Shown piece after piece: positions 1 through 64,000 of a stretch of 64,000 nt of DNA. Below the pieces are notes generated by a model. The model worked only from the letters and a program-made list of their open reading frames with translations. It was not told the origin of the DNA and did not search any database. The stretch is from assembly GCA_017562135.1 (NCBI GenBank), contig QEYB01000526.1, forward strand, positions 62,001 to 126,000. The letters run 5' to 3'. Positions within the stretch are counted from its first letter, which is position 1. Every line of letters begins with the position of its first letter. Source of the DNA: Dipylidium caninum. Lineage: Eukaryota; Platyhelminthes; Cestoda; Cyclophyllidea; Dipylidiidae. Made by a program: the position numbers and the translations under genes.

Positions 1-3000
1 TTCATCCGTACCAAGTTGTTAGATCCTGCGAATATAATTCTTGATGAGGAACACGAGATTGTGAAATTTGAATTCTCCGGTGGTCTTCGGGTACATTATT
101 TATTTTATACCATATTGGCCTCTAGCCTGGGAAAGGTAATCTAACTCTGGAATTCAGCGGCCAATTTGCCAATGACATGCTGGGTTTGTATCGTAGTGTG
201 TACAAGGATGAAAATGGTAAAGAAGGTAACATTCTTGCCACACAGTTCGAGGTACTGCTTCTTATTCCTTAATCTTTCTATCTTTACTCTTTATCGTAAC
301 ACTGAGTCTTGATCTTTTAGTCAGTCTATGCACGTCGCGCTTTTCCATGCATGGATGAACCAGATCGCAAAGCGACTTTCGATATCAGTATAGTCGGTCT
401 TGACAGCCAAGTCGTTCTCTCCAATATGGTATTTTTGTCTGCTTTAGCTTCATAAATTACATTTTACTCATAGAAGCCCTATAATTATTTAACGTAGATG
501 TTTAAATGATTCTCAATTCATATCTGCTAAGATTTTGAATTGCTTTTCATGGTAACCCTTTAACCCCCTTTTGTCATGGCTAGAAAATGATTAATAGCCT
601 TTCGTCGTTTTTCGAGCCTGTTCTTTGCCCTCTTTATACGGTCAAAAGTAACTAAAGTAGGTCGATATATGTACCGTTTCTCTTCGAAATGGTCGTTTAG
701 GATGGCTGTGTTTCATCGCGAGCGATAAGGATTAACTATTGCCAGGCCTATCAATTTCCTAAATAATTAGTTTAGAAGGTGCAAATCTAGAATTTTTCTG
801 CCGCTGATTTCAGAAGGGCGCGTTAAATGGTCGTGTTTTCTATCCCATATTTATGTAGTGCTAGCATGTGACTCCCAATACTGCACAACTGTTGTGTCAA
901 ACACCTGAATAAATCCACAAAGTACCTGGTCATTGAAGATGGCAACTTTTTCCTGGATACTAAAATTGTAAATACTTATCCCAATTTTAAACCCCTGTTA
1001 CGTAATGATTTAAGTTCGAGTTTATTTACTAAACACATTACTAGTCATGGGAATCACTAAGAATTACCAAACTCCCAATTTTTATTCCCTCAAATAGTAT
1101 CAAATGAATGAATACCGGTACGGCTGCTGTTTAGTAACTAGATGAGTTTAAGTGATAACATTTCTTAGGATTTTAACATTCTCGACGGTGCCTGGACTTA
1201 CATACTTAATTTTACCACTTTCCATGTTTAATATGCCTTGCTGGTGTAACTGCTTCTCACGGTTTTCCGTACAAGGCGTATTAGTAATATCGAGGCGAGT
1301 TGGAGATTGTATGCTGTCGCTAAGACCAAGATTCAATAATGGCTTCATCCCACATCTTATATCTACCTTTCTTCTCATCCCATTTCCTCAGCCCGAGATC
1401 TCTCGCGACATTGTGCCCACGCCGGAGGGCTGTGACGATCCTCCGGATGGTCACAATTACGTCAAAGTCTCCTTTGATCGCACGCCTATAATGTCAACTT
1501 ATCTCGTTGCTATGGTGGTGGGCGACTTTGAGTACACTTCTACTGTGTTGCAACCCACCGACGTTATCAACTTTTGCTCTCTATCCAACACGAAAGAACC
1601 CCCGCTCAACCCACCAGGTCCAGTTGAAATTCGAGTCTACACCCAGGTGGGCAAACGCGATTTTGGCCAGTATGCGCTGACAGTAGCAAAGAACTCACTG
1701 CCATTTTACACTAAACTCTTCGGATCCCCCTATCCGCTCCCCAAACTGGACCTCATAGCGATTCCGGACTTTGCTTGTGGAGCGATGGAAAATTGGGGAT
1801 TGATAACGTATCGGTAAGTTATAATCTTTAGCATCCTAGCCCTTCTCTAAGGATGTTTTTCTTGTTTCCATTATATTTGGCCTCCAGTTAATTTTTGTTG
1901 GTAGAAATTTCGGTTACCTCTGCCTTTATTTATTGCGCTTCACTGGCCGTTAGTGACCTTTTAAGATCTCATTGGCGGCAGACTTTAACTATTTGCCCCT
2001 TGAGAAATTTGTATGCATCATTTTATAAATGGTCTCCACGCGGTGCTACTCCGCTTTATTTATGTGTGTTAAATAAAAAAAGGAACAGCAAAGACCGACA
2101 TTCCCGCCTGTCTTGAGATTTTTATCTCAGAACCACAGTCCTATTCTTCATCTCAACTAAACATTACCTGTTATTATCTAGGAATCGCTTTTATCATCAC
2201 GTTACAGATCCTCCACTTCTTATCCGCAGTAAACATGCTAAAAATTTGTGACTTACCGATAATGCAGGCGGGGCTGGGTCAAGGCGATCATGTTTTCTTA
2301 ACTCATTACATGATAATGAGTCATCCAGTCCGGAGGTCATGCCCTAGGTGTCCGACTCGCTTTTCCACCTCCTCTTCCTCCCCCTCCCCCCCCTGCTTCC
2401 GCTCTTACCGAAGTCCACACATTCACTTAGAAGGCAGCTCATTATTGCGCTTGTGGGTGCCTCCAAATCTCACCATCTTGCGACAATCTCTCTCATAACT
2501 CGAGTAGTCAGGCTCTTCCCTCCCCCCGCTGTACTTATATCGGTGGGATCTTGTAATTTGATAACCGTGCAGGCCCTGTGCAATGCTAATGTGAATCTCC
2601 AATGTGTTGACGTCTGTTCCTGCCGCCAGGGAGACAGCTTTGCTGATCGATCCGGAGAACTCTTCCCTCTTGTCGAAGCAGTCCGTCGCGCTGACAGTGG
2701 CACACGAGATATCCCACATGTGGTTCGGCAACCTCGTGACAATGTCCTGGTGGACGGATCTCTGGCTCAAAGAGGGCTTCGCCACGTGGGCCGAATACCT
2801 CGCTGTGGACTACTGCTTCCCTGATTACGATATTTGGGTGGGTTGTGCTTCTACTACAACTTGAATCATTTTAAAAAGATGGAGGGTTTTAAGGTCGGCC
2901 TACTTGATAAGTTCACGAAGCGCTTGAGTACTCATGACATGATTACTTAAAACTGCGTCAAAGAGTTCACTTCAAGCGTACTTTATTTGCCGTGTAGTGA

Positions 3001-6000
3001 TAAAGCTCACGTGTATTCTGTTGCTATGATCGCTCCTCAGAGTTATTAAGCTGACTGTTCGCGTCCTCATCTCTTTACCCTATTCTATTGACTTACTCGA
3101 GCAACTCTTATTACTCCCACCGTGAGGCCAATTAGGTTGAAATATTTGATATTCCAACCGCTCCCCAACAAACAGGTTTCTTTTCGACTTCGCGAACTCT
3201 TTAAAAGCAGTTTTAATTCATTGTCTTGAGTCGTTTGACCCCCGATATGGTCGCCTCGACGTTGAGCAACACAGGATGCTCAGAAAGTTCAATGAGAGCA
3301 CATTCACTTGTTCATAAAACAGGTCTTTCGTTATAACGCGCCTGTCGGACAGAAGTGCCAATTTTTTCGCCTCGAATTTTGCTCTTCCCGCGACGCTCGT
3401 CCTTATGAACATTTGGCATTATTATTTCCCTTTTTCTTTTTTCAGACTCTTTTCGTCTCGCGAGACTATCTTCGAGCCTTACGATTAGACGAACTCAAAA
3501 GTAGTCATCCTATAGAGGTTCGTGACGACCTGTATTATTCCCTCAATTCAGATTCGTGGTTTTTTTTCAATATTCTAACTTCTGTTGCCTACGTACTTTT
3601 AAATGGGTAGAATAAGGCGATCCTGTTCTCTTTTTTGCAGGTGGAAGTGAGCAGCCCTCATGAAGTTGAAGAAATTTTTGACGCAGTGTCCTATCAGAAA
3701 GGCAGTTGTGTGATTCGTATGCTTCACAACTACATGGGGCCTCCGGTGAGTGCTAAAATACTAACCTTCATGCAATATTCCTCACTAGAAAGCACTTGTT
3801 TGCCCCTTATTTTCCCTAGTTGAGTGATTTCTCCTCTCCGCTAATTTGCTTCCACCTCCTTTCCTCTTCCAGTTGTTTGAAATGGGACTGAAGTCGTACA
3901 TTGAGAAGTTCAAATACGGAAACGCCCGAACCAACGATCTGTGGGCTGCGCTGGAGGAGACTGGACTTGAGAAGTTGACTGAACTCATGTCCCTGTGGAC
4001 CAAGCAGACCGGTTACCCGGTGGTCTTCGCCCGTCTCGTCCACGCTCACGACGGAACGTACAGCATTGCGGTCAAGCAGAAACGTTTTTTGGCTGATGGA
4101 AGCCCTGATAAAGGTTGACATTTCGTTTTATTTTGCTTCTGGCTGTGAATTAGAGTCCTTTGGTGAAGTTATGCGACCCTCCTTTACCATCCTTTGATTA
4201 TCCTTCTGCATTTTACGCCTTCATTTTGGTGGGTGCTGGAAGTTTTCTGGCGCATCGCTTGTTTCTGTGATCTGCTCCTCATTTTTAAATTTACTTTTTT
4301 TTACCGCATAGACAATCCGGTGACGTAAAACGATTTTATTGTTTTTTGCCTTGACGCCTTGTCTGTACCGTTCATTTCTCCTTTGGCATTTTCTATCATC
4401 ATCATTTAGATTAACGTTTCCAACAAAATTAATGAATGAGATCGTAGGTGGTATTTCCTATTGATGTGTAATTAACTGATTATGATCCCTCCGTGTCTTT
4501 TTTTTCAAATAGCTACAAAATTATGTGTTCTTGGATGTTTAGACGACGCGTCAGTTTACTGGCGCCTTCCAATTAACGTCTGCCCCGTGGACGATTCCGA
4601 AACACTTCTTTTGCGCAAAGTCACCAACCCGCCGGCGTCAACCCCCAATCACGGCGACAAGGATCATGTCGAGGCGGGGGCTGTTGCCGAGCCGGCCGAA
4701 GTCCTCTACCCCTGCCCGACTCAGCCTTGCCCCTGGTCCGTCTCAAACCCGATGCCATTGACTTTTACCGTGTGCACTACGACTCGCCTATGCTCAACGC
4801 CATCCTGGAGGCCGTCGCCAAGGGGACCGTGCCCGAACGGGATCGGATCAGTCTGTTGGACGACCAATTCGCCCTTGCACGGGCCGGTGTGCAGGACTTG
4901 GCCCGGGTGCTGCAATTCTGCCGAGCATTCGCTGGCGAGATGAAGTACAGTGTTTGGTCGGTGCTAGCCCAGGGACTCGCCCAAGTTCGCACCTTACTGG
5001 AGGAGGCGTCGTATCCAGCCGGTGATGAAGTCGCTTTTCCGGAGATGACCAAAGAGCTGTGTGGTCTTAACAAGCTGTACATTGAGCTAGCGTTGCCGGT
5101 TTATGAGAAGATTGGTGAGTGTTCAATGCTTTCACTTGATCCAACGTTAGAGACCTGCGGATGAGAAGGCGTTTAACATTGTAAATCTTGGAGGCGTCGT
5201 TTTAAGTATGCATTGCGAGGATTCTGCAATCCTTGACCTCTCCTTTTTCTTTTTCCTTCATGGAGGCTTTGAGCCCAATTCTGATGACTCCAACAACGTC
5301 CGTCTCCTTCGGCCCATCATCATCTCCATCCTCGGTCGTGTTGGCCACGGCGGTGTAATTTCAAAAGCCCGAGCTGCCTTCGACCGTCACTACGAGGCTG
5401 TGACCTCCGTCCCAACGAGCCGAGCTACGGTGGACCAGGCAAAACTCATCTCTCCCGACCTTCGAACTGCCATTTACTCCATTTGTATGCGCAATGGCGG
5501 AGATGCGGAGTTCCAGAAGCTCTTGGAAGTGAGTTTGTGATCAAAACTGATTACTCAGAATTAGGTGACTAGGCGGTGGGAGGATACATTTGTAGGTAAA
5601 TACAGTGACAATACTTTGTTTCTCTCTATTTATCTTAAATGGGGGGTGAACTTGAATCAACTCCGGGCTGTTTGAGAAAGGTCAAAACTAGAAATTTCAT
5701 GGCGTTTCAGTTTGAGTACAACTTTTTGCTGTAAAGAGGGCACCGACAGCCGGTGGAGGAGGAGGAGGCCACTACTCGGAAAGCCGCGAAGGCAAATGTC
5801 AAACGTCGTAGATTTGTCTCATCATCCGCTCCAATGGCAGAGGAGATGGAGCCTAGAGAAGCCTTAGATGTATGCCTGGAGGATTCAACAATTTCTTTCT
5901 CCATAGCTCCACGACCGAGCGACATTGAACGACGAGCGTGTCCACGTCCTCTCCAGCCTCGGGGCCACTTGCAACCCCAAGATTATCGCCCGCCTCTTTG

Positions 6001-7101
6001 ATCTCACCTTTACGGAGTACGTGCGCAAGCAGGACCGTTTCCACGTTCTTCTCAGTGTCACGTGGTCCGCTGGCGGCCGACGCGCCCTGTGGAACCTTGT
6101 CCGTTCTCGCATCGGCACACTGACTGAGGATCTGGCGACCACCCACTTACTCGCCCACGTCCTGAAGGTTTGTTTGTTTGGTGGATACCGGGCGAAGTCG
6201 AGTCTTGTAGTGTATTCTTGTTTACTGGTTGATGTTTTCCACAAGTAAGTGACGAATAGGGTCGGTCATATGATTTGCCGCGGATGCTATTCGCGACGCT
6301 CAGTTGACCTTAATTTAACAAATGAAATTCCCGAGCAGGTTTCGTGGTGTCCCCTCCTTTCCCATACACTTGCGTGGGAAAATGAAGTTGGTTTGGCGAA
6401 CAAGTGCTATTGCTCCTTATTATTAAATTCCCTCATTCAAACCTGGTTTGCGTAGGGGTTGAAGTTCTCGTGTCGGGTTGGTTTCGGATCTCTCGTCTTT
6501 TCGTGACGGGAATTGGACATCCCGGACGCCCGTCGCCCCTGTGGTCGAGTCCACTGCCTATTGGGGAGTTTCCGGTGCTCCCATCTTTACCGAGGCGGGG
6601 GTGGCGGGTTAATTTAGTTCATACAACTTCTTCAGCAACATTTGACTACTTATGTATTTACGTCTAACACTAAAAAAGTGTTGTTGGGAGCTTATTAGCC
6701 TGATTGGCTGGATGGCAGACTTTTGGCCTTGACTTAAACTTCCCCTCCCTCGTTTCTGTGGCTGTGGTTTTGGATTCTCGGCATACGCGTCCGACCAACC
6801 TTCACGCGACACCTTTCTCCACCTCTAGGGAAGTGCCGCCGACTTCGCCTCGCAGGAACGCTACGATGAGATAAAGGTTAGAGGATGTCTTGTTTTTCTG
6901 TTTTTTTGCAGATTTTTCCACGAAGTGATTATCCTCTGTTGAATTCGTCTGGTTAACTCTTTCCAGGCTTTCTACGAGGAGAACGATGTACCATGCCGAC
7001 GAGCGATCCAACAGGCTCTGGAGTCGGTGAAGATCAACGCGGAACGGTGGCGCCGCGATGAGAAGTCGGTGTGCGAATTTTTGAACAAACTCGCCTGTTG
7101 A
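1..7101 (+). CDS. NPEPPS: Puromycin-sensitive aminopeptidase (M1 family), 5' end outside the window
   Basis: This zinc aminopeptidase removes N-terminal residues from peptides in the cytosol. Exons read: 1-90, 126-251, 321-428, 1392-1813, 2630-2837, 3446-3517, 3641-3745, 3873-4113, 4513-5114, 5266-5528, 5907-6167, 6829-6876 and 6967-7101, all with GT-AG borders and matching phases. The M1 substrate motif GAMEN lies near 1780. The zinc site follows in the next exon: HEISH near 2700, then WLKEGFA with the third zinc ligand Glu near 2765. The C-terminal helical domain follows to the stop at 7099-7101. Base 1 is already in frame, so the N-terminal exons lie to the left. One break is visible: in the 4513-5114 exon the frame changes near 4710, where a run of four C would need five to keep the conserved frame. 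The coding total is 2681 bases, one short of a multiple of three. I think this is a sequence error, not a dead gene. Confidence 0.95.
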
Positions 7102-7190
7102 TCCAACGAAGCACGCGAACGCTCGTTGGAGTCCGATTTCTCAAGTCCACCTGCCAGTTGATTGGCAAATATTATGAGGAAAAAAGGAAG

Positions 7191-7196
7191 AATAAA
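7191..7196 (+). terminator. Polyadenylation signal of the aminopeptidase gene
   Basis: AATAAA lies about 90 bases after the stop codon at 7101. It is a canonical eukaryotic poly(A) signal on the same strand, and no other copy lies between it and the stop. Confidence 0.6.
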
Positions 7197-7529
7197 TGTG
7201 GTGGCTCGGGACCCATTCTTCGTCTCTCAGACGACGGGCTTTTCAGGGATGGATGAGATGGGAGGTACCGATGCAGCTGATCGTTAGTCTCAGACACTGT
7301 TGGAGCAAACGAGGTACGAGGTTAGTGGCTTCCCCTGAAAAAATTTTAATTTGCTACGCCGTAAAAACGAGATGGCGGAATTTGGTAGATTGGAAAGGGG
7401 GGCGAGTTATCGGCGAAGGTCAGAAAGGGGGCGGCGGTAGGGTGGGGTGCTCACACGAGGGGCGGGCTTTTCGTCGTTGTGAGATGAGGGTCAGGAGACG
7501 ATTTGTAAACTCGGCCATTAAGGGGGCCG

Positions 7530-8551
7530 CAAAGCTTCATGCGGAGAGGCGAAAGTCGCCAACGGTTGAGCGCGAGGCGCATCGATGAGGCGGGCGAGCG
7601 TCCGTCGGCACGTGCCACCACTCGCAGTGCCCCTCTCCCCGCCTCCTCGCCCACCGCCTCTCCCTTCCCCGCCAGACTGAAATGATGTCTCGACTGCCCT
7701 GCTGCCTCACCCACCCACACGAGGCTTCTCGACCACCGTGCCCGCCTCCGCTCCCGCCCCGCCCCGCCTCCCCGACAACCTTAGTGGGCGCTTAGACAAC
7801 CAGCTGCCGTCAACTGTCGCCCAACGGCAACAGATCGGTGGCAGGGTGACGTGAGGGGCGGGGAAGGGCGAGGGGCGAGGGGCGAGGGCGAGGCGAGGGG
7901 AAGTCGCGCTTGTCCCGACACTCTGAGCAGCAGGACAGCCAGGCGGCACAGAGACGAGAGTCGCCCATCGAGGAGGCGTTGGTGGCGATGGCGTGTGGTG
8001 GTGGTGGTGGTGTGGTGGTGGTGGTGGTGGGGATGGTGGATGGACGCAGGAGAGCCGCAACCCACGTGGTGTCGTTCACGCCACTGGGGAGGCGAGGGGG
8101 TGGGGTGGGGACGAGAGTCGAAGTGGCGGCAGGGCAGGAGGGGGGGCAGGGGGAGGGGAGGGGAGGAGCGGGGCAGAGCGAATGAGGGCATGAGGGAGAA
8201 AAGCGCGTCGGACACGCGGACGACGCACGCAGTGGACGAGTCGGCGGACGAAAGCCTCCACCCACCTCAACTGTCAACAGACACAAGTCTCGACGGGCGC
8301 GGGACGCACGCGGTCCGCATGCGTCGTCGACCAGGTTGGCCGACGGTGTTGGACGTCGACGCGAGCGCATTGACGCACGCGTGCGACTCGTGCGCTTATG
8401 GCGACTCGCAGTCGTCCTGTCAGCTCGTGGCATCTGCCCGCCTCTGCCCCGCTCGTCTCGCCTTCTCGCCGCCCCGCACGGCTTCTGTTGCACCCACGTA
8501 CAGCTGCTGCGACCCGTCCGCGTCTCGCCTCTCCGCGCCGCTCCCCTCTGC

Positions 8552-8582
<31 letters not shown>

Positions 8583-8802
8583 TCGATGGTCCACGCGGTG
8601 GACACGACGGCTTGCCACGATGGCGCGTCTCCGCCTCGCACCGCCAAGTGCGGGGGGGGGGTGGAGGCGTGTTGGGCTCTCGCCTTTGTTTACTCACACG
8701 CAAACACCAAGAGGCGAAGAGCCACCGTGCAGCGCAGCGGCTGTTGCCTGCGCCGCAACTCCCCTGCCACTGCGTCGCCGTGCCTCACCACGACGACCTC
8801 GT

Positions 8803-8838
<36 letters not shown>

Positions 8839-9118
8839 GGAGGCAGGCAGGCAGGCAGGCACCGAGGCTCGGTTTCCACGCAGAACCTCGCCGAAGATGG
8901 GCGGTGTTTCACGCGACCCTCCACAGTGGTTTCGGAGGGTTTGGAGTCAACCTGGCACGAGGGGTGGTGGGGCGGTGCAGTGGCGAGTGCGGTGCGGTGC
9001 GGTGCAGTGCAGTGCGCTGTCCTGCGGTGTCGTGCGTAAACAGGCCTTTCGGGCCTCCCACGTGGCGTGTTTGGCGCTCCGAAGGGGAAGCCGCCCCGGC
9101 GATCAAGCTTTCCCGTTG
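7530..9118. repeat. Inverted repeat 1, left arm
   Basis: This GC-rich block reappears as its reverse complement at about 11524-13040. The match can be followed from the stretch around 7585-7620 (paired with 12965-13005) to the stretch around 9030-9115 (paired with 11527-11605). Both arms contain the same order of simple repeats: GGT triplets near 7996-8030, GCC triplets near 8550-8580, ACGC tetramers near 8804-8838, AGGC tetramers, and GCGGT/GCAGT pentamers near 8990-9015. Long frames are open in several registers at once, which is expected from the base composition, so I do not call genes here. The outer ends are approximate. Confidence 0.9.
8804..8860. repeat. ACGC and AGGC tetranucleotide microsatellites in the left arm
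   Basis: Tandem ACGC units run directly into AGGC units. The right arm has the complementary tracts at about 11800-11853, interrupted differently, so the two arms have slipped independently. Confidence 0.85.
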
Positions 9119-11523
9119 TCGCCCCTTAATGGGGTGACAAGGAAATCGAGACAAGCGGTTACGTAGCCTTGACAACGGGAGCCACATAAAGGAGGAAAGT
9201 TGGCGATGAATGCCGATGAGGCTGTCGGATGAAAGGCAGGTGACGGGGGGTGACGCGGCGGCCACCTCCGTCCGTCTGCATCGGACACCATTCGCGGCCT
9301 CGCTTGCGCTTTTCGTGGCAGGAACGAATGCACCGCCTTGGTGAATGTCCTCGCAGACACCGTCGCCCCCATCGCCCGTGGTTTCTCGGCCCGTCACCCA
9401 CCCAACCTCCACTCGACGTGCGTCATCGCGTAAAAGTCCATCCTGTCTGACGCCCGTCTGGCGCGCATATGTGTGTGGACGTCTCGATGTCTCGCAGGTG
9501 CCTGCCCCCCCTCCGCCACCGCGTGCACCGACTGCGTCGTCAGACCCGCAGCTCCACACTGTGTCTCCACAGGCTGACGGAACGCCTCACAAGTGTCTGG
9601 CCGAGGCGGCACGGAGGGGCGGAGGGCGACTGCTTCGCGTGGTGCTGCGGCCGCGATAAACGCGAAGCCGCTTCCTTTCCTCACTTGTCGACTACGCCGC
9701 GAGCCTCGCCTCCCGCCGGTGCTATCGCGCCTCGGCCACTCGCCATCCCGCAACGCGTGTCTCCTCGGCAGCGCCGCCGTGGGCTCGGCAGCTCGGAGTT
9801 GCACGGCCGCCAAGTTCGAGGGCAGAGTCCCCCCCAACCCGCGACGGGTTGGTGGAGGAGGAGGCGTTTGTCCAATTTCGGTATTTCGGAAATCCCACGC
9901 CTTCACGTCGCCACACAAAGCGTCCGGTAAGTCAATTCACTCGCCCAATGGAACTATCACTGTCGGTCTGTTGGCCGGTGAAGCTGAGGCAGGAATATCC
10001 CTTTGAGAGTGGTCCAAGTCACTGAGAGGACATTCGACCAGCTCTGCAACCTGGCGAGTTGCGGAGGAAGGCGAAGTGGGCCTGAGGGGCCGAATCACGC
10101 GGCGCTTGGTGAATGAAATTGCTGCCACCGCCAGTGCAGTGAACGTCGGAAACCGGACGTCGGGATGCTGCCGGAAGAAGGCTCCGCCCGGCGACGCGAA
10201 CGATTGCATGAGCTGCTGCCTCGCGAATGCGCGGGGACGCGTCGTCTCGACGCAACGCCTTTGCCGCGCACGCCGAGCCTGGCAGCGCTACGCGGTGGCA
10301 CGAGACGCAGCAGCGTGACAGCGACGGTGACGCATCCGCCACCCCCGCGTTCGTCACCCGGCGTCATCACGTCGTCACCCTCCTCTCGACAGGCGGCAAG
10401 CCGCGAATGCTCTGCCGCCTTCGAGGGACAGGCGGATGGAGGGCAGCCGCGCCCGTGACGGTGACGACGGCGGTGGCATCTCGCCTGCCGGCGAGCAGCT
10501 CCTTCTGCCCACTGCAGTTTCCACGTCGATTCTCCACGAGGAATCGCCTTTCTCTTCCGAGTTGACCCCCCCTCCTTTCCTGTAGACAGCCACAAATTTG
10601 AGGATGACATCACGACGACCGTCAAAGCCGGCCAGGCGACTTCCTCACTGACGTGGGCGGCTTGGGAGGTCAGGCGTCAGCGCGGCGAGCCGGGCATGAG
10701 GGTCTTCGGCGCCATTCCACAGGCAACGAAGATCACTTTTAGGCGCTCACCTCCTCCCGATGTGCTCCAAGCGCGCCGGATGAGCCTCTCGCGGCAGTGT
10801 GGAGCCCTGCGGGCGGTGGCGGCGTTCGCCGCACGGCGCCACGACTTACCGACGGGGGCGGAAGCACCAGCCTGCGCGTTGGGAGTCTCAGCCCACGCAC
10901 GCTCGCCACCACCGCCTCTCCTGCCTGCCATCACGTGACTGCGAGGGTGTTTAAACCCGCGCTGATTGCCTCATTAGGCGTTTGTTGTTCGCGCGTCTGC
11001 CCCAAACACACCGCAGGCAGGTGAATCACGGCACCCGTTTGCGCCTCGCCTCCTCCGCCGACGCCCTCCGCCCCTCCGCCCTCCGACCTCCGACCTCCAG
11101 CCCCCACAGCAGCGTCTGCGACGCTCCCACGCGCCACTCCGAGCCGCGTCCCCCGGGCGTGCGGGACCCGCGCAGCGGCTGCGGACGGTTGGCAGTTAGC
11201 CAAAAAATACAAAATATTTCCACGCCACGGAGACTTCACTCACAAGGGACGCGAACTGAACGCAAGTCCACCGCACGACTGGAAGCATTGACGGTCTGGC
11301 AAGGCGGCACCAGCACGACGGTGCGAAAATGAGTGGCCGACGGCGTGAGACCAAACCCTGGCCGATCATCCATCCACCCTTCGCTGACGGCCGAATTGGG
11401 TCGCCGGCATGAGAAGGCGACAGTTTACTTGATCCTCGGGGAAGCGGAATGTTTACGCATGACGAAATAGCTTCTCGGCTCCAAACGTTGTCAAGGCAGC
11501 AAGCACGGCGGTGTTTCGCTGAG
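9119..11523. other. Loop of inverted repeat 1, no supported gene
   Basis: About 2.4 kb of GC-rich sequence lies between the arms. Open stretches exist on both strands in overlapping registers, but none shows a domain, a consistent codon signal or convincing splice borders. A faint continuation of arm similarity (a short shared stretch near 9165-9180 and its partner near 11480-11500) suggests the original repeat was somewhat longer. Confidence 0.5.
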
Positions 11524-13040
11524 ACGGGAAGCTTGATCGCCGGGGCGGCTTCCCTTCGGAGCGCCAAACACGCCACGTGGGAGGCCCGAAAGGCCTGTTT
11601 ACGCACGACACCGCAGGACAGCACTGCACTGCACTGCACCGCACCGCACCGCACGCACCGCAACACCCGCCTCGCACTGCACCGCCCCACCACATCCCTC
11701 GTGCCGAGGTTGACTCCAAACCCTCCGAAACCACTGTGGAGGGTCGCGTGAAACACCGCCCATCTTCGGCGAGGTTTCTGCGTGGAAACCGAGCCTCGGT
11801 GCCTGCCTGCCTGCCTGCTGCGTGCGTGCCGTGCGTGCGTGCGTGCGTGCGTTGCGCACGAGGTCGCCGTGGTGAGGCACGGCGACGCAGTGGCAGGGGA
11901 GTTGCGCGGCGCAGGCAACATCGCTGCGCTGCACGGTGGCTCCTTCGCCTGGTGTTTGCGTGTGAGTAAACAAAGGCGAGAACCAACACGCCCTCCCCCG
12001 CCCCCCGCCGCTTGGCGGTGCCATCGTGGACAACCGAGGCGGTGGCGGCGGCGCGCGGCGGGGCGGTGGCAGGGGAGCGGCGCGGCGCGGAGAGACGCGG
12101 ACAGGGTTGCAGCAGCTGTACGTGGGTGCAACGGAGCGTGCGGCGAGACGGCGAGAAGGCGAGACGCGGGGCAGAGCGGGCAGATGCCACAAGTTGACAG
12201 GACGACTGCGAGTCGCCAATAAGCGGACGAGTCGCACGCGTGCGTCAATGCGCTCGTGTCGACGTCCGACACCGTCGGCCAACATGTCGACGACGGCATG
12301 CGGACCGCGTGCGTCCTGCGCCCGTCGAGAACTTGTGTCTGTTGACAGTTGAGGTGGGTGGAGGCTTTCGTCCGCCGACTCGTCCACGTGCGTCGTCCGC
12401 GTGTCCGACGCGCCTTTCATGCCCTCATTCGCTCTCCCGTCCCTCTCCCCCCCTCCCCTCGCCCCTCCTCTGCCTGCCACTTCACCCCACCCCCCCTGCC
12501 CGCCCCCAGTGGCGTGAACGACACCGCGTGGGTTGCGGCTCTCCTGCGTCCATCCACCATCCCCACCACCACCACCACCACCACCACCACCACCACCACC
12601 ACATCGCGACACCGCCTCCCTCGATGGGCGACTCTCGTCTCTGTGCCGCTGCCTGGCTGTCCTGCGGCTCAGAGTGTCGGGACGGGGCACGACTCCCCTC
12701 GCCCCTCGCGCCCTCGCCCCTCGCCCTTCGTTCCCCGCCCCTCACGTCACCCTGCCACCGATCTGTGGCGTTGGGCGACAGTTGGACGGCAGCTGGTTGT
12801 CTGCCCACTAAGGTTGTCGGGGCGGGCGGGGGCGGAGGCGGGACGGTGTGTCGAGAAGCCTCGTGTGTGGTGGGTGAGGCAGCAGGGCAGTCGAGACATC
12901 ATTTCAGTCTGGCGGGGAAGGGAGAGGCGGCGAGGAAGGAGGCGGGGGAGGGGGCACTGCGAGAGGTGGCACGTGCCGACGGACGCTCGCCCCGCCTCAT
13001 CGACGCACCTCGGCAACCGCTTCGCCGCATCAAGTTTAGT
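11524..13040. repeat. Inverted repeat 1, right arm
   Basis: This is the reverse complement of the 7530-9118 block, with many small differences and unequal microsatellite lengths. For example, the CCA tract at 12560-12603 differs from its left-arm partner, and the left GCC tract is much shorter here. The arms are therefore old or fast-evolving rather than a fresh duplication. The inner border is sharp near 11524, where the match to the left arm stops. Confidence 0.9.
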
Positions 13041-14002
13041 GCCGTCCTCATCGCTAGCTTTTCGGCCGCCGCTTTGCACTCCGTAATTTAATCTGCTGCT
13101 TTTATTTTCCTCCTTCCTGCCACGTCCTGCGTGTATACCTTGTCGGCCTTTTCGTTTGTAAACACTTTCCACTTTCCTTGATTTTATTCTCAACTACTTC
13201 CTAACACTATTCCTTTCCCTGCAGCCGTCTTCCTTTTCTACTTTCTCCTCCGCTTTGTCAGTAACTCTTGTTTTACCATTCTTTCAATCTCCGGCCCCTG
13301 TGAATCGAGACTCTCTTGTTGGCAGTTTTTCGGAGCTCCTTCACTTCCCGCGCGAATTCCTGCGGTCTTGCAAGTCGCACTGAACTTTTTCCCTGCCCCA
13401 CTGACATTAGTGTTGATCGCGGAGGTCCATCTCCACCAACATTTGACGTCTCTCATTCGCCAACTGTGCGCGGTGCCCCACTGTGAGGTCTTCCGGTGGG
13501 AGGGGATGCGGGGGAAGACCGCACCCTGCAGTTTTCGGCTGCGGATCCCTCAGAGTTCACCGTCCTGACGGTCCAGTCGCCGAGTCAATCCTTAGTTCTC
13601 CGTCAGACGATCCGCTTCGAAGTGGTTGTTTATTGTGCTACCACGACTTTAAATGAAGTCGGCTATGTAAATTAACTTGAAAAAAAAACCACTTTACAAA
13701 TTTTGTCCCCCCCCCGGGGAAAAGGAGGTTAGATTCCCCCCTTAATTTGTTATGCTTTTTCGTCTCTTTGCCCTCCTATTAAACAAAATATTTTTGCCTC
13801 ACGCGGCAGTTCACCTCGTAACTTAAACTCGAGACTTGGAAGCGGACTCTTAAGCCTTCACAGAGCCATCTCTGCGGATGTTACTTATTGACAATAAGTA
13901 AAAACAACAAACCTCTATTTTGGATGTACAAAAAGTGAGTGGTTTTTGTACAACAAGTTGGCAAAAACGATGACAGCGACAAGAGCGAACTCACGCCTGC
14001 CC
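13041..14002. other. Intergenic stretch between inverted repeat 1 and the calmodulin-like gene
   Basis: No coding region can be supported here. Toward the right it should hold the 3' untranslated region of the calmodulin-like gene. TTTATT at 13629-13634, read on the minus strand, is a possible AATAAA signal for it, about 370 bases after the stop. A C-run followed by a G-run near 13709-13719 is the only other visible structure. Confidence 0.4.
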
Positions 14003-14950
14003 CTAGTCCGATTTCGGTGTGTCTTCTCCGCCTCCCGGAGGAAAATCGTAGATCATGGTCTTGAATTCTATAATATGATGAGGTCAGTGCCATTATTTTT
14101 ACAGAAACAGTCTGCCAAACCATTGAAGTATTAGCATGGCAATGTTTTAAAACAAGATGTAAAGATGAGCGGGTATACCTTCGAAAGTTACCCTTCCATC
14201 GCCGTCTTTGTCCGCCTCTGAGAGTATATCAGCCGCCTCACCATCTGCAACTCGAAATAACTTCCGCAAGAGAACGATTAATTACCCGGAAACTTCGAGG
14301 CCCCATTTGACTTAAGACTGTTTTGGAGCTCCTTTGAGGTTTATGTATCCATCATTATCCTAGCAAAATTGAACAAAAAACAATTAATCTAACCTCATAG
14401 TTATTTAATATTTCTTTTCATTTTTAATGTATTAACTGATTGTATTGGAGTATTGAGAGACTTTTTCTTGATGCTTTGTTTGTTTCATTAAGCTACGCTT
14501 AATTTGTGTCGAGGTGCACGGATTTTCAAATTATCCACAGAAGGCGACTTAAAAGCCCCACTAGGTCAGAAGTTATCTATTTAAAAGTCCCTTCATTTTC
14601 AAATGATTGTAATCTGCTTTACTCTTACCTTATCGAAAACCCGAAAGGTCTCGCGCAACGTCGCGACATCAGGCGCCGACGTCAGTTCTTTGGCACCGAA
14701 GCATTCGACAAACTCGTCGAACGCTATTTGCCCATCGCCTAGGAATATGCCGGAAAAGTAGAGTCTTTAACGTAATTGACCAAATTTTGGCCAACTCCAA
14801 ACTAACCGTTGATGTCTGCTTGACTCATTAGCAACTTTATTTGAACTGACGAGGGGTCCAAGCTAACTACACTCAGAATTTTGGCAAACTCCTCCTTGCT
14901 TATCGTCCCATTTCCGTCGGTGTCGAAGCAGTTAAATATGTCACGGAGTT
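14003..14950 (-). CDS. Calmodulin-like protein with four EF-hands (first exon not found)
   Basis: Five short exons on the minus strand were found by reading EF-hand loops: 14807-14950, 14629-14738, 14286-14359, 14179-14250 and 14003-14067. All four calcium loops are complete: DTDGNGTISKEE, DINGDGQIAFDE, DKDNDGYIN with the following Leu-Lys-Glu, and DKDGDGRVTFEE once spliced. Loop II is split by an intron. The layout (two EF-hand pairs joined by a long linker, about 153 residues visible) is that of calmodulin or a close relative. The tail after hand IV is Gly/Pro/Asp-rich and unlike true calmodulin, so I would not call it calmodulin itself. The 74-base exon must be 73 bases for its borders to be in phase: one extra G interrupts EF-hand III near 14331. 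The start codon must lie upstream of 14950, and I could not find it. One intron is only 35 bases. Confidence 0.85.
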
Positions 14951-14999
14951 CTGCGTATGAGTAACCAAGAAATAAGCAAGTAATTACAGTCTCGTTACA

Positions 15000-17900
15000 G
15001 TTTAAATATGGTAAATATACGTTTGTTCGCTGTTAATTTCTCTCTTGGGCTTAAATTGAGATAGCAGGGGTGATTTAGACACATTGTCGAGCCGGGATGA
15101 GCAGGTGACTTAGTAAGCAAGGTAAAGCGGATAAGTTAGTCCCGGTGTATATTCGTCAATGCATTTCAAGTTACGTAGGAGTAAATACGTAGACGCTCTA
15201 AATGGGTCTACCACAAAACAACAACGAAATGTCTGGCTAACAAAGCAAGCTCATTAGCACTAGGAACTCGGAGATCGTGGCGATTCTCTCTGTCGTGTGG
15301 GCGGATTCTTTTCCCTCTACACATCACCTTCTTGATGCCGGAAAATACTTTTATTTCACTACCATAGATCCAAATATTTAGGTTCTCGGGCAATCAACAA
15401 AGCGGTGAAAGTTACGTTGCTAATCATTAATTTTGCAAAAAGCACGCAAAACACATCTGCCTACCGTTTAATTGCGTGGGTGAGAGGTTGTGAGCCTCCT
15501 AAAAGTTTAAGAACAACAGTAAGTCCCCGGTAACTTTGATAATTGGTGGTGAGTTCTAAGATAAAATACGAGTGGAACGGAGTGCCTGCGCAAAATGCGA
15601 TGTGTGTTCAATCTTTCGGCCGCACTCTGCCCCTTTAATTGCTTAAAATTCGGCTTCCTTTTTTCCCAAGCTTTCATGGTAATAATCGTCCTTTGTTGAA
15701 TTATAATCCGCGAGGGTGGAATTGGTTCCATTAGGCCTATTTTTGATCCGTAATTTAAGCGTCATTGTGTAATCCACACAGCTGCCATCAAGTTGTGTGT
15801 CATTAAAACTTTAACATTGTTACACTTTGTACTCAACAATGATTTGCTCCCATTTTCTTAATAGATTTCTCGCAAAGACTTTCTTCCGGTAAAGTGGATT
15901 TGAGGATTTGGATCACGATCAGAGCGTCTTTTCCTATGAAGCATCGGTTCCCTCTCCTGTTAGTGTGTGTATGCGCCAGACCAACGCGAGACACAATCTC
16001 AGTCATCTGCGAATTATTCTTGGAAGAAAACAGCATTTATTATTTTCTGTTATCAGACGGACTTTGCTGCCCTACTAACTAATTGTGTTTTCTTTAAAAT
16101 CTAGAGCAAGCTCTGTCGTCATCGGTTAGGCGAAAAAATAAAATTACTGAGACTACGTGGGACAATAATAGAGTGGTTAATTAAAAAATTTTACTCCCTG
16201 AAAAAGCAAATTTCAGGTGGCTTCGAATCGGTCAGAGGAAATCTTGGCGATTTTTGCAACAAAGAAATAATTTGTATTAGCGTTTAGTAACAATGCCGTT
16301 CACCTTTTGATAAACTCATTAATAAGGGTAGCAGAAAATAACAAAAAATGAATTAGCAGGAAATCTTGAGAATAATTATTAAATTTCACTACATTATAGG
16401 ACATAATATGTATTATTCTCATTAAAATTGACAAAAACGCGTAACCAATCATTCAAAAGTAGATAAAAGCCAGAATATGGGGATTTTAGCGCTGGCCGTC
16501 AGGGTGCGGCGACACAACGGGACCGACTTGCCATGATTTCCTCGTCCGATGGGCAGTTCTTTGTGTGACAATAGCGAAAAAATGTCATCTTTTAAGGCCA
16601 ACTCGACAGAGAAAAGAGAGAATAGGAGGGCGTTTTTACCTCAAGCAATTCTTGCCATTGGCTACCCTGGGCGATGAGGATGGCCTAAGGAAATCGAGGG
16701 AGTGTGTGCGGATTGGCTGGAGTCGGCGATAGCCTCGCCCAAATCACGTGCTGGCTGGCAAGCATCCCCGGGGTGTGGCTTCCTCTGAGCTCTTGGAACT
16801 CCTAGGATGGGACATTTATAAGTCATAAAAGTCCATCGTGATTGTAAGCTATTTTTCGGCCGAACCTTGCCTGGTTGGCCTTCCAGCCTTATAGTATGTT
16901 GTGCAAATTTAGCGTCTTAGGGCCCACAACGGCGACAACATCCGGGCTGTGGAGGCATCATATCGAGTTCCCTCCGCAAACCGACTCTGCCGAGGGATTC
17001 AAATCGGACGTTGGTAAATGGATGCTTTCTCGGATCACCGTGGCAGTGAAGATGTTTTCCTGAGGCCGTCCCTACTAGATGCGACTGACAACATGCTCTC
17101 CAGTGTCATTGTTTGATTAGTGGCTTGTTATAACCTGCAACCGATGTCCTGTACCGCCCTATTGTTCATGTGTCCACCCCGTCACGGCACCGACGTGAGT
17201 CACTGCGCCCATATACCCGACTTTTACTCCCGAATACTGTGTGTTTCCCAGCCCCATTTTTGTGATGTGCTCTGTTTGTGCTGCTTTCGCACACAATCAC
17301 GGCGTTACGTCCGCTTCGTTGAGCATGAAGAGGGGGCGGGCGGGTAGGCGAACCCATCGCCATAGAAGTTCCTTCCTTAATGGTTTACCATCCAGTCGGG
17401 GGTTGGGAAGAAAGGTGTTGCCAGCTGCCTGGGCAGCGTGCTATAAACCGTGGAACAATTTGGGGTGCCATTTTAGGATGGAACAGGGCAGAGACGACGT
17501 GGATAACGCGAGTTTTTCCTAATTGCCTTTATTTCTGATACGATTCTCATCATACTGCCAAAATGGTATATGAGTAGTGTACTTTTAGGCTATCACAGAT
17601 CAAGACCTCACCGGTTTGCGTAGTTGTTATCTAACGCATTTAAAGTAAGCACTTTCCTACCTCGTTAAAGGGCGTCAACTGTGAGATAATTGCATTTTTG
17701 GCAGATAATTCATTAGTAGAAGTGCGTTCAGGCCGTCAGGGGGTTTTATGCTCACGCGCTTCTTCTTGGCTGCTTATCGCGGTGTGACGTCTGGACGAGC
17801 GAGTGAATTTCAGTGGCTGAGACATGCCACAACCGAACCGCTTTGTCACGACACTCCGAATTTATTTCAGAGGAGTTGTCTAATTCCATCGGCGTCCCAG

Positions 17901-20900
17901 CTTACTGTGAGCAGCTGAAAACCGTGGGTTTGCCGCGGAAACCTGCGCTGTAGCCTCGCTTAGATCGCGTAATTCTTCGGTCCACTCCCGAATCTTAAAT
18001 CGCTCAGTGGGCAACAAGACTTAACCACTTTCCCCACCGTGTGTGCAGCTGTTCCTCCGGAGGAAGGTGATGTCGCCCACGAGTGTACATAATTGAACAA
18101 AGTCTCCGAGTGCCAAGGCCGTCGGCGTAAACAAACAAACAAACACAAACGGCTCATATGACATGGGCGAAACCGAGCACCGGCAGTCAAGATGTCAAGT
18201 CAGCGTGGCAGTGGTGGATGCAGGCACGCAGTTGGGCGTGGTAGAAAACGTCGTGCCTCGTCAAAGTTGACAGATAGGCCAGAGTAGTTCGGGCTTTATT
18301 TTAGCCGCGAAGGCTGTAGCCAAAAGGAAAAACAACTCCTCAATTCGGACAATAGACTTCTTCCATTCACTGCCATGTTGATGATAAGCATTGTAGGCGA
18401 GTGGGAAAGGCGGAATATCATTTTTTTGCGACATCGGCATCTTCTCATCTGCAAAATGAGTCATTTACTTTGAAAAGTTACAAAAAAGGAGTTTCGAGTA
18501 GCTACGTTAAGTTTTCGGAATGTCAGGATTTGACATGTTACCCTCCAAGGAGTTTAAATAGTCTATTGAGAAAAAAAAACAGAAATTTTCAACTAAATTG
18601 TCAAATAAACTGTAATTGTGTGGTTACCTTTCGAGACGAGCCCCGGTAGGACGCACAGACCCCGAATATCCCCACAGGACGACAGCATATCCGCTAACTT
18701 GCACACCGGCTATTTTTGGCGGCGTCGGCCGTCTTGAGTGCCTCGACAAGTGGGCAGAGGCGGGCGAAAACTCCCCTCCAACAACCACCTCGTCTGCAAC
18801 ACGGATTGTTGGCCCGAGTCAGGTCGCCTCTCAGGCGTCCACAATCCCAGACTTCAGCCGCTCTCACCCAGCGTCCGACAGGTTGCCCGTATTGCCTGGT
18901 GTCGGCGCCAGGGACGGCCAAAATCGCGTCTCTGTGGACGATTTTATCTAACGTAATATATGAATAAATAAAAACAAATTCGAAGTAATAGAAAATTGGG
19001 GAGGGAGGCAGAGAAAAAGCGAAATTTCCGTTAAACTCGCCTTAGATGCGTCATTGCCTCGAGCTGACGATTTGTCGACTGGTCACGTGAAGAGCTCGTA
19101 GTAAAATCAATTTTAAAAATCGATATTTGTTTCACAAAATCGATATGTTTTAGAAGTGGACATTATTTGACCGTTATGACAAGGGGAAAGTTTATTCAAA
19201 TGCCGAATGCGCTCGAATTGTGGGATGCGAAAGTAAATGAGAAAGGTGGTTTATAATTTTATATTTCAACAAATTCACTTTGATCCGTTCGTACTACTTT
19301 TAATCTGTTAAGTAGATTTACCGTTGCACAGTTACAACATTCGACATTCACGAACTCAGAACTTTTATCGCTCAAGTTGGCACTTTATCCGCCAATTTAT
19401 ATTGCTTCCGTGTAGGCTAACGAGGAATTTGCTTTTTTTTCCCCAAAATCTAGTCGAGGAAAATAAGAGAGCATTAAAGAAGTAAGTTGAATTTTTGGAA
19501 CATAACTGCCTCACGCCTCCAACAAATCCTCCCATCATTTTGCTTTCCCTATCTTCTTCCTCCTCATCCCGCCTCCTTCTCCCGTCGCGCCTCTTTCCGC
19601 CGCTTAATGGGACTGCCGGGCACTAGGAAGGGCCAAATATCCATGCCTAGTGAATAGTCCGCCGTTTTTTGCTGGCTACGGAAGACAAATAAGAGCAAAA
19701 AGTACTTACATTCAGCGAATCACAATCGCATCCCTTTGTGGATCACATTTGTAAAGCTTGAGGAAATTCGTTGTCGCGTCTACGCGTCGCATATCACCAA
19801 ATTTGGCAATTTCTTTGGTACAACAGTTGTCACCCGCCAGGAGAAGACGGGTCTACAACTCCACAGCTCAAATTGGTGGCGTAAAATTTTCTAAAGGACG
19901 TTGGCTTTTGAATCGGCCACTGTGAGAAGATTGACGATTTCACAGTTGGACGTCTGGACGAGGACATTAGGGCGGAGGGGGCAGGCTGCACCGACCTCCC
20001 AGCGCACTGTTAACACTTTTGCCCTGTGTGCGATGGACTTCAAGTGCTTTCAACAGTAAACAGGCGGGACAACGAGTCGCTCGACCCTGCGGAGTGTTGG
20101 TAGCCAGTGGAATACGCCAAGAAGCCGTATATGTGACTTTTAGCTTTACCAAGAAACACGCTCCACAAAGTCGAAATGTGTATTTAACACCCGAATGTCA
20201 ATAATTTGCACATTTACGCACAAAATCGCGTTGAAACATGACACAACTTTCATAGTTGATGTTGTCAGGAAGTGTAACAATATTATCAATGACAGGTTGG
20301 TGATTTGCTCGGTTAATTTCGGTTTTTCCATTGTCAGGAAGAATTCACTCCTTATTCTGCCAAAGAAGGTAGCCTGGATGATATCGGACAGCTACACGCC
20401 GAAAAGATCTTCCCAGGCATGGAGGACATCCCTTCGTCTGAGCTGCACGATCACACCGAGGCGAATGTTGCCTGAGTTGAATTGTTTTATCGGTTGGAAA
20501 TGTGTGAGTACGGCGGTCAACTGCTTTGGGAGTTTCTCTTGAGTCCCCCTTTAATTGTTGGCTCTTTTGGTCGCTGCTTTCAGGGCTTCTACAACCTCGA
20601 TGTGGCCCACTCGAGGATCTCGCGCGACTCCCCCTCAACCGCCTGACATCTTGGCTGTATAAATGGTTCACTTTGGTGTACTTTTTTTTTACTAACACGA
20701 ATAAAAACGCGCCTTTTCTTGTCACTGACAAGGGTACGTTTAAAGTGCCATTTTGCCCCACTCAATTTGAGAAAGTTAATCGGGCGTTTACTACTGTTGA
20801 CTTTTCAGTAGCATCGTGCTCATCCGCACTAGACTTGCTCTGAGGCGACTTGATGGTTGCCCTGCCTTGGCGGTAGATCAAACCACTTTTTTTGTGTTCT

Positions 20901-23900
20901 CGCCCCTAAGTGGCGTCGGAATACCCAAAAAGGAAAGCGACTGGTTGACATTAACCCTTCCCCCCAGGGACTGATTATTTCGTCCTGGCCAACAGCCTGA
21001 CCGGCGAGCAACGCATGGCCGTTGGGATACCGGAAGCAACCAGCGGCAGTTGGTGGACAACTGAAAGCCAGTGCTCAAAGATTACAAAGTTGACCGGCCA
21101 CCAAATGTCCATCGGCATGTGAGACAACTCCAGAATGACTCCCAGCCTCGTCGAACTTCCATTATGGCCACATTCGCGACTTGGAGGGAGGCGGTGTGAA
21201 GCGCACCAGAAGTGCGCAAAAGACGGAGCAATAACTGTTGACAGAACCTGGATAGAAGCATTTCAGGGCCCACCAACATTTAGATTTATGCGAATCTTTA
21301 GGCCAGCCAAATACACTTCCCAGATGGGACTGCCAATCCAGGGTAAACTGAGCGGCTAGTCGCCAAATTGTTCGGCTTAGGGGAAAAATCCCTTCGGAAA
21401 ATTAGTCCGTCACCGTCTAGCAGGCCGAAGGTGGGCATTCGCACCGGATTAATGAGGCACGCTGGAGTGAATTGGGTGAGGGCGTTTGATTGCTTTATCA
21501 TAATTCGGTTTCATCTTATAGCCCTTTGACCCCTAGGATAATAAAATTGTCGGCATTATTAGCACAGCACATATTCCCCCAAAACTGCACGTGTCCATTT
21601 GCTGTTTTTGCGGTTTTTTATACTCTTCCACTTTTTATTGTGATGAGTTAAGAAGACTGCGAAAAAACGTGTCTACTACTGCCCACGTCGGTCCCATTTA
21701 TCCGCGGGTAGAGCCGTTCACTGCTACCATTTTTCTCTTTGCTTCTTCAGTAATGTGCATGATAAGAATTTGAAAGTTGCCTTACATTCGGAGGCATTTA
21801 GCAAAATAATTATTGTGTCTTACCGCTTTCCCTTTCCACGAATATAGCAACAGAAACATATAATGGCTGGTTGAATAATAAGAAGTCGCATAAGGATCAG
21901 GATCTAAAAAGACATTTGTTGAACCATAATGCGCCCATAAGAGGCTAATTTCAGCAAAATTATTCTATAAGATGCTGTAATGCCTTAAAAGGAGGAAAGT
22001 GGGCTCTATTTTACTTAATTATTTATACATTTATTTGGATAGAAAACGCCCACGCACTCTCAAAGCCGTGCCCACTTGCATGCCATGAGATGAGAGAACC
22101 TCGTGATTTTTTAACACAACCGCCGCTCTCACACCTTCGGTTATGACGAATAATCGATAAACCCGGAAACATTGCTTCGCCACTCATTGGACGAAAAATG
22201 CGCGCAACTTCAAATTCACAAGATAATCGATAAACTTTTTGGCGCGAAATACGCGGCGGTTACCCCAAAACTTCCGACAATTACAAAAAGGGCAATTATG
22301 GGAATGTTTGAGTGAGATTTACACGATTGAATTAGACAGCCTGTTAATGCTACTAGGGCCTCTTGGGGAGAATATTCACAGCACTTGGCACCTTTTCCTA
22401 CCTGATGACCTCATGCAGTTGGAGTGATGGAATGTTTTTGGATCGTTGACTTGTTGTTACTACAAGCAATTAGCATGCGAGGTGGCCGTGGAAAATTTTC
22501 AGACTCCCCTCAATCACACTTGGACGATCAAATGTCCCACACTTTTCGGTGTCACTTAATTAGCGAAACGGCAACGGGCAATTAAGACGACAACACTCAC
22601 ATAATCCCACACAGTCGCCTACATAACAAACACATACGTGGGAATACAGAAAAAGACAAATTATCAAAGCCATTCTTAACATTTTCCGACTTATAAAATG
22701 TCCTTCCCATTTGAGCACTTCATTTGTGTAGTGAATCCCCTTAAAGGGTAACCTCGGTGAAACCAACCTAAATAAGTCGAATAAAATTTAATAAGGGCTT
22801 TTCCCATTCCACTCACATTAAACGCACTTGTTGACTGGATTTCGGTGCTTGCTCAAACAAATTCTGATAAATTGCCTTCAAGACAGCGGCAATTATATTT
22901 GTCTTTTAAAATTGAAAAAAACTTCTCTCCGACCGCCTTGAAACGCATCCAAGAAAGTGTGGGTTTAATCTCTACCCAGCGCACCTCCAATCCTTCTAGC
23001 TGAACGTCTAATTAAACTGTTTACTGCAACTAAAGAAATCAATGGAATGATCCAAAATTGCATTTTTTTCGATCTATCCACGAAACTGGCGTCTGTCCAT
23101 ACTATGGAATTCATTAAGGAACAGCAACTTTTTAAAGGCGAAAAAAGACTGGCAAAGTGGAGTATAATAATTACACTCAGAGGGATGTTTCTTTCTCCAT
23201 TTCCGGTTGAAAGTAAAAAAAGGGGGCAGAGGTGAGGCCTATAGCAGAATATTCTCCCTCCATCAATTATGACCGTGATGCCTACTTTTTTACTCTTCAT
23301 CGTCTGAAAAAAAGGGGAGAAGAAAACGTTTTAGTGAAAATGGCTCGATTTTTGGGGGCAAAATTTTCTCGTCTGTTGAACTCACCCCTACCGTTGGAGA
23401 AGTGAACACGCATAAGTTACGCGCCCCTCGTCATGCACTTTGCACTCACACGTGCAGACCTCATCGATCTTCGCAGCATGATCGATGGACTAATCAATAA
23501 TCGCGGTCCAGTAATTAGTACGGAGCAGAGGTAGCAACCAATCAGGAGGCAGGAAAGGCCGCTAGCATTTTGTGCCCTCGCGGTGTTATTTGTTCTGGTG
23601 GAAGGTAAGGAAAAGAGAATTTGGAGGCTTCGAATTGGGGGGGCACCTCAACGATGAGAAATTAAGCGATCAGACGTGTCCAAAATGGTACTTTCAAGGG
23701 TGATGTTTGTCTTGAGAAATGTGTCCATGCAAATTTTGCCTGACACCACCCACGAGTGTAAGTAGACGATTCCCCCGACTACGAATGCTCCCACGCTCAT
23801 TAAAAGCGCGGTAACTAAGGCGAAGAGGAGATGCCGTATGGGGAAGTGGGAAGATTAATGAAGTGCGCGCACAACATCGTCAAAATAGATTTTAACCAAG

Positions 23901-25700
23901 TGTTGTCAATGCCCATCAGACGCCTGCAATTCATCATGCCACGGGCTGGGAACTTGGCTCTAATTAATTGAGGTGCCAAAGAGTGCAAAATGGAGGTTTG
24001 AACAACCCCAAAATGATGTGAAAATGGCCACGTACTACAGCAGGGGGAATTAAGTGGCAAAAAGGCGGGGAAGTTTTTAGAATAAGTTTTGCCTTATATC
24101 CAGTGCCCATGAGGCCTTCTTTCAACTGGGCACCAAATTTGCACCGTCTGATTAAAAACAGGAGGAGGAGGAGGAGGAGGAGGAGGAGGTGAAAGATTAG
24201 GGTGTCCATAAAACCGTCAAGTTGAAGGTTTTCAGGCGGTTGTGAAGAATTCGTCCGGACAGGCAGACCGGCTGCGTGTGTGTGCTTAAAATGCTGCTTA
24301 GAAAATATTTAGCATTCCATCGCGAGGAAGGTGGAAGGAGAAATTAACCAGGGGTAACCTTTCCACCGTCGGAAGATCAAAGAAATGCGGTGTTTCTGAG
24401 AAAATTCGTGGACACCTACCTTGCTTATTTATATAAGCAGTTATCGTGCCTCAGCGTGGTGACATTTTGTCACTCAATAATTGTCAATAAAATACTTCGA
24501 TGTACACCGTTCTTCCTCCTCGTACTCGATCACCACAATGCAATTTCATGAGGTTGTAGATGAAAACACGTCTTTACATACATACAGGCATACTTTCATC
24601 CTCTTGACTGAAACAACAAGGCAACCGGAGGTGGCGGGAGGTGGTGTGGTGGGGGCTGCCAACAAGCCGGTGACAACCAATCAGATTGTCGTATTTCCAC
24701 CCCCTCTTAGTCACGGGACTTGAAAGTGGACTTGATTGTGTCTAGACGTTGGTAGCCTCCAGCAAACCGTACGAGTTACTCTAATCGCGACCTTCGACAG
24801 TCAGTTTTTGACACGGAGTCCCCCTGGAGCCCCTCGAGGCGGGGTGTTTGACGCGGGGCCGTCCACTTAACGCGACATCACAACACACCCTTTCATGCTC
24901 TGTCGCCCACGTGCAATGTCTAAATCACCCCAAAAGTAGCTTGAACGCAGACTGAGTGGCCTTGTTTTTATCAGACTGGAATAAAAGTGCGTGCTTCCGT
25001 CGGATTGGTGCAGGTTCAAGGTCATTGGAATGAGAACTCAAGTTTGAACTTTTTACACCTTCCGAACTTCCGTTTCCACGTGAAGCCATTGCATGGTGCT
25101 TTGAGACGGCGACATGGTCCAATAGAGGAACAGGTTTGCGAAGGTTGGGTATTCTGGCTGGAGGCAGGGAGGAGGAGCTCCGACTTCCGTGAATTAGGCG
25201 AATGGTGGGGCCTGAATGCGGGCTTTGCGAGGTAACGGAGGACAATCATCCGTTGTGGAAGGTTTGTCTACTGTCAATTTTACCACGAATTCGATGAACA
25301 GGGCGATGAAGGCCAAATTACGTCCTCGACAGGCCCAAGGATGATCGAGAAGCTTTCACCTTGTCGACTTTTGAAGCTCTGGACTTCAGGAAACCGGAAT
25401 ATGCTCCAACGATTGTCCGTCTCCCCATTTGGAGGGACGAGAGGACGCCCTGCACCCAGTCGACCGTCTGAGAGGGGGTTTGGCTTGATGTTTGACACCT
25501 TTAATGTTATTGTGGGCGAAGAATACTCCGCTGGAACCATCTAAATCAGGGAGGCCGCTGATGGCGGATGCGATTCGCGGGAAGCCTGCGTAACGACGCG
25601 AAGGCTGAAAGGAGGGGAGGAAATTGCATTCTGCTAAGCCTCCGTCCGCGTAAAAGTTGCTATGTGCGTCGGTGGTTGGAGACTTCGGGGCGAAAACGCT
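15000..25700. other. Long gene-poor interval
   Basis: I read both strands for conserved motifs, splice-bordered exons and RNA genes, and found nothing firm. It is mostly AT-rich, unlike the flanking repeats. Open stretches near 20337-20475 and 20967-21122 (+) follow acceptor-like sequences but end in stops with no recognisable domain, and stretches of that length are expected by chance. The first exon of the calmodulin-like gene may lie near its left end, and distal control elements of the Wnt gene could lie near its right end. Confidence 0.4.
24161..24189. repeat. GGA triplet microsatellite
   Basis: About ten perfect GGA units in a row. It is not in a supported gene. Confidence 0.9.
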
Positions 25701-25704
25701 TCCA

Positions 25705-26735
25705 CGACGAGGTCGAGCTCTGGAAGGTGCGCAGTCGAGTGAACGCTGGTCCGCGTCTGTCCACGTCCAGCCGCAACAAAGGGGTTGGTGTGCGCGTTTG
25801 TGTGGCATTGCATGACTTCGCATTCGCCTCCGATGATGTGCCACGCCATTCCATGCCATCGACTGCTGTCCTTCGCCTCTTGTCCACGCGGCGCGGCGCG
25901 GCGCGGCGCGACTCGCCTCTTCTCTCCCCGGACTGCCTCGCCTCGCTCTCGCCTCGCCAGGCTCGTCTCGTTTCTCCTCTTCGTCCTCCTCCCTCCTCCC
26001 TCCCTCCTTTCCGCCCTGCCTCCTGTCCTGCCACGCATGCCCCGCCTCGTGACGACTTCCTCGTCGGCCACCACGCACCATGAAGACGACGTCGGCTGCA
26101 CCAACCGGTTGTAGAAGCGTGCAGGGCGGTGGAGGTAGCCGAAGAGATGCCATCACCACCAACCTCCACCACCGACGCCATCATCGACGCCTCTATCGCC
26201 GCCATCGTTCGCCGCGCCTCTTCCACTCGCCCACTGCGCCTCGCCGTCCACGTGGTGGCGGCGTGTATGGCGAGGTTGCCGAGCCCCTCACCGTCGTGCG
26301 AGTGTGGCAAGACGAGGCGTCTCGCGGGTGTGGACAGCGCGTGAGGCGACTTTCCACGACCGGACCACTTGTCAGCTCTTCGCGTGTCCGGCGAACTCGC
26401 ACCGTCTCCGACTGCCAAGCGACTGAAAAGGGGCTGGCGATGAGTTTGGTGCTGCCAACGAACCTCCGTCCAGCTCGTCGAAGTGGGCGTCGAGGCTGCA
26501 ATTCGCGTCCCGATGCAACGTCGAGTTGGTTCTCGGTGGCCACCACGGCGACCGTCCACCTCGCCGACCTCCGCTCTCGAGGCCTCTTTCGACGTGCAGT
26601 GACGGCGTCTGCCGCCGATCACGAATTCTCGACGAGTTGATCGCCTTCGTCGCGATGAGCGCCAGACGCTCGACTGCCTCTCCACCTCCATGCCACTCTG
26701 TTTTCCTCTCCTTCCTCAAAATCGTCTCCAGACGC
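25705..26735. repeat. Inverted repeat 2, left arm
   Basis: This GC-rich block is repeated in reverse complement at about 32085-32715. Matches can be followed from around 25705-25800 (paired with 32600-32715), through 26030-26165 (paired with 32230-32355), to 26600-26735 (paired with 32085-32190). The left arm has about 410 bases (26170-26580) with no partner in the right arm, so either an insertion here or a deletion there. Frames are open in several registers because of composition, and I call no gene. Confidence 0.88.
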
Positions 26736-28320
26736 TCCGAAGTGAAGGCGAACTGACCTCCAGTGAGCAGCCCGCATTGCAAGTGGCCTCACGCGACCGC
26801 AGTTCCTCTCTCTCTCGCGCCTCCACCACGTCGGTGACCTCAGACACCAACACCGAGGCCGCCCCGACGACCCTCCACGACGCCGCCCCGCCGACGGGCG
26901 CCGGGGACGAGCGGCGACTTCGCCGGTCTCGCCGCACCGCCGCACCGTCCGCCACGGAGGCGGCGCGGCTCCGCGGCGATTAAGAGGGTTGTCACTTAGC
27001 GCCACCAGCGATTACTAATACTGTTTGAAACGCTGCCCCTGGGGGGGAAATATTTTACCTCAAAGTGAAATGAGGAAGGCCTTTTTGTGCCAGCGTTTGG
27101 CACGACATCAATCATGTGGAATGGGAAAAACTGCTCCCCCGAGGTGAAAATGCAGCCTTAACTTTCGCCCGCTCTCTCGCTCTCGCTCTCGCTGTCTTCC
27201 ACCTTCGCGCCACTTCTTGTGTGGCGCGGCTTTGCACGTCTCAATTGGTGATGAAAAATTGTCTACCGCAAAACCGCCCGCAGATACCTGCGAAATCGCC
27301 GATTTGGTGGCCCCGTCCGCCGTCGTCGCATCGCAGCTCCTTCGCCGTCCACCTCGTACGCGGCTGCGCGGAGCCCCGCGGGAGAAGCCGCGTCAGAGGC
27401 GAAAACTCCTCGGTCCGCCGCGTCGCGTCGTCGGATTGTCCGCCTCCACCGCGGTGACACTGGCCGAGTGGCGATGAACTGACAGGTGGGACGGGAACGC
27501 GGTCCACTGGCGAGGCGAACAGTCATTCCATCATTTTGGACAAGCGAAATGCCACTGAGATCGCCTCGGCCAATCACCGTTAGGCTCTCCCTGGTGTCCG
27601 TGGTGCTGGCAACTTAAAATACGTGTTTTGGCCGCTCTTTAATTCTCCGCGTCAAGGACACATTGGCGGCCTGCTGGTCAATTTTCGCCCCGCCGAAGTA
27701 TGAATCTTCCTGTCTAAAACGATTTTTCAATGCTGGTGAATAAATTATGGTGGTTACAAATCACCGGCCACCGCCTCGGCCCGGCCCGGCCCGGGACTGC
27801 CCGGCCGCCCCGTCCCGCACCTCGTCCAGCCTGTGACACATTTTTCGCTAGTGTGACTGCCGATTCCTCCACCCAAATGGAGGAAAGTGTGCGGGATGAT
27901 TGTAGACAAGCAGTGAGGAGGAGGAGGAGGTTACACACACACACACACGCAGAAGTTGTCCACCACGCCAAAACCACCTTTGTCTGAAGAGACTTTCCTC
28001 GAGTCTTGTCGAGAAGTCCACCCTCTTCTCCACTCAGCTTTCAACAGTGTGAGGAAATTAATTTTTAACCGCAGGCCTCAGGTCTCGCTGGCTGAGTGGC
28101 GAACGAATCGAGCGAGTTTAGGCAAAGTATCATCCTTTCACTAACAGACAATCATTTGGGAGGACTCAGTGGGGTGGAGGAGGTCCCAGCTATTCCGTAA
28201 TTGCGATAAATCTGCCTCAAGACGAGGATCAACGGCAGTGAGCAATGCTCGTCCGCCATTGGTCAGCCAGTGCACACGCGGAGCTACACACTCGACGCTG
28301 ATTGGCTCCCACCGCCACGC
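26736..28320. other. Upstream region of the Wnt gene
   Basis: No gene is supported. The stretch includes a GC-rich part (to about 27000), a CTCTCG tract near 27175-27195, and a CA dinucleotide microsatellite at 27933-27948. It is the natural place for Wnt control elements, but I cannot name any from sequence. Confidence 0.4.
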
Positions 28321-28326
28321 GGACGG

Positions 28327-28333
28327 TATAAAA
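28327..28333 (+). promoter_or_regulatory. TATA box of the Wnt gene
   Basis: TATAAAA lies 39 bases before the start codon at 28372. An inverted CCAAT element (ATTGG) lies upstream near 28300. Transcription starting the usual 25-30 bases downstream of a TATA box would leave a 5' leader of only about ten to twenty bases. Confidence 0.65.
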
Positions 28334-28371
28334 CGGACAAGAAGGGTGCTTTTTCCTGAGTAGCCAAAGCC

Positions 28372-31300
28372 ATGCCAGCCGGAGTTCGAGTCCTTGTCTT
28401 CCTCCTCCTCCACCTTCTTTTCGCCATCCACCTGTCAACAGACCTCGTCCTCGCCCAGTTGACGTGGAAGGGCGGTTTGAAGTACCTCGTCAGTCCCCCC
28501 TTCAGACGCCAAAATCAGGCGCAACGGGACAACGCCTACGTCTCCAAGGACAGCATTAACAGTATTTCAAGGGAGACTCTGAATTTGGATAATTTGGTGC
28601 AAAAACCCACTGGACGATGGTGGTAAGTCCCGTGAGACGCGTGGATTATTCTTCCTCCTCCCCTCGAGAGACACCTTTAATTCGTGAATTGCACGCATTA
28701 GCGGCTCCCCTGGTTCCGCGCCTCAGTTTCGCTCTGTCTTCAAATTCGACTTACTGCGTGAGAACATTTTGGTCTGTTATTTTAAGACCGAATGATTCAC
28801 AAAAAATAAGAGTGAGTTTGTGTCGCCTCCTGTCCCAACTGCAGCATTGGCGAGGCCTTTCACCAAAAAAACACTGTAAATACCCGTGAAGGCGGCTCTA
28901 ACCGGTGGAGTGGAAGGCTTAGCCGACAGGCGGAGACGCGACGAGGCCGGACGCGGCTAAGCAACGCGGTTAGCGACACTTTTCTGCCTCCCTCGACTCG
29001 ATTTTAGCCGAGGTGACACTCAGAAGGAGACCACAGAAAAAGGATTTTTGTTTTCACGTGTGTGTGAATTTTCGCTCACAAAAGAGCAATAAACTCACTG
29101 CTCAGATTGCACTCATTTGACCCTCATAATACTGGTCTTAAACATAAAAAAGGAGTTGCAGAAGACGATCCGCGCACCCACACACCGTGTACAAAGAGAC
29201 GGGGTGGAAAGAATTCTCATTTCTGCGCTCAGGCGACCAGGTCTGCGGGCCAAGGGCGAGGGAGGATGGAAGGGAGGCGGAAGGGGGAGACGGGGGACAT
29301 CAGGAACACTCAGGGGCGGGGGCGGAGGCTGAGGGGGGAGGGCGCCACCATCAACCACCGTTGGCTCTGACTCCTCTGCGGAGGTGATGCCCTTTGGAGT
29401 TGGAAGAGCCCACCGAGTTCAACCCCAGACCCTCTTCCTCCACCCAGGTTGGACTCACTAGCTCGCCTACTCCACAATCATCCTCTCCATCTGTCAAAGT
29501 ACGTCCGGGAGATATCCATCCCCTCGAAGGAGTCCTTGAACTACGAGACACCACCGAGTCTGTTGAATCTGCCGCGATTTCAACCACGGGGGACCACTTC
29601 GTCATTTGTCGAGGTAGGCATTGTGAGGAGCGAAATATTCCCAGACATAAATGAACGGCGCTGATTTGACCGGTCGTAAAGGCCGCAAGGAGGGCACTAA
29701 TTTGCCCTGTGTACTTAACGCGCGAGCTGATTGGCTGAGAAAATGTGATAGCCGCCTCGAGTGACATCATTGGTTAATGGATGGATTGATGAGTTGCGAC
29801 GTAAATTAGGATTTTATGCGAGAGAATAAAGTGTTGGGACAAATTACTCCGCGCACCCTATTACTACTTCTTTAATCAGTGTACTTTTCTCTTTTCACGC
29901 TAAAATTTTGCCCTTTTCCCGAAGGTCAAGGTCTTCACCACTGTTTATCAGCTTTTTGTTTGAAAAATAATAAAAATAAGCTACATCAGGCTGGTTTATA
30001 GTACAGTGGGAGATTTCCTCGTTCGTGCAGTAAGTGGGATTTTGCGTACCATCTTCACTACAGTCGGGAAGTTGGCCAATCTACGACCAAGTGCGGGCGG
30101 TTCACAATCTCCGCCAACTCCTCGCCAGTTACCGTCAGTGGTTTTCTCCGCGGCAATGGAAACAATTCTTGCACAAGACACCGCCTCAACTATCGGCCTC
30201 ACAGGTCCAAGAAGAATCTGTCCACCTGGAATTGCTGGAAGCCGCCGTCCAGGGGGGTGCGAGCTGCCCTGGCCGAGTGTCAGTACCAGTTCCGGAATGA
30301 GCGTTGGAATTGCAGCGAGGTGCGCTCCGATAGAAATGCCCTTTTTGGCAACATCCTCTCCAAAGGTAGGTCTGTCGATCTGGGGAGCCCGAATAGCTGT
30401 CGACGAGAACTCCAGTCTCACCACTGCGTCCACACATTTTAGGTGTACCAGAGACTGCCTTCGTATATGCTCTGGTAAGCGCCAGCATGGTTCGTTCCGT
30501 GTCTGAGGCTTGTCTCCTGAATCTCCGCAACTGTCCATGCAATAATCGTGGACGAGAGACCTTTAAAGATGGTTCCGATGCTGTGAACTGGCAATGGCAA
30601 GGATGTGACCACAACATCCACTTTGGCAGACGCTTCGGGAGGCGTCTGTTAGATCCCCTCGAGACCGGCGGCTTCCATATTCGGTTTCTCATGAACCTCC
30701 ACAATTACCGCGTCGGGCGGAGGGTAAGAACAGCCCTACCATTGTAAGAGTCGATAAAAGTGCTTCCGTGCGACCAAAGCCCACTTCTTTCGGTCACAGG
30801 TTGTTGCGGAAAACATGGAGAAGTACTGTAGATGCCATGGCACAAGTGGTTCTTGTACTTTAAAAACATGTTATCGACGGACCCCTTCAATGCGCGCCAT
30901 TGGCAACCGGTTGAAGTCGATGTATGAAAAAGCCTCTCAAGTCATGCGAGGTTAGTCGCCTTCGCAACATTTATAAAAGTTATTTTCTACTTAAAAGTGG
31001 TAAGTAGAAGGTATTAACCGCTGTTTTAGACAACACACTGCCTGTTAGCTGGGGCCACCACGGAAGGGGGAATTCCATTGTCCATCTAACTCGGTGGAAT
31101 AATCAGAGGACTCTTCGGGAGGTGGACCACGACTCCTTACTCTATCGCGGTGGATCTATGGCCAAGCCACCCTCCCTCCTAAAAGTCAGTTTTGACCGAT
31201 TAGGGAGGGATCAAAAACCTACTACGAAGGAGCTCGTCTTCTATGAGCAACCAACAAAAGACCTTTTTTGCGAGCCCAATCCAAATCTCCACATTCTAGG

Positions 31301-31487
31301 CACCCGAGGCAGGACATGCAATTCTACTTCAGGTGGACCAGATAGTTGTCGTTCATTGTGCTGCAGACGAGGGCACAGAACGATGCATTATTATGCGCTG
31401 GAGAATTGTGAATGCAAATTTGTGTGGTGCTGTAGAGTTGAGTGTCAAAAGTGTTTGGTGTTGAAGAGGCAAGAAACCTGCATGTAA
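28372..31487 (+). CDS. wnt: Wnt family secreted signalling glycoprotein
   Basis: Six exons with matching phases: 28372-28622, 29448-29613, 30064-30365, 30443-30723, 30800-30950 and 31030-31487. The N-terminus is a signal peptide of about 28 residues with a leucine-rich core. The Wnt core begins with ECQYQF and RWNCS. Next come ETAFVYA and the WQWQGCDHNIHFG block. The hallmark CHGTSGSC segment follows, whose Ser receives the palmitoleate needed for Frizzled binding. The cysteine-knot C-terminus closes the protein with CEPNPNL, LCCRRGH and CKFVWCC. The 29448-29613 exon is needed to put the next exon in the right frame. One extra G in a six-G run at 30252-30257 then breaks the frame just before the ECQ motif. 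Removing it makes the total 1608 bases, giving 535 residues. I do not assign a Wnt subfamily. The gene sits wholly inside the loop of inverted repeat 2. Confidence 0.96.
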
Positions 31488-32084
31488 ATCGACCACTGGA
31501 AGAGATTTCACTCCTCCCACCAATCAAAACTCGTCCTTCATTTGAACCAATCAGTACACAGACTATCACCCGCAAACTCATTGATGATTTATTACACCCT
31601 AATTTATATATGCTTCAATTTTTTTGTACTTCCTATTGATGCACCGATGTATGAATGTTACTAACAATGACATGTGGCTATTAGTTGTACTTACCTCGTG
31701 AAACGAACATATCAACAGAGATTTTGGAATTTCATTGTCTGTTTTCTCGTGAATTTTGGAGCTGATGGGATTGGCGTATCTCTTTGAGAAAAGGAAGATG
31801 ATGTCAGACAGCTTCGGGTCCGTGAACTGGCCCTTAGTGCAGCATCTCATAAGTCTAGCGTGGAATTTCACAGGGGAGACGGTTTGGCCATTGGAGCAGA
31901 TGCTGAGGCAAAACAATTCAGTCGAAACGCACGGAGTGGGCGGAGGAGCAGGAGAAGTCGAGAATGAGAGGCTCGGATGGGTCAGTTGGCGCGCAGAGTG
32001 TGTGTGGACAAAACCAGCTGAGATGAGGAGGTCCAGAGAGAGCACGGAACTCACCGGCAGCCTTTACTTAGATACGTCAGCAGT
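31488..32084. other. 3' flank of the Wnt gene
   Basis: It holds the Wnt 3' untranslated region. I see no perfect AATAAA close to the stop. AT-rich sequence near 31590-31620 may serve. No other gene is supported up to the right arm of inverted repeat 2. Confidence 0.4.
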
Positions 32085-32715
32085 CGATTTTGAGGAAGAA
32101 GAAAAAAAGTTGCTTGGAGGTGAAAAGGCAGTCGAGCGTCTGGACCCTCATCTTGACGAAGTCGATCAACTCGTCGAGAATTCATCGTCTGCGGCAGACG
32201 CTCTTTCCGCAGGTCCAAAGAGGCCGGTGATGGTGGTGGTGATGGCATCTCTTCGGCGACCTCCACCGCCCTGCACGCTTCTACAACCGGTTGGTGCAGC
32301 CGACGTCGTCTTCATGGTGCGTGGTGGGCGACGAGGAAGTCGTCACGAGGCGGGGCATGCGTGGCAGGACAGGAGGCGGGACGGAGGGAGGGAGGGAGGC
32401 GACGAGAAACGAAGAGGAGAAACGAGACGAGCTGGCGAGGCGAGGCGAGGCAGTCGAGGGAGAGAAGAGGCGAGTCGCACCGCACCGCTCTGCGCCGCGC
32501 TTCGTCGACAGGAGGCGAAGGACAGCAGTCGATGGCATGGAATGGCGTGGCACAGCATCGGAGGCGAATGCGAAGTCATTGCGATGCAACGAAACGCCGC
32601 AACACAAACGCGCACACCAACCCCTTTGTTGCGGCTGGACGTGGACAGACGCGGACCAGCGTTCACTCGACTGCGCACCCTCCGAATCTCGACCTCGCCG
32701 ACGAGGTCGAGCTTG
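32085..32715. repeat. Inverted repeat 2, right arm
   Basis: This is the reverse complement of the 25705-26735 block, minus its 410-base middle part. Together the arms enclose a loop of about 5.3 kb containing the whole Wnt gene and its promoter. The two arms differ by scattered substitutions and small indels. Confidence 0.88.
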
Positions 32716-33709
32716 GCGTGTGCCACAGATGAATGCCAAGCAAAACCAGCCGTTCCGACCCAGGATTTGTGAATGCACCGTTCTAAGGTCTTCGTCCACT
32801 CATCCTCTTTTGCCTTTCCGAAAGACCACTTCGCCGTTTCCCTCTACGACGCCTTATCGGTGCCTCCTCCCTCCAGCCAGTGCGCCCCGCCCGGACAACC
32901 TTATTTGCCCCCAGGCGAGACAATGCGGCGAAGCGTTTACTTTCTCGGCCAGACGAGCTACTCCTCTCCGGCGCTCAGAGGACAAAAGGCGTCAGAGACG
33001 GCGAGATTCGGACACACCAGTGGACGAAATGAAGGCTTCTCGGGCGACTGCCCCAAATCCGGGCGAACGGACAATCGGTCTTTCGTTGTGCCCGCTCGGA
33101 CAAGCTGGGCCGGGCCCAATTGTACTATCGACGAGGGAGAGCCCCGGTCCAGCACAGTGGAGCAGCTCCCGCTCGTCTAAATCGGGTTTCTCGGACCGTG
33201 GCATAAGTGCGGACCTCGGAGGGGCAGATGAACACAATTCCGGAAGCATCTACGCCCAGACGCCCCACTCGACCCCCGGCCAGGCGACCTCTAGAACAGG
33301 GGATGAGACCAGCCACCCATTCGGAGACACACGCTTTGGGGACTAGCATGGATCCCCCGTCCCCGTCTCCCACTCCCGGCGACCCTCCCACATCGCACAA
33401 CACCAAGTCAGTACACCGTTCTATTTCATCTCACTCCGTAAATCGTTCAAAGGCGTCACCACCGGGGCTTGGGGGCCCTCAACCCTGCCACACCCCTATT
33501 GGCGTGGACGGAGGGATCGAGGTGGGGGAGGGGAAGGGCGGGAATGAGGGAGGGAGTGGGTGGAGCAGAACCAGGCACAGGAAGAAGGAGAGACAAGGGG
33601 TGCAGGCGAAAGGAACAGGCCCTTCAGGTGACATAATGACTATTTACATGGTGGCAGTGGAGACAATAAAAACTAGGACGACGCGATAACCGGCGTCACA
33701 ACACCCCGT
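32716..33709. other. Interval between inverted repeat 2 and the CRTC gene
   Basis: Two overlapping plus-strand registers stay open for about 130 codons each (32773-33180 and 33207-33689). Neither shows a domain or splice borders. The right part must contain the 3' untranslated region of the CRTC gene on the other strand. Confidence 0.35.
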
Positions 33710-36700
33710 TCAGGTGGGGGAATATTGTTCTCGCACCAGTTGGTCCTCGGTCGCCGCATCGGTCACGTAGTTTGCCATGCTGGGCTCGGTGAGTAGTTGA
33801 AGATCGTTCGCTGCAATAGGCACATAGAAGGCTGGAGCGGCGCTGGTGCCCGAAGCAGTGGGTGCAGGAGGGTCAAATTTGGCGCTTTTGGAAGGAGGAG
33901 GGGAGGCTGCTACGCTGCTCCACAATGGTGTCGTGGTCGCCGTGGGCGTCGGCGGTGGCGGGGGTGAAGTAACGGCAGTGGAGGAGTCGAGAGGACGTTT
34001 TTCAAGGCGGGAGAGTAGGTCAACGGCCATGCTGAAACTGTCCCGGCGACCCTCCTGTTCCGGGGATGCTATTGAATGCAATACCAACTACTTGACACGT
34101 TTAAGTAGCGTGTTTTTAACACTATCACACGCGCTGGAAATAAAGTGCCGCTACGCACATTTACCAATTCCCTGCACAAATTGCCTTTTTATTACGCTTC
34201 TGTAAATGTAAAAGGATCGGAGGAAAAGAGAAAACTAGCTTCGACAGAACGGACAAAGCCCCAGCGTGGACGCAAACCGAACAAACGCGCCTTCAATCGG
34301 CCCGGTCCACCAACTTCAGGGAGCACTAAGCGCAAATGCCACCGCTTCCCTGCTGCGGATGCATCACGATCGCAAGTGAACAATTTGGCGTAGGGGAGAA
34401 GCGCACCCCGCCCCACAAGAGTCTTTGTAGTTCCCTCTGATATACCCAAAGCGGGGTTTCGGGAAGAAAGTGATTGGCAGAGAAAAAGGGGGGGGGACGG
34501 GGGTGCGTCGATGGAATCCGCGCCAGGTCAAGCAAGAGTCCTGTTGGTGTAGGAGGCGAGTGGAGGTCACGAGAATGTGAACAAAGAACGCCGTGAAAGG
34601 CGGTGAGTGGAGAAGCGCTGATTTGCAGATCAAAAGACCGCCGGAAGGTGAGGCTCAAAGGAGGGAAATGGTGAACGCCGCAACTGACGGGACAGTGAAG
34701 GAGGAAGCATCAATCATGGAAGCGTGCTGGCGTGGATAACACGGCCAGAGCCTTAAAAAATGGATTGAGTGGGGCAGGACAGTGACGGGTGGAAAAAGTC
34801 ACCCCACGCCCGTCTCTCGCCCCAGTGACAGGCTGCGGTGGAGTCGTCGGCGTCAAGGCTCGAGGCCCGTCGCCTTTCGCACCGTCCGCGGGGAGGCTTC
34901 CGCGCCTTCAGCGGTGCCGTTTCGCCCCAAGATCGCGAGTTAATCGGCAGGCATGGAGGCGCCTTCGTCGGGCCCGGTTGACAGTCGCCGCCCGCCCCAC
35001 CTCCCACTCGAAATGCACCAACACCCGCACATACATACACCCACACACACCCGCAATCACACGCACACACGCGAGCGAAGAAGCACACCTCCGCCCGATC
35101 ACGTGGAGAGAGACGAAGTCGAAGGGCGTTTCGCCTGCTCCACCTTGATTTCGCGACGGCTACTCGCACCGCGTGGAGCGGAGCCTGCTTCGCCCCCCTT
35201 CGCTCCCCCCCCAGGCGAGGAGGGTTGGAGCCCCCTTGGGAGGGGGGGAAGACGACGCGCGAGGCGACCCGGGCGAGTGGCCGCGTGGAAGGCTTGGCTG
35301 CGTGGCTGCGCTCGGCCTACGACGCGAGTTCTCGCCTCCCAAGCTTCGGGCGACGTGTCCGTCCGTCCGGGTTCGCGGTCCAGCGTCGGCGGCGACATTT
35401 GTCCCGCTCGACCACTGACGGGGCGGGGACGGACGAGACAGAAGAGGCGCGTGGTCCGCGGGAAAAATTCCTCACCCGAGGCGAGGGACGTCGCCCCACC
35501 GCCCCCCCCCTGCTCAGTCGTCAATTTGTGCGCGATTCACGGCATCCCGAACAGCCGGTCTTTGTTGCTTTCCAATCAGCCCCACGACCCCGCTCGGGGA
35601 CGGGCGCGGTCCCGCACGCACACAGACTGCCTTTAGCCCGTCTACTCTGCCCCTCCTCCGCTCTCGAGCGCTCCAAAGCCCTCTGCAGACTGGCGCAGAG
35701 CGTCCCAATCCGCGTGTCGCCATGTCCGCCCTCGGGACATGGGGAGGGTCGGTGGTGGTGTGTCAATCGCTCGAAAATCGATGGTGCCGCCATTGTCGTT
35801 TAGCCGATGGGGGGCGGACTCGCTCGCAAAAGTTGCGAAGTGATTCCCACACACTCGCGCGAGGGGACCCATAACGCGGCGGGTGGAAAAGATGCTGACA
35901 GCCGAACGGGAACGGCACTTTGCTCGGTCAACAGCGCGGCTTTTCAATCGGCTTTGGTGGGTCCGACGCACTCACAAACCGCCGCTGAAGCGCGACGGCC
36001 CCGGCGGCGTCTAAAATCAGGCTTTTCCTCGTCCTCACGCATCGTTTCCCCCCGACGCCCACGGGGGCTCTACTCGCTTGGGGCGGTGCGAGTGACCCTC
36101 GAGAAACAGGACGGAGGCGCCTCTCGCCACCGTCCCTCTTCACGTGTGTGTGTGCGCGGGCGTTTGTCCATTTGAGAGTTGGGGATGGGCGGAGCCTCGT
36201 CGGTGTGGCCCGCTGAAAGGCAGCGGAAGCCATAAACGTCCCGGACGGTGGCGAAAGGTGACAGACCGGGTGGGTGTGTGGTTGCCTGGATTAGCTGGGT
36301 TTGCCGGCGGCACCGAGGCGGGGATTAGCAGCCCGCCCCGCCCCTCCTTCGCCTCTTCTGCCTGCGTGTCCAACGCCTCCACCCGCCCCACGCGCAGCTT
36401 GACGCGACCGACTCCGCCGAAGCCTGTCCTGGGGTGAGAGAGAGGCGCGGAGTGGGTTTTCGGGGGGGGGGGGGAGGAGAGAGTAAATTTGCAGATCATG
36501 GAGGGCGGGGATTTGTCTTCCCAGGCAGCCGCGGAGATTTGTTGCCACTGCTGCGACGCTGACTAAAGTGTGTGGACGAGGCAACAGGGCGCCGAGGACA
36601 CTCGAGGTTCCGAAAAAGATGAGGACAAAAAGACGGAAAGACTGCGCACCGGACACTCGAGGGGAACACCGTGGGTCTCCAGCAACATTCTACGGCCAGC

Positions 36701-39700
36701 GTTACGCCAACTGCGACTCGACCGCTCGTTTGGCAGTCGACGGGGGGAGAGGGAGAATCATCTCTTCCTCCCTCTCTCTCTCTCCTGAAGACGGAAGCTT
36801 CAGCACCGAACGGAAGGGTTGGGGGAGGAAAGCGGCAGTCAGACCTCGGCGGAGCATGGAAGAGTGTCAATCCAGCGCGAATTTACTCACAGGTAAAGAT
36901 GCGGGCGGCAAGTTTAGCCAACTCACGCAACAGATCGGTGTCAATGGTGCTAATCTCGAGGGGTTGGCTGAGGGACGCGGAGGTGGCTATCGCAACGGAG
37001 CTTCCGACGCTGTTACCGGCGACTGTCGGCGCAGACGAGGTCTGTGAGAGGTGGCAGGCGATGGAATCGGCCGCCGGTGTCCCGAAGTAGCCGCCGCTGC
37101 CGCTGTCGCCGCCGACACCGCCTCCAACGGCTGACGAAGAGTGGTTTTCGTATTCCATGTGTGCCGACATCTACGAGAAGCAAAGGGGAGCGAAAAGAAG
37201 GCCAGGATAGAATTCTGCAAATCCCCCCACCCCTACGCACAGGAAGAAAAGCCGGTTTCCCAACTCCAAGTCGTTTTTGGAACCGCATCCCGTGACTAAC
37301 AAGAGCCCCGCAAACCGACAGCCGTCAATCCTTCGTCGCCGACTATTTCCAACGCCGCTGAACTCGTCAGGACTGCGGAAGGGGACCTCCCGGTCCACGA
37401 CCTTCCGGTCAGCGGTCTGTCTATGTGCCCCCACTTACTTACAATTCGTAGTGTGAACAAAGGAACACACAAAAGACAAAAAATGCACCATTTGATGGAG
37501 TGGAAACGTGAGAAGGCGGCTCCCGCCTCTAAGCGTCGACGCAAACGCGAGTACGACCAAGTCGGGTGAGGAGAACGTCGTCAACCGAACGATAAGTTGA
37601 GGCTACTTGAACCACGATACGACTAATTTGGCCTCTCCTCTTCCCACTACAGACAATAAACGGCCTCGGCTGAAGGGGGGTCCGGTGATTTGCACACGCC
37701 GGCCCAGTAGACGCCACAAGTTCATTGGTGGAGGCCTTTAAATGAGTCCCACACCACACAATTACCGCACTACCGTCTACCGAGGCAGCCTAGTCGCAGG
37801 AGAAACGCCTCTTTCCTTCGCTGCTCACCCTACAACTGCGCCGGCTGGTCCGAATTCCCGCGACTAACGGAGGAGGGCGGTGGAGGTGAAGACCTCCCAG
37901 AGTGAGATCTACACATGACAAGAGCAAGACGGTTGCCACTAATATCGCATTGCAGCACCAACAACAGGTAAGCACGCCAACACAACGGAGTGGAGACAAA
38001 CAAAGCGACTAGGCGAGCCGCGATTGGCCAAGTAGGCCCCACTAAACGCAATGACCTTGACGCCGGTGCGCGCTGATTGGCTGATATGAAAGCTATTTGC
38101 CGTTCAATGTCGTCGCCGCCGCTGTCGCCGTCTTTTTATTTCAAAACACGCGAATAATTTAGAAATTCGCGGGTCGAGGGAGAAGAGAGGGGGCGTCGGT
38201 GAAGGTAGACAAAGGGAAAGGAAGAGAAGAAGTGGAAAAATAAGAAGACGAGGAGAAGGAGGAGGAGGAAGACGGTCAGCTCACCTGTGACGCTGCAGGT
38301 TGAGATTGAAGTTGCGAGGGCTTTGAACGGAAGTAGCCGTAGACGTCGGATCTGGAGCAAAGGGTAAAGAGGAGGAAGAGAGGTGAATGGGAGGTGAGAG
38401 GGAAGAACTTGAAAGAGAACGGTCATTGCACTGCTAAACCTTCTAATGTAAACACGGGCAGATGGTGAGGGGAAGATAATAGACCTTCTGTCTTACTTGC
38501 CTCGCCCTCTACCGTCAAGTTCTTTGCATCCGCCTCGCCCCCGCTCCCCCCCTCCCCTTCAAAATCGCCGCCACCTGTCCACATAATCGCCGTCTTAAGG
38601 ACGAGACAAGTTGGGCTGAATTACCGACCTTTAGCGGCATTTTCGAGTATTCGCAGAGACGCTACCACCTTCCACGGGACGAGAAGGCGCAAAGGGGGAC
38701 AACACATGAAATCACCTTTTTAGCCTCAAGCCGGACGAGGACGGCGGGAGATCACAAGCAGGCGTTGAGACGCCGTCGCCTGCGCCGCCGTTTATCGGCC
38801 ACGTGGGATAGGACTGGGCCACGGAGCCCGGGGTGTAGGCCTCCACACCGGCTCCGACCCCGCCTCCGCCTCCGCCTGCGCCATCCTCCGTCTGCAGCAT
38901 CGCCGAGTGGACGGGCGCAGTCGCCTGATGGAAGACGGGGTGGTGCGCCGGCACGTAGCGCTGGGGGATGTTGCGCATGCTGTGGTAGTCCGATTGCAGT
39001 CTCCGCAGGGGCTGCTGCTGCTGCTGTTGTTGCTGGAACACCGTGGTGGAGGACTGGTGACGACAGCGGGGAGAGAGGAGGCCGCCGTTGGAGTAGGAGG
39101 TCGCAGAACCGTTTGGCGTGGCACCACTGCTGTGCACGTGTTGGCAACGGGAAAGGCCCAACTCGTTCACGGGTGGAAGGGTGCGCTGCCGCTGCTGCTG
39201 TTGTTGTTGCTGTTGCAGGCGCGGAGGAGGTGGGAGCAGCGGCGGTGGTGGCGGGAGCGACGGTTCATGCTCCTGTTGACGCGGGTAGTGCTGCGAGGGC
39301 GGCACACGACACGAGTGACCGCAGGGACCCGGGAAGCTGCTGGGAATGCACGAGTCTGAGTAGGTCCTAATGAGAAGACGAGAGAAAGTAAGGGAAGGCG
39401 GATGCGACTGCGGCCCATCAACTCTCAGCTGTTCACACAAAAGTCGTCAGACTCCTCGGTGCATCGTCAAGAGGCGCCAATTTGTCGACACCGAACCCAC
39501 CTTCGATACTCCACCAGACTCATTCCACCAATCATCGTCGCCGTCGGCGAAACAGTGAAGGCCGCGTTCGAGGCGTTGCCCACCAGTCCGCCGGCGCACT
39601 CCTGAGCCCTTGGCGGGCCCCAGACCGACTGACACGGGTACCCTCGCGACAGCGGTTGGGGTCCCGGGCCGGCCGGTGCCAGCGGCGGCGGCGGAGGCAG

Positions 39701-42700
39701 AGAAGGCGGTGGCGGCTGGTGGAATTGTGGCTGTTGGCCGGTTGGGGAGGCGGTCGAGTCGACGTAGAGCGGTGGAGAATTAGGTGACACGGAAATCGTC
39801 GCGAGGTTCGGTTGGTAGGCTGAGGGAGAGGGCGAGGTTTGGGCCACACGGAGAGGCGAAATGTGAGAGTGGAGGCTGAAAGCGAAGAAAAGATAAGGGT
39901 AGAAAGAGCACAGCCAATCATATTTCTAGTGAGAAAATCATAACGGAAAGGCCACCAGGAGGTTGCTTGGGGTGGATCAGTTAAAATTCCGCTTTGACAT
40001 CGCCTCCTGAATGCCACGATCGGACAATGTCGGATAGGGGGGGGGGGGGCAACGAACGGCGAAGGGATTCGTGGATTGAACGGAGGGGAAGCTCGGTTGG
40101 GGGCACTGGCAGCGAGAGGTTAGCAGATGGAATCCGCCAGAAGGAAAAAGGACCGCGGGTTAGGTGAGTCTGGACACAGAAAGGCGGCCAGAACGAGTTT
40201 CAGCGTCCTCCGAATGGCTGCCGTCGAGAGGAACACGCGGGGGAGGCAGAACAAGCGGACTCTCACCTCAACTCCGCAGCCTCGCCCGACGGCGGATGTC
40301 GACTCGCCACCGCCATCTTCGTCTCCATCTTGCGCGCCTGCGCGGCCTGCAACGCGGGCTGTGGCCGCTGGGGCGCCTGAGCCTCGAGGCTGTCTGGCCG
40401 AGGGAGTTGGCTCACGCCGCCCCCTCCGCCGCCGACACTGTTGCCGTAGAGCTCGTTGTTTGGCTGCGAAGAAAGAAAACTCCCCTTAAGTGGACGTCAG
40501 CGCCACCCGCACCGAAGTCGGTCTGGCGGTGGAGGCGACACGACACGCCACGCATACACGCACACACACCCACGGACGAACGAACGAACGGACGGACGGA
40601 GGGAGGGACGGACAGGCGGAGGGGAGGGGGGCGAAGGAGCAGGAGAGTCACAAAAGCACAAGGAGGCGAATTAAACCGGCGTTTCACGGCATCGGAGGGC
40701 AAACAGCGACTCTTCGCAGAAGGAGAAGTGGAAGAAAGCAGCACCCAACTTTTCTTAACGCTGTCCCACTGGACAGATGAGGGCGAAGGATGGTTCTTCG
40801 CCCTCTCCGCCGTGGGACTCGGTGCGACGCCTGCAGGCTCTCGAGGGCAACGCGGCGCCTCGAGCTCCGCGGGCAACTCGGAGGTGCGACGGCGAGGGCA
40901 AAAGGGGGCCGAAATCCCCACCCGAGGCCGGCCGAGACATGCCCCGCGGGGAGAAGGGACGCGGCCGTCGGGGTGCGCGCCCAACAGCCAATCGGACCGG
41001 GCCGAAAGACGTCGCTTCCAGGGGACAAAATAAATGGACGATGGTCGGGTGTAAACAGGGTGTCAACAAGAAGTCGCAAACTATAAACGATGGAGAGACT
41101 CGTGCACTTTTTGACACAAACCCCCGCCCCCCAGGTTGGAGGTAAATATACATAAGAGACGAGGCGAGAGAGAGAGAGAGGGAGGCCCTCGGCCAGGCTT
41201 AGAACGAAGGGTTGTTTAGATTCCTCGTCTGCGGCGTGACTTGGCCTCTTTTTCTTTCCTCGTGCTTTTTTTCTGGTCCTTCTTCACGAAAGGGAAGGAA
41301 TAAACAGCGAGTGAAAGTGAAGAGACTTCCTCCTCAAGCCAATGGGAGCGCGGACGAGGGGATTAGCCACCTCCGTCGACGGCTAGGGAGGTCATTCAAC
41401 TTCTTGTGGAGGAATTTCGAGGGGGAGGGGGGAAGGGACGCTCCTAAAAGGGATGCGTGAGTCCTCGTGGTCTCCCTCTCACCCCCAGGCTCGGGGGACC
41501 GAGAAGACGTGCACAAATTCGCTCGCTACCTCCGTGGCTCGTGCGTCGAGCGGGAGGAGGGAGATTCTCGGAACGGGTGCCGGGCCTCAGGTGTGCCCGT
41601 TTTTTTTTTAAAGTGGAGCGGTTGTAAGGAGGAAAGTGAGAAGGAGCGTGGTGCCAAGTGAAGACAGCAGCGTGACCGACGTGGAGGCCTCGGACCGAAG
41701 GCGGTTGCATAAGCCCACGCAAGTGAAGCGCACGGGTGTGGAGGGCAAACGACGACTCTTGGAGAGAGAAAAAAGGAGACCCGAGGTCGCAACACCGTCG
41801 CCCTTCTCGGTGCGCTGTGAGCGGCAGTGAAGGGGGTTGGAGAAGCGTGCGACTGCCACTTCCTCGTCCATCGAAGGCGGTCCGAGCGAGGCCATCGCAA
41901 AGGAAGAATATTCACTCGCGAGTGGGAGGTGGAGTGGTTCCACCTCAATGCAAACGCCCGCAATTCGCCACTTCTTCAAGTCTTCCGAGATCTCTCGGGT
42001 CCCCAGCCAGTGCACTCGACTGGCCGGTCACAAAGAAGGACGACGCGAACACCGTCCGTGGAGACGGGGGGAGGGGGGGAAGCCAGGGAGGAGGGTAGAG
42101 GACGCGACTAAACCAAAGATTTGCATCGCATCTCACCGTCAACCTTTCAGGCCACTTTAGGTTAAATTCCCACGGAAAGTTTTATCCACGCCAATCGTGA
42201 AGAAGTGCACGAAGAATCCCAAAAAAACGCCTCCTCGTCTGTCTGGTAAGGCGAACGAGGGAGGCCTTTTCCATCGAGGTGGAGGGAAATCAGCAGGGCG
42301 AGGAGGAGGAGGAGGTACCACTAAGCGGGGAGAAATGGACGACACGAACGCCGAGGCTGCCGGCTCACACACCGGCCGACGTCGCAGTTGTCTGCGCCGG
42401 GGAACCCAAATTTGAGCTACGGGAAGGGGAGGCGAGTCGACGACGACGACGACGAGTTACATTTTCGCATGAGCCAGAGCGGACTTAAGTGGGTTTTGAC
42501 TTGCAGTCAATGTGAACCGCCTGCATGATGCAATGAGGACTCATTTCAAGCACCCAACAACACACCTAAGTGTAGGACTTGAAGGATGAGGCGCCTGATT
42601 CAAATAGAGCCGTGGTAAGAGGAGAAATAGCACGTGGAATGAGCACACAAGTCCAGGAGGCGAACTGAGGAAAAGGAGCGATCGTTTGATGGAGAGGAGG

Positions 42701-44444
42701 GCGGAATGCACCAGGAGAATGCTAAAAAAAAGGAGATCGGATCACACACGGACGCAATTGTAGCCAGGCCTTCGCCGATTTCAAAAGGAGGAAGCAAGTT
42801 GCAGTCCCCTGGAGCCTCTTAAACACTCCTCTGCCAACATGGACCGAGTTAACGTCAAGTCTGATGCGACCAAAAGCTAAACCGCGGTCAAGAGTGAAAT
42901 GAGGGTTGCGAGGCAGCCACTGGCAGGAGACAGTGGAATGTGGAGGAGAGGAATTCGACGGTGTCTACTCGTACTACAACTGACTCGATGAGTTAATCCA
43001 ATTTGTCACATTCATCTCTTAGGGTGTGGATGCGAGGAGGAATTTCAAAGTGATTTCGCCTCCTCGCACAGTGAACAAAAAAAACAACAACACCGCCGGC
43101 GCCACACACACACACACACACAAGCATACAGAAATAGGTGAAGAGGAAGAGGGAAATAATTCACTTGGTATGTGAAACACGTACTAATTCTGTGATATTA
43201 GCAGCCGCATGCACAAAGAGTATCGCAGGAGGACTGACAGACGGGCAAACCGCCCCAATTATCCAACAGAATGGAGAGCCAGTCAGTCAGTCGGTCAGTC
43301 AGTCAGTCAGTCAGTCAGTCAGCCAGGCAGGCAGGCAGCTTGCTAGCTAGCAAGCGGGCTTGCGAGACACCACGTGAGCCATGTTGTTTGTGCATTTGTG
43401 TGTATCATGTGTGCGCACAGATGGAGAGAAACAGACAGGCGGAATGTAGCGAGGCTTCGCAGAGAAAACGCGAGGGTTATTATGTGCCTCTTGATGTCTG
43501 GCCTGTCTGTCTACTCCTCCGTCTGTCTGCCTGTCCGTTCGACGCGAGTGTGCGCATGCGAAGCGCGGCGCGGCGTAGCGCAACACAACGCACCGCCGAA
43601 AGGATAAAGGCGAGATGGAGGGGGCGGATGGCGGGAGATGGGGGTTGGGGGAGGAGGAGCCGAGGGGGGAGTCGATGCAACTAACCAATGGATGGTGGCG
43701 GAAGGCAATAACAATAACAGTAATGATCGCGGGTGAAGTGCATCAATGCACTACCCGATGGGGAAAAAACGAAGTCTATAAAGTAGAAAAAAAAGGCTGG
43801 GAGCCTAAATGCTAACAGTTAATCTACGATAAAACTATGCTCACAATTTGAGAATAATCAAAAATATCAACTCCGCATAAATGACTACATAGTATAACAA
43901 ACTAAATACTATGTTTAGTAGATAAAAAAACGACTGCAAAGATTGAATAGAGGAAGCTGAACTGCGTTGTATTTTAACGTCTGAGAATAATGGATAAATG
44001 GGGAACGAGAAAAAAGCTATAGTATCAGTAAAGTAAAGTCGGTCACCATAAAACAAGAGAAAAAAATATGTACTTTTCTAATGTCTGGAAATGTAAATCA
44101 TACCCTGCCTGCGTGGGATTCTAGAGCGTATTCATAATTGACAGAATTATCCCTGGTACGCATATATCCGGACGATTTAAGGGAGTCTACAGATAGTCTC
44201 GAGGTTGGCGAAAAATCCTCCGATTGTGGAGTACTTTTGCTGGATGTGTCAGGATAAGGAATCGCGTTCTATGAACAAAGTATAAGATGAAAAAATGTGG
44301 ATGTACGCGGGTGAGAGTTGGAATTCCCCGCATAACTTCCATGAAGTTGGCAGTCAACTGGGCCTCTTTCTGACGCAGGAGCTCTATCTTCTCCTTGAAT
44401 TTACGCGGATTCGTATTATTATGTGGTTTTCCAGTCATACTCAT
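33710..44444 (-). CDS. CRTC: CREB-regulated transcription coactivator (CRTC/TORC)
   Basis: Seven exons were read on the minus strand: 44307-44444, 40267-40463, 39501-39875, 38716-39366, 38285-38351, 36891-37170 and 33710-34068. Their phases fit end to end and sum to 2067 bases, giving 688 residues, the usual CRTC size. The identity comes from the N-terminal CREB-binding helix (NPRKFKEKIELLRQKEAQ, then FMEVMRG and LTR) and from an acidic C-terminal end (DAATEDQLVREQ) resembling the TORC C-terminal domain. The middle is Pro/Ser-rich with two glutamine tracts. RRLQSDYHS, just after the second tract, resembles the SIK/AMPK-phosphorylated, 14-3-3-binding serine site of other CRTCs. These proteins shuttle from cytosol to nucleus when dephosphorylated and boost CREB-driven transcription. 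The usual GGSLPNVN segment is not visible, so a short exon in the 3.8 kb first intron may be missing. The start at 44444 has a second Met two codons on. Confidence 0.85.
36463..36474. repeat. Twelve-base G run
   Basis: A perfect run of G in the last intron of the CRTC gene. A 13-base G run at 40037-40049 lies in another intron of the same gene. Such runs are where read-length errors concentrate. Confidence 0.9.
43280..43324. repeat. CAGT tetranucleotide microsatellite
   Basis: About eleven units of CAGT, one with a substitution, are followed by CAGG units. They lie in the first intron of the CRTC gene. A CA dinucleotide tract at 43103-43122 lies nearby. Confidence 0.9.
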
Positions 44445-47400
44445 GAACCGTGAAAAAAGACAGCGCAAACCGCGCGCCTTAGCAGAAGAGCCCGTGACGA
44501 ACTAAAAAATGACCTTGGGAGGTACGATTCTAATTTTTCCATAAATGGCATTTATCTTTGTCTTCAACAATTTTTCATTGTTTTCGTAAATTATTAATTG
44601 TCAGTTAGGATTATGTATGTAAGAAAAGGGGGCTCGGTTGATTTCATTAATTTCAATTTGTATAAGGACTACATATTACCTTTTGAAAAGTCTTTATTCG
44701 ACTGACATTCGTTTGCTGATCGCGAAACCGCAAGTGAGCTTTAGGTTCATAAAATTCATTTCTTTACCAAAGCATGATAAACGAATGAATAGCACTACTA
44801 CAACGATGTTGCCGACTCAGGAAAATTTATGAGAAATAAATTTTTAAGGCACAATTTTTATAAGACTGTAATTCTCATAAAGTAAGAATGTTGAAACGAG
44901 GCTTTTTCGTCCTTTCTCCCAAGCCATTTCTAATTGATGTTGCTGGGTCCACACAGTGCACTTTTCACGTATAGATTCTCTATATGAACGAATAGACCAA
45001 ATTATCAGTAGCATTTATAGGTGAAATCTGCGGTTCTTGTGACGATCTCTGCCATAATACAACTGGGTTTGACCATTCAAATGTTGGAAGTCTACAATGT
45101 TTTTCCTGATAATTTGTCCGAGTGAAAACATAGTGCTGCGTTTTTGCTTCGGCATGTCTCTGGCCTCATTTTCGGATAGCAAATTTTTCCTTTTACGAAT
45201 TCTGCTCTGGCTACTATTAAATGACTAAACATTTTCATTAAAAATGTACTACCAAGATAATATCAAGTCAAAGCAGACTATGTAAAAACGGCTGGCAGCG
45301 TTTCATCATGTTACACAGTAAAGGCCTTTTTATGTCTTGAAAGTCTAATGACTTTATCTGGAAGTTTATGTGAAATGTACCAGCTAATGTGATGATTCGC
45401 ATGATATGATTTGATTCGACAGTGGGACGAAATAATATGTCATCGGTTCGAAAACGAACTTGGTTTACTTGGCTCCTTTGTGCTTCATTTGTGTTAACTT
45501 CTTTTTAAGATTATGTACCCTAATTTCAATCAAACGAATCGTATTTTAGTCTTTAGTATGACACTTTTCTTAACTGCTGTCTTATCCATCTTTAGTCGGC
45601 AAATGCGCCACCTTCAGGCACAGTTTGGATTAATCCTAACTGAAATTTGAACAACCACTTGAAAGATCGCAGTTACGTATGCTTTTCGGAATTACAACCG
45701 ATGTTATATAAGATATTCTACTTAATAATAAATTAGTAGAATGTTTTTATTAAAGTCATTTGGTCTTCTATTTGGTGAATTATTAGCACGCCTTAAGCGG
45801 ATTGGCTCCTTTCACCACGTGTTAATGCCACGCCAAATAGACTGAAGGCTTTGAGTTGGGAGAAGAGCGTGGTCCTGTGCACCGAGTCCACCAGCTGCAG
45901 AGTCGATTCAAGGTCTCTTGTGATTAGACGAGCCCGATGGGTCGAGGGCGTATCGGCGGGGCGGGGCGGGTAAGTCTCAGATTGAGGGAAGTTGGCGGCG
46001 AGAAAATCTATCGCTCAATTCTAAAAATCAGTCTAACTTGAAAAAAGATAATCGGTTGTTTGAAATCTTGAAACGAACGCTCCTTAACCTAGAGGAACTA
46101 CCAATGGAGTGGACATTGCCACATCTGCGAGTCTTCACGGATGCGATGGTTGAACTGGGAGGTCGGGCGGAGACACACTCGATTATTATCCCTCATCTCA
46201 CTCCCTCACGTTGTAAGTCTAACTTTCGGCGAGAGAATTACACGATTTGAGCATAAATATGGTGCCAGGAACTCCTTTTTCCCTCGATCAGGCACTTTTT
46301 AGTACGTTGGAGTTGACAGCATTGACAATCGCCTCGCCATTGTACTTTCGCACCGATGTCAAGTCGGATGGGGTGTGGTGTCGCCTGGGGGGGGGAGGCG
46401 GGACACGACGAGGTTTTGCGTCATTTTGCACTAAATCCTCGTTCTCTTCTCCTCCCGACGCGGATTCGTCGAGACTCGTCTCCCGTTGAGGAGGAGACCA
46501 CCTCGCGCCTCAGAGCGGACAATGAGGAAGTGACCGGAGGAAGCCTGTCTTTCGGCAGAAGCGTCCGCGTGAAGCCGATCCGCCGGAAATAAGCACCGAC
46601 ACCGATTAAAGCACTTTGCTTATTCATCCGCGCGCCACGGATGTCTGAAGCTCCTCCCCAGAAGAGCTGCCACATTTTTTCTCAACACTTCGCCGATTTA
46701 ACTCACAGTTTGAGTCAATTGCGACCCGAGGGACTCCCTCCACACACCAACAGGCGTCCACCTCGTGAAGAAACCATCCAAACAGAGGCAAAAACCCCTT
46801 AACATTGCAGCAACGAAGATTCCACCTTAACACTCTACTGCGGTCTCGCGTCATCCAACACGACACGACGGCATAAAGTGCACCGCGGAACGCTGCATTG
46901 GTACCTGTTTTTCTTCTCGCATTGTTGCCATGGTGCTGGGTTAATTTTTCTTTTTTTGTGAAGTCCTAACGCGTGAGGCTTGGCAGACAACAGATTTGGC
47001 GGACCGACGCGGAGCGGCGAATGGAGAAAGTTAAAGGCGGCACCGAATGGTGGACGTTTCGGCCGCGGACCGCCTCAACCCCGCGCCTCTCTCGGCTCGC
47101 CGGGCTCCTCCCTGCCCATGGCAATTTGCCCGCCCCCTCCGAGGTGCTTCTTCTCCACCCCCGCAAATGTCGCCTCCCGACATGCGTCTCTGCCTCTTCT
47201 CCCAGCCTCTCTGGGCGTTGTGCGGCCTGACTGAACCACCAGTCGTCAAAGGTGGCGACGAAGTGGGCGAACGATCGCCAAGTCGACTGTTTCCCCTCTC
47301 CTCTCACACTCGGCTGTGTTTCGAGGCGGCTAAAACAGCACGTTGCTGGCTGCGAGAGCTCGTCTCCGCCCATTGGACGGAACTCCTCCACGCAAATTGG

Positions 47401-48076
47401 GCTGTTCCGGTTACCAAAGCGACAACTCACCCTGACAATGCCTGCGTGTGTGTGTGTGCGTGCAGTCACTTGTCAGGACAGGCACACCTCAAGTAGCAAA
47501 ACGTACAACAACAAAAATAACACAACACGCGGGAGACCGGCAACCTGGGTGGGTCCGCCAAAGCTTCAGAAGGCAGGGGAGAGAGTTCGTCTGTGGGAGA
47601 AAACGCCCCTCCTCGTGTCCACGACGAGCGACTCAGGCAAGGAAGGCCTTCATCGAGTGCGCCGATTGCTTACGTGGCGCCAACCAGACCTGTTCGCCAC
47701 GTTTCACACAAGAATAGGGACTGGTTTGCACAGTTGCCAAAGACAACAAGGCAACTGGCATTAAGGAAAGCCACTACCACTAAAGGCATGCCAACTCTTC
47801 ACACAAGATGATCCAATTGACAAAGGTGAGAGCATCCAAACTGATGAATTACTCAATCCGAATGCGCACGCATTCCATCCCAGAGAGGCGGGAGGAAGCC
47901 GAGTGAAGGGCAAGCACATTGTGAAGTGTTTAGAAAGAAATAACAGCAGTGGGAGTACCAGTACTCATAGAGACAGATTAAGGGACTGAGGTTCGGAAAA
48001 CACAGCCAATGAGAGAAAAGCCCACTTCTCTTGATGCCTCTCAGGTAGGGGGGAAGGAGGTTAAAAGAGGAGAGGA
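44445..48076. other. Interval between CRTC and Rab11
   Basis: The left part (44.4-45.8 kb) is AT-rich and should hold the CRTC promoter. The right part (46.3-47.8 kb) is GC-rich with no recognisable protein. A 58-codon open stretch at 46038-46211 (+) ends at a good GTAAGT donor, but I find no partner exon in phase. Confidence 0.4.
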
Positions 48077-48915
48077 TTAAAATCCGGAGCAACAAGCCTT
48101 CTTCGGTTCTGGGGCGGTGTTCTGCAAGGGAATCGTTGGACGTCCGCCCAAGGGGAGGCTATTGTCACTGTTAGCATTCGAGGAGCCCACAAGCTTCAAG
48201 ATATCTATTTAAGGAAGAAGGCAATGACAACAAAAACCCCTTCTTACGTGTTAAAAGGTAGATATAAGCCTCGTCAACGTTAGTAGAATCCAATGCCGAT
48301 GTTTCGATAAAGTGAAGTTGGGCGCTCTCGGCAAAAGCCTTGGCTTCATGGGTTGGGACGGTACGAAGATGGCGTAAGTCGCACTTATTTCCAACCAGCA
48401 TTGTCACAATATTTCGATCCCCATTGTCTTGTAATTCCTTCAACCAGACATGGACGTGTTCAAAAGTGGAATATTTGGCAATATCGTAGACTAGTAGAGC
48501 CCCAACGGCTCCCCGGTAATAGCTAACAATTTGTAATGAAAAAAGTTAGTACAGATTAAATGTATTTGAAATGCAAATGAAAACTTAAAAGAATAACTCA
48601 CGCGGAAGTAATAGCGCGATAGCGTTCTTGACCTGCGGTATCCCAAATTTGAGCTTTAATAACTTTGTCATCAATTTTAACACTCCTAAACATTAAAAAA
48701 AATTTTGAACATCTGTACCTCGTCGCAAATTCGACACCGATTGTAGTTTTGCTCTCTAGATTAAATTCATTCCGGGTAAACCTAGAGAGCAAATTACTTT
48801 TTCCAACCCCGGAATCTCCGATAAGAACAACTAAGTGACAGTAAAAGTTAGAAATCAGAGAACCGATGGACATACTTTTGAACAGATAGTCATACTCGTC
48901 GTCCCTTGAAGCCAT
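48077..48915 (-). CDS. RAB11: Rab11 small GTPase
   Basis: Five exons: 48876-48915, 48719-48830, 48602-48685, 48248-48522 and 48077-48204. The coding total is 639 bases, giving 212 residues with no frame break. Every Rab signature is visible: P-loop GDSGVGKS, switch I with [25 protein letters not shown] (switch II, with the catalytic Gln), [10 protein letters not shown] and [10 protein letters not shown]. The start [10 protein letters not shown] is typical of Rab11. The C-terminus ends CCSGF, a double-Cys site near the end for geranylgeranylation, placed as in other Rab11 proteins. Rab11 drives recycling-endosome traffic and exocytosis. Introns are 45, 33, 79 and 43 bases, among the shortest spliceosomal introns known in animals and typical of flatworms. 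Confidence 0.97.
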
Positions 48916-50497
48916 TCTGATAAGGAAGTGCAGCAAGACGAAAACCCCGGGTGAAACTCATAAACTTGCAAATTAATGTGGTGTATTAAAAGACGTTCGA
49001 ATATTGGCCCTAATTTTGCGTAATAACCCAAAAAATATTTGATAATCTTCCAATAAAGACCGTATTTGATCGAATATCTTGGTCGGACGTGATTTATAGT
49101 GGCGACTCAACTGTCGAATGATTTATCGCTATTTTTAGGTGGGTCTGAAACCAGATGTAGTCATTTTTTTTGCTGCAGATGCTCATTTCAATCTCCGTGT
49201 GAGGCATCCAGATAATACGAATGCTCATATTGTTCAATGATTATTACTTGTTCCTTTTAATTTGGCGTTTGCAAAATATGTGCGGATTGTGAATTAACTG
49301 AAAATTTTTTTTTTTCGATTGGCAGCGAATAAATCTACCCAAACTGTGTGAGACTCTTGACACTTGATAATGCTTGTATTGGCAGTATCAAACAATACAA
49401 ACTTTCTTATCCAACAAATAGTGCCTGTAAGGTGTGAATGAGCTTATGTAACAAGTATTTTATCCTGAGAGTTATAGCATCTAATTAATAGTCCATGCGT
49501 ACAACCTTGAAGATAGGCTTTCTTGCCTAATTTTCGATGTATCCGCAATCTTCATTTTCAAACCCGTGTTTCGAATTGTGGTAGAGGTCTGTTTTTTAAG
49601 TCAGAGGGCTTTACTATTGCCGTATAGCTGCGGACATTGTACAATATATGTCACGAACGACTCTAAGGGTGGCAAATGACGGTAAAAGCACAACTATTCG
49701 TAAGAATTCAAAAGACCGACCTTAGGAAATAATCGGTTTTTGGGTTTGGAGAAATGTTATTTGCATTAATTTAAAGGAAGCCCATATAGGTTGCACTATA
49801 AGGTTTTATTGTATCAAGCACAACAAAATTATCCACCAGTGGTGCGTGTAAAATGTAAATCGGATTTAAGGTTTACACTTGTCCTCGGAATTATAATAAA
49901 TTTAATTTTATAAGTTTACGTCTTAAATATAGGCCTTTTTTCGGCTCGCAAAATTCGTGTTTTACAAACCCATACCTGGCGCGGTCGAGCCAAAGGTGCC
50001 ACTGTGCTCACTTTCCCCATGTCCGGCATTATTGTTGCAAGGTATATTTTTTTTCCTTCTCTATGTTCTTCCCTGCAGCACACTCTTTCTTAATGGTTTT
50101 GCTATTTTGAACTTTAACTTGTAAGATTGGTTTAACTCTAACCGTACTTTTAGTAAGCCGGATCCTATTTTCGATGAAGAGTCCTCAAGTTTTGGTATGC
50201 GAACTCTCTTCCATAAGTTATTTCCGTCTCAGCTTCGAAAGCGAAAGAATTTGTACGCAACGTCCGTTATTTCCGCTTTTTTATAGGACTCTGGAACTTA
50301 GTAGTTATTGCCCTTATGTTCACGTACGTTGTATTTATTTCATTACCCCTTATCTTATTCTAGATTTTTCGGCTCGTGACCTCATGTAACCACTTCTTTT
50401 AACATATAATAAATTGCGGCCAACTTCCTCGGTGTTTTTGATTTTTCGTATTATCTTTACGCACAACCTACGCGTCGCTTTTCATCCCTTTTAGCCG
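48916..50497. other. AT-rich interval between Rab11 and Romo1
   Basis: The two genes are divergent, so this holds both promoters. I see no other gene. A plus-strand open stretch at 50174-50389 has no recognisable feature and may be part of the Romo1 leader. Confidence 0.4.
50491..50494 (+). promoter_or_regulatory. Possible splice acceptor immediately before the Romo1 start
   Basis: A pyrimidine-rich stretch ending in TTAG sits three bases before the ATG. It could close an intron in the leader or accept a spliced leader, as happens for some flatworm genes. I cannot tell which from genomic sequence alone. Confidence 0.4.
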
Positions 50498-50777
50498 ATG
50501 CCTGTTCCCAGCGGTGGTACTCTGGTGCATTCGGGCCAACCGTCTTGTTATCAGCGCATAAAGTTGGGCTTTGTAATGGGCTTCTGTGTTGGAATGGCCA
50601 CCGGTGCCATATTTGGCGGCTTCAGCTGTCTACGGTTTGTCTTAAGCACTTACTCTAGCCTCCTCTAGATATGGCCTCCGGGGTCGTGAGCTCTTTCGGA
50701 CTGTCGGCAAGAGCATGATCCAGGGCGGTGGATCCTTCGGGCTCTTTATGGCTATCGGTACGGCCATCAGATGTTAA
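50498..50777 (+). CDS. ROMO1: Romo1, reactive oxygen species modulator 1 (Mgr2 homologue)
   Basis: Two exons, 50498-50634 and 50669-50777, are joined by a 34-base intron and give 81 residues, the normal family length. Romo1/Mgr2 is a small inner mitochondrial membrane protein that sits at the TIM23 import channel and influences reactive oxygen output. Visible family features are the Pro-Ser-Cys near residue 17, a first membrane segment ([20 protein letters not shown]), the link [12 protein letters not shown], a second membrane segment ([16 protein letters not shown]) and the terminal Cys. The start codon follows an acceptor-like TTTTAG by three bases, so either a 5' intron or a trans-splice site lies just upstream. 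Confidence 0.96.
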
Positions 50778-50883
50778 CCCCTTCCCAACCGTCTCCGTCA
50801 CGATGAAAAATCTCAGTTATTCATCTTTTGTAATATACCGCTCTTAGGTTTGTTGAAACATCCAGTAGTTGCTTTTCTGAACT

Positions 50884-50889
50884 AATAAA
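50884..50889 (+). terminator. Polyadenylation signal of Romo1
   Basis: AATAAA lies about 107 bases after the Romo1 stop and only about 50 bases before the stop codon of the converging gene on the other strand. The two transcripts must therefore end very close together or overlap. Confidence 0.7.
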
Positions 50890-50937
50890 CGGATTATTTT
50901 TGCAATGTTTGGGTCGACGGTTGCACTGCTTACTCTG

Positions 50938-51825
50938 TCATTTGGAAGTGCATCCATTTATCACATAAGCTTTAGCCATACAGAGCAATTCCATAATTTC
51001 ATCTATCTCATCACACGTTAGCGACGTCTTCCTATCTGGCGGTATAATCCTTCTCGCCTTAAATAACACCTCTTGTAACTTGCTTTTGTTGTGTTGATCT
51101 TCCACATACCCACAGAGAATGTGCGCCTCTATGCTGTGCATAGTGTCCAGGACCATGTTGATCGCTCCCCGTCTCCTGTCCATTACGTAGATTCGGCACT
51201 TTGGATATGTTGTCTCCGGGATATTGCCGGCGATGCTGTCGCGATAGAAGTTAATGTCGAAGGTCATGTCTTCTCGACCCTTATTTAGCGGTCTCGGACT
51301 CTTGAGACGCTCTATTAGCGAATCCGGACTGGGTTCTAGGGCGCACTCCTTGGCGACGACCTCCTCTTTCGGCGCCACCTCGGAATGGTGAGATGCCGGT
51401 TCCTGAGAAGCGGATGTTCTTTGGCTGGGAGTCTTCTGGGCCGGCTCATCGACATTCTCTTTCTCCTGACTGTCTTTGCACTGCTCCGTGCACACACTTG
51501 CTCCAGAGCCGATGTTAACGCTTTCTCTGCCGACGGAAGGTGCTGGTGACCGAGGCGGAGCCTCCTGAGACACTCTTTCACTTGCTTTATTTTCCGACAG
51601 GGATTCCACCTCTCCCGACTTGGTTATTAACGGTACCTGGCTTGTTGAAACGGCTTCTTGCGCCTCCGGAGCCGCTTCTTCCATGCTGTTTGTATTTGTG
51701 GTGTTGTACACGACACTGAGAGTGGCTTCTGCTGGCTGGTAGCCGGAATTCATGTCGAAGGCTTTTTCCACCCAAAGACCGTGGGTCCCTGGTTGTCCAT
51801 TTGGTGTTGGGCCCCCTCCCGTCAC
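50938..51825 (-). CDS. Unrecognised acidic protein, single exon
   Basis: An uninterrupted frame of 295 residues. I do not recognise the family. The first 175 residues are low in structure, rich in Glu, Ser, Pro and Ala, and look disordered. The last 110 residues (from about residue 185) are richer in hydrophobic and aromatic residues and look folded. They include a segment around MDRRRGAINMVLDTMHS and a C-terminal helix-like stretch CDEIDEIMELLCMAKAYV. There is no signal peptide and no membrane segment. The lack of introns is unusual beside its multi-exon neighbours. It converges on Romo1 and runs in tandem with the next intronless gene at 52781-53905. The start could also be the later Met at about residue 25. 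Confidence 0.7.
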   Translation of the reverse strand: MTGGGPTPNGQPGTHGLWVEKAFDMNSGYQPAEATLSVVYNTTNTNSMEEAAPEAQEAVSTSQVPLITKSGEVESLSENKASERVSQEAPPRSPAPSVGRESVNIGSGASVCTEQCKDSQEKENVDEPAQKTPSQRTSASQEPASHHSEVAPKEEVVAKECALEPSPDSLIERLKSPRPLNKGREDMTFDINFYRDSIAGNIPETTYPKCRIYVMDRRRGAINMVLDTMHSIEAHILCGYVEDQHNKSKLQEVLFKARRIIPPDRKTSLTCDEIDEIMELLCMAKAYVINGCTSK

Positions 51826-52780
51826 AATTAACCCCCCGCCGAGGCACGTGATTGGCCGAAATCAATGAATCTGGACATTTGAAAGACGCTCTGTGGGACG
51901 CAGTCGTCTGCTCTGCACTTGCCAGCCACGCAGGCACTTCATCCTCGTCTTTCTACTGCCCTTACGAGCATTGACTTCTTCGAATTTCTTGGCCAAGCAC
52001 TCACTTCTCCAACTAGCCTTCGCCCTCTATTAGTCCCAATTCCTCTTCTCCTCCTCCTCCTGCTCCACGTATGCCGACGCTTCCGCCCGCAGGCAGATCA
52101 CGTGGGTGGATGCCTCGTGTCCAGTCGTTCGTCTACCACTTTCTCTCTCTCTCTCTCCATTGCAGCCCCCCGCGCCTTACCCTCCGCCGCTCCTCAGTAG
52201 TCTCCCCCCCACCCCCGCCACACACCCCCCTGAGGAGTTGTTCTCGAGCGCCCCAAGGCTGCCCGTCTGTTCCATAGTTGTCGACGAGTAGCCGTCAACC
52301 CGTCATCTCTAAGCTGAACTGCCAAATTGAGCGAATTGTGCCGTCTGACATTAACTCGGCCCCAAATGGAGCTCCCGAGATTCCATCTTAGGGTGCTGCC
52401 TTACTTCTAAACTTGGAGCAAGATTTTACTGAGGGCTGAGGAGACGTTTTCTCAGTCCCGTCCTCCCCCTTCCCCGCCCCCCACTCACGAAGAGCGCTGC
52501 CTGTCTCCGCGGCATTTCGCCCACAACTCACAAATGCAACAAACTGGGGGAAGTGGATGGAGTTCGAACAATTTATTGTTCCCCTCTTTGTTGGCGCCTA
52601 TTTGCCGGCTTTGCTTTCATCGCTTTTTTCTGGCTCTTCAGTCTGTCGCGCGGGGCGGAAGGGGGGCGTGGGGCGGACTGAGCAGTTTCCTGTCGCTCTC
52701 GTAGCATTTTTTTAAAGTTACAAATTAAAATTTCTACTCACACCTTAAAATTATCCCGCCTTGTCTACTTGCATCATTCG
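51826..52780. other. Spacer between the two intronless genes
   Basis: It contains the promoter of the 50938-51825 gene and the 3' untranslated region of the 52781-53905 gene. TTTATT near 52569-52574 would read as AATAAA on the minus strand, about 210 bases past that stop. The CT-rich stretch near 52030-52170 and a C-rich part near 52203-52228 are the visible structures. Confidence 0.4.
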
Positions 52781-53905
52781 CTATTTACATTTGATTTGAG
52801 TTGCCGCTTGAGCCTTGGAGATGATGCAGTTTAACTCGTCGTCGGAGAACATGCCATCGCTGATCCACTGCTGTACAATCTGAAGGTGGGAGACGTCGTC
52901 TGTGGCGTCATTCGCCTTACAACTCATGTTACTCCTCTCCAAGGCCTTCTTGTACGAGTCGAGGTATTGCTGGCTCTCCGAAATAGAGTCCAGTAGGTTC
53001 TGCTTCTTGTCCTTCGAATTCCCACATGGCGGTGCCTCCTTCCCGCAGGGGTTCAGTCTCCGCAGCTTCTCCGTCAATTCCTCTTCGCATCCCTCGTAGT
53101 TTCTAATCGGTTTTCGAACAAAAACGGAGGCATTCATGCAGCCGTCCTTGAAGGCGTTGGCAGCGCGATAGTTGCCGAAGAGTTGTTCATTCGCCTTCTC
53201 GTTGGCCTCAATCTCCTGCTGCTTCCTGTTGAACTCCGGTGCAATTACATCACGGAGCAACATTTTGATCTTCAACTCGGCCTTCTGCCGTGCCTTCTCC
53301 TCCACACTGCCGCCTATATCAGGCTCTGGTCCAGCCTGCGGCTTCAGGGGATCCCGCGCCATTGAGCCAAAGTTCCAACAACTCGTGTCAGCGGCCTTGG
53401 ACGGCGGTGCAGCCGTTTTGCACGTTTGGAGGCCGAGACCCGCCGTATTTTGCGTCAGATTGACGAGAGCCATCGGCCCCGTGTTGTTCGGGTCGCGGGG
53501 CTCCGGGTACTCGGGCGGGCACATGGGCATGTTGTTTTGAGGCGGCGGAGGGGCAGATGGCACCTGACACGGACTGCCGTACATGTTTCCCCCGCCGTAC
53601 ATATTCCCCGGCGCCTGTGGTCGGGTCTGACAGAAGTTGCCCGCGTTCCCGCCTCCGTTGTAGCAGTAGCCCCCGCCGCCACCGCCCACGAAGGGCGTGT
53701 TTCCATACGGCATGGAATTGTAGTTCCCCAATGGCATCTGCTGTTGTTGGGGCATGAACTGATTCCTTTTGGCACACTGAATGTCGCAGGGGTTGGACCT
53801 GGCCGCGGCCGGTTGGGTGTAATTCGGATTTGGACGGCAGGGGTCCTCCATTTGGCTGGGGTTGGGCGGATTGCAGGGGTTCCGGTCCATCTCGAACACT
53901 GACAT
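52781..53905 (-). CDS. Unrecognised Cys/Pro/Gly-rich protein, single exon
   Basis: An uninterrupted frame of 374 residues with no family I can name. The first 145 residues are rich in Asn, Pro, Gly and Cys, with repeated NPC/NPxP-type turns (NPCNPPNPSQ, NPNYTQP, SNPCDIQC) and a glycine run. The rest is charged and helical: a segment from about residue 200 (EEKARQKAELKIKMLLRDV, then EFNRKQQEIEANEKANEQ) looks like a coiled coil. A Cys-containing C-terminus follows, ending near a DDELNCIISKAQ helix. There is no signal peptide and no membrane segment. It could be a structural or cytoskeletal protein, but that is a guess from composition. Confidence 0.72.
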   Translation of the reverse strand: MSVFEMDRNPCNPPNPSQMEDPCRPNPNYTQPAAARSNPCDIQCAKRNQFMPQQQQMPLGNYNSMPYGNTPFVGGGGGGYCYNGGGNAGNFCQTRPQAPGNMYGGGNMYGSPCQVPSAPPPPQNNMPMCPPEYPEPRDPNNTGPMALVNLTQNTAGLGLQTCKTAAPPSKAADTSCWNFGSMARDPLKPQAGPEPDIGGSVEEKARQKAELKIKMLLRDVIAPEFNRKQQEIEANEKANEQLFGNYRAANAFKDGCMNASVFVRKPIRNYEGCEEELTEKLRRLNPCGKEAPPCGNSKDKKQNLLDSISESQQYLDSYKKALERSNMSCKANDATDDVSHLQIVQQWISDGMFSDDELNCIISKAQAATQIKCK

Positions 53906-55424
53906 CTCCCGATCCCGGGTTCCGGGTGTTTGAATGCTCCGTCACTCGGTGACCGTATCGATTGCGGCGCTGGTCATGTGGACCACTTGAACCGGGACGC
54001 CTGCACCTCCTCCGGCGCAGGCGCCGACGTCGACGCATCCGCGTGGTGGTGGAGCAAGTCCTCCACCACCTGTTCTCCGCTTTGTCCGGCTTCGCGGGCT
54101 TCACTCATGTCCGGTGAAGCAGCGCGGGCGGAGATGGGAATGGGCAAGTCTTGCAAGGAATTTGAGTCCCTCTACAGCAGCGACCTCTCTCCGGACACAC
54201 GACTTGAAGCCGAATGCGCTTCCAGCATCGCCTTCCAACCTGTTCCGGGTTATATGCCCAGGGGACAGTCGTGAAGGCGGCTTTTTTAGGCCAAACCAAT
54301 AAACATGGAAGATGCACTGTGACGTCTCCCCTTTGAGCCACCTCACCTGGCGTGGCGCTCGAAGGCGATTGGGCATTCACAGGTGGTCCTCGGGCCCGCC
54401 GGGAGGGGAGGTGATGCTCCCTCCTCTGTCTCTCCTCACGTACAGATCGACACTTGGTCCACTCGGATAGAGGCTTTGCGAAGTTGGAGGAAGTGGCCCA
54501 TTTTTAGTTTTTAGCTGTCCCAACCGACGCGTCACTACTGCCGTGGTTTGGTGTGATAGTGTAATGGTGACGGTGATGCCAAAGGGCTTTCGTCTCGACG
54601 ACGATATTTTTGCTACGTATCCGCGTGATCGTCGCGTTACACCCACCTCGTGTGGGCGACCGGTCGGTGGTGGTGGGGGTGTGCTTGTCCGGAGGGGGCA
54701 ACAGGGTGTCCGGGTGGCCTGCGGCTCATTAATACACCGATTGGACAGGACACTCTAACCTCCGACTGGAGGAATGCTAGGGGGTTCAAAACATCCGACC
54801 CGTGCTTCGGTTCTCCGAGCCCAAGGGCGTGACGGCGAAATGCCCCTTTCCTGCTCCATAGTGGGGAGACACTCGACCCCGACAGAGGCGAGTGCGTGCG
54901 CGTCAATCATCCATCCGCCCATCCATTGCACTTTCCTGCCGCAAAGACCCCAAAAGTCGGCGTCGTGTGACACTGACAGCGGCTGTACGCGCGACACATA
55001 GTGCCGCACCACCTGGCCTCATCGGCATCGGAGCGGAGCCTGCCCTGCGAAAGCGGGTTCAGTGGTGAACATCTGCTGAACAATCCCTGACGCGCAGGCG
55101 GTCGATTCGCCTTCAGAACCCCAGTTCAGTGAGAGAACTTCAGGCGGCGAAGTGGACCCAGACCATGTGCCATTTGGGTATTCGAGAAATACTCTATTTA
55201 CCAGGCGAGCACACACTTTTGCGCTTCCAGCCGCCCAAATTCATTATCGACTGACGAAAGCTCGAGGTGCCACGACAGCCTCGGGGCTTCTCATCGCGAA
55301 AATTGTGGTGCCGGTTTCGTTTAACTGCGAGGCCTTAGAGCCCGTCCAAACCCTCGGCCCCAACTCCGCTCGCAGCACAAGGCACTGCTGTCAACATTTA
55401 AGGTTATCCTTTATTGAGGGAGCT
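53906..55424. other. Interval upstream of the second intronless gene
   Basis: Promoter region. Two short frames overlap on opposite strands: 53930-54274 (+, 114 codons, followed by AATAAA near 54297) and 53974-54156 (-, 60 codons). One of them could be a small gene or leader exon, but neither has a recognisable motif. From 54400 to 55400 I see nothing. Confidence 0.35.
55410..55415 (-). terminator. Polyadenylation signal of the minus-strand AsnRS paralogue
   Basis: TTTATT on the plus strand reads AATAAA on the minus strand, about ten bases after the stop at 55425. An intact signal supports a transcribed gene. Confidence 0.6.
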
Positions 55425-57530
55425 CTAAGGCCTGTATTGGTGCTCGAAGCGGGGATACAGAGGGACCTCCTGAACATTGCGCTTGCCCATAAACCAGGCG
55501 CAGAAGCGTTCCAAAATTAACCGGTAGCCCCCGTGTGGACAGGTACCAAATTCGCGCTACGATATAAAGTGGAGAGCATAAAGTGGCGGAGGAGGGGAAG
55601 CGAAGCGGTCAGAACCAACCTACCAGTTGCGTGTACCAGTAGCAAGTAGAGGCGTCGATACCAGCGAGTTTGTAGCGCTCCATTAAGTCGCTGTGATTCT
55701 TGACCCTCATTGCACCTCTCACAAGTCCGCCTTCTTCTGGAAGTATGAGGTAGAAGGACTGGGTCACAGTTGGATCGTCTTCGACGCACTCCGAAGTAAA
55801 TGAATCTATTTGCGTTGACAGATGTATAACAAAAGAGGGAACTGATGAAGATATTCGCTGAAGTCTCCCGCTGTTTAAGGCGCGGTGGGCTTCTTGTTTT
55901 GAAGAAAACGCCCTACCCTCGGCGGCCAAGTTAAATTCCACACGTGCGAAAGGCTTCTTTGGAACTTGAAATCTCTACATTCTCACAAATTCATAAAAAC
56001 CAATTGGAGTGTAACGTCAATGCACCAAAATGGAAAAAACTCTCACAGGATTCATTTCCATTATCAAGTCTCCACACCTCCGCATTACGCGTTCCACTAC
56101 GTCTACTATGAGATCCTCCACCTGGACAAAAAGATCATCGAAAGTGATAAAAGGTGATTCCGCCTCAATTTGGATATGCTCATCCAGGCCACTATGAGAA
56201 GGACTCCCAAACTACAAAGTAGGGCGACAAAATAAAATTTATTAGAAGCCCTGTTGATGCCTCCATTACAACTTATTATAGGTTATAGACAAAAAAAGCA
56301 TAGTACGAAATGGTCCGCTCGTAAATACAACCGACAAAGCCATTGAAATCAAACGTGACGAAAATTCCACCGGCACAAATCATGATAAAACTATGCAAAA
56401 CCACCGATTCCACACAAAATATGTGTACGTTAACAGAGGTTGTGACAACATTTTAAGACAACGTATGGTCCATTGCATTTTCGACCAAATTAACTTACAC
56501 TTGAGTTGTTGTAGCTGCGTGAGATGCAGTAGCAGTTACCCAAGACGGGAATGCACGACTCCAAATAGACCTGACTCGACTGAGTTAGGCGTGACTTATT
56601 TCCGGCGTAGTCCACATTAGCCAGAGGCGAATCTTCGTGCATTTGATGCGCCACCAACGTTGGAGGATGTATCTACAACACATCACCCCTCACTAACACT
56701 TCAAATGGCATTTATTACAATATCAGCCAGTTATCCGCATCTCTCGATTCACACGCTTGTAATTACTTGCCTCTGCGTATCCGCGATCCTTGTAGTGATC
56801 TCTGAATGCCTCCGTGATTACGGCTGTCAGCTTTATTACATTTGACACTTCCGTGGTGCGAATCATGAGGTGACGGTGATCCGCCTGCCAATCCATCGTG
56901 CTCTTCTCCGTAACGTAAGCTTCAACACCGCCCGCCGGTGCCTTTCCAATGCATTCCCAATAATCCACCTTCACTTCCACATTTCCGGGAATATTTTGGT
57001 CATCTGTCACTTCATTAACAACCCCCTTTACGTAAATAGACGATTCAGTGCAGAGGGTCAGGGCGTCAGACGTTCGTGACAGATCTCCAGTCAGAAGACA
57101 ATGAACAATACCAGTACCATCTCGAAGAATGATATACATTACATCCTTGCTCTGACGACGTATTTTGTATGCCCAACCAAACACTTTAACACGCTCGCCC
57201 AAAAATTTTTTTAAATTTACACACTTTTACGACAGTTGCATTTGGCAGACTACCGTCTTCCTTGATTTCCACTGCATCTGTAATAGAGGCATAGACTGTA
57301 GGCGTTTCGTTGCCTGCCTTGTTTAGAGACTGTCTGTAATCATTATAAGAACGCATAAGGATATCTTGGGGATATTCAATCCACTCCGATTTCTCATGAG
57401 TATCAGTGTAAATCACCTCCTTTGAGGGATCATCGGTGTTTAGAATTTTAAATAGATGAGGGGAGAGTTTGAAACGGATATTCCTTTGAACCATCGCCAA
57501 GTATATCGTCTCCCAGCCTTTCAGAAACAT
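55425..57530 (-). CDS. Diverged asparaginyl-tRNA synthetase paralogue lacking class II motif 2
   Basis: Exons 55425-55556, 55624-55974, 56047-56211, 56499-56672 and 56771 to about 57530 mirror those of the plus-strand copy at 60545-62960. The 5' end was not fixed. The N-terminal OB-fold anticodon domain is well kept (RVKVFGWAYKIRRQSKDVM, then ILRDGTG). The catalytic half is not. Motif 1 IHPPTL remains, but the VEGGST substrate loop has become HQMHEDS. The motif 2 arginine segment ([16 protein letters not shown] in the other copy) has become SYNNSS joined to a Ser/His/Gly stretch. In motif 3 the glycines are changed (GYRLILERF), although the ER is kept. Frames stay open throughout except for one extra A in a seven-base A run (57206-57212). 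This looks like a pseudoenzyme rather than decayed DNA. AATAAA follows the stop within about 10 bases (55410-55415). Confidence 0.85.
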
Positions 57531-57539
57531 AATAAGTCA

Positions 57540-60500
57540 TTATATCTGCATGTAAAACGGAGAACACGGTCATCAAAAAGTTTAACTTAGAAAAAGATAT
57601 ATTAGAGAAACTACGAACAGAGAATACGAACCACCGAAAAGAGTCATGGCGATAATTAATAACAGCGTGCGATTACAGCGCGCTCGACTCAACTACTAAA
57701 ACAAATGCTAAAAAGACGGAAAGAGACCTAAATGTTCGCGACTTTATACAACTTAATACCTACAATACAACGATTGTATGAACAAAATAACATAGAGGCG
57801 TCAAATAATGGAAACGCACAGATGATGTTAAAAAAAGGTTGCTTCATCCAACGAGAAGCTTGTTGTGGATAATCTATAAGGTTGCTCCACTTCGCGCAAT
57901 TAGAAAAGTCAAGCAGCTTAGATTCCCTAAACCAACTGCCATTAATTTTTCGTTGTATTGCCATTCGTACACTTGCATAAAATCTTACGTACTGGGGAAG
58001 GATTGGAAAGATTTGCCGATCAGCCAACTCACTTAATCATGCCAATCGTTTCAATTATGACCCGTGTATAGTTAATGACACGATTAGGCATAAATTGAAC
58101 TGGCGGAATGAGTCCCACCATTGCCGTGTAAACATAGAGAGTATACGAGGCGAATTAAACAAAGCCCACTTGTTTTACTCGCTGAAAAAGCAGTTTAGTC
58201 TTTAGGAACAAACTGATTCGAATCGAATCGACAGGGGACTCTTCAACAGAGTGATGAGTTGGTGATTTGAGGTTGGAATTTAAACATTTCTCTTCCACAA
58301 GGTGTACAATGACGGTGGTTCCGGCGGTTGGGTGACGCCGCTTGCCATGGCCAATCGACTGGGGTTGTCGGTTCAGAGGCTCCGCTCGGTAGTCGACCTA
58401 ACCTCCTGCATACTCCTCCCTGACGGCACAAAGTGATCTGGCGATGCGGAGAGCGTCTGCTTACAACCTCGTATCTGCATGTCTGCCCGCGTGTATGAGC
58501 CGACTTTGCGCCCTTCGTCGTGGAAGATCTGGCTTGACAGCCTGGTTCGAGGGCAGACAGTGCAGTATGCGACTCCAGCGCGCCCGTCCGAACTATTAAA
58601 GCAAAACCTGTAGGGCTGGATAGACGTGCAATGTACAATACATATACACTTTTCATGTCTAAAACACATGATTGAAGCAGCATTAGGGGAAAGGAACGAA
58701 ACACGAAAGATAGGTTCAAATGTTATAGAACAAAATAAGTTTAATCCTTTCACCGACTCATTCAACTACATAAACACACGTGCCCTCGTCCACCGACGCA
58801 TTGTCCGCCCCCCCCCCCCCCCACCGGCAAACTTGGGCATAGCGGCAGAAGAAGGCAAGGCGCGGGCGGGCCTTCACACCACTCACCTCCTTCAATGTCC
58901 TCGAAGCGTGCACGAGTGGAAACACCTTCCACGCCTCCACAATACCACCGCCGCAGCCCTTCACCTGCCCGCCAGCCAGCATCGCCGCCGGTTCACGAGA
59001 CGCCCACGCTCGCCGAGCCGCCCCCACCGGTGAGGCGGTAAATGTGCCGTCTCGCGCGAGGTGATGCAACACCGAGTCCTCGTTTCGTCATCCCCGCCGT
59101 GCATCCGGTCTGCGTCATTCATCCGGTGACACGTCATTTGACCTGCGTCGCCGGTCGTCGGCCGCGACCTTACAGCATCACGCTCACCGAACAACTTCCA
59201 CGCGCATCTACTCACCACTCGCCTCTCACCACCCGCGACTCTCTCGCGAATCTCCTCCCTCTCCCCACGGCTCGATCGCTGGCACAGGCCCAAAAGGTGG
59301 CAATCCCGACTCGCTGGTCAACACGTGTGACGGGGACAACGAAGAAGCCAAAGTGGGTGGACCAAGAGCCAACGCAAACCCCCATTCAGTGCGCTCCACC
59401 CACGTCCCTTGTGTACTGCTTGAAACAACATTCGGTTCTGCGAAATAGGTTCCGCTAATGGGCAGGCAGAGATGATCTGGAGACCCAAATGAAATCCCAC
59501 TTATTTTGCGACCCTACTGAGTCTCCCTCCCTCACCGTCATTCTGAATCGTGGAGACTGTAACAGCGTGCGAGTTCCGCACAAGACACTCGTCCACAAAA
59601 TCTTGCAACTTTCTATCCCACTGGCAATTATTAGGTAGGATGGAGAGGAAAAGAGGCGGATTCCATTGCCTGGTTGCATTCTATTTTGCGGCTATTTACT
59701 GCTTATTTGTCCGTCTTCACCCTTGACAACAGTTACATTGGACAACGCGGTGGAGGGCAGAGTGAGCACCGACGATATCGCGTGTGGAGCGGCTGCGCGT
59801 TGCTCGTCTAGTGCCATTAGACTAGGCGCGTGGTGGGAACACCAGAAAGAGACGCGGGCTTACAGTCTGGTACATTGGTCTGCGACGGGGATGGCTCACG
59901 TGGGGGACAGGGAATAGCTCAACGGCCCATCAGGGTGCAAAACAGATTTTATGCGAAAGAGATCTGTGTTGAGACTTTGAATACTTTTCAGTTCACAAGA
60001 TGAAGATTAATTGTGCAGTGAATTATAATCGCCTTGGGTTTTCAGATAGTAAATAGTGTGGTGACACACAAAATGGAAAAGATATGTGCCAATGCAATCA
60101 ACGATCTGAGGAACTTGCACGAACATGAAAGTGATAACCGCCTCTTGAATTATTGAAAATGTGTAAGAAGAAGGGCTACAGATGAGGAAAGAAAGAGTTC
60201 GCGAAGTAGACGGATACGGCGAATTGGCAGCAGGCAATGGCCATCTGTCTAGGCGTTGGCAATGCTCAACAAACTACTTTTTCTCCTGAAAAAAAAATTA
60301 GAAATGTACAAATGCTTAAAATTAAGAACAGACGAAAAAGACCGAACTCTGCTTACGTTTTAGTACGAAAATAAACTTTTGTTCTACTGGACTGGCGTAG
60401 GCGGGAAGTTGTTCGGCAGTCTTGCGTAGTCGCTATGACAGGGGTGGACGATCAATCAGGTCAGACGAGGGTATTATTGGTCCCAAATTGGAATCTCGTT

Positions 60501-60540
60501 TACATACTTCAGATGATTTGTGACTATATTTACCCAAATG
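57540..60540. other. Divergent spacer between the two AsnRS copies
   Basis: About 3 kb that should contain both promoters and the unlocated first exons. No other gene is supported. A 15-base C run lies at 58808-58822. A CT-rich, long-open stretch at 59042-59458 (+) has no recognisable feature. Confidence 0.4.
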
Positions 60541-60544
60541 CTGT

Positions 60545-62197
60545 ACACGTGGACTTATCATGAGGTAAAAATTTTGACATTTAGGAAATTTAACCGACAA
60601 GGCAGGCGACGGCAAATCTACGCTTGTCAGTTGTGCCAATGAGGCTGCGGTTGTCGAGAAGAGCAAGGGTTGTTGCGACGCGGCCAGGGTGAAGGTGAAG
60701 GATCTGTCAAAAGTCATTGGTAGCCGCGTGAAGGTGTACGGTTGGGTACACACGATTCGTCGTCAGAGCAAAAAGCTCATGTTCATCATCATTCGCGACG
60801 GTACGGGTCTTCTGCAATGTCTGCTCACAGGGGACCTGGCACAAACGCCCTCAGCGTTGACTCTGTCGACGGAGTCGTCTGTCGTTGTGACGGGCGAAAT
60901 CACGAAAGTGCCGACCGGTCAACAGGCTCCCGGTGGCATCGAGCTGCAGGCGGACTACTGGGAGTGCATCGGGAAAGCGCCCGCAGGTGGCATCGAGTCG
61001 GTGGTGACGGATGAGTCGGAGGTGGATTTGCAGCTGGATCAGCGGCACCTGATGCTGCGTACGTCGAAGGCGTCGAAGATCGTGAAGCTGACTGCCATAA
61101 TCGCGGGAGCATTCAGGGATCACTACAAGGATCGGGGCTTCACGGAGGCGAGTAAATGGGAGGGTGTGGAGTGTGAGGCGAGGCTAGAGGTGGTAACGCT
61201 GTGTGTGTGTGTGTGTGTGTTGTGCTGTGTTGTAGATCCACCCACCAACACTGGTGCAAACTCAGGTGGAGGGCGGTTCGACGCTGTTCAAGTTGGACTA
61301 CTTCGGCGAGCCGGCCTACCTGACGCAGTCGAGCCAGTTGTATTTGGAGACGTGCATCCCCGTGGTGGGTGACTGCTACTGCATGGTGCGCAGTTACCGT
61401 GCTGAGAAGGTGAGTTGATGGGGTGTGTGTGTGGAGTAGTGGGTGGAATGCGTCCAACTGTTTACATCGCCTTGCATGCTCATGTGAGTAGGAGGTGTGC
61501 TCAGGTGGGGAAGGCTGCAGTGGCAGTCGTAGTAGTAGTTGTTGTTGTGGTATTGGAGCAGGCACGTCGGCCATGTGCTCACTCACCGGTTGAAATGAGA
61601 TTGCGCAATGGCGGAGAAGTTCGGAGCAATTGGTGCGCGAGGTCAGAGATTTGTGTGATGCACGTTGGCAGTTGTAGCAGTCGCGATGTTAGTTGTTGCC
61701 GTTTATATCGGCGTGTGAGTAGGGAGAAAAGGAGACATGTGAGGGCGAGGTGGAAGGTGTGTGCGCTTGCAAACCGACCGGTTGGTGGTTGCCGACTGGT
61801 GAGCAGAGAGCAAGCGAGATGGAGCGAGGTATCTCATAGTTCTGTCTGCTCGTCGTCGGGGCAGCCAGTCTCCATGATTCCCACAAGTGTTGGCGCCTGC
61901 TCTCCTTTGGTGTCGTGAGTGGGGCATGTGAGGCAGAGTGATGTGGTGTGGTGGTGGTGGTTGTTTCAGAGTCGGACTCGTCGTCACCTGTCGGAGTACA
62001 TCCACATAGAGGCGGAGTCTCCGTTCATAACGTTCGAGGATCTGCTGGAGCAGGTGGAGGACTTGGTGGGTGGACGTGTCGGAGCGCGTGATGAGGGTGG
62101 CTGGGGAGCTGTTGTTGGAGATCAACCCCGTAAGTGTGGCATTTCTCCTCTTCTCGTCCACTCATACATGCACCCATGCATGCACGCATGCGTGTTG

Positions 62198-62228
<31 letters not shown>

Positions 62229-62960
62229 AGGTGTGGTTGTGGTTGTTGATGCTTTTGTCTTGGTGTTTGGGCAGAAATTTGAGGTTCCGAAGAAGCCCTT
62301 CAGACGGTTGGAGTACCGGGAGGCGTTGGCGGAGTTGAAGCGCCTGTCGATATGGAAGGAGGACTCGAAGCCTTACGAGTTCGGAGATGACATTCCGGAG
62401 TTGCCGGAACGCAGGCTGACAGACACGCTGAACTGTCCCATATTGTTGACAAAGTTCCCGACCGAGTTGAAGTCCTTCTACATGCAACGGACGAAGGAGG
62501 ACGCGGCAGTGACGGAGTCGGTGGACTTGTTGCTGCCGGGAGTGGGTGAGATAGTGGGCGGCTCGATGAGGATGACGGCGCATGAGGACCTGTTGGCGGG
62601 CTACAAGCGGGAGGGAATCGACAGCACACCCTACTACTGGTACACACAACAGGTGGGTGGTTGTTGGGCCAGACTGCTTCTCCCCTCGTTGTGTGCCCCT
62701 TTCCTCTTCCCCTTCTCCTTTCTCCCTTGCCGCTTGCCTCTGCCGCTTGCCCCGTGGTGAGGCGGGAGCGAGGTGACGAGGTGGTCTCGTAGTTGTCATT
62801 GTGTTTTTGTATTTTGTGTGTGTTGTAGCGCGAATTTGGGACGTGTCCACACGGCGGCTACGGACTTGGCTTTGAGCGATTTTGCACGTGGATGTTGGGT
62901 CAGTACCACATTCGCGACGTGTGCTTGTACCCCCGATACACCGGTCGTTGTAGGCCTTGA
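60545..62960 (+). CDS. NARS1: Asparaginyl-tRNA synthetase, cytosolic type (5' exons not found)
   Basis: This class II synthetase charges tRNA-Asn with asparagine. Exons: 60545-61147, 61236-61409, 61970-62129, 62275-62652 and 62829-62960. The OB-fold anticodon domain ([17 protein letters not shown], then [12 protein letters not shown]) is followed by the catalytic domain: motif 1 [24 protein letters not shown], motif 2 SYRAE and [10 protein letters not shown], and motif 3 [10 protein letters not shown] near the C-terminus. All catalytic residues expected of AsnRS are present. The first intron in this stretch uses a GC donor. The 61970-62129 exon is 160 bases but must be a multiple of three. 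One extra G lies near 62071-62073, after EQVEDL, as comparison with the paralogue shows. The exons encoding the N-terminal extension upstream of 60545 could not be placed. Confidence 0.95.
61148..61235 (+). other. GC-AG intron in AsnRS
   Basis: Only a donor of the form AG followed by GCGAGT puts the two flanking exons in the same frame and gives an uninterrupted match across the conserved RGFTE / IHPPT junction. The minus-strand paralogue has the same intron at 56673-56770 with the ideal GCAAGT donor. A GT dinucleotide microsatellite at 61201-61220 lies inside this copy. Confidence 0.8.
62201..62228. repeat. GT dinucleotide microsatellite in an AsnRS intron
   Basis: About fourteen perfect GT units lie between the motif 2 exon and the next exon. 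Confidence 0.9.
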
Positions 62961-62995
62961 CCCTCGACTGTCATCGCCTGCCTTTTAATACTGTC

Positions 62996-63001
62996 AATAA
63001 A
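62996..63001 (+). terminator. Polyadenylation signal of AsnRS
   Basis: AATAAA lies about 36 bases after the stop codon at 62960. Confidence 0.7.
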
Positions 63002-63689
63002 GCATCCTTGGGTTCGATCCGCCTTTTCTTCGCTCGGCCTTTTTGTGTTGTGGTTACGTCACTTGGTGCGTGATGTGACATGAGTCCTTTTCGTTTGTTT
63101 TCGTGCGGTTGGCGACGTTTGACCTCTAGTGCTGAATGCGTAGTTGTTCGCTTTCGTCGACTTATTTCGTTTCCGACTTTTGTGCCATGTTATTGGCCTT
63201 ATTGAGGCACCCATAATCCTGCACTACTTCATTAGCATTTTGTCAATTTTATTGCCTACACTCTGTCCAGTTTACCAGTTGCGGTTACATGTTGTGCATC
63301 ATTTTCACGCATGTCTTTTTTGGGTTGTGGATTATGAAAACTGCGGCGCGTCGATCGCCTTATGGGTGCCGTCGGTTTACTGATTCTCCCTTTTCGCCAT
63401 ATCGCTGGCGTTCTCGGCCCACTGTCTCCTGCGGCCTCGCGTGGTTTGGAGGACCGCCGACCCGTGTCCCTCGGCGCGCGAGGACTCCTCACCACGTGGA
63501 CGTATCGATCGGTCGTGACAACACGCAATCCTACTGGCGTGATTTGTGAAATGTGAGGGTAGCTACGGGCAGTTGGTATGGTGTGAGCATCAGTAGACTG
63601 TACAGCTTTGAGCCTGCGGTTTTCCGATCTCTCCTGACACAAACCCTCACGCCCTCTCCTGCACCACCTCTCCCCACCACTCGTTTCGT

Positions 63690-64000
63690 ATGAGCTCACA
63701 GAGCAGTGTTTCTGAAAACGCCCCCAACGTTGCGTCCATCGTGTCCGCGAAGTTCTTTCCACGCCCGGCGAATGACTTTTCATGTCGTGGGACGGCATCA
63801 GCGGAGGAAATATCGGAACGGAAGGCGGACGATGACTGTTGTAACCACTCACTGCGACGCCTCGGCGGTTGCCTGACACGCAACGTCGTCGATGACGATG
63901 ATTCTTCGTGTTTCCTTTCGCGAGCGAAGAAGAGGCCATCAGGAAGTTGTCGACAACGGAAGGCATTTGCATTTAAATACAGAGAATTTGGTTCGCCCTG
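63690..64000 (+). CDS. Unrecognised coding region, cut by the right edge
   Basis: From the ATG at 63690 the frame stays open for 103 codons to the end of the window. It starts MSSQSSVSENAPNVASIVSA and includes an acidic VDDDDSS stretch followed by basic RAKKRPSGSCRQRK, which could be a nuclear-localisation-type cluster. I do not recognise it. It lies about 690 bases after the AsnRS poly(A) signal. The first Met follows T-rich and C-rich sequence without an obvious promoter. An overlapping minus-strand frame (63256-63972) is also open, and the plus reading is preferred on residue composition only. Confidence 0.4.
   Translation, partial: MSSQSSVSENAPNVASIVSAKFFPRPANDFSCRGTASAEEISERKADDDCCNHSLRRLGGCLTRNVVDDDDSSCFLSRAKKRPSGSCRQRKAFAFKYREFGSP

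Follow-up and report, generated by a model that had tools for sequence, protein, structure and literature searches.

An apparently dead relative of cytosolic asparaginyl-tRNA synthetase shaped by purifying selection in the tapeworm Dipylidium caninum: a possible pseudo-subunit

The sequence studied (the window) is the stretch of 64,000 nucleotides at C904:62001-126000, and the genome searched comprised 106 Mb in 920 contigs. Two genes resembling asparaginyl-tRNA synthetase (AsnRS) lie head to head in the window, A on the minus strand and B on the plus strand, and a third copy, C, is found on the same contig past the end of the window. Their parts are as follows, in window coordinates except for copy C:

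57545-55425, minus strand: gene A, five exons
56771..57545, minus strand: A exon 1, which opens UNE-N (ATG at 57540) and runs on through the linker and the OB fold, with a GC donor after it
56499..56672, minus strand: A exon 2, entry to the catalytic domain and beginning of motif 2, where Asn stands in place of the invariant Arg
56047..56211, minus strand: A exon 3, remainder of motif 2, with both Arg of TRRH lost
55624..55974, minus strand: A exon 4, in which the acid loop is deleted or replaced and the SVD/GEI segment has lost its Asp and Glu
55425..55556, minus strand: A exon 5, motif 3 with its Arg kept and two Gly replaced, then the C-terminus and the stop codon
60585..61147, plus strand: first recognised exon of B, linker and OB fold (PF01336, 7.1e-15), lacking UNE-N, with a GC donor
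61236..61409, plus strand: B exon 2, a recognised exon
61970..62129, plus strand: B exon 3, its frame shifted by one base near 62.07 kb when compared with C and with the counterpart of B on contig C528
62275..62652, plus strand: B exon 4, with the same sequence as in copy C
62829..62960, plus strand: B exon 5, intact motif 3 and stop codon
C904:127823-130413, minus strand: copy C, a full-length AsnRS with UNE-N, 1.8-4.4 kb beyond the end of the window

The head-to-head pair with common exon borders that a first-pass annotation of this DNA had described was confirmed: A has five exons and B five recognised ones, the internal borders of A and B correspond, and an unusual GC donor after exon 1 is common to A, B and C. 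The same annotation had taken the plus copy for the normal enzyme, and this part did not hold. The first recognised exon of B starts inside the linker, and a search for a UNE-N-like stretch in the 3.2 kb preceding B gave nothing better than E 0.16 over 11 aa. As UNE-N is present in C and absent from B, B was rejected as the normal gene, and the full-length AsnRS is the third copy, C, which is inverted relative to B. B and C are 98.3% identical over 2.2 kb; identity reaches 100% in exon 4 and over the stretch of exon 3 that was compared, 95.7% in the OB portion and 94.4% in exon 5, and the linker of B found no match in C. Judged from the sequences, this pattern resembles the outcome of gene conversion or of a partial duplication of recent date. 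The searches of the contigs of this genome listed no further complete cytosolic AsnRS.

Other features of the window and of the assembly were recorded alongside. Two more inverted repeat pairs are present in the window (7573-9116 with 11524-13012, 86%; 25705-26161 with 32234-32700, 88.7%), so that the AsnRS pair is not the only inverted duplication here. At 1152-1817 and 4577-5164 the plus strand carries exons of an M1-family aminopeptidase (PF01433, PF11838). Rfam at gathering scores and a search for tandem repeats of score >=150 both returned nothing in the window. Copies of COX1 occur on contigs C637 and C471, of 27 and 37 kb, the one on C637 being read with the flatworm code; the usual tapeworm mitochondrial genome is shorter than either contig. 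The COX1 of C637 had its best matches in cyclophyllidean tapeworms, at 89% (Cloacotaenia, Taenia, Echinococcus), with neither Mesocestoides nor Dipylidium among the names listed; together with the AsnRS comparisons given below, this places the worm near Taeniidae.

To describe the active site of A, 169 alignment columns were taken as reference, each of them invariant across 22 normal AsnRSs of origins ranging from flatworm to mammal; C keeps 164/169 of these residues and A 111/169. By region, the residues kept in A amount to 10/11 in UNE-N and the linker, 23/28 in the OB fold, 12/17 in the motif 1 region, 12/17 in the LTQSSQ segment, 10/19 in motif 2, 11/13 in the helices after motif 2, 0/8 in the acid loop, 10/22 in the [18 protein letters not shown] (SVD) segment, 7/10 after the [18 protein letters not shown] segment and 16/24 in motif 3 with the C-terminus. 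When pooled, UNE-N/linker, OB fold and motif 1 keep 45/56 invariant residues, against 36/73 for motif 2, acid loop, SVD segment and motif 3 (catalytic versus other regions, Fisher p 4e-4, a descriptive value because the region borders were set after viewing the alignment). In the numbering of C, the changes in motif 2 and TRRH are R311N, R318P and R319S, R311 corresponding to human R322, and the motif 2 part encoded by exon 3 is two residues longer than in the normal enzyme. The acidic residues of the SVD/GEI segment are changed (D451Y, E459G), as are the glycines of motif 3 (G505R, G507I), where the Arg is kept. Expressed as human equivalents, A has lost R322 (motif 2) and G519 (motif 3) and has kept R522 (motif 3), and it has no equivalents of R534 and R545; G519R is among the disease mutations placed near the active site of human AsnRS in passages of PMC12513289. 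The pocket for ATP and the amino acid is lost and the OB fold is kept. Hence the replacements announced for the minus copy by the first-pass annotation were all borne out (motif 2 Arg to Asn, acid loop at 0/8, motif 3 Gly to Arg and Ile), as was its retained OB fold, which matches Pfam PF01336 at 3.9e-9 even with Tyr and His in place of its conserved Phe and Gln. That A is a dead enzyme is, in our judgement, nearly certain.

The relationships of the three copies were examined by protein comparison. The AsnRS proteins closest to B are those of Taenia asiatica and Hydatigera (80%) and of Taenia crassiceps and Echinococcus (78%), and next come those of Anoplocephala (75%) and of Schistocephalus and Hymenolepis (74%). 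When A was the query, nothing closer than 53% (Taenia AsnRS) appeared among the 120 of 544 matches listed. The cytosolic AsnRSs of Taenia and Echinococcus, at 52-53% identity, have UNE-N, the OB fold and the class II catalytic domain in the same order as A, but their active site is intact where that of A is lost. In a tree of 17 AsnRSs, A, B, C and four taeniids form one clade (99/98), in which A, on a long branch, groups with the Taenia/Echinococcus AsnRS (97/98) apart from B and C; the linker of A is likewise closer to Echinococcus in appearance. A simple inverted duplication giving rise to A and B, as had been assumed, is therefore unsupported, though a tree uniting the three copies is still compatible with the data (p-AU 0.057). 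Should A truly group with the taeniids, it may come from the gene that taeniids still use as an enzyme and B/C from an older paralogue that took over here, which is a lead and not a result.

A second sequence of the A type allowed selection to be measured. Contig C528 (22 kb) holds the A-B pair a second time, diverged but again head to head, and its A-type copy is called A'. Over 502 codons, A and A' differ by a dS of 0.200 and a dN of 0.043, giving a dN/dS of 0.214 (bootstrap 95% 0.143-0.311) for this single pair of A-type copies, on which the dN/dS claim stands; the differences fall 25/15/70 by codon position, and exons 2-5 alone give 0.223 (0.116-0.41). The values were obtained by Nei-Gojobori, a simple method, after codons touching an indel had been dropped and one codon with a stop in A' had been excluded. 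As a yardstick, the comparison of B with its C528 counterpart gave 0.124 over 435 codons. When changes were polarised with C or with the dispersed copies described below, those specific to A fell 5/3/15 by codon position and those specific to A' 4/5/14, 10 further differences being ambiguous and 55 not polarisable. Along exon 1, synonymous and nonsynonymous changes numbered 7 and 0 in the UNE-N stretch (21 codons) and 13 and 17 in the linker (78 codons), that is 20 and 17 upstream in UNE-N plus linker, compared with 16 and 10 downstream in the OB part. Donors and acceptors of all four introns are kept in A and A', the GC donor included. Identity between the two is 92.6% in exons, 81.9% in introns, 76.1% upstream and, past the end of A, 90.2%. 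At 54500-55400 of the window, directly after A, the identity to C528 is 90%, above that of the introns of A (82%), and no gene was identified in this stretch.

The quality of C528 has to be kept in mind in reading these figures. Within the codons compared, A' has indels at 15 positions and a single stop, and C528 contains two A genes that face opposite ways, of which the second (A'') is A' with many small indels. A'' was considered as an independent third sequence and rejected, since 78 of the 83 codon changes that separate A' from A are common to it and it differs from A' mainly by indels. Owing to the indels and stop of A' and the far more numerous indels of A'', C528 looks like a poor-consensus or fold-back assembly. 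Combined, these results indicate that the protein of the dead enzyme A has been under selection since the split of A and A', and A has very probably been a selected coding gene over most of that time. The dN/dS test on the minus copy that the first-pass annotation had suggested thus gave a value that is not neutral, and by this substitution test A is not a plain pseudogene.

Fragments of the A type were also found at about 64 places on 46 other contigs (for example C102, C788 and C700); they are decayed and have introns. The number is a lower bound and counts matches to A or to one dispersed copy, clustered at 3 kb, weak ones included. Some contigs hold two to four such fragments, spaced about 10-25 kb apart. 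Dispersed places listed by both searches gave higher scores with A than with B; the one exception noticed lies near 42 kb on C102 (40.8 bits with A, 42.0 with B). Stop codons are present in 13 of the 15 dispersed loci examined. Within the OB exon, to which the codon-position counts are confined, the loci's own changes are evenly spread (250/220/196, a pooled and descriptive count, as the 15 loci are taken from the 64 or so places and are not independent, C102 and C419 being 99% alike), whereas the changes of A since its separation from the dispersed copies are 67/62/126. This contrast, with the dN/dS of 0.214, supports the earlier proposal of a pseudoenzyme kept for another role. In the copy on C342, motif 3 reads GGQRLNFER and has the Arg that replaces the first motif 3 glycine in A, which suggests that copies were made after A began to lose its active site. 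On this sequence evidence, one A-type lineage appears to have stayed under selection as many copies decayed.

AsnRS is a homodimer. We propose, with a probability of about 0.4, that A is a dead relative of cytosolic AsnRS kept by purifying selection as a non-catalytic heterodimer subunit with a working AsnRS. According to this proposal, A would encode, or would until recently have encoded, a catalytically dead relative of the cytosolic enzyme, which would pair with B and/or C and would either contribute the UNE-N and the tRNA-binding surface that B lacks or tune its partner; tRNA binding by A, and any effect on charging, are presumed. That partnership in a heterodimer is the main role of A is a tentative conclusion, held at slightly less than even odds. 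One precedent comes from human AsnRS, of which an inactive chain forms heterodimers with normal chains according to passages of PMC12513289; the other is SLIMP, the partner of mitochondrial SerRS2-alpha (passages of PMC10570016). Passages of the same paper name residues at or near the human dimer interface, and of six that could be mapped A keeps five (M236, G509, Y539, R541 and F542), R545 being lost. Against a heterodimer stands the loss in A of the equivalents of human R534 and R545, both in a C-terminal segment said in passages of PMC12513289 to help dimerisation.

A stricter form of the proposal is that A and B are two halves of a heterodimeric cytosolic AsnRS, A carrying UNE-N and the tRNA-binding part with a dead site and B providing the only active site without UNE-N. 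The model for this is the mitochondrial SerRS, which is split between SLIMP, a dead synthetase paralogue (passages of PMC9437257) that has the tRNA-binding domain, and a catalytic subunit that has lost that domain (passages of PMC10570016). The pattern at the locus is complementary, B having kept the active site and lacking UNE-N and A being the reverse, and both are constrained (0.124 for B). Since C has both UNE-N and an active site, A and B need not be complementary, and a split is not needed for a working enzyme here. By analogy with SLIMP/SerRS2-alpha, such a split might have arisen a second time, in the tapeworm cytosol and from a head-to-head pair; we consider this two-halves arrangement, the second origin included, unlikely.

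The main rival to a pseudo-subunit is a UNE-N-based or tRNA-binding regulator: A would act unpaired, as a free-standing regulatory or signalling protein, through UNE-N or the OB fold, with tRNA-Asn or a second protein as one possible binding target. The strong retention of the N-terminal part fits this role (10/11 invariant residues in UNE-N/linker; 7 synonymous and no nonsynonymous changes in the UNE-N stretch), and there are indications from elsewhere, as UNE-N may have non-enzymatic functions (passages of PMC12513289) and a filarial AsnRS acts on host cells (PMC4709172). However, most dimer residues are kept and exons 2-5 are equally constrained (0.223), neither of which a role for UNE-N only would need, and we regard a free-standing regulator as rather improbable, though less so than the explanations that follow.

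The first two of these concern the reading frame, for which the first-pass annotation had claimed that it is open across five exons. This was found for exons 2-5, which have no stops, and for the OB part of exon 1, but exon 1 has two one-base frameshifts, near 57.465 and 57.21 kb, and as assembled UNE-N and the OB fold stand in different frames. A' continues in frame at the first shift. The second lies in an adenine run between linker and OB fold, where A' is out of frame too. This shift has three readings: inheritance, an error made in both sequences, or correction during expression. One-base frameshifts also occur elsewhere, one in B (exon 3) and one in C (exon 2). Cytosolic AsnRS is essential, and as no other complete one was listed, at least one of the shifts in B and C is probably an assembly error; those of A may be assembly errors as well. 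The shift shared with A' lowers the odds that A is an intact gene today, which we nevertheless hold to be somewhat the better bet, and it is the main weakness of the case.

On this evidence A could have been selected until recently and now be dead, the frameshifts being real and the low dN/dS a memory of past constraint. The two exon 1 shifts, of which A' has the second at the matching position, and the dozens of decayed relatives of A speak for such a recent death. Yet the changes specific to A are still distributed 5/3/15 by codon position, exons 2-5 are free of stops and the splice sites are intact, A' is in frame at the first shift, and the essential enzyme's own copies B and C bear one-base shifts of which at least one is probably an assembly error; recent death is accordingly given about one-half of the weight of the pseudo-subunit and is an unlikely explanation. 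Alternatively, the shift shared by A and A' could be real and be corrected by polymerase or ribosome slippage, part of the product then being the dead synthetase and the rest UNE-N alone. The same adenine run is shifted in A and A', and constraint is seen on both sides of it, but long-read assemblies err at adenine runs and C528 is full of small indels, which makes slippage highly improbable. The least probable explanation is a gain of another small-molecule activity such as asparagine synthesis, in the manner of the AspRS/AsnRS-like asparagine synthetases: the switch is known in archaea and bacteria (passages of PMC9437257) and the archaeal proteins 3p8t and 1nnh match copy C, but both are absent among the 34 sequences listed with A as query, and AS-A keeps ATP use and is without a tRNA-binding domain (passages of PMC9437257), the reverse of A.

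The proposed pseudo-subunit can be compared with known systems. Dead synthetase paralogues are a known kind, HisZ being another example. SLIMP resembles A as a synthetase paralogue with an ablated active site and a retained tRNA-binding part, and SerRS2-alpha resembles B as the partner that has the active site and has lost its N-terminal domain (passages of PMC10570016 and PMC9437257). In contrast to A, which is derived from AsnRS and known from sequence alone, SLIMP is, in those passages, derived from SerRS and mitochondrial, with a heterodimer shown by experiment; the tapeworm genome, unlike the SLIMP system, also holds the full-length copy C. Human NARS1 R534* (passages of PMC12513289) is like A as proposed in being a dead AsnRS chain still able to pair with normal chains, but it is a disease mutation that poisons its partner, whereas in A the active site is changed much more, most of the C-terminus is kept, and the protein has been selected. 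Extra AsnRS-like genes of unclear activity in parasitic worms are already on record in passages of the helminth genome paper PMC6498573; these count catalytic-domain matches, and mention in them was found of neither active-site ablation, nor a selection test, nor a head-to-head pair. An AsnRS-derived pseudoenzyme in animals was not found in the literature searched (open-licence PMC papers only).

Helminth AsnRS counts that are made with catalytic-domain profiles (passages of PMC6498573) may include inactive copies. Dead synthetase paralogues under selection show the recruitment of an essential enzyme to other work. If A and B pair, the division of a synthetase between one catalytic and one non-catalytic subunit would have happened more than once, and the AsnRS locus would provide a compact test of it.
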